A stretch of 27,331 nt of DNA from Xenorhabdus eapokensis (lineage in GTDB: Bacteria; Pseudomonadota; Gammaproteobacteria; Enterobacterales; Enterobacteriaceae). Positions 1 to 27,331 of the stretch are shown piece after piece. Each line of letters begins with the position of its first letter. Position 1 is the stretch's first letter. Made by a program: the position numbers and the translations under genes. Location: contig NZ_MKGQ01000036.1 of the NCBI RefSeq assembly GCF_001908105.1, positions 1-27,331 of the forward strand, given 5' to 3'. The notes beneath the pieces are model-generated. The model saw only the letters and a list, made by a program, of their open reading frames with translations, searched no databases and was not told where the DNA came from.

Positions 1-348
1 TTGGCGTTGGACGCCGGCAGAATGCGTCCCTTTTTTGATAAAACCGGTTTCATCGATGATGAGGATGCCTTGCTCATCACCGAGATGGTCAGTCACATAG
101 TCGCGTAAAATATCGCGGGCGGCTTCAGCATCCCAACGGGCACGTTCCAGAAAATATTGAATGTTATCAGGCGAGTGTTCACCCAGCCATTCCGCCAGTT
201 GCCAGCTATTTTTACGCTCAACATCACTGAGTAATCCCCGGAGATAGGCGAGGCAGCGTTGCTGTGGACTGGCATGGTGAAATAATGGTGTCAGACGCGT
301 GTGTAATGAGAGCAGTTCTTGTTCCCAAAGGTTAACAGGTAAGTGCAT
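1..348 (-). CDS. IS701-family transposase, N-terminal part (runs off window)
   Basis: Reading the minus strand from an ATG at 348 gives an open frame of 116 codons that leaves the window without a stop. It starts with MHLPVNLWEQELLSLHTRL and reaches the motif IIDETGFIKKGTHSAGVQRQ. In IS701-like transposases that motif carries the first catalytic Asp (D99 here) of the DDE nuclease. The family is normally around 400 residues, so about a quarter is visible. A strong ribosome site (GGGGGAGGTG) lies just upstream of the ATG. The next gene in the same direction is a truncated Phd-type antitoxin ending only 43 bp away, so the IS end probably lies between them. Whether the element is intact cannot be judged from this window. 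Confidence 0.85.
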   Translation of the reverse strand, partial: MHLPVNLWEQELLSLHTRLTPLFHHASPQQRCLAYLRGLLSDVERKNSWQLAEWLGEHSPDNIQYFLERARWDAEAARDILRDYVTDHLGDEQGILIIDETGFIKKGTHSAGVQRQ

Positions 349-391
349 TGAACACCTCCCCCTATTTTCAGGAAGAATATATCATGAGCTA

Positions 392-565
392 TCATGCCAC
401 AATGGAGCGTACGACTGTAGTATTAGGCTTCTCTTCTCTGTATGCGATGACTTTAACCAGTGCATGACCATTTTTAGCTATTACCACTGGCTCTCCAGTG
501 CGAGCAACTTCCTGGACAATTTTGGACAGGTTAGTTTTCGCATCGTAGATGTTAACCTTTTCCAT
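392..565 (-). CDS. Phd/YefM-type antitoxin, C-terminally altered, no toxin
   Basis: This is a 57-residue protein from the ATG at 565, preceded by AAGAGGTC. The frame is open further upstream to 619 but has no comparable ribosome site there. The start MEKVNIYDAKTNLSKIV and the segment GEPVVIAKNGHALVKVIAY are the DNA-binding N-terminal domain of type II Phd/YefM antitoxins. Normal members run 70-85 residues, with a toxin-binding C-terminal tail after the point where this one changes to KPNTTVVRSIVA and stops. No toxin frame lies beside it, and an IS701-type transposase begins 44 bp downstream. I infer that an IS insertion or deletion removed the tail and the partner toxin. DNA binding may survive, toxin neutralisation probably not. 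Confidence 0.7.
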   Translation of the reverse strand: MEKVNIYDAKTNLSKIVQEVARTGEPVVIAKNGHALVKVIAYREEKPNTTVVRSIVA

Positions 566-640
566 AGTATGACCTCTTAGTGCATAAATATTGAGCATGT
601 CTGTTATCAGTTTGGTCAATTTGGTTAGACTAATATCACG

Positions 641-1711
641 TCATTCACGTTTCAGGCTTTCACTCGGCGTTTCACCATAGCGGGCTTTATATTCTGCGCT
701 AAAGCGTCCCATATGGGCGAACCCCCAACGCAGGGCAACACTTGTGACGCTGGTCGCTTCTCCTGCTAACAGTTCCGTGCGGACATGTGCCATGCGTAAG
801 TCACGTAAATACTGCATCGGGCTGATATTCAGAAACTGCCTGAAGCCAGCATACAGACTGCGCAGGCTGACGCCCGCCACTTGAGCAAGTTGTTCTACGG
901 TGATGGGGTCGTGGGCATGAGCCTGCAAATATTCCTGTACTCGTCGTACATGCCGCGGGCGAATAGAGCATCGGCGGCGATTAGCAGGCATTTCACTGTA
1001 ATTATGTTGATGGGTGGACAGCAGGGTAACGGAAATCAATTGTTCTATTTGGTTGGTAATCAATTTATGTTGCAAGATGTCGGGCACCTGGGTGGTGCAT
1101 TCCAGAAGATAAGGCATCAAACAGCGCCAGGCCTGACAGCGTTGCCATTCAAATCCCAGCTCAAATACCAGCGGTTGATCCAGAGGATGCCCCAATTGAC
1201 CAACAAGCGTTCTCTCCAGCAAGGAGCGGGAGATCCTGATCATAAACTGGTCATTATCGACATTCCAGCGCATAGAAGTGTGTTGATTCGGGCTGAGAAT
1301 GGAAGCCAGATTGGGAGTGGAGTCAAGACACTGGTCACCGCTTTCAATACCCGCACAGCCAGACAGCGGCATCTGGATGAGAAAAAAAGAATCCAATTCT
1401 CCTGGAGTGATTTCAACGCTGGCACCGTAACGCAATCGGCTCATGGAAATATCCCCAAGTGGAATATAGTGCATTTTAGCGTCCAGTTTTTGATTGCTGC
1501 CCAGTATCATTAGCTGATGAGGTTGCATTACCCGTCCGACCATAGATTTAATTTCATCAAGATCGTTGGATGAAAAAAGTAAATGTTCTGGCGAATTGAG
1601 ATGCGCCCCAATTTTTGTGACTGCATATTTGGGATCTGAACAGTTTGAAATTGAATATCTTGATTCAGTATTTTTAGATTCAAAGTAATAGCGAGACCAC
1701 GAATTACTCAT
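641..1711 (-). CDS. AraC-family transcriptional regulator of the catabolic operon
   Basis: A 356-residue protein. The last ~105 residues form the AraC DNA-binding domain with two helix-turn-helix motifs: the first around VEQLAQVAGVSLRSLYAGF, the second around VTSVALRWGFAHMGRFSAEY, followed by the usual KARYGETPSESL ending. The first ~240 residues form the effector-binding part of the AraC_binding_2 type seen in regulators of aromatic-acid catabolism such as AntR/AndR (anthranilate dioxygenase). It is divergent from the iorA operon across a 330-bp gap, the normal place for its pathway activator. The effector is unknown; an aminoaryl or hydroxyaryl acid would fit. The start at 1711 has AGAGGT about 10 nt upstream. 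Confidence 0.88.
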   Translation of the reverse strand: MSNSWSRYYFESKNTESRYSISNCSDPKYAVTKIGAHLNSPEHLLFSSNDLDEIKSMVGRVMQPHQLMILGSNQKLDAKMHYIPLGDISMSRLRYGASVEITPGELDSFFLIQMPLSGCAGIESGDQCLDSTPNLASILSPNQHTSMRWNVDNDQFMIRISRSLLERTLVGQLGHPLDQPLVFELGFEWQRCQAWRCLMPYLLECTTQVPDILQHKLITNQIEQLISVTLLSTHQHNYSEMPANRRRCSIRPRHVRRVQEYLQAHAHDPITVEQLAQVAGVSLRSLYAGFRQFLNISPMQYLRDLRMAHVRTELLAGEATSVTSVALRWGFAHMGRFSAEYKARYGETPSESLKRE

Positions 1712-1943
1712 AATTTTAGATACCTCTAGCCAGTCATATTATTGTTATGGTGTGTGAGATATCCCGCTAATAACGTGTAACGTGTTTACTCCCTGTTTTG
1801 ATTATTCGGGATATAAAAAATAACCTTATTCACCTTATTTAATAGTCTGCTAACAGTATCCATATATTGTTTAAATGAAATATATATGATTATGAATATA
1901 GTGATGAGGGGGACTCTATATCCGCCTGCTGCACGCTTTATCC

Positions 1944-1981
1944 AATCACTGCATAAATCACAATGACATGACAAATCATGT
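1944..1981. promoter_or_regulatory. Candidate AraC operator (repeats upstream of the iorA promoter)
   Basis: The pentamer AATCA occurs three times in direct orientation at 1944, 1956 and 1974 (AATCAC in the first two). A perfect dyad ACATGA-caaa-TCATGT occupies 1966-1981 and abuts the candidate -35 box at 1983. AraC-family activators usually bind direct repeats overlapping or just upstream of -35, so the placement fits. The rest of the divergent gap (1712-1943) is AT-rich with no clear gene. Binding by this particular regulator is inference. Confidence 0.35.
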
Positions 1982-1982
1982 A

Positions 1983-2011
1983 TTGACCGTTAACCCATAC
2001 CCGAATTAGAT
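1983..2011 (+). promoter_or_regulatory. Candidate sigma-70 promoter of the iorA operon
   Basis: TTGACC at 1983-1988 (5/6 to the -35 consensus) is followed after 17 bp by TTAGAT at 2006-2011, a poor -10. A good -35 with a weak -10 is compatible with an activated promoter. The predicted transcript would start near 2018 and carry GTGAGGTAAGC as ribosome site before the ATG at 2042. Confidence 0.35.
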
Positions 2012-2041
2012 AAAAGATAACTTAAAGCGTGTGAGGTAAGC

Positions 2042-4201
2042 ATGGCTGAACGATCATTTGTCGAGGAAGTGAAAAAATTACGTCTGGATCAGGGGGACGT
2101 TTTCAGGGGGGAAGGCATACTTGCTGTGACCAAAGCCCTGCTGGAATCTGGTGTGGCGTATGTGGCTGGCTATCAGGGGGCACCGATTTCCCATCTGATG
2201 GATGTGTTGTTAGATGCACAAGATATTTTATCTGAATATGGCATTCGCTTTGAAAACAGTGCCAGTGAAGCCACTGCTGCGGCGTCGCTTGCCGCTTGCG
2301 TGAATTATCCACTGCGTGGAGCTATCACGTTTAAATCAACGGCTGGCACGAATGTTGCCTCGGATGCATTGGCAAATCTGGCATCGGGCGGTGTGGTGGG
2401 GGGAGCACTGATTATCGTCGGTGAAGATTATGGTGAAGGCTCTTCCATCATGCAGGAGCGTAGCCATGCTTTCGCGATGAAGTCCCAGATTTGGTTACTC
2501 GATCCACGCCCTAATCTGCCTTCGATTGTACAGGCGGTGAAGATGGGATTTGAGCTATCGGAAGCGAGTAATACGCCAGTGATGTTACAGATGCGCATTC
2601 GTGCCTGCCATGTGCATGGTCGGTTTGTGTGTGAGAAAAATCGCGCGTCAACGTTCATGATTCAGGATGCGCTGGAAAATCCGGCGCGTGACCTCAGCCG
2701 TATCGTTTTGCCGCCTGCCAGTTTTCTGCATGAGAAAGAGAAAATACAAGATCGCTGGCCTGCGGCCGTGCGCTTTATTCAACAGCATAAGCTGAATGAA
2801 TTTTTCGCCGAGCAGGCTGATGATGTCGGCCTTGCCCTGCAAGGGGGATGCTATAACACCGTGATCCGTGCCTTGAATTTGCTTGGATTGGCGGATGTTT
2901 TTGGCAATAGCCAAATCCCGCTGTATGTCATGAACGTCGCTTACCCGTTGATCGATGAAGAGTTTGAACGTTTTTGTCATGGCAAGCGGGCGATTTTAGT
3001 GCTGGAAGAAGGTCAGCCCAATTTTGTGGAGCAGAATGTCGCCAATATCTTGCGCCAGCGTGAAATAGCAACTCGATTGCATGGCAAGGATTTACTGCCA
3101 ATGGTGGGAGAGTACAACACGGCTACCGTGTTGTCGGGACTCAGGGCTTTCCTGGAACGTTACGGCAAAATTGCAGCAGAAAGTGCAGTGTCTGCCTGTC
3201 AGGTACGTATCCCCGCCGTGACCTTACCGATAAAAGATCCTCTGGCAGATGCGGTTCATACCCGCCCCCCCGGATTTTGCACCGGTTGTCCAGAGCGCCC
3301 CATCTTTACAGCGATGAAGCTGATTGAACGGGAATTGGGGCAACATCACATCAGTGCCGATATCGGTTGCCATTTGTTTGCCATTTTACCCCCGTTTAAT
3401 TTGGGCAATACCACGATGGGATATGGATTGGGCGCTGCGAGTGCGGCAGCACTGAATGCACCGGTTACGAATAAGCGGGCAATCGCAGTCATGGGGGATG
3501 GCGGGTTTTGGCATAACGGTTTAACCAGTGGCATAGCGAATAGTGTTTTTAACCGCAGCGACAATCTGACCATCATTGTGGACAACAGTTATACCTCCGC
3601 GACCGGAGGGCAGGATATTCCCTCTTCAACGGCGTTAAATCCCCATCGCAGTACCGGCCATAACATTGAAAAAGCCGTCAAAGGGGTTGGGGTGAAATGG
3701 GTACGCACGATCAAACGTACCTACGATCTCAAAGCCATGATGAATACCTTACGCGAGGCACTAACAACAGGTGAGCACGGGCCAAAAGTTCTGGTCGCAC
3801 AGAGTGAGTGCATGTTGAATAAGCAACGGCGCGAGAAGGTAAAGGTCAGAGGGGCGATTGCGGAAGGAAAGCGGATCATCCGTGAGCAATTTGGGGTTGA
3901 TCCTGACACTTGCACGGGCGATCACTCCTGTATCCGTTTGTCCGGTTGTCCTTCTCTATCGATTAAACCGAATCCTGATCCATTACGTACCGATCCGGTG
4001 ACAACAGTATTAAATAGCTGTGTGGGCTGTGGGTTGTGCGGGGAATTATCTCACGCGGCAGTGTTGTGCCCCTCTTTCTTTAAGGCACGGATCATTATCA
4101 ATCCCAATCGTTGGGATCGGCTGATTCATCGTATTCGCACAGGGCTTATCGGCTATCTGCAACGTCGTGATGTTAAACGTCGTAATCAATATGATTTTTA
4201 A
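2042..4201 (+). CDS. iorA: Indolepyruvate oxidoreductase-like 2-oxoacid oxidoreductase, alpha (TPP/Fe-S) subunit
   Basis: A 719-residue protein. Family members oxidise an aryl 2-oxo acid with CoA to the aryl acyl-CoA and CO2, using thiamine diphosphate and Fe-S clusters. The N-terminal ~200 residues are the pyrimidine-binding domain (GYQGAPISHLMDVLL, FENSASEATAAASLAA). CTGCPERP begins at residue 413. The TPP motif GDGGFWHNG, closing with IIVDN, starts near residue 485. The C-terminal ferredoxin-like part has CTGDHSCIRLSGCP and then C660-x2-C663-x2-C666-x9-C676. It is followed 15 bp later by iorB. In this aerobic ring-cleavage operon an arylglyoxylate giving an aroyl-CoA is more sensible than indolepyruvate itself. 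That substrate is inference; the family call is firm. Confidence 0.88.
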   Translation: MAERSFVEEVKKLRLDQGDVFRGEGILAVTKALLESGVAYVAGYQGAPISHLMDVLLDAQDILSEYGIRFENSASEATAAASLAACVNYPLRGAITFKSTAGTNVASDALANLASGGVVGGALIIVGEDYGEGSSIMQERSHAFAMKSQIWLLDPRPNLPSIVQAVKMGFELSEASNTPVMLQMRIRACHVHGRFVCEKNRASTFMIQDALENPARDLSRIVLPPASFLHEKEKIQDRWPAAVRFIQQHKLNEFFAEQADDVGLALQGGCYNTVIRALNLLGLADVFGNSQIPLYVMNVAYPLIDEEFERFCHGKRAILVLEEGQPNFVEQNVANILRQREIATRLHGKDLLPMVGEYNTATVLSGLRAFLERYGKIAAESAVSACQVRIPAVTLPIKDPLADAVHTRPPGFCTGCPERPIFTAMKLIERELGQHHISADIGCHLFAILPPFNLGNTTMGYGLGAASAAALNAPVTNKRAIAVMGDGGFWHNGLTSGIANSVFNRSDNLTIIVDNSYTSATGGQDIPSSTALNPHRSTGHNIEKAVKGVGVKWVRTIKRTYDLKAMMNTLREALTTGEHGPKVLVAQSECMLNKQRREKVKVRGAIAEGKRIIREQFGVDPDTCTGDHSCIRLSGCPSLSIKPNPDPLRTDPVTTVLNSCVGCGLCGELSHAAVLCPSFFKARIIINPNRWDRLIHRIRTGLIGYLQRRDVKRRNQYDF

Positions 4202-4216
4202 CAAGGGGTTATACCT

Positions 4217-5770
4217 ATGTCAGCATCTACCCATTTCTCGTTAACGAACTCACCCAAACAGCCGATCAAAATAGCGATTCTGGCGATGGGAGGGGAAGGC
4301 GGCGGCGTACTGGCCGATTGGATCGTGACTTTGGGGGAAGAGAATGGCTATTTCGCCCAAACGACTTCCGTACCCGGCGTAGCTCAGCGGACTGGGGCAA
4401 CTATTTATTATGTCGAGCTGTTCCCTGGTGCTGACGATCCCGACGTCCCGACACCGGTGCTGGCGCTGATGCCAACTGCCGGTGATGTGGATATTGTGCT
4501 GGCTTCGGAATTGATGGAAGCCGGACGTGCTGTCCAACGCGGTTTGGTCACACCGGATCGCACTACGCTTATCGCATCAAGCCATCGGGTATTTTCGATG
4601 GGAGAGCGTTCAGCGATGGGGGATGGGCGCGTGGATAACAGGGTATTGATCCGACAATCCCGACAAGCTGCTTTGCGTTTTATCCATTTTGATATGGCGA
4701 AGACGGCAGAGAAGAGTGGCAGTGTGATCAGTGCCGTATTGTTTGGGGCGCTCTGTGGTACGGAGATTTTGCCATTTGACCGTAATCAGTTTGAAGCGGC
4801 GATCATCAAGAAAAACGTGGGAATAAAGCCCAGCCTGCAAGCCTTTAGTTTGGGATTGAGTCGGGCACAATCGGCGGCAGACTCAAAGACGGTCGAAAAA
4901 ACGGCACCAGAAACCCCTATGCCAGAAATCCCTATATCGAACAATAAAGTCAATGCCCTGCTGTTACATATCCGGCAAAAGTTCCCTGCCTGTCTCCATC
5001 ACATTGCCATTGAAGGTGTCAGGCGTCTGATTGATTATCAGGATCTAGCCTACGCTCGTTTGTATCTTGACCGATTACAAAGTCTCATTGAGCAAGTGGT
5101 GAAACCTGATGAGCGATTACTGAATGAGCAATTATTACGCGAAACAGCCCGTCATTTGGCGCTATGGATGGCTTACGAAGACACCATGCGGGTAGCAGAT
5201 CTCAAAATTCGCGCCGGTCGATTCGAGCGTGTCAGTAAAGAAATGCGAGTGAAGGACGGTCAACTGGTCGAAATTAATGACTTTCTGCATCCCAGAATGG
5301 AAGAAATCTGTGACACCTTGCCAGTAAGTATCGGGCGCTGGTTGTCTCGTCCTCATTTCGTCAATCGTATGTTGGCGAAATTACTCAGCCGTGGGCGTGT
5401 GATCACCACCAGTTCCATTCGGGGATACCTGTTGCTTTATCTGCTGGCGAGTTGGCGTCGCATGCGCCGCTATACGCTGCGCTTTCAGCATGAAACGGGA
5501 CGTATTGAAGAATGGCTACAGCGAATTGAAGTGGCCGCAAAGCGCGATCCCGAACTGGCTGCGGAAATCGCCCAATGTCAGCGCTTAATCAAGGGATATG
5601 GGGATACTTACTCCCGCGGATCAAGTCATTTTCAAACTCTGATGAACATTGTTGATCACCATCCGCATGACTTACCTCCTGCCAGCTTGCGGCAACTACG
5701 TGACGCCGCATTAGCGGATGAGCAGGGTGACCGATTACGTGAGTGCCAACAGAGTCTCTCTTTATATTAA
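4217..5770 (+). CDS. iorB: Indolepyruvate oxidoreductase-like beta subunit with C-terminal DUF6537
   Basis: A 517-residue protein, much longer than the classical archaeal IorB (~200 residues). Residues ~15-215 are the gamma-type 2-oxoacid:acceptor oxidoreductase domain, with the dinucleotide-type start IAILAMGGEGGGVLADWIV and TSVPGVAQRTGATIYYVEL. After an Ala/Pro/Thr-rich linker (about 220-240) comes a helical ~270-residue domain rich in Arg and Leu that I assign to DUF6537, known from long IorB proteins of proteobacterial aromatic clusters. It should form the complex with the alpha subunit encoded just upstream. The ribosome site AAGGGG precedes the ATG. What accepts the electrons is not encoded here; a housekeeping ferredoxin is possible. 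Confidence 0.85.
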   Translation: MSASTHFSLTNSPKQPIKIAILAMGGEGGGVLADWIVTLGEENGYFAQTTSVPGVAQRTGATIYYVELFPGADDPDVPTPVLALMPTAGDVDIVLASELMEAGRAVQRGLVTPDRTTLIASSHRVFSMGERSAMGDGRVDNRVLIRQSRQAALRFIHFDMAKTAEKSGSVISAVLFGALCGTEILPFDRNQFEAAIIKKNVGIKPSLQAFSLGLSRAQSAADSKTVEKTAPETPMPEIPISNNKVNALLLHIRQKFPACLHHIAIEGVRRLIDYQDLAYARLYLDRLQSLIEQVVKPDERLLNEQLLRETARHLALWMAYEDTMRVADLKIRAGRFERVSKEMRVKDGQLVEINDFLHPRMEEICDTLPVSIGRWLSRPHFVNRMLAKLLSRGRVITTSSIRGYLLLYLLASWRRMRRYTLRFQHETGRIEEWLQRIEVAAKRDPELAAEIAQCQRLIKGYGDTYSRGSSHFQTLMNIVDHHPHDLPPASLRQLRDAALADEQGDRLRECQQSLSLY

Positions 5771-5797
5771 AGAAAGAACCTACCTAAGGAGCCTGCA

Positions 5798-6217
5798 ATG
5801 AGCCTGCTTAGTTTTATACAGCCCCATAAGATCCGCTTTTCTGAATGTGATCCGGCGGGGATCGTCTTTTATCCCCAGTATTTCGTGATGTTCAACAACT
5901 TGCTGGAAGATTGGTTCGATGAATTAACGTCAATGGGATATGCCAATTACATCGCAAAACACCGTTTGGGGTTACCGACGGTTCATCTGGAGGCGGAGTT
6001 TAAGGCCATTAGCCGAATGGGGGATCAAGTCTGGCTGGAATTAAGAGTAGAGAACATTGGCAAGAAATCATTGACGCTGCTTCAACGCTGCGTCAGCAAA
6101 GAAGGTGAATTGAGGATGAGAGTCACTCAGACTTATGTCACCACTTCGCTGGATACTCATCAAGCTATTCCGATACCCGACGAATTTTACTATGCGTTAA
6201 CTGAACAAATGCCTTAA
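5798..6217 (+). CDS. Acyl-CoA thioesterase, 4-hydroxybenzoyl-CoA thioesterase (hot-dog) type
   Basis: A 139-residue single hot-dog domain. The motif SECDPAGIVFYPQYFVMFN near residue 16 matches the active-site region of 4-hydroxybenzoyl-CoA thioesterase, with the catalytic Asp in DPAGIVFYP. Length is normal for the family. AAGGAG stands before the ATG. Between the acyl-CoA-forming oxidoreductase and the aroyl-CoA hydroxylase genes, its likely job is to release free gentisate (or 5-hydroxyanthranilate) from the hydroxylated CoA ester before ring cleavage. It could also recycle CoA from dead-end esters. Confidence 0.85.
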   Translation: MSLLSFIQPHKIRFSECDPAGIVFYPQYFVMFNNLLEDWFDELTSMGYANYIAKHRLGLPTVHLEAEFKAISRMGDQVWLELRVENIGKKSLTLLQRCVSKEGELRMRVTQTYVTTSLDTHQAIPIPDEFYYALTEQMP

Positions 6218-6267
6218 CCAAATAGGCGATTGCATGGCGTAGATATCGTGCGGCAGGAGAATAAATT

Positions 6268-8628
6268 ATGAATGTAAGAGGTAAGAGTGCAGTAATCAGT
6301 AAAAATACCGTGGCCATCAGTGGCAAGAATATCGTCTGTATTGGCGGCGGACCGGCTGGGTTATATTTCGGCCTGCTGATGAAATTACAAAATCCTGATA
6401 ATCGTGTTGTGGTGATCGAGCGCAATCGTCCGTATGACACCTTTGGTTGGGGAGTGGTGTTTTCGGATGCAACGTTGGAAAACCTGCATCTGGCCGATCC
6501 TGTGTCGGCGGAAATAATCAGGAAGGAGTTTAGCCGTTGGGATGATATCGATATCCATTTCAAGGGAACCGTCAATCGTAGTGGTGGTCATGGATTTATT
6601 GGTATTGGCCGTAAAAAACTCCTGAATATCTTGCAAGACCGTTGCCACGAAGTCGGGGTTGAGTTGCTGTTTGAAACCCAGATTGAGGATGAACAGGAGA
6701 TTGCCCACAAATATCATGCTGATTTGCTGATTGCCTCTGATGGGATCAATAGTCAGATCCGTACCCGTTATGCTGAATTTTTCCAGCCCGATATCGATCA
6801 ACGCCATTGCCGTTTTGTCTGGTTAGGAACGCATAAAGTTTTTGATGCATTTACGTTTCTGTTTGTTGAAACCGAATATGGCTGGTTTCAGGTTCACGCC
6901 TATCAATTTCAGGAAGGGCTATCGACTTTTATTGTCGAAACGACGGAAGAGACCTGGCTGGCTGCGGGTATCGACAAAATGTCACAGGAAGAGGGCATTG
7001 CCTATTGTGAAAAAATATTCGCCCCCTGGCTGGATGGACATAAATTAATCTCCAATGCCACCCATTTGCGCGGTGCCGCCATCTGGATACGTTTTCCCCG
7101 AATAATTTGTGCCAATTGGGTGCACTGGATCAAACCAGAGGGAGAGAACGGCAAAAATATCCCGATTGTATTAATGGGAGATGCCGCCCATACCGCCCAT
7201 TTTTCCATTGGTTCCGGTACAAAATTGGCACTGGAAGATGCGATTGAACTGGCAAACAACCTGAAAACCCATCAAGGGAATTGGCAGGCGGGTTTATCCG
7301 ATTATCAGCAATCGCGCAGCGTAGAAGTGCTGAAAATCCAGAATGCCGCGCGTAATTCAACGGAATGGTTCGAAAATGTTGCACGCTATGAAAGTTTTTC
7401 GCCTGAACAATTCGCTTATTCATTGCTGACTCGTTCACAGCGTATTTCCCATGAAAATTTGCGCTTGAGGGATCGGGCATGGCTGGAAAATTATGAGTGC
7501 TGGTTTGCGCAAAAATCGCCCCCGCCCTCATCGCTGCCCCCACCGTTGCTGACCCCTTATCAGGTACGGGGCGTGAGCTTGAAAAATCGGGTGGTGGTCT
7601 CTCCTACGCTGTTGTATAGCGCTGTGGAAGGCGTTCCGGATTCATTCCATCTGGTTCATCTTGGTAGCAGGGCATTGGGTGGCGTGGGTTTGGTGATCGC
7701 GGAAATGACGGCCATTTTTCCACAAGCACGTGTCACTCCTGCTTGTACGGGATTGTGGAACGATCAGCAGGTGCAGGCGTGGAAGGCGATCACTGATTTT
7801 GTCCACCAGCACTCTGACACTCGGATAGGCATTCAACTGGGACATGCGGGAAGGCGGGGATCAACCCAACTGGGGTGGCAACAAGCTGATCACCCTTTGC
7901 CAGAGGGTAACTGGCCCTTAGTTTCAGCATCCGCCTTGCCCTATTTGGCTGGAATTTCACAAGTACCAGCGGCGCTCACTAAAGCGCAAATGGCCGAAAT
8001 TATTGAGCAGTTTATTGCCGCAACTCACCGTGCCATCAAAGCAGGGTTTGACTGGCTGGAGATTCAGGCCGCACACGGTTATCTGCTCTCCAGTTTTATC
8101 TCTCCGTTGACTAACCAGCGCGATGACGAATATGGCGGTTCGCTGGAAAACCGGCTTCGCTTCCCGTTGGCCGTCTTTAAGGCGGTGCGTGATGTTTGGC
8201 CGGCGAATTTGCCGATATCTGTGCGTATTTCGGCTACGGATTGGGTTGCGGGGGGAACGACAGTTGACGAAGCCGTAGAGATTGCCCGTCGTTTCCGTGC
8301 AGCCGGAGTAGATATGGTGGATTGTTCCACCGGAGAAGTTTCCCCTGAACAGCAGCCGGTTTATGGACGTATGTACCAGACGCCGATGGCTGATCGCATT
8401 CGTAATGAAGGCAACGTGCCGGTTATTGCAGTTGGTGCAATTACGGATGCGGATCAAATTAACGGCATTATCGCTTCGGGTCGTGCTGATCTCTGTGCCT
8501 TATCCCGCCCATTCTTATCTGATGCGGCCTGGTTACTGCATGAATGTGCCAGATATGGCTGGACGGGTATCGATTGGCCGGAACCTTATCTTTACGGCAA
8601 AGCGCAATTGATTAGAAAACAACGCTAG
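6268..8628 (+). CDS. FAD aroyl-CoA 5-monooxygenase / old-yellow-enzyme fusion (salicylyl-CoA 5-hydroxylase or 2-aminobenzoyl-CoA monooxygenase-reductase type)
   Basis: A 786-residue two-domain flavoprotein. Residues ~20-400 are a class A FAD monooxygenase: [17 protein letters not shown] (Rossmann fingerprint at 26-31), [13 protein letters not shown], and [20 protein letters not shown] near 304, the second FAD motif. From ~425 to the end is an FMN old-yellow-enzyme barrel ([21 protein letters not shown], the [13 protein letters not shown] active-site strand near 602, [13 protein letters not shown]). This fusion is known from 2-aminobenzoyl-CoA monooxygenase/reductase and from proteins named bifunctional salicylyl-CoA 5-hydroxylase/oxidoreductase. 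It would add a hydroxyl at ring C5 of an ortho-substituted benzoyl-CoA. The sequence alone does not choose between an ortho-OH and an ortho-NH2 substrate. There is a ~20-residue N-terminal extension before the Rossmann strand; CAGGAG supports this start. Confidence 0.87.
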
Positions 8629-8637
8629 GAGATATCC

Positions 8638-9777
8638 ATGTCTCAACAAGAAAATATCCAAACTCATGATCAATATCGGGAAGATATTCTCGGCCGTGCC
8701 AATGTTGCCGATAGCCCTGAACTGCTGGCGTATTACAGGGAGTTGGTTAAATACAAGACAGGGGCACTCTGGACAATCGCCAATAAAATAGAACCCTGGC
8801 AACCTAAATCCGCTTCAGTGCCGGTACTTTGGCGTTACCGTGATCTGCGTGAGTACGTTCTAAAATCGGCCGATTTAGTCACACCGGAAAAAGCAGGCCG
8901 CCGTGTGGTCTATCTGAACAATTCGGGAGAGCCTGGAGCCTCCACCGCTGTTGGCTTGCTCTATTCCGGTCTCCAGACAATGCGGCCAGGTGAAGCGGCA
9001 TCGGCACATGCCCACTCCTCTTCTGCTTTGCGTTTCATCATGGAAGGGCGTGGTGCTTACACCATTGTTGATGGTCAGAAAATGTCGTTGGGAGCGAATG
9101 ATTTCGTCTTAACCCCCAATGGCACCTGGCATGAGCACGGTGTTGATCCTGATGGCTCGCAATGTATCTGGCAGGATGGTCTGGATATACCGCTGGTTAA
9201 CATATTGGAGGCGGGTTTTTATAAGGTACATCCTGATTTGCGTCAGGCGGTGACTGAAGCCGTGGATTCTTCCATTGCACTTTGGGGTGCCCCTGCTTTG
9301 CGTCCACAGAATGTTGGCTGGGATAAACCTTATTCCCCGCTGTTCAGATACCAATGGGAGCCAACTTATGAAGCCTTGCAGCGTTACGCTCATGTGTCAG
9401 CAGGATCGCCTTTTGATGACATTTTGATGCACTACTCCAATCCGCTAACAGGCGGCCATGTGATGCCGACTCTCGGCGCCAGTATGCAGTTGTTGCACCC
9501 TGGTTTTGTTGGCAAGGCACATCGGCACACTGGCAGTTTCATCTATCAAGTGGCGAAAGGAAAAGGGTATTCCGTGATTGATGGTCAACGATTTGACTGG
9601 CAAGAGCGGGATATTTTCTGCGTACCTTCGTGGGCATTTCATGAACATGTGAATAACTCACAGACCGATGATGCTTGCCTGTTCTGTTTCAATGACTTGC
9701 CTGTCATGCAGGCATTGCAATTGTATTACGAAGAGGCCCTGTCTGATAACAATGGGCACCAACCAGTGAGAGGATAA
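8638..9777 (+). CDS. Gentisate 1,2-dioxygenase-like bicupin ring-cleavage dioxygenase
   Basis: A 379-residue bicupin. The N-terminal cupin carries H124-A-H126 in HAHSSSALRFIMEGRGAY and H165 in GTWHEHG, the expected Fe(II) ligands. The C-terminal cupin has HRHTGSFIYQVAKGKGYS and FHEHVN. Length and layout match gentisate 1,2-dioxygenase, which opens gentisate between C1 and C2 to maleylpyruvate. 5-Hydroxyanthranilate dioxygenases belong to the same fold and are not separable by eye. It starts 10 bp after the hydroxylase stop, with AGGAGATATCC before the ATG, and ends 3 bp before the hydrolase gene. Confidence 0.88.
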   Translation: MSQQENIQTHDQYREDILGRANVADSPELLAYYRELVKYKTGALWTIANKIEPWQPKSASVPVLWRYRDLREYVLKSADLVTPEKAGRRVVYLNNSGEPGASTAVGLLYSGLQTMRPGEAASAHAHSSSALRFIMEGRGAYTIVDGQKMSLGANDFVLTPNGTWHEHGVDPDGSQCIWQDGLDIPLVNILEAGFYKVHPDLRQAVTEAVDSSIALWGAPALRPQNVGWDKPYSPLFRYQWEPTYEALQRYAHVSAGSPFDDILMHYSNPLTGGHVMPTLGASMQLLHPGFVGKAHRHTGSFIYQVAKGKGYSVIDGQRFDWQERDIFCVPSWAFHEHVNNSQTDDACLFCFNDLPVMQALQLYYEEALSDNNGHQPVRG

Positions 9778-9780
9778 GAG

Positions 9781-10692
9781 ATGCGTTTAATCACTTACCG
9801 TTCAGAAGTTACGGCTGCCGCGAGATTAGGCGCGATAGTCAATAATTACGTAGTAGATTTGGCGAAATTAGCCGCCCATACCGGAAATAGATTACCGGAT
9901 AACATGCTGGAATTTATTGATCTGGGACCCTTGGCGGTGAGAAGCACAACAGCGCTGTTAGATTCATTCAAGGGGTTTTGGCCTGCGGGGATTTCACTGC
10001 CATTGCAGAATGTGAAAATTCTCGCGCCCATTCCTCGCCCCCGGAAAAACATCTTTGGTATTGGCCTGAACTATGTTGAACATGTGGCCGAATCCAGCCG
10101 CTCTCTGGATACGGCAAAAGATCTGCCAAAAGAGCCGGTTATTTTCTCTAAGCCGCCAACGACAGTGATTGGCCCTGGCGACGCGATTGAGCATAACAGT
10201 GAGATCACCCAGCAATTGGATTGGGAAGTGGAGCTGGCGGTGATTATCGGCATGCGTGCCAAAGGTGTATCGGAAGCTGAGGCATTGAAATATGTTTTTG
10301 GCTATAGCCTGATGATCGACATGAGTGCCCGTGATTGCCGTCGGGCTGGGCAGTGGATCTACTCCAAAGGGCAGGATACCTATGCGCCTTTTGGCCCTTG
10401 CATTGTCACCGCTGATGAAATTGCCAACCCGCAAGAGCTGGCGTTGAGCCTAAAAGTCAATGGCGTAACTAAACAGGATTCCAATACGCGCCATATGTTG
10501 TTCAAGGTCAATACTCTGATTGCCGATATTAGCAAAGGCATCACGCTGGAGCCGGGAGATATCATTGCCACAGGCACACCGGAAGGGGTTGGGGCGGGGC
10601 GTGATCCACAAGAATGGCTGTGGCCAGGGGATGTGATTGAAGCATACCTTGAAAAGGTTGGTCATTTGCGTCACTCCGTTATTGCGGTGTAA
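9781..10692 (+). CDS. Fumarylacetoacetate hydrolase-family hydrolase (maleylpyruvate/acylpyruvate hydrolase)
   Basis: A 303-residue FAH-family protein with an N-terminal ~65-residue cap and a catalytic domain from ~75: FGIGLNYVEHV, PVIFSKPPTTVIGPGDAI, the metal-binding DWEVELAVIIG, GYSLMIDMSARD, and the C-terminal IATGTPEGVG. These enzymes split a C-C bond next to a keto group. No maleylpyruvate isomerase gene is present and a maleate isomerase lies downstream, so direct hydrolysis of the cis ring-cleavage product to pyruvate plus maleate (or maleamate) is the natural reading. The start follows AGAGGATAAGAG, 3 bp after the dioxygenase stop. Confidence 0.87.
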   Translation: MRLITYRSEVTAAARLGAIVNNYVVDLAKLAAHTGNRLPDNMLEFIDLGPLAVRSTTALLDSFKGFWPAGISLPLQNVKILAPIPRPRKNIFGIGLNYVEHVAESSRSLDTAKDLPKEPVIFSKPPTTVIGPGDAIEHNSEITQQLDWEVELAVIIGMRAKGVSEAEALKYVFGYSLMIDMSARDCRRAGQWIYSKGQDTYAPFGPCIVTADEIANPQELALSLKVNGVTKQDSNTRHMLFKVNTLIADISKGITLEPGDIIATGTPEGVGAGRDPQEWLWPGDVIEAYLEKVGHLRHSVIAV

Positions 10693-10710
10693 ATAAAACA
10701 GGAGCCTGAT

Positions 10711-11700
10711 ATGCTGAAACTTCCTAAGTTCAAGGCGGCTGCGGTACAGGCTGCCCCCATCTTTCTGGATACCGAGGCGACGGTTGATCTCGTCTGCCGA
10801 TTGATCCAAGAAGCGGCAGAGAAGGGCGCCAGTTTGGTGGCGTTTCCTGAGGTGTTTGTTTCGGGTTATCCCTATTGGAACTGGGTGATGAACCCAATAC
10901 AAGGCAGCCCGTGGTTTGAAAAACTGTGCAAATCGGCCATTGAAGTGCCAGGGCCGGAGATCAATAAAATCGCACGGGCGGCGGCGCGTCATCATATCAA
11001 CGTTGTGATTGGGGTGAATGAACGCACTCCTCATGGCATAGCAACACTCTATAACACCCTGGTCACTATTTCTGATGAAGGGAACATTCTGGGGCGTCAT
11101 CGCAAGCTGGTGCCGACATGGGCGGAAAAATTAACGTGGGCGAATGGTGATGCGGCTTCGTTAAAAGTACATGACACCCGTATCGGCCCATTGGGCGTGC
11201 TGGCCTGCGGCGAAAATACTAATACGTTGGCGCGCTTTTCCTTGTTATCTCAGGGCGAATTGGTACATGTTGCCAGTTATATCTCCCTGCCGGTTGCCCC
11301 ACCGGATTATGATATGGCTGAAGCGATCCGTTTACGAGCGTCAGCCCACTGTTTTGAAGGCAAAGTGTTTACCCTTGTCTCCTGCTCCACGATTTCGCCG
11401 GAAATTGTAAAAGCGATGTCGGCCAGCCATCCGGAAGCTGAAGCGTTGCTGGCACGTTCTAATAGTGCATTTACCGGCATTATTGGGCCTGATGGGCGAG
11501 TGATGGGTGATCCCCTGATTGATAAAGAAGGGATTGTCTATGCGCAGATTGACTTGAATCGCTGTATTCAGCCGCGTCAAATGCACGATATCACAGGGCA
11601 TTACAACCGATTTGATATCTTCGATCTAAAAGTGAACCGTCGTCCGATGAAGGCGATTCGGTTTACCGATCTGCCATCCGATCAGGAGGATCTCCCATGA
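10711..11700 (+). CDS. Nitrilase-superfamily carbon-nitrogen hydrolase (nitrilase-like branch)
   Basis: A 329-residue protein with the Glu-Lys-Cys catalytic triad of the superfamily: E47 in FPEVFVSGYPYWNW, K132 in HRKLVPTWAEKLTW, and C166 in LGVLACGENTNTLARF. The FVSGYP and HRKLVPT signatures are those of true nitrilases (R-CN to R-COOH plus ammonia). However, the usual CWEN around the nucleophile is CGEN, which removes a bulky residue beside Cys. The ATG has AGGAG before it, and the stop overlaps the maleate isomerase start (ATGA). In this operon two roles are possible: making the entry acid from a nitrile, or hydrolysing an amide such as maleamate to maleate. The second is tied to the adjacent isomerase, but neither is shown by sequence. 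Confidence 0.85.
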   Translation: MLKLPKFKAAAVQAAPIFLDTEATVDLVCRLIQEAAEKGASLVAFPEVFVSGYPYWNWVMNPIQGSPWFEKLCKSAIEVPGPEINKIARAAARHHINVVIGVNERTPHGIATLYNTLVTISDEGNILGRHRKLVPTWAEKLTWANGDAASLKVHDTRIGPLGVLACGENTNTLARFSLLSQGELVHVASYISLPVAPPDYDMAEAIRLRASAHCFEGKVFTLVSCSTISPEIVKAMSASHPEAEALLARSNSAFTGIIGPDGRVMGDPLIDKEGIVYAQIDLNRCIQPRQMHDITGHYNRFDIFDLKVNRRPMKAIRFTDLPSDQEDLP

Positions 11701-12452
11701 ATAACGGCCGGCATTTTAGAGTGGGGCTGATTGTGCCCTCGTCAAATACGACTATGGAAACAGAAATCCCCGCTATCTTGCGTGCCCGTGAAGCAATAAG
11801 CCCTGAACGTTTCACCTTTCATTCCAGTCGCATGAGAATGAAAACGGTCACAAAAACAGAACTGGCGGCCATGGATGCGGACAGTGATCGCTGTGCGTTT
11901 GAATTGTCGGATGCAGCGGTTGATGTGTTGGGATATGCCTGTTTAGTGGCGATCATGAGCATGGGACAGGGATATCACCGCATCTCTGAAAAGCGCCTCC
12001 ATCTACGGACAGTAGAAAATGGACATCCGGCGCCAGTGGTGACCAGCGCAGGAGCATTGGTGGATGGGTTACATACTTTGGGGGCGAAACGCATCTCCAT
12101 ACTGACACCCTATATGAAGCCATTAACTCAGTTAGTGATTGATTACATCGAAAATGAGGAAATTGAAGTTATCGACAGCATTTCGCTGGAGATCCCCGAT
12201 AACCTTGCGGTCGGGCGGCAAGATCCTCTCGCACCGGTGGAGATTACCAAACGGTTGAATAGCAATGTGGATGTTATTGTAGCTTCCGCTTGTGTACAAA
12301 TGCCTTCTTTGGCGTCAGTAGCGCTGATCGAAGATCGGGTGGGATTACCTGTTATTTCTTCATCGGTGGCGACAACCTACATGATATTGAAACAGCTTGG
12401 GCTGGATACATACGTTCCGCGATTTGGCTCACTGTTATCAGGAAAATATTGA
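11697..12452 (+). CDS. Maleate cis-trans isomerase
   Basis: A 251-residue Asp/Glu-racemase-superfamily protein. It has VGLIVPSSNTTMETEIP at the N-terminus and both cysteines of maleate isomerase: C82 in GYACLVAIMSMG and C199 in ASACVQMPS. Length matches NicE/MaiA (~250). It would convert maleate, released by cleavage of maleylpyruvate, to fumarate for the citric acid cycle. The ATG overlaps the stop of the preceding hydrolase by 4 nt and has AGGAGG inside that gene, so translation is coupled. It is the last gene of the operon. Confidence 0.88.
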   Translation: MNNGRHFRVGLIVPSSNTTMETEIPAILRAREAISPERFTFHSSRMRMKTVTKTELAAMDADSDRCAFELSDAAVDVLGYACLVAIMSMGQGYHRISEKRLHLRTVENGHPAPVVTSAGALVDGLHTLGAKRISILTPYMKPLTQLVIDYIENEEIEVIDSISLEIPDNLAVGRQDPLAPVEITKRLNSNVDVIVASACVQMPSLASVALIEDRVGLPVISSSVATTYMILKQLGLDTYVPRFGSLLSGKY

Positions 12453-12512
12453 TCGAGAGACAAAAGGTTGTTCAACTTATGCCAGATTCAACCGTGTTTG
12501 TTGACCATTACT

Positions 12513-12535
12513 TGCCTGCCTTGCTTGGGCAGGCA
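12513..12535. terminator. Hairpin between convergent operons (weak terminator candidate)
   Basis: TGCCTGCC, a 7-nt loop, and GGCAGGCA form a perfect 8-bp GC-rich stem in the 103-bp gap between the convergent maleate isomerase and DUF4056 genes. No T-run follows on either strand, so it is at best a weak bidirectional terminator or RNA-stabilising end. Confidence 0.4.
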
Positions 12536-12555
12536 TACACCAATATGTAGGGTAT

Positions 12556-13689
12556 TTATCTTATGAGCAACTGTCTCTTATCTTCCCGTTGGGCATTTTC
12601 CGCCAGTATTTTAAAATCTTTTACTGTCCAATATTGCTTTGGAACAGGCAGGTTTTTCATCTCATTGGTTGGCCATAGCTGAAATTCAGCCAGTTTATCC
12701 AACGAAAAATGCTGATAATACTCAGGCAGAGACAGGCGCAGGGCAAAGTTCTCTTTACCGAAAGGCATTAATGGGTAGCGGTTGTCTTGGATATCATAAT
12801 TCCGGTGCAATACTAAAAACTTCTCTGGAATGCGTTGATAACTGTTCCACCACAAACCATCTACGCTATCAAACATCTCCTTTGTGCCTGATTTAGGATA
12901 ATCCCCAAGTTCATGCAAGGCTATTGGCAAGATCTTAGCCATTGAATGCGAAAACTGCTCCACAGAAGAAGCATGGCCTGTCAGAATCAGCGTCAGAGCC
13001 AACCGTGCACCCAACAGGTTGGAATAGAGATCTTCTGGGGAAAAAGCCGAAATGCCTTCTGAAAATCCAGGGACTGATTGATAGCCATACCATTGCGCTA
13101 TTTCATGCCAGGCTGCAAGCTGAAAAGCGAGTTTAGCGGCCAAATAAGCACTTAGCGTATAGCGTTCAGCAGGTTCTTCCGGCGGTGTAAAAGCCAAAAA
13201 ATGTATTTTACGGGCGGCCAGTTCATTACTCAGGGTTAATTTCCACTCTTGACCAAGATGGGCGTAAATCTGGCTAAACAGATAAAGCGTATAATCTGCG
13301 GTATCCCTCACATGGGAAATATCAATAAACCCTCCCTGACGGGTATAGAGCAGACCCACTTTTTCATTGCTTACTCCCAACAAAGCAGCACTGGCACCAA
13401 TAACACTGTCATTGTAGTGATGCTCACCCAGTTTCTTAGCTTCTACGATATTGTCGATGTCGTAGAAGGGGATGGGGATATTCCACAGTTGGGTTTTAAG
13501 GTTATAGCCGAAAGCACAGCAAGCTCTTAAACCTTCTGGCGGGGCAATGGGGGATAATGCATCCCAATTTTGCTGTGATTGTTCATGGGTATCACTGATA
13601 AGGACAGGTTTTACCGGATTAACAGATTGTGGTTGATTTTGGCATGCCATCAGTAAAAAACAGAGGCAAAGTGTCACTAATAATCTCAA
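12556..13689 (-). CDS. DUF4056 lipoprotein
   Basis: A 377-residue protein with a lipoprotein signal MRLLVTLCLCFLLMAC; the lipobox LMAC puts the lipidated Cys at residue 16. The rest matches the DUF4056 family (RACCAFGYNLKTQLWNIPIPFY, GFIDISHVRDTADYT, AAWHEIAQWYGYQSVPGFSE). The HVRDTADYT and WHEIAQWYG segments, with conserved His, Asp and Glu, suggest an enzyme-like fold of unknown reaction. It is the third gene of a coupled operon: its ATG overlaps the stop of the Omp85-like gene by 4 nt. Location is probably the periplasmic face of the outer membrane. Function is not known. Confidence 0.75.
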   Translation of the reverse strand: MRLLVTLCLCFLLMACQNQPQSVNPVKPVLISDTHEQSQQNWDALSPIAPPEGLRACCAFGYNLKTQLWNIPIPFYDIDNIVEAKKLGEHHYNDSVIGASAALLGVSNEKVGLLYTRQGGFIDISHVRDTADYTLYLFSQIYAHLGQEWKLTLSNELAARKIHFLAFTPPEEPAERYTLSAYLAAKLAFQLAAWHEIAQWYGYQSVPGFSEGISAFSPEDLYSNLLGARLALTLILTGHASSVEQFSHSMAKILPIALHELGDYPKSGTKEMFDSVDGLWWNSYQRIPEKFLVLHRNYDIQDNRYPLMPFGKENFALRLSLPEYYQHFSLDKLAEFQLWPTNEMKNLPVPKQYWTVKDFKILAENAQREDKRQLLIR

Positions 13690-14837
13690 AACGCTTCCCC
13701 AACCTGAAAATAGAACCCAGTGCTGCCCTTGCCGACACCAAAATCTAATCTGACATTCATGCGTGGCTTAAACTCAAAACGATAGCCAACACCCACAGAA
13801 GGAAGCCAATGTTTGCTTCCCAATTGTGAAGGGGAATCTCCCAACGTGCCGGTGCCTACCCAACCGACCACACCGTGGCGCCAGTCAAGTTTGTGCCGTA
13901 ACTCTAATTGTGTGGTGAAGATATTGTTGTCACGGTAGCGCCCTTCATAATATCCACGCATCCGCTGGCCGTTACCAAGCAGTGATAGCTGGTTCCACGG
14001 TACATCACCTGCGCTGAAACGGGCATAGTTATCAAAGGCCAAAACTGTCTTTTCAGATAGCTGGTAATAGGTCGAGAACTGAAGTTGGGTGGTATGGAAA
14101 CGGTGATTACTGCCTAATTCAGGGGAAAAATAGGTGTAAACGATCTCAAATACTTGTCCGTGCCGTGCATTGGGCAAGAAATCTCGCGTGTCATAACTGA
14201 AATGGGCGCTAATACCAGAACTTATCACGGAACGACCACCGATAGACTGGGCAAAATACCGTTTGGCACCGCTATCTGGATCACTGGCATTGACAGATGA
14301 AAAATTCCAGCCTAATCCCATATAGGTGGCGTCAGTGATGCGATAGAGGAGGCGCGGGTGAATAGCAAATTCCTGCGAACAATATTTACCTTTGTTATTG
14401 TCATTCTTACCGGCACGATAACCCTTGCCCCAATAGTAAGTTGGCGTGTTATTCAATGTACCGGAAACGAATAACCGCCATCGGTCACTGGCACGAAAAT
14501 TGTAATTGGTAAAGTTCAGGCCAAACGCACCGGTAGATGAACCAAAGCCACTCAGTCCTAATGAAGAGTTCTGGCTGATCTGGTCTAAATGGTCAGGACG
14601 GTACAGGGCGGCCACGGCAACACCAATCCCCATCCCCATTTCAGGGGTGTAGAAAGGGCCAGGCAATACGCCCCAGTCAATTTTCTTGTGCTCGTCAAAA
14701 TAATTACTGCCACCTAATTGGTTTAACCAAGCATCAATTTTTTGCTGATCGGGCAGGATATCAGCGTGTGCCGATGAAATGGTAAAAATAAACAGGCTGG
14801 CAATGACCAGCCTTTTGAATATTGTAAAGTTAAACAT
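13686..14837 (-). CDS. BamA/TamA-type (Omp85) outer membrane barrel lacking POTRA domains
   Basis: A 383-residue protein with a signal peptide ending about residue 25 (ISSAHA/D) and a C-terminal aromatic beta-signal (FYFQVGEAF). Omp85 barrel hallmarks are visible: YDTRDFLPNARHGQVFEI, and the loop-6 type QRMRGYYEGRYRDNN corresponding to the conserved (V/I)RGY/F motif. Only ~30 residues separate the signal from the first barrel strands, so there is no room for POTRA domains. It belongs with short Omp85 proteins of unknown role rather than BamA or TamA themselves. Its ATG overlaps the upstream stop (TAATG) and its own stop overlaps the DUF4056 start, so all three proteins are likely made in fixed ratio and may act together in the envelope. 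Confidence 0.8.
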   Translation of the reverse strand: MFNFTIFKRLVIASLFIFTISSAHADILPDQQKIDAWLNQLGGSNYFDEHKKIDWGVLPGPFYTPEMGMGIGVAVAALYRPDHLDQISQNSSLGLSGFGSSTGAFGLNFTNYNFRASDRWRLFVSGTLNNTPTYYWGKGYRAGKNDNNKGKYCSQEFAIHPRLLYRITDATYMGLGWNFSSVNASDPDSGAKRYFAQSIGGRSVISSGISAHFSYDTRDFLPNARHGQVFEIVYTYFSPELGSNHRFHTTQLQFSTYYQLSEKTVLAFDNYARFSAGDVPWNQLSLLGNGQRMRGYYEGRYRDNNIFTTQLELRHKLDWRHGVVGWVGTGTLGDSPSQLGSKHWLPSVGVGYRFEFKPRMNVRLDFGVGKGSTGFYFQVGEAF

Positions 14838-15820
14838 TAAAAACGGAACTCACCGGAGATAAAGAAGCTATTACGGTTGCCAAAACCGACTTCTGACAGG
14901 ATATTGAAATTACGGGTGACTTCGATACGTGCACCAATGGTATTGTTCCACTTATGGGCTAGGTGTTGTTTGACGTCGAACGACATGTCAGGGTCTTCTT
15001 CAAGGATGAGACTAGTTATTGCTCCTAGTGGCCCTGTCATATTTAGGTTAGCGACCTTACCGCTAAAACGTTGAGTGATATCTTGGTACATAGCTCCAGT
15101 CCAAATTTGGACTTTGGTATTACCTTGCCCTGCCACTAATGGGCTAAAGATGAATTCATAACCAATTCTAGGCGTTATAACAAGGGCTTTGATACCACCG
15201 TCTAAAATATCTAAATTGGTTTGGGTATAGTTTGCATCTAATGTTGCAAAAAATTGGTTATAACCGCCAGCCAATGTAATACCGCCACCATAGGTTTTAC
15301 CTTTAAAGTCTAAAGTGAAAGGAATATTTTGGAACATAGGTGTACCAATAAATATTACGTTTTCAATATTAGTTTCAGATGAACCTTTTGTTTTTCCATA
15401 TACACCATAGACATTTAAAAATGGCAAAACCCATGTATCTAGCTTAAGCATATGTGATTCATTGCGTTCACGGGTTTTCCCAGCTATGACTTTAGTAGTT
15501 TCTTGTGTTTCAGGATTTTCAGGCATAATAAACCCGATTTGATCCACCACAACATCCTGTCTCAGGTTCATATAACCATAACTAGCACCAAACGGTTCAG
15601 GCAGGTCGTAGCCTTTTGCACGAGCGGCATCACCCCAAATTGGCAGAATACGAGATCCTGATTTGGTCGATTGAGATAAGCTACCGTCATTATTTGTTTG
15701 CTGAACGCCAGATTCAGATACAGTTAATGAAAAAAGCGGACGATCACTATCTGCATAGCTATAGGAGGTCGCCAGACACAGCGTCGCGGCTAATAATTTG
15801 CTGGTGTTAGTTGAGTTCAT
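14837..15820 (-). CDS. Predicted outer-membrane beta-barrel protein
   Basis: A 327-residue protein with a Sec signal peptide (MNSTNTSKLLAATLCLATSYSYA, probable cut before DSDRP) and an amphipathic strand pattern ending in NSFFISGEFRF, a terminal-Phe beta-signal. Central segments alternate aromatic and small residues (VLPFLNVYGVYGKTKG, TYGGGITLAGGYNQFFATL), as in porin-like barrels. I do not recognise a characterised family. It is the first gene of a three-gene operon with the Omp85-like barrel (1-nt TAATG overlap) and the DUF4056 lipoprotein, suggesting a joint envelope function. AGGAAG lies about 12 nt before the ATG, a rather long spacing. Confidence 0.65.
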   Translation of the reverse strand: MNSTNTSKLLAATLCLATSYSYADSDRPLFSLTVSESGVQQTNNDGSLSQSTKSGSRILPIWGDAARAKGYDLPEPFGASYGYMNLRQDVVVDQIGFIMPENPETQETTKVIAGKTRERNESHMLKLDTWVLPFLNVYGVYGKTKGSSETNIENVIFIGTPMFQNIPFTLDFKGKTYGGGITLAGGYNQFFATLDANYTQTNLDILDGGIKALVITPRIGYEFIFSPLVAGQGNTKVQIWTGAMYQDITQRFSGKVANLNMTGPLGAITSLILEEDPDMSFDVKQHLAHKWNNTIGARIEVTRNFNILSEVGFGNRNSFFISGEFRF

Positions 15821-15847
15821 AAGTGAATCTTCTTCCTATGTTTTAGG

Positions 15848-15853
15848 ATTATA
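15848..15853 (-). promoter_or_regulatory. Candidate -10 box for the envelope operon
   Basis: A perfect TATAAT reads on the minus strand here, 27 bp before the ATG at 15820. No good -35 is seen at 16-18 bp, so an activator may be needed. It is the only strong hexamer close to the start. Confidence 0.4.
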
Positions 15854-15860
15854 TTGTTTG

Positions 15861-16236
15861 TAAATTAGACAGATGAGAGCAAAAAGGGGCGTAGATTATC
15901 ATAGCTCTTTTTGACAATCATCAACGAATTATGCCTGTAGGTGGAAGATCGCACGATTTGAAATATTTGTTTGTTTTATCACCAGTTTGGGCGGGTTTTA
16001 TTTCTCCAAAGGGTTAGTGAAAATAATTAATTGATATTAAAATTATTTCTAATATTGATTTTTATTTAGGTTTCTTAAAATAAGAGAACGGTCTATAAAT
16101 ATTTAATTTTATTTATTGTTTTCTTGGTTTATTACAATAAATCATTGTTAAACGACAATTGATTATCTTATCCTTGATTTGCTATTACCTTATTTAATTA
16201 ATGGTTCCATTAATGTTTTTTATGCGTAGCATATTG
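15861..16236. other. AT-rich gap between the CRISPR trailer and the envelope operon, with palindrome 16197-16214
   Basis: No credible gene is seen. The most regular structure is the 18-bp palindrome ATTAATGG-TT-CCATTAAT at 16197-16214, followed on the plus strand by GTTTTTT. It looks like an intrinsic terminator for plus-strand transcripts, although no plus gene lies upstream. On the minus strand it sits between the array and the envelope operon and could limit read-through, but lacks a T-run in that direction. An imperfect inverted repeat also spans about 16140-16164. Confidence 0.4.
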
Positions 16237-16265
16237 GAATTATTCATTGAGTCTACGGGGATAAC
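16237..16265 (-). repeat. Decayed tenth CRISPR repeat at the trailer end
   Basis: This sits exactly one 61-bp period left of the first intact repeat. It matches the consensus at 16 of 29 positions, including the unbroken 8-mer TACGGGGA at 16254-16261 in correct register. It defines a ninth 32-bp spacer at 16266-16297. One arm of the hairpin is lost, so it should not be processed. Terminal repeat decay on the leader-distal side is common. Confidence 0.5.
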
Positions 16266-16297
16266 ATAAGAACTGACACTAGCCTTCACTACGAGGG

Positions 16298-16814
16298 CGG
16301 TTTATCCCCGTGCTTACGGGGAACACTAGGTGGTTTAAATCCAGATTTTAAATCCACTCGGTTTATCCCCGTGCTTACGGGGAACACTCGGAGTAGACAA
16401 ACAGCGGTTTACCGTGATGCGGTTTATCCCCGTGCTTACGGGGAACACTCACGATAGCCGTAATATCCTAAACCTGGGTCTGGTTTATCCCCGTGCTTAC
16501 GGGGAACACCCCATGGGCACGAGCACGATTAACATCAATACCGGTTTATCCCCGTGCTTACGGGGAACACAAAGGAAACGATTACCGCCTGATAGTTTCT
16601 ATCGGTTTATCCCCGTGCTTACGGGGAACACTTCACCCTTAACACAATTCCGGGTAAAGAATTCGGTTTATCCCCGTGCTTACGGGGAACACATTGGGCT
16701 ACAGCATTAGCAATTGGAGCTGATCGGTTTATCCCCGTGCTTACGGGGAACACCCACCACAGAAAGGGTAAAAATTAACATATACCGGTTTATCCCCGTG
16801 CTTACGGGGAACAC
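16298..16814 (-). CRISPR. Type I-E CRISPR array, 9 repeats and 8 spacers
   Basis: Nine 29-bp repeats start at 16298, 16359, 16420, 16481, 16542, 16603, 16664, 16725 and 16786, with eight 32-bp spacers (period 61). The plus strand reads CGGTTTATCCCCGTG then CTTACGGGGAACAC. The functional crRNA orientation is the minus strand, where the repeat has the hairpin CCCCGT-AAGC-ACGGGG and the 8-nt handle ATAAACCG, the Cas6e product. The leader is therefore at the right, beside cas2, and the newest spacer is 16754-16785. All repeats are identical except the one at 16481, whose first plus-strand base is T. All spacers differ and none obviously matches this window. The small size and uniform repeats suggest a young or rarely growing array. 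Confidence 0.97.
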
Positions 16815-16895
16815 ACTAACTATAACCAATTGTTCTAAAAAACTTTTATCAACAGAAGAAACTCTACCGTTTTAATCGCCTTTAACTCCCCCAAA
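16815..16895 (-). promoter_or_regulatory. CRISPR leader with half-matching IHF site
   Basis: 81 bp lie between the cas2 stop and the first repeat in the transcribed direction; the AT-rich stretch is the leader. TATCAA at 16847-16852 matches the WATCAA half of the IHF consensus, 33 bp from the repeat edge, close to the IHF site required for I-E spacer integration in E. coli. The TTR half is not matched. A promoter could not be assigned. Confidence 0.6.
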
Positions 16896-18111
<1,216 letters not shown>

Positions 18112-18112
<1 letters not shown>

Positions 18113-18786
18113 TACAGCGCCCTGATCAGCATTAGCCCACAACCAAAGGATTTTGCCCTGCCAAACCCTTTTTGGTATTGCTCAAGGAAAAGTTCGCTAT
18201 CTGACAAAGTGAGCACACCCTGAAAATCCACGCTGGAAAATGCCACTTTCTGACCAGAAGCTTTGAAGCTGCGATGTTGGGTATAGCGTTCAATATCTGG
18301 GGCGAAGTCAAAGCGAATTCCCCAATTAGCCAGCCGTTTTTCATCCTGTATCCAGGCTTGGGCGGCTTGCGTCATTACTGATTCGATTTCGTCTGAGCGA
18401 CCAGCATGTCTTGCCTGACGTTTGGCATGCATCAATACGTCATGGCGAAGCTGTTTGCCTGAATCTTTATTTGTAATGCAGACAGTGGGGTTCGCGCGGA
18501 GTTTAAACGCCAGTTTTTGACCATTATATAATTGAGGGATAAAAGGTTTGGTCTGAATCTGGAAGCGCGGGGAATTGGCTATTGGTGTCGTTGTGGACAA
18601 CACAAAAAATTCAGGTCTGCCACTTAAGCTCATCTCTTGCCTGAACAAGAAATTGCGCTCTTCCTGCTCGGTAAACAGTTGCCACAAGAGTTGGTGGGAA
18701 GCATAGACATCATTTTTCGTCTGTTTTCGTGACGGTGCTTGTATATGATAAACCGAAGGGCGCAAAGTAACTTTAGACAGATACAT
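18112..18786 (-). CDS. casE: Cas6e (CasE) crRNA endonuclease
   Basis: A 224-residue protein starting at the ATG at 18786, which has an excellent ribosome site (GGAGGGAACTC) and the family start MYLSKVTLRPS. The frame is open to 18861, but those residues overlap casD and are not Cas6e-like. H31 in YASHQLLWQLF aligns with the catalytic His of E. coli CasE. The C-terminal glycine-rich loop GFGRAKSFGCGL is the RNA-binding signature. It cuts the repeat at the base of the CCCCGT/ACGGGG hairpin and stays bound in Cascade. It overlaps casD by 14 bp. Confidence 0.95.
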
Positions 18787-19531
18787 GAGTTCCCTCCACG
18801 GTCGATAACTGGTGCATTGTGCGTTGCGTAAACTGCCAGTGGCTGCGTGATAGCGGTTCATCCCAACCTTGATGAGTCAGTGTTGTCGTATCAGGGAGTG
18901 TGATCTCGTCTTTATCTCCTTCCCAGAAATAGCTCACGACATCGTGATTACGCTGCCAGTAGTGATTGGCCTTTTCTGATTGATGAGGTAAGGGAGGAAA
19001 AGGCGTATCAAGGGCTGCTTTTAATGACGGATATTCTGCCAATTGCGGCATCATCGGAAGCGCAAGAGGGCAGGATTTTCGCCCAAGGCTCAGTGTAAAG
19101 ACCGGTTTTATCAGCGCATCACGCAAAGCCGAAAGTGTGAAACTGGCCTGTTCGGTCAATGAAATTGTGATAACCCATACACCATCAGCAAGGTAATCGC
19201 GTGAAGACAGCACTGTGTTTAATTTGGATTTATCGCGCAACTCACTTTTACGGGTCAGATGTGCCTGTTTTTTCTCTTGTGAGGGAACTTGGGTAGTATG
19301 GTAATCCCGCATTAATAAACCGGAAACAATCTGTTTGATGGCGATTTTGATACCCTGCTGCAATGCCACAAGTTGTGTTTCATCGTCACGCCGGATACCC
19401 AATGCTGCACCTAATAGCCCTAAGATAGCCGAGCGGGTTGGATCAGTGCCGGTCGGCCGATCTTCGCCGACCGCCTCCACCCCCCAACTGGCTAGTGCTC
19501 CATATAAACGAAAGACCAGGTAAGTCTGCAT
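18773..19531 (-). CDS. casD: Cas5e (CasD) Cascade subunit
   Basis: A 252-residue protein. The N-terminus MQTYLVFRLYGALASWG and the segment DRPTGTDPTRSAILGLLGAA are diagnostic of Cas5e, which grips the 5-prime handle of the crRNA and caps the Cas7 filament. Length is normal. It starts 11 bp after the casC stop and runs into casE with a 14-bp overlap. Confidence 0.95.
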   Translation of the reverse strand: MQTYLVFRLYGALASWGVEAVGEDRPTGTDPTRSAILGLLGAALGIRRDDETQLVALQQGIKIAIKQIVSGLLMRDYHTTQVPSQEKKQAHLTRKSELRDKSKLNTVLSSRDYLADGVWVITISLTEQASFTLSALRDALIKPVFTLSLGRKSCPLALPMMPQLAEYPSLKAALDTPFPPLPHQSEKANHYWQRNHDVVSYFWEGDKDEITLPDTTTLTHQGWDEPLSRSHWQFTQRTMHQLSTVEGTHVSV

Positions 19532-19542
19532 ATTGGCCTCTT

Positions 19543-20580
19543 TTATTCAGTAACGAATTGAAGTAGCTCAGTAAAACGACCTTCACCCGTGACGGCATTG
19601 ATTTCATAGAGCGTGTCAGCGCAAGCGCCATAAACGTTATCGAAGTTTTTCCTCTGATTTTCTAACGCGTTGATGGCATCAGTTGCCTGATCTTCGCTAT
19701 CAATGGGTTTTAAAAACGCAACAGACAGGGAACGAGGCTGATATTCTCCCTTTTCCGCCAATACATAGCTGGCATAAGCGCGGGAGCCGAAACTGTTTTG
19801 TTTGCCGGATGGGGCGATTTTAATAGCGGCTTCTGTCAGGGCAGCGATGGCTTTATTCGCCAGTGCTTCATTGCCAGACAGATTTTCGATTAACAAAGAT
19901 TTGTTGATGCAGATATAGCTGTAGAACAGCGCGGCGGCAAAGCCGGTTTCGCCAATATGAGCCGAACCGGAATCACTTTTGCCCGCATTGAGATCGTCTA
20001 CCGCGGTAAAATAGTCATCTTCTACGGCAACACGGTGAACACTGATAGCATGGGCAACCTGACAGGCTGCTTCCACACTATGGGCAGGGCTGGATGCCAG
20101 CATTCGGCCAAACAGGGCAATATCTACGGCTGTTTTTTCTCTGCTCAGTAGGTTCAATTCTGCTTTGGTGGGTGCGCGATTTTCGGCGATGAGTTTATCG
20201 GCCAATGCAAAGGTAGCCTCTTTTTCTGCCGGGCTGATATGAGCCAATTGTTCAATTTCCAGAGGTTCATCTTTTTTATTTTTGCCAAAAACCTCTGCAA
20301 TAACAGTAGCCCATTGAGTGGCTTGTTTTTCTTTAACTCCCCCATTAAGTAAGCGTTGATAAACCTGAAATCCAAAGCGCTTGGTACGAAAACCAAGGTG
20401 CTCTGCGAGAGCATCCTGAAACAGTTCAGAGATTCGCCAGTGGCGTTTCAAACTTTGAGAGCTAATTCTTAATCTCTCAGCCCCGCCCATTCTGGCAGTT
20501 TTAGGACGTCCGAGATCATCGCGATTCAGGTTGGCAGGAGGATAGGAAGTCAACAGATGTAGCTGAATAAATTGGCTCAT
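19543..20580 (-). CDS. casC: Cas7e (CasC) Cascade backbone subunit
   Basis: A 345-residue protein. The start MSQFIQLHLLTSYPPANLNR followed by DDLGRPKTA and RLRISSQSLKRHWR is the Cas7e signature. Six copies normally coat the crRNA spacer, and every sixth spacer base is flipped out of pairing. AAGGA precedes the ATG, and a 40-bp gap separates it from casB, the widest in the operon. Length fits the family (~350). Confidence 0.95.
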   Translation of the reverse strand: MSQFIQLHLLTSYPPANLNRDDLGRPKTARMGGAERLRISSQSLKRHWRISELFQDALAEHLGFRTKRFGFQVYQRLLNGGVKEKQATQWATVIAEVFGKNKKDEPLEIEQLAHISPAEKEATFALADKLIAENRAPTKAELNLLSREKTAVDIALFGRMLASSPAHSVEAACQVAHAISVHRVAVEDDYFTAVDDLNAGKSDSGSAHIGETGFAAALFYSYICINKSLLIENLSGNEALANKAIAALTEAAIKIAPSGKQNSFGSRAYASYVLAEKGEYQPRSLSVAFLKPIDSEDQATDAINALENQRKNFDNVYGACADTLYEINAVTGEGRFTELLQFVTE

Positions 20581-20620
20581 TTAAAATTCCTTATAGAGTA
20601 AAGATGATGAATTATTGGGG

Positions 20621-21172
20621 TTATTTAGCGGCTTTGTAGTAATCCATTGCCCATTGCACACAAAGGCGTTTATTGGCTCGATACGCTCTTGGCTGGTGGT
20701 ATTCCCACATCCACTGTTCAATATCTTTGGCGAGAGACAAGACGGAAACCTGGCCTTTCAGTTGTTGCAGGATGCGCCGCAAACGCATAATAAATTCATC
20801 GGGAGTTTTGGCTGCCTGTAATTGGGCAAAGCGATGAGTACTGACAATGGGCTTGTCATTTTCTGTTTTGGTGCCTGCGGCAGTTGCCAGATTAGTGCTG
20901 GTGTTGGTTTTGACATACACCAGCGTAACGGCAATCATCGCCCATTGCATAACGGTTTTTTGTTCAGCTTCTTTGGTGATATCCTCAGGTAAAATGAACC
21001 ATAATGCGCGAAAACCTTCGGTTAAAGTTACTGCCTCAATATCCTGGCAACGCTTTAATTCGGCCTTATAGAGTGTGGGTACAGGAGGAATCTCTTTTTT
21101 CTTCAATTCTTCGGGGGATAAAAACATACTTTCCCACCAGCGCAGTAAACGACCTTCGCTTAGATTAGTCAT
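20621..21172 (-). CDS. casB: Cse2 (CasB) Cascade small subunit
   Basis: A 183-residue basic, helical protein of the Cse2 family. The segment GRLLRWWESMFLSPEELKK and the C-terminal VSVLSLAKDIEQWMWEYHQP fit; E. coli CasB is ~160 residues. It stabilises the crRNA-target hybrid and displaced strand. It overlaps the end of casA by 8 bp. Confidence 0.93.
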   Translation of the reverse strand: MTNLSEGRLLRWWESMFLSPEELKKKEIPPVPTLYKAELKRCQDIEAVTLTEGFRALWFILPEDITKEAEQKTVMQWAMIAVTLVYVKTNTSTNLATAAGTKTENDKPIVSTHRFAQLQAAKTPDEFIMRLRRILQQLKGQVSVLSLAKDIEQWMWEYHQPRAYRANKRLCVQWAMDYYKAAK

Positions 21173-22781
21173 TGATAACCTCCTTCTTCGTGTTCTTGGA
21201 TGATTTGGTTTCTATATTGTGCTCTGCCATAAATGACTTAATATCTTTAGAACTTATCAGCCACTTGGTAAGAATTTGCCGTGCCTCGATTTTTTCCAGT
21301 AATTTTTTGGGATCGGTATCTTCTGACAGTACAAATTCATCAAAGAGATCAAAGCAGGTATTTCTAAGTTGATAGAGCCAGGTTTTAGCGTCTTCGGTGG
21401 ATAGGGAAGACGCTTTATGCTGGCTGCTGACAATCTGTTGTACCGCCTTAAAAAAGGCAGCTTGGGTACGTTGGTAGAAGGTCGCCTCAATAAATGACAT
21501 ATCGCCTTTTATCTCATTCGGGCGACGGAACCAGGCGCTTTTGATCTGGGTACGACACTGAGTCAATGCATTGGCAGAGAGGTTTTGTAATGTTTTGACG
21601 CGCCGGAAAACAGCATCTTTCTTCTCAATCGGCATGGAGAATAGAGGCAGGCTGGTGGAGTACCAACCGCGGGCTTTCATGTTATCCATATCATAGCCAA
21701 AAACCCACAACCGTGGAGTGGAACTCTGTTCGTCCGCAAAATAATCATTGAGTTGGTTAAAATGGTCGACAACCTGAGCTGCCTGTTGACCATATTTATC
21801 ATTGGAAAACGTCAGGCTATCCCAGGTTTTGTAGGTAATGCCACCCGGCTGCCCTTTGACAGAAATGTGCACTTCATCCGGTTTTTTGGGATTCCATCGA
21901 TAGGGTGTTAAGGGATGTTGCCAAGTACCAGAATAGTTGTTGCCATAGTTTTGGGTACGATAGCCAGCAACAGATTGGTGAGTTGCTTGTCCCGTTAATT
22001 GGCAAATAGCGGGCTTGTCATCTATCTCCAGACGAATTCGCCGTGGCATTGCCCAATACATATGCAGTTCATGGACATTATGTGCGTAAATTTCTGTCTC
22101 TGCTTTTTGGCCGAGATGAGTTTTACCCAGCCACGGAAAAACGTCTGGACTATTGAGGTCAGGATCCGGGTAAGACCAAAGTTCCCGATTGATGACATTA
22201 AGCCAAAGTTTTTGCCATAGTGAAGCATCCAATTCTTGTGGCTGAATCAAGGTTGTTAGTGGGCCTCCTCCCCGCAACCCCACTCGATGCCCGACACCGC
22301 CGGCAGGAGCATTAATCTGTAATGTGAATAGCGCGATAGCGGCCATTTCAGGGGAAATGACTTCACATTGGTTGCGTTTGATAAAGTGGTCAGTATTATC
22401 CTTCAACGTTTTTTCACCGGGCGATTCAATCAATAATCCTGAAATGCTGGTGGGCTTTCTTTCAGCTAATAGATCAAAATCCTGCATAAACAGAGGGCCA
22501 TCCCCTGACAAATTAAAAGCCTGTTCTGCCTGGTTAAAGGCAGTCTGTAAGTCAGCTTGTGTAGGGGCTTGTTGATAAAATTCATGCCATTCGTCTTCAT
22601 CTTCAGGGGCAAAAACCGTTTGTAGCAAGCCAATGGCTAACTGATAAGCCGCCCCCTGAAAATCAGCTCGCGGCAGGGCAAAATCGACGACGGCAGGATC
22701 ACTGATTGCCGTCAGTGGCAATTTTTTCTCGCTGCCATTTCTCATGCTAAAAGTCAGCCATGCATCTTTAACGAGGTTCAT
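21165..22781 (-). CDS. casA: Cas8e/Cse1 (CasA) Cascade large subunit
   Basis: A 538-residue protein, slightly longer than E. coli CasA (502). MNLVKDAWLTFSMRNG, LPRADFQGAAYQLAIGLLQT, GDGPLFMQDFDLL and GLRGGGPLTTLI are conserved Cse1 blocks. The subunit reads the PAM and recruits Cas3. Its ATG overlaps the cas3 stop by 1 nt (TAATG), so the two are translationally coupled. That differs from E. coli, where cas3 and casA are separated by a regulated gap. Confidence 0.95.
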   Translation of the reverse strand: MNLVKDAWLTFSMRNGSEKKLPLTAISDPAVVDFALPRADFQGAAYQLAIGLLQTVFAPEDEDEWHEFYQQAPTQADLQTAFNQAEQAFNLSGDGPLFMQDFDLLAERKPTSISGLLIESPGEKTLKDNTDHFIKRNQCEVISPEMAAIALFTLQINAPAGGVGHRVGLRGGGPLTTLIQPQELDASLWQKLWLNVINRELWSYPDPDLNSPDVFPWLGKTHLGQKAETEIYAHNVHELHMYWAMPRRIRLEIDDKPAICQLTGQATHQSVAGYRTQNYGNNYSGTWQHPLTPYRWNPKKPDEVHISVKGQPGGITYKTWDSLTFSNDKYGQQAAQVVDHFNQLNDYFADEQSSTPRLWVFGYDMDNMKARGWYSTSLPLFSMPIEKKDAVFRRVKTLQNLSANALTQCRTQIKSAWFRRPNEIKGDMSFIEATFYQRTQAAFFKAVQQIVSSQHKASSLSTEDAKTWLYQLRNTCFDLFDEFVLSEDTDPKKLLEKIEARQILTKWLISSKDIKSFMAEHNIETKSSKNTKKEVIND

Positions 22782-25531
22782 TACGCCTCCTGCTTAGGAT
22801 AAAAACCGATGTTGGGATCATAAGTAAAATGAGGGTCACTCTCTGGTAGCCAGATTTGCAGGTATTTGACGGATTTGAATTTATCCTGTAACTGTTCTAC
22901 TGCTTGAGAAAGAGACTCTGGTATGGGTTGCAGCTTATCGGCAAATTTATTTTTTGAAATTTTGACGATACTTAATTGGACAGGAAATTTTTCATCCTCT
23001 ACCCACGGTATCAATTCACCGCTTTCGGTCAGTTTGACAAGCAGCACACTGACCGTTTCGATATCACTAAATCGGGTACTGATATCGCAATCATCGTCAT
23101 ACCAACCGCGGGCACTGCGTTTACTATATTCATGGTGTTGCCATTGCAGGGCTTGTGATCGTGCTATGGCGTCTTTGTACCTCCCTTCAGTGATTGCGTC
23201 ACCATCTTTGTATTTGAGTGCATCAGGGATTTGTTCATCAGCGTCTTCACCGTAAACGGCTTCGATCAAGGTTCGAGCCTCAGCAGGCATACGAATGGCA
23301 CCCAAGCGCAGGAGTTCGCGTAAGCCAAGCCATAAACGTCCGGCTGAACGATAAACATATTGAGTATTACGGAACTCTTTACTCAGCCAATCCGTTTTAG
23401 GTTGGTCATCCCATTCTGGTGCGTGAAGATATAATGTAGGCGCAGATCGGCTATCGGTAATGCCTGCTTTATATTCGCCATTTGTATTGCGGGTATGGCG
23501 GTGCAGGCGACCGACCCGCTGAATCAAGTCATCAATCGGGCAGATATCGGAGATCATCACATCAGTATCAGCATCAAGACTTTCCTGAAAGACCTGCGTT
23601 GTAATCAGGATCTTTCCTTGTCGATCTTTCTGCCTACTCTCTTTACCAAATATTGCCAGCACCCGATCTTCGAGCATTTTGCGGTCATACAAAATAAAGC
23701 GGCTGTGGAATAGCAGGCAATTTTCCGGCTGTTCCATTTGTGCCTGAATCAGTCGGAAAGCATGGAGTACATCATCCACTGAGTTACGAACCCAAACCAC
23801 ACATTGCCCATTTTGAGCGGCGTTCAGAGCGATTTCTACACATTCATCCAGATGATTCACGGTTTTTACCGTGACGGCACGGCTAACATCTGGGCGACTG
23901 CGTAAGGGCGTTTCAATAAGCGGATTTTCTGGGTTTAATGTGATATGGGTTGCCAGTGGAAAGGCCGTTTGTTGCAATTTTTGTGGCGAGATTCCGCCGG
24001 CAGATAGCCAGTTATCTACCAGCCGTTGGCGCTGTTTTAAAGAGAGCGTGGCAGTCAGCAATACCACGGAACCCCCCTGGTGCAGGTGCAGACTTAATAA
24101 GTTTTTCAGTAATGCAAACATGTATTCATCTGCGGCGTGTACTTCGTCGAAGATCAATACTTTGCGATTTAATCCAATCAATCGAAGTGACTGGTATTTT
24201 CTCGGTAAAATGGCAAGCAATGCCTGATCGATAGTACCTACGCCCACCGAAGCCAATAGGGCTTTTTTGTTAGAATCTGCCAGCCATTGGTGGCACTGTG
24301 CTGTCGCGGTGCTATCGTCTCTGGTGTAATCACTGTCGCTGTGTTCGGACGTCAGGATGATGTCACGGAAATTGTCATTCATCTCACGGGCACCGTGCGC
24401 GAGAACGATACTGGGCAGGTTGCCGTTTTCTGTATCAAACATATGATGATAGTGTTTGGCGATTCGGCCAAACATGGCGTTGGAAGTCGCCATTGTTGGC
24501 AGACCAAAATAGAAACCGTCCGCAGTACCGGTTTGCATTAAGCGGTGAGTCAGGGCAAGGGCGGCTTCTGTTTTGCCTGCTCCCGTGACATCTTCCAGAA
24601 TAAAAAGTTGTGGGGAGTCATCAATCGGGACTTCCTCCGCCCATTTTTGTAATGGGGTTGGCGAAAAGTGGTAATACTCCTGAATAGAGGTGTAAGGCGA
24701 TATTACGGGGGGGTTATGGAGATCAATGCCATTCAAGGCAACTTGGGCTTGTTTTTGGGTAAGCTGCCAATATTCTGCTAGAGGAAGCGCTTTGGTTTGA
24801 TAACGAAAATGATAACAGTCAGAGCCTATCCAGTCAGCCAGTACGACAATACCGGCAAGTTGCCAACTCACCTGTTTCAGGTTGTGTTGCCACTCTTTTG
24901 AAAGTAATTTTGCCAGTGGCAGACGAGGTTGAAAAAGCGTCAGTAGATCATGGGTAAATGCCGTTGCATCGACAACATTTTGGGGCTCAGTAAAATCGGT
25001 AATTGCGTTACAATCAGTATCATCAATGGGTTTACCATGATGACCGAGCATACACTGCATCAAAATCATTAACGTTTTTAGTGCTCGTTTCTTTTGTTTA
25101 TCTTCATTGAATGGCAGGCCATCATCTTCCACTAAAGCAAACAGTACGTCGTCCTGAATTTTTTTCCAGAAAAATAGCCCTAACCGATCATGCCTGAAAC
25201 ATTTGGAATCATAGGGGGAATATTGTTCAGGGTTAATCAGATCAGTATTTTCCTGGGAATATAATTGCTGAAATGCAGAGGCAAACTTACCGATATCATG
25301 CAGTACCAGAAAAAATGAAAACAGATTTTGTAGTGATTCTGGTGATAATCCCAAAAAGTTGGCGAGATCTTGTGTTAATTTTTTGTGTGGTGCCAATAAT
25401 AATCGACCTACTGCGGCAACATCCAGGCAGTGATAGGCCAGAAGATGATAGTTTTCTTCGGAATAGGGATTTTTTTTGGCTTTGCCCCAATATCCCGTGA
25501 GGTAACCAAAATTATTTATTAAGTTAGGCAT
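22781..25531 (-). CDS. cas3: Cas3 nuclease-helicase (type I-E)
   Basis: A 916-residue protein, normal size. The N-terminal HD nuclease shows H34 (YHCLDVAAV), H78-D79 (LVLHDIGKFASAFQ), and further His in FRHDRLGLF and GHHGKP. The SF2 helicase follows: Walker A VTGAGKTEAA near residue 313, DEVHA near 460, VVLLTATLS, and motif VI QRVGRLHRH. It degrades DNA bound by Cascade. No clear Shine-Dalgarno lies before the ATG at 25531, but no better start exists and MPNLINNFGYLTGYWGKAKK aligns with the normal N-terminus. It is the first gene of an apparently unbroken cas operon. Confidence 0.96.
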   Translation of the reverse strand: MPNLINNFGYLTGYWGKAKKNPYSEENYHLLAYHCLDVAAVGRLLLAPHKKLTQDLANFLGLSPESLQNLFSFFLVLHDIGKFASAFQQLYSQENTDLINPEQYSPYDSKCFRHDRLGLFFWKKIQDDVLFALVEDDGLPFNEDKQKKRALKTLMILMQCMLGHHGKPIDDTDCNAITDFTEPQNVVDATAFTHDLLTLFQPRLPLAKLLSKEWQHNLKQVSWQLAGIVVLADWIGSDCYHFRYQTKALPLAEYWQLTQKQAQVALNGIDLHNPPVISPYTSIQEYYHFSPTPLQKWAEEVPIDDSPQLFILEDVTGAGKTEAALALTHRLMQTGTADGFYFGLPTMATSNAMFGRIAKHYHHMFDTENGNLPSIVLAHGAREMNDNFRDIILTSEHSDSDYTRDDSTATAQCHQWLADSNKKALLASVGVGTIDQALLAILPRKYQSLRLIGLNRKVLIFDEVHAADEYMFALLKNLLSLHLHQGGSVVLLTATLSLKQRQRLVDNWLSAGGISPQKLQQTAFPLATHITLNPENPLIETPLRSRPDVSRAVTVKTVNHLDECVEIALNAAQNGQCVVWVRNSVDDVLHAFRLIQAQMEQPENCLLFHSRFILYDRKMLEDRVLAIFGKESRQKDRQGKILITTQVFQESLDADTDVMISDICPIDDLIQRVGRLHRHTRNTNGEYKAGITDSRSAPTLYLHAPEWDDQPKTDWLSKEFRNTQYVYRSAGRLWLGLRELLRLGAIRMPAEARTLIEAVYGEDADEQIPDALKYKDGDAITEGRYKDAIARSQALQWQHHEYSKRSARGWYDDDCDISTRFSDIETVSVLLVKLTESGELIPWVEDEKFPVQLSIVKISKNKFADKLQPIPESLSQAVEQLQDKFKSVKYLQIWLPESDPHFTYDPNIGFYPKQEA

Positions 25532-25550
25532 GTTTTTACGTAGAAATAAA

Positions 25551-25556
25551 ATTATA
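25551..25556 (-). promoter_or_regulatory. Candidate -10 box of the cas operon
   Basis: A perfect TATAAT on the minus strand lies in the 53-bp gap between the VOC gene and cas3, 19 bp before the cas3 ATG. No convincing -35 sits 16-18 bp upstream. This AT-rich site resembles silenced (H-NS-type) cas promoters. Read-through from the VOC gene is an alternative source of cas transcript. Confidence 0.45.
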
Positions 25557-25584
25557 ATCGAATCACATTAATGAATTGTTAGTA

Positions 25585-26022
25585 TTATTCTTGGTGTTCT
25601 ATATATTGGCTAAATCGAAGTAAATAACCATCTGGATCTTGAACAAGGAATTCTCTCTGACAGACATGGGTATCGCCTATGCAGTAATAATTATCTTCCA
25701 GTGGACGATAAAGTTCGATGTTGTTAGTTACAAGATTTGCCAGAATTGGCTTAATGTCATCAACTTCAATTTGCAAATTAATACCGCGTCCTAATGGTTT
25801 ATTGAGTTCTCCGGTATTCCAACCATTTTCATGAAATGCTTCCAGCATTAATTGTGCCTCACCTAAGCCCAAATAAACAAAATCGGGTTCTTCTCGTCGG
25901 ATTAATATTTTGAAACCCAATGTTTTCTGATAGAAATCGAGTGAAGCAGAAAAATTGCTCACAGTAAGCTCTGGCACCATGCGATTCCAGTAAGTTTTTT
26001 CTGTTACATTATTAGCGCTCAA
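25585..26022 (-). CDS. VOC-family (glyoxalase/bleomycin-resistance-like) protein
   Basis: A 145-residue protein of two beta-alpha-beta-beta-beta modules: MVPELTVSNFSASLDFYQKTLGFKI in the first and VQDPDGYLLRFSQYIEHQE closing the second, with GINLQIEVDDI between. It resembles bleomycin-resistance-like VOC proteins, which bind or modify small molecules; the substrate is unknown. The start is probably TTG at 26022, because AGGAAA lies about 7 nt upstream and no in-frame ATG comes before residue 15. It reads in the same direction as the cas operon and ends 53 bp before cas3. Confidence 0.8.
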   Translation of the reverse strand: MSANNVTEKTYWNRMVPELTVSNFSASLDFYQKTLGFKILIRREEPDFVYLGLGEAQLMLEAFHENGWNTGELNKPLGRGINLQIEVDDIKPILANLVTNNIELYRPLEDNYYCIGDTHVCQREFLVQDPDGYLLRFSQYIEHQE

Positions 26023-26165
26023 AAAAGTTTTCCTGTGTGATTATATTATTTCAAAATAGCGAACCACTTAAAAAATTAGTTAAATCCACTACGTTAACAA
26101 CGGTTTTGGAGAACTTACCCTATTTTATATTGTGCCATCACTAATATTTTGTCTTATATGGAATA

Positions 26166-26211
26166 TTGATCACATTTAAAATCATATAAGAATATGTTGA
26201 TCAAAATTTAA
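26166..26211. repeat. Pair of near-direct repeats upstream of the VOC gene
   Basis: TTGATCA-n2-TTTAA at 26166-26179 recurs as TTGATCA-n3-TTTAA at 26197-26211, each preceded by GAATAT. The copies are 31 bp apart (about three helical turns) and roughly 145 bp before the VOC start. They may be an operator. Otherwise the gap 26023-26223 holds nothing recognisable. Confidence 0.35.
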
Positions 26212-26223
26212 TCTCGCTATGAA

Positions 26224-26485
26224 TTAGATTTTGATGACAGTTTTTATGGTGAATTGTAATACTCCGTGAGTATTTTTCTCTGATAGTGTTTTATCTCTAT
26301 ATATCAGCGTTTGTTCATTTTGTAGGTGCTGCATTTTTGTTTGCGTCATAGCTTCTTTGCGCCATCTAAACAGGGTGCTTTTAGAGATTCCATCTGATTT
26401 GGCCAGAGAGGAAATACTGATGTTGTAGGGCGGTAGCATTTTTTTTTTGCATGGCTCGTTTTTTTTCAGGTGAATAACGTTTCAA
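26224..26485 (-). pseudogene. Decayed transposase orfA (HTH, IS3-type) with frameshift
   Basis: From a TTG at 26485, preceded by GGGGAC, the minus strand reads MKRYSPEKKRAM and then meets an A10 tract. The continuation MLPPYNISISSLAKSDGISK, then STLFRWRKEA, lies in another frame. Together they make the N-terminal helix-turn-helix of an IS3-type orfA transposase; nine As instead of ten would restore one frame. After RWRKEA (about 26350) the sequence is no longer transposase-like and the frame stops at 26224. The zero frame gives a 34-residue peptide ending at 26381. It is an IS remnant; any present role would be as the unit downstream of the putative crRNA-like target at 26560-26595. Confidence 0.7.
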
Positions 26486-26559
26486 ATTTTGTCCCCTATG
26501 AGAATTTTTATGTGGAATGTTTTAAAAGTGTAGAGGGAGTTTGTGGAAAGGCAAATTTT

Positions 26560-26595
26560 TTTTCAATTTTCAGATAGAGTAAAAAACAAAAACTT
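26560..26595 (-). promoter_or_regulatory. Putative target site of the mini-CRISPR spacer (PAM AAG plus protospacer)
   Basis: On the minus strand AAG (26595-26593) is followed from 26592 by TTTTTGTTTTTTACTC and so on. Against the mini-array spacer, positions 1-5, 7-11, 15-17 and 19-23 are identical, 18 of the first 23. Mismatches at 6, 12 and 18 fall on bases that Cascade flips out. AAG is the canonical I-E PAM. A weak -10-like GATAAT lies just upstream at 26612-26607 on the same strand. The distal ten positions mostly mismatch, which would favour binding without Cas3 cleavage. Targeting is inferred. Confidence 0.5.
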
Positions 26596-26641
26596 TAGAA
26601 AAAATTATTATCCATTTAAGTTTATTAGTTTATAGGGTTAG

Positions 26642-26732
26642 ATATTTATCCCCGTGTATACGGGGAACATAATTTTATAATCAGAGAGAAGTAAAAATAA
26701 AAACGGTTTATTCCCGTATTCACGGGAAAAAG
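26642..26732 (-). CRISPR. Degenerate two-repeat mini-CRISPR / crRNA-like RNA (CreA- or CreR-like)
   Basis: Two diverged copies of the array repeat flank one 33-bp spacer (26671-26703). The copy at 26704-26732 (upstream in RNA sense) matches the consensus at 22 of 29 positions, and the copy at 26642-26670 at 23 of 29. Every change leaves the 6-bp hairpin intact: differences sit in the loop, in the ends, or, in the upstream copy, change the outermost C-G pair to T-A on both sides. The upstream copy keeps the 8-nt handle ATAAACCG; the downstream copy has lost it but keeps its stem. Cas6e could release a ~62-nt crRNA (26711 to 26650). It lies about 1.1 kb upstream of cas3, outside the main array. 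Confidence 0.7.
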
Positions 26733-26734
26733 TA

Positions 26735-26763
26735 TTCATATCACGAAACTGTGAACATTTCTA
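26735..26763 (-). promoter_or_regulatory. Weak candidate promoter for the mini-CRISPR RNA
   Basis: On the minus strand TAGAAA (26763-26758) and TATGAA (26740-26735) are 17 bp apart, each 4/6 to the sigma-70 consensus. Transcription would begin at about the edge of the upstream degenerate repeat. Chance matches are frequent in such AT-rich DNA. Confidence 0.25.
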
Positions 26764-26827
26764 TTTTTTGTCTCTCTTAAGACAAATATATTCCTGATTG
26801 TTATCTTTACTATGCTTGCCAGAAACA

Positions 26828-26851
26828 GTGATTTGAAGTGTAGCAAATCAC
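26828..26851. repeat. Perfect 8-bp inverted repeat between the mini-CRISPR and the antitoxin gene
   Basis: GTGATTTG, 8 bp, CAAATCAC. There is no T-run on either side, so a dimeric regulator site is likelier than a terminator. It is about 120 bp before the antitoxin start. The rest of 26733-26972 is AT-rich with no gene seen. Confidence 0.4.
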
Positions 26852-26972
26852 CATAATTACGTCTCTATTGTGTTTATGATTTAGTCTCATAATGTAAAAA
26901 TCAGATAAAGTTTTATTTTTGTAAAACATAAAAGTATAGTTGAGTATAATTTAAACAGAAGGGGAGATAGGC

Positions 26973-27230
26973 ATGACTGTTGTTGTTATTCGCCAATCTG
27001 GTGGGGCTAATATTGTTAGCGTACCGAAAGCCATTTTGAAAGCCCTTAATCTACATACGGGTTCAAAGCTTGATCTGTCCATTCAAAATAACAAAATTGT
27101 GCTTACACCAATCGAAGAAGAGTTAACGTTGGAATTACTGTTAGCCGGAAGCCCTAAAGAATGTTTCACGGTAACAGATGAGGATAGAGAATGGATCAAT
27201 GCTAACCCTGTTGGTAAGGAAGTGATTTGA
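26973..27230 (+). CDS. MazE/PemI-like (AbrB-fold) antitoxin, toxin not seen
   Basis: An 85-residue protein. The N-terminal ~48 residues form a swapped-hairpin AbrB DNA-binding domain (RQSGGANIVSVPKAILKALN, then GSKLDLSIQ, KIVLTPI). The C-terminus (LELLLAGSPKECFTVTDEDR, then EWINANPVGKEVI) is the toxin-wrapping tail of MazE/PemI antitoxins. GGGGAG stands 8 nt before the ATG, and TATAAT at 26945-26950 is a candidate -10. Such genes normally overlap a PemK/MazF toxin start; here the bases after the stop read ATG-TAA, giving no toxin frame in the remaining 100 bp. The tail is intact, unlike the Phd gene at the other end, so the toxin may have been lost or displaced by the element at 27273. Confidence 0.8.
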   Translation: MTVVVIRQSGGANIVSVPKAILKALNLHTGSKLDLSIQNNKIVLTPIEEELTLELLLAGSPKECFTVTDEDREWINANPVGKEVI

Positions 27231-27272
27231 TGTAAATAAGCTTTCAAAATAGTAGATCACTTGGAGGGAACT

Positions 27273-27331
27273 CAGTCCAATTTTTGCGATCTGATTAATC
27301 GCCAAATCAAAAAAAATCCCAAAATGGACTG
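27273..27331. repeat. Inverted repeat CAGTCCA...TGGACTG at the window edge
   Basis: CAGTCCA (27273-27279) and TGGACTG (27325-27331) are perfect inverted copies 45 bp apart, with an inner inverted pair GCGAT...ATCGC (about 27286-27302). It may be an IS end, a MITE or a hairpin following the antitoxin gene. The window ends exactly here, so the true extent is unknown. Confidence 0.35.

What the first reader, a model, noticed from the sequence alone, without database searches (positions are those of the whole stretch)
26642..26732. Degenerate mini-CRISPR with structure-preserving divergence: a likely regulatory crRNA (CreA/CreR-like) upstream of a type I-E cas operon
Both repeats have drifted 20-25% from the array repeat, yet all changes avoid the Cas6e hairpin. 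Plus-strand positions 9 and 24 of the copy at 26704 changed together from C-G to T-A, a compensatory swap. Only the copy that supplies the 5-prime handle keeps the handle ATAAACCG; the copy that supplies only the 3-prime hairpin has lost it (ATAAATAT). A dead array relic would not decay in this asymmetric way. Established knowledge: degenerate-repeat crRNA-like RNAs (CreA of CreTA toxin-antitoxin modules, and CreR cas-autorepressor RNAs) use Cascade to repress promoters. That this copy works so is inference.
Basis: partly seen in the sequence, partly recalled or inferred. Interest (0 to 1): 0.9.

Follow-up and report, generated by a model that had tools for sequence, protein, structure and literature searches.

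The report
Mini-CRISPR guide silencing neighbouring HTH gene
A two-repeat mini-CRISPR beside the immune genes of a Xenorhabdus bacterium most likely makes a guide RNA that steers the CRISPR complex onto the promoter of a small neighbouring DNA-binding gene, and a phage contig of a related species seems to carry copies of the same guide.

Summary
The mini-CRISPR is real (minus strand: R1 26732-26704, 33-nt spacer, R2 26670-26642), 1.1 kb upstream of cas3 of a complete type I-E locus. Eleven other Xenorhabdus genomes have it. Its spacer is conserved and its target can be named: a protospacer about 50 nt downstream (PAM AAG 26595-26593, protospacer 26592-26561) at the promoter of a small gene for a transposase-derived helix-turn-helix (HTH) protein.

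Guide and target change together: none of 200,000 permutations and none of 2,000 column-permuted controls reached the observed pairing. Over 11 pairs, positions 1-22 match 177/209 outside multiples of six; positions 6, 12, 18 match 5/33; positions 23-32 match 31/110. That is type I-E Cascade geometry with partial pairing. Two species found later fitted the prediction, one with PAM AAA.

So it is a CreA-like guide; cas autorepression (CreR) is not supported. The repressed protein gene recalls CrePA, but toxicity is untested, and in this window the HTH frame is broken at an A10 run.

Unexpected: a phage contig of X. khoisanae, and an island in another species, carry guide copies matching their hosts' HTH promoters 15/15. 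No expression data were available.

The parts
26704..26732 (-). R1, first degenerate repeat; would supply the 5' handle ATAAACCG
   Evidence: stem kept by compensation across 12 R1 sequences
26671..26703 (-). Guide (33-nt spacer), conserved in 12 Xenorhabdus genomes
26642..26670 (-). R2, second degenerate repeat; would supply the 3' hairpin, handle lost
26593..26595 (-). PAM AAG of the target
26561..26592 (-). Protospacer; 22 of 32 match in all, 13 of 15 at positions 1-17 without 6 and 12
26549..26554 (-). Putative -35 (TTGCCT) of the HTH gene
   Evidence: chosen by position shared with relatives, tied for best score; the generic scan lists no promoter here
26527..26532 (-). Putative -10 (TACACT) of the HTH gene
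26224..26485 (-). Small HTH gene (PF01527 family in relatives), TTG start 26485; reading frame broken at the A10 run 26448-26439, the shifted frame ends at stop 26226-26224
25585..26022 (-). VOC/glyoxalase-like gene between the HTH gene and cas3 (context; also present in relatives without a cas match beside it)
16896..25531 (-). Type I-E cas operon, cas3 to cas2, the presumed Cascade and Cas6e source
16298..16814 (-). Ordinary nine-repeat CRISPR array with the reference repeat

Best explanation
The unit is a CreA-like guide gene of a type I-E system. Read on the minus strand, it would be cut by Cas6e into a ~62-nt crRNA-like RNA, loaded into Cascade and led to the AAG protospacer at the promoter of the small HTH gene next door. 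Pairing is limited to about positions 1-22 with every sixth base unpaired: enough to bind but, by analogy with known CreA, too little for Cas3 cleavage, so the HTH promoter is held off while Cascade works. Shown here: anatomy, conservation, guide-target covariation, Cascade-type spacing of mismatches, promoter position. Inferred: transcription, processing, binding, repression. The HTH protein most likely acts as a CreP/CreT-like guard that harms the cell when Cascade fails (my estimate about 0.5). In this window its frame is broken, so the module may be half-decayed here. The confidence given is for guided repression of the HTH promoter as the evolved function of this unit in the genus, not for toxicity.
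For: Same top site in 9 of 10 loci searched with each species' own guide, with a score that favours known PAMs. Unselected interval test on 12 species: own-pair sum 157 against permuted mean 132.3, 0 of 200,000 permutations as high. Column-permuted guides, which keep relatedness and composition: 0 of 2,000 as high. Two later species fit. Mismatches at positions 6, 12, 18 and beyond 22. Target tied to the HTH start codon (94-109 nt) while its distance from R2 varies from 49 to 252 nt. In X. poinarii the target pattern with up to 2 mismatches occurs once in the genome. HTH proteins intact in 8 genomes show pS 0.53 against pN 0.22. Published I-E precedent in Citrobacter rodentium, where the target overlaps the UP element of a toxin promoter (PMC12055562, passages).
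Against: No expression data. The HTH frame is broken in the window, X. thuongxuanensis and X. bovienii T228; in the last the target is decayed too. The X. khoisanae site has PAM AAA. In X. lircayensis the best unselected match is an overlapping site with PAM TTC, and in X. beddingii the own guide is not the best-scoring pair of its row or column margin clearly (11 of 15). No clear promoter boxes in X. nematophila and X. poinarii. Guide and target are both T-rich and the species are related; the controls address this, but reversed and distal guide controls still show small excesses (0.70 and 0.63 against 2.46).
Confidence: 0.85

Rival explanations
1. The guide does repress the HTH gene, but the HTH protein is a regulator (for example an activator of cas genes or of another defence), not a toxin. 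The pair would be a Cascade-dosage feedback loop, and phage copies of the guide would act as RNA anti-CRISPRs by repression.
For: The protein has a DNA-binding fold (PF01527; helical model). The gene lies upstream of cas3 on the same strand. It is often broken while cas genes stay.
Against: No conserved binding site was looked for or found at the cas3 promoter. By published precedent, guide-repressed genes in cas loci include protein toxins (CrePA in PMC12737573 section 10; C. rodentium in PMC12055562).
Confidence: 0.35
2. CreR-like autoregulation: the guide represses the cas operon, either at the cas3 promoter or through read-through from the HTH promoter.
For: The cas3 upstream region of the window has a partial match (8 consecutive bases, PAM ATA). 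HTH, VOC and cas3 are on one strand.
Against: In the relatives the cas3 promoter is never among the top sites by score with a known strong PAM and full seed (X. thuongxuanensis lists weak matches near it). The cas3 upstream motif stays in species without the guide, such as X. yunnanensis. The target moves with the HTH start codon.
Confidence: 0.08
3. A dead relic of an ordinary array whose last two repeats and spacer persist by chance and common descent.
For: R2 looks like a degenerate terminal repeat. In X. thuongxuanensis R1 is the last repeat of a long array. A paper on X. griffiniae treats similar one-spacer loci as apparent remnants (PMC11566119, passages). The HTH frame is broken in the window.
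Against: Guide and target covary with mismatches at positions 6, 12, 18 and beyond 22. R1 stems are kept by compensation. Where target and HTH N-terminus are missing (G006, G011, G044) the last spacer is unrelated.
Confidence: 0.05

Closest known systems
CrePA: CreP protein toxin, typically with a KilA-N domain, repressed by a crRNA-like CreA (known to me through review PMC12737573, section 10; primary paper not read)
   Same: CreA-like guide and Cascade predicted to repress the promoter of a small protein gene with a DNA-binding domain inside the cas locus
   Different: The protein here is a transposase-type HTH of 83-116 aa, with no KilA-N match in the Pfam scan. Toxicity untested.
CreTA of Citrobacter rodentium, type I-E (PMC12055562, passages)
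   Same: Type I-E; guide-target partial pairing beside a small translated ORF in the cas locus; target overlaps the promoter's upstream part; canonical PAM
   Different: There one repeat-like unit on the opposite strand, a 96-bp ORF between cas3 and casA and PAM ATG; here two repeats on the same strand, a longer HTH gene upstream of cas3 and PAM AAG
CreTA of haloarchaea and Acinetobacter (PMC9458426, passages; PMC8501985 and PMC10097628, abstract openings in listings)
   Same: Minimal two-repeat CRISPR with degenerate repeats guiding Cascade to a neighbouring promoter
   Different: There the toxin is an RNA; here a protein under purifying selection
CreR cas-autorepressor RNA (PMC12737573, passages)
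   Same: Degenerate-repeat guide near cas genes
   Different: CreR targets the cas promoter; here the target is the HTH promoter
Racr, phage RNA anti-CRISPRs (PMC10651486, passages)
   Same: The X. khoisanae phage contig carries repeat mimics
   Different: Racrs are described as solitary repeat units; these have spacers that match the host's HTH promoter
NilD CRISPR RNA of X. nematophila (title seen in reference lists; content recalled)
   Same: A single-spacer Xenorhabdus CRISPR RNA that needs Cas6e but not Cas3, with unknown target (recalled)
   Different: Identity not testable here: besides the cas-linked unit the X. nematophila genome searched has two other isolated two-repeat loci

Membership tests
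CreA-type guide (antitoxin RNA of CreTA/CrePA) | Degenerate repeat or repeats around a short spacer, outside the array, near cas genes | tested here: met
CreA-type guide (antitoxin RNA of CreTA/CrePA) | Partial complementarity, with PAM, to the promoter of an adjacent gene | tested here: met
   PAM AAG in 10 of 11 scored pairs, AAA in X. khoisanae
CreA-type guide (antitoxin RNA of CreTA/CrePA) | Transcribed, cut by Cas6, loaded in Cascade | not testable with these tools
   stem kept; no RNA data
CreA-type guide (antitoxin RNA of CreTA/CrePA) | Represses the adjacent gene through Cascade without Cas3 cleavage | not testable with these tools
   pairing limited to about positions 1-22 is compatible
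CrePA | Repressed gene codes for a protein | tested here: met
   8 intact ORFs, mean pS 0.53 against pN 0.22 over 46 codons; frame broken in the window
CrePA | KilA-N domain in the toxin (described as typical) | tested here: not met
   Pfam scan of 6 proteins gives PF01527 HTH above its cut-off, no KilA-N listed (for two proteins only the best 25 families shown)
CrePA / CreTA | Repressed gene is toxic when Cascade is lost | not testable with these tools
   HTH locus seen only in cas8e-positive genomes (11 of 21 against 0 of 9), but the genes are physically linked
CreR | Guide targets the promoter of its own cas operon | tested here: not met
   the top site is the HTH promoter in 9 of 10 loci
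NilD RNA | Sequence identity with the published NilD locus | not tested
   paper not held
Racr (for the phage copies) | Solitary repeat without spacer function that inhibits Cas complex formation | tested here: inconclusive
   phage units have guide-like spacers; inhibition not testable

The most novel reading that the evidence does not exclude
A Xenorhabdus phage, and probably other mobile DNA, carries its own copies of the host's guard guide, tuned to the HTH promoter of its host (15/15 at positions 1-17 without 6 and 12 in two species, better than the host's own guide at those sites). They would keep the guarded HTH gene silent while filling Cascade with guides that do not target the phage: an RNA counter-move against a CRISPR-guarded gene.
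Probability: 0.4. Interest if true: 0.92.

Novelty: new variant of a known kind. Interest (0 to 1): 0.78.

Why it matters
It gives a genus-wide, covariation-backed example of a natural type I-E Cascade guide with a named DNA target, and it puts a domesticated transposase HTH protein in the place of the guarded gene. The every-sixth-base pattern is a record in genomes of how Cascade pairs. The phage copies suggest an arms race over the guard itself, not only over immunity. If one of these units is NilD, it would offer a testable target for an RNA linked to nematode colonisation (recalled).

Tried and rejected
Target at the cas3 promoter: plausible by eye in the window but not a top site in the relatives. 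Target upstream of the MazE-like gene or in the guide's own upstream region: partial matches only (10 of 12 scored positions at best), and much of that stretch is missing in X. vietnamensis and X. anantnagensis. Naming the unit NilD: not decidable here. Phage records: no blastn match to a 1,601-base piece of the X. khoisanae phage cluster. HTH family in viral contigs: 1 weak relative among 306 matching stretches. One of two viral-contig hits to a guide pattern (L110) shows no repeat around it. Of the hits I looked at by eye, those in G003 C9, G003 C34, G004 and G007 show no repeat pair and G018's is an array spacer; the other hits were judged only from their letters and places. G024's unit does not exceed shuffles (1242 of 5000). 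HTH matches in G008 and G017 away from the cas locus are a fragment in IS-like DNA and a transposase-like sequence (by eye); the G008 cas contig is only 5,201 bases, so the unit cannot be looked for there. The generic promoter scan lists nothing at the module. No fold search was run on the HTH model.

Full report
Observation. The window holds a complete type I-E cas operon on the minus strand (16896-25531; eight of eight genes recognised) and an ordinary nine-repeat array. At 26642-26732, 1.1 kb upstream of cas3 and on the same strand, lie two degenerate repeats around a 33-nt spacer. The statement that changes avoid the hairpin is not, because R1 has two stem changes, which compensate each other.

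Relatives. The window's own genome is not held. A search of 41 genomes, 25 of them of one genus, found orthologous regions; protein and record names identify Xenorhabdus. Nine relatives showed the two-repeat unit at once and two more, X. beddingii and X. khoisanae, later: 12 with the window. Their spacers are recognisably one guide, around TTRTTATTTTCACTTTTATTG, with X. nematophila and X. poinarii most diverged. R1 stems: 12 sequences, 11 distinct, 98.7% of cells paired, 4 cells with double changes, 0 of 500 shuffles as high; but pairs with a double change (88/500) and further pair types (324/500) are not unusual. The R2 stem is nearly invariant in 11 sequences (X. thuongxuanensis left out because its R2 has an inserted base). 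The full handle is in 8 of 12 R1 and 0 of 11 R2.

Target. For the window and nine relatives I ranked every position of the available cas-locus DNA (about 16 kb each; 27 kb for the window; two short contigs for Xenorhabdus sp. IM139775) against the species' own guide, with a score that adds weight for known PAMs and for an unbroken seed. The top site was the same in 9 of 10: AAG followed by a match running to about position 22, just upstream of a small gene. X. bovienii T228, whose copy of that gene is broken, had no such site. A first permutation on nine pairs gave P about 5e-6, but those targets had been picked by match. I repeated it without picking: the best score of each guide over each species' whole R2-to-gene interval, 12 species, PAM ignored. 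The own-pair sum was 157 against a permuted mean of 132.3; none of 200,000 permutations was as high. The own interval was the best or tied best in 11 of 12 rows and 10 of 12 columns. Relatedness could inflate this, so all guides were permuted by column in the same way: 0 of 2,000 reached the observed excess of 2.46 (control mean 0.09, maximum 0.98). The reversed guide and the distal guide half still gave 0.70 and 0.63. X. beddingii and X. khoisanae, examined after the hypothesis, fitted it: beddingii matches positions 1-12 but only 11 of the 15 scored positions; khoisanae has an unusual CG at positions 9-10 in guide and target, with PAM AAA. In X. poinarii a target pattern of 17 specified bases, up to 2 mismatches, occurs once in 3.7 Mb, at the site; the reversed control pattern occurs 4 times.

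Pairing pattern. Over 11 pairs (X. bovienii left out), matches at positions 1-22 other than multiples of six are 177 of 209; at 6, 12 and 18 they are 5 of 33; at 23-32 they are 31 of 110. Bases flipped out at every sixth position are the known geometry of type I-E Cascade (recalled). The stop near position 22 fits binding without Cas3 licensing (inference). X. lircayensis is scored at its AAG site, although its best unselected match is an overlapping site with PAM TTC.

Target gene. The target starts 94-109 nt before the start codon of a small ORF in 11 of 11 species, while its distance from R2 ranges from 49 to 252 nt, so it is tied to that gene's promoter. A -35/-10 pair at a shared position can be picked in nine species, not always as the best-scoring candidate: the -35 starts at protospacer position 38-39 in five and 26-28 in four, about one helical turn apart; none is clear in X. 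nematophila and X. poinarii, and the generic scan lists none in the window. Six proteins of 83-116 aa score above the cut-off of the transposase-type HTH PF01527. A search of 5.8 billion proteins, limited to relatives sharing short words, gave 18 hits: 13 named Xenorhabdus, 5 without a name. A model of the X. poinarii protein shows three short helices and one long one (mean pLDDT 88.5, pTM 0.48). Eight intact genes give mean pS 0.53 and pN 0.22 over 46 codons. The frame is broken in the window (A10 run), X. thuongxuanensis and X. bovienii T228.

Distribution. Of 30 Xenorhabdus genomes 21 have a cas8e match, one of them in pieces (G024) and one over two contigs (G022). HTH matches occur in 21 of 30, but by place and strength I count 11 as the locus gene (G001, G003, G014, G015, G019-G023, G042, G046), all cas8e-positive (chance 0.006; the genes are physically linked, so this is weak). 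The guide was found in the same 11. G006, G011 and G044 keep only the C-terminal part of the HTH gene, and their last array spacer is unrelated. The other matches, including 4 of the 9 genomes without cas8e, are weaker, elsewhere and transposase-like; of these I looked at G008 and G017 only, and X. koppenhoeferi (G008) cannot be judged because its cas contig ends.

Copies outside cas loci. A genus-wide search for handle plus seed (up to 3 mismatches, blind to the diverged guides of X. nematophila and X. poinarii) found guide-like units elsewhere. In X. khoisanae an 81,973-base contig, listed in IMG/VR, with a portal protein (E 5e-185) and a tail-fibre match, carries eight different guide-like spacers between strongly altered repeats. 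Six of the eight resemble a host guide better than all of 5,000 shuffles, two do not (81 and 196 of 5,000). One matches the host guide 28/32 and the host HTH target 15/15, at the AAA site where the host guide scores 14/15; another matches a second site 14/15, PAM AAT, which 118 of 20,000 shuffles also reach. Xenorhabdus sp. IM139775 has a unit on a contig next to metabolic genes, with a Cse1 fragment nearby (mobile origin is inferred); its guide matches the distal AAG site of the HTH promoter 15/15, where the host guide scores 12/15. Shuffled guides reach the two 15/15 matches in 0 and 1 of 20,000. X. yunnanensis, which has no HTH module, has two units (0 and 3 of 5,000 shuffles) on a contig with lysis-like genes (by eye). 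A DUF1456-like ORF lies beside the X. khoisanae unit (Pfam 22.2 bits, below the cut-off of 27) and, by eye, beside the other two.

Literature. Seen: passages of PMC12055562, PMC9458426, PMC10651486, PMC11566119 and PMC12737573 (section 10 whole); of PMC8501985 two reference-list passages and the abstract opening; of PMC10097628 the abstract opening. PMC11566119 describes one-spacer loci with a degenerate right repeat in X. griffiniae as apparent remnants. Listings (top 7-30 rows each) showed no paper on such a module in Xenorhabdus. Shmakov 2023 and Veesenmeyer 2014 are not held and Shu 2024 was not looked up, so absence from print is not claimed.

Verdict. A CreA-like guide with a newly named target: it works, on this evidence, like known CRISPR-guided promoter repression, and is a new variant in the gene it controls. 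Repression itself, and toxicity of the HTH protein, are inference.

Noticed in passing
L099 6919-7774 (minus), L098 about 8600-8690 (minus), L105 about 1930-2030 (minus): Guide-like mini-CRISPR units outside cas loci: on a phage contig of X. khoisanae, on an island of Xenorhabdus sp. IM139775 and on a phage-like contig of X. yunnanensis, each with a DUF1456-like ORF nearby.
   Followed up: partly
window 26448-26439: An A10 run breaks the HTH reading frame; X. griffiniae BMMCB has nine A there and an open frame. Decay, sequencing error or slippage are all possible.
   Followed up: no
L038, about 100-230 nt after R2 (cas3 -1100 to -1000): X. anantnagensis has three tandem AAG-TTATT target sites upstream of the HTH gene, about 30 nt apart.
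   Followed up: partly
11 guide-target pairs, positions 6 and 12: Guide and target match at positions 6 and 12 in only 1 of 11 pairs each, although a match there should be neutral; the guide mostly has A at both. Unexplained.
   Followed up: no
HTH promoters of nine species: The -35 lies at two distances from the target, about one helical turn apart (positions 38-39 or 26-28).
   Followed up: no
window 26973-27331: A MazE-like antitoxin gene (PF04014) without a listed MazF partner; the last 100 bases resemble plasmid DNA, one record annotated as an IS30 family transposase.
   Followed up: no
G014 C2 881840-881923 and 3320126-3320209 (L094, L095): Two other isolated two-repeat, one-spacer loci in the X. 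nematophila genome, one beside an IS66-like ORF and one among phage-like genes (by eye); either could be NilD.
   Followed up: partly
G014 C2 3589394-3590270: A further array with a different repeat core (GTCTCCGTAGG...) about 10 kb from the cas-linked unit.
   Followed up: no
L003: G016 keeps the start of cas3 (about 20 codons) and its upstream motif, but no cas8e match exists in the genome: a scar of a lost cas locus.
   Followed up: no
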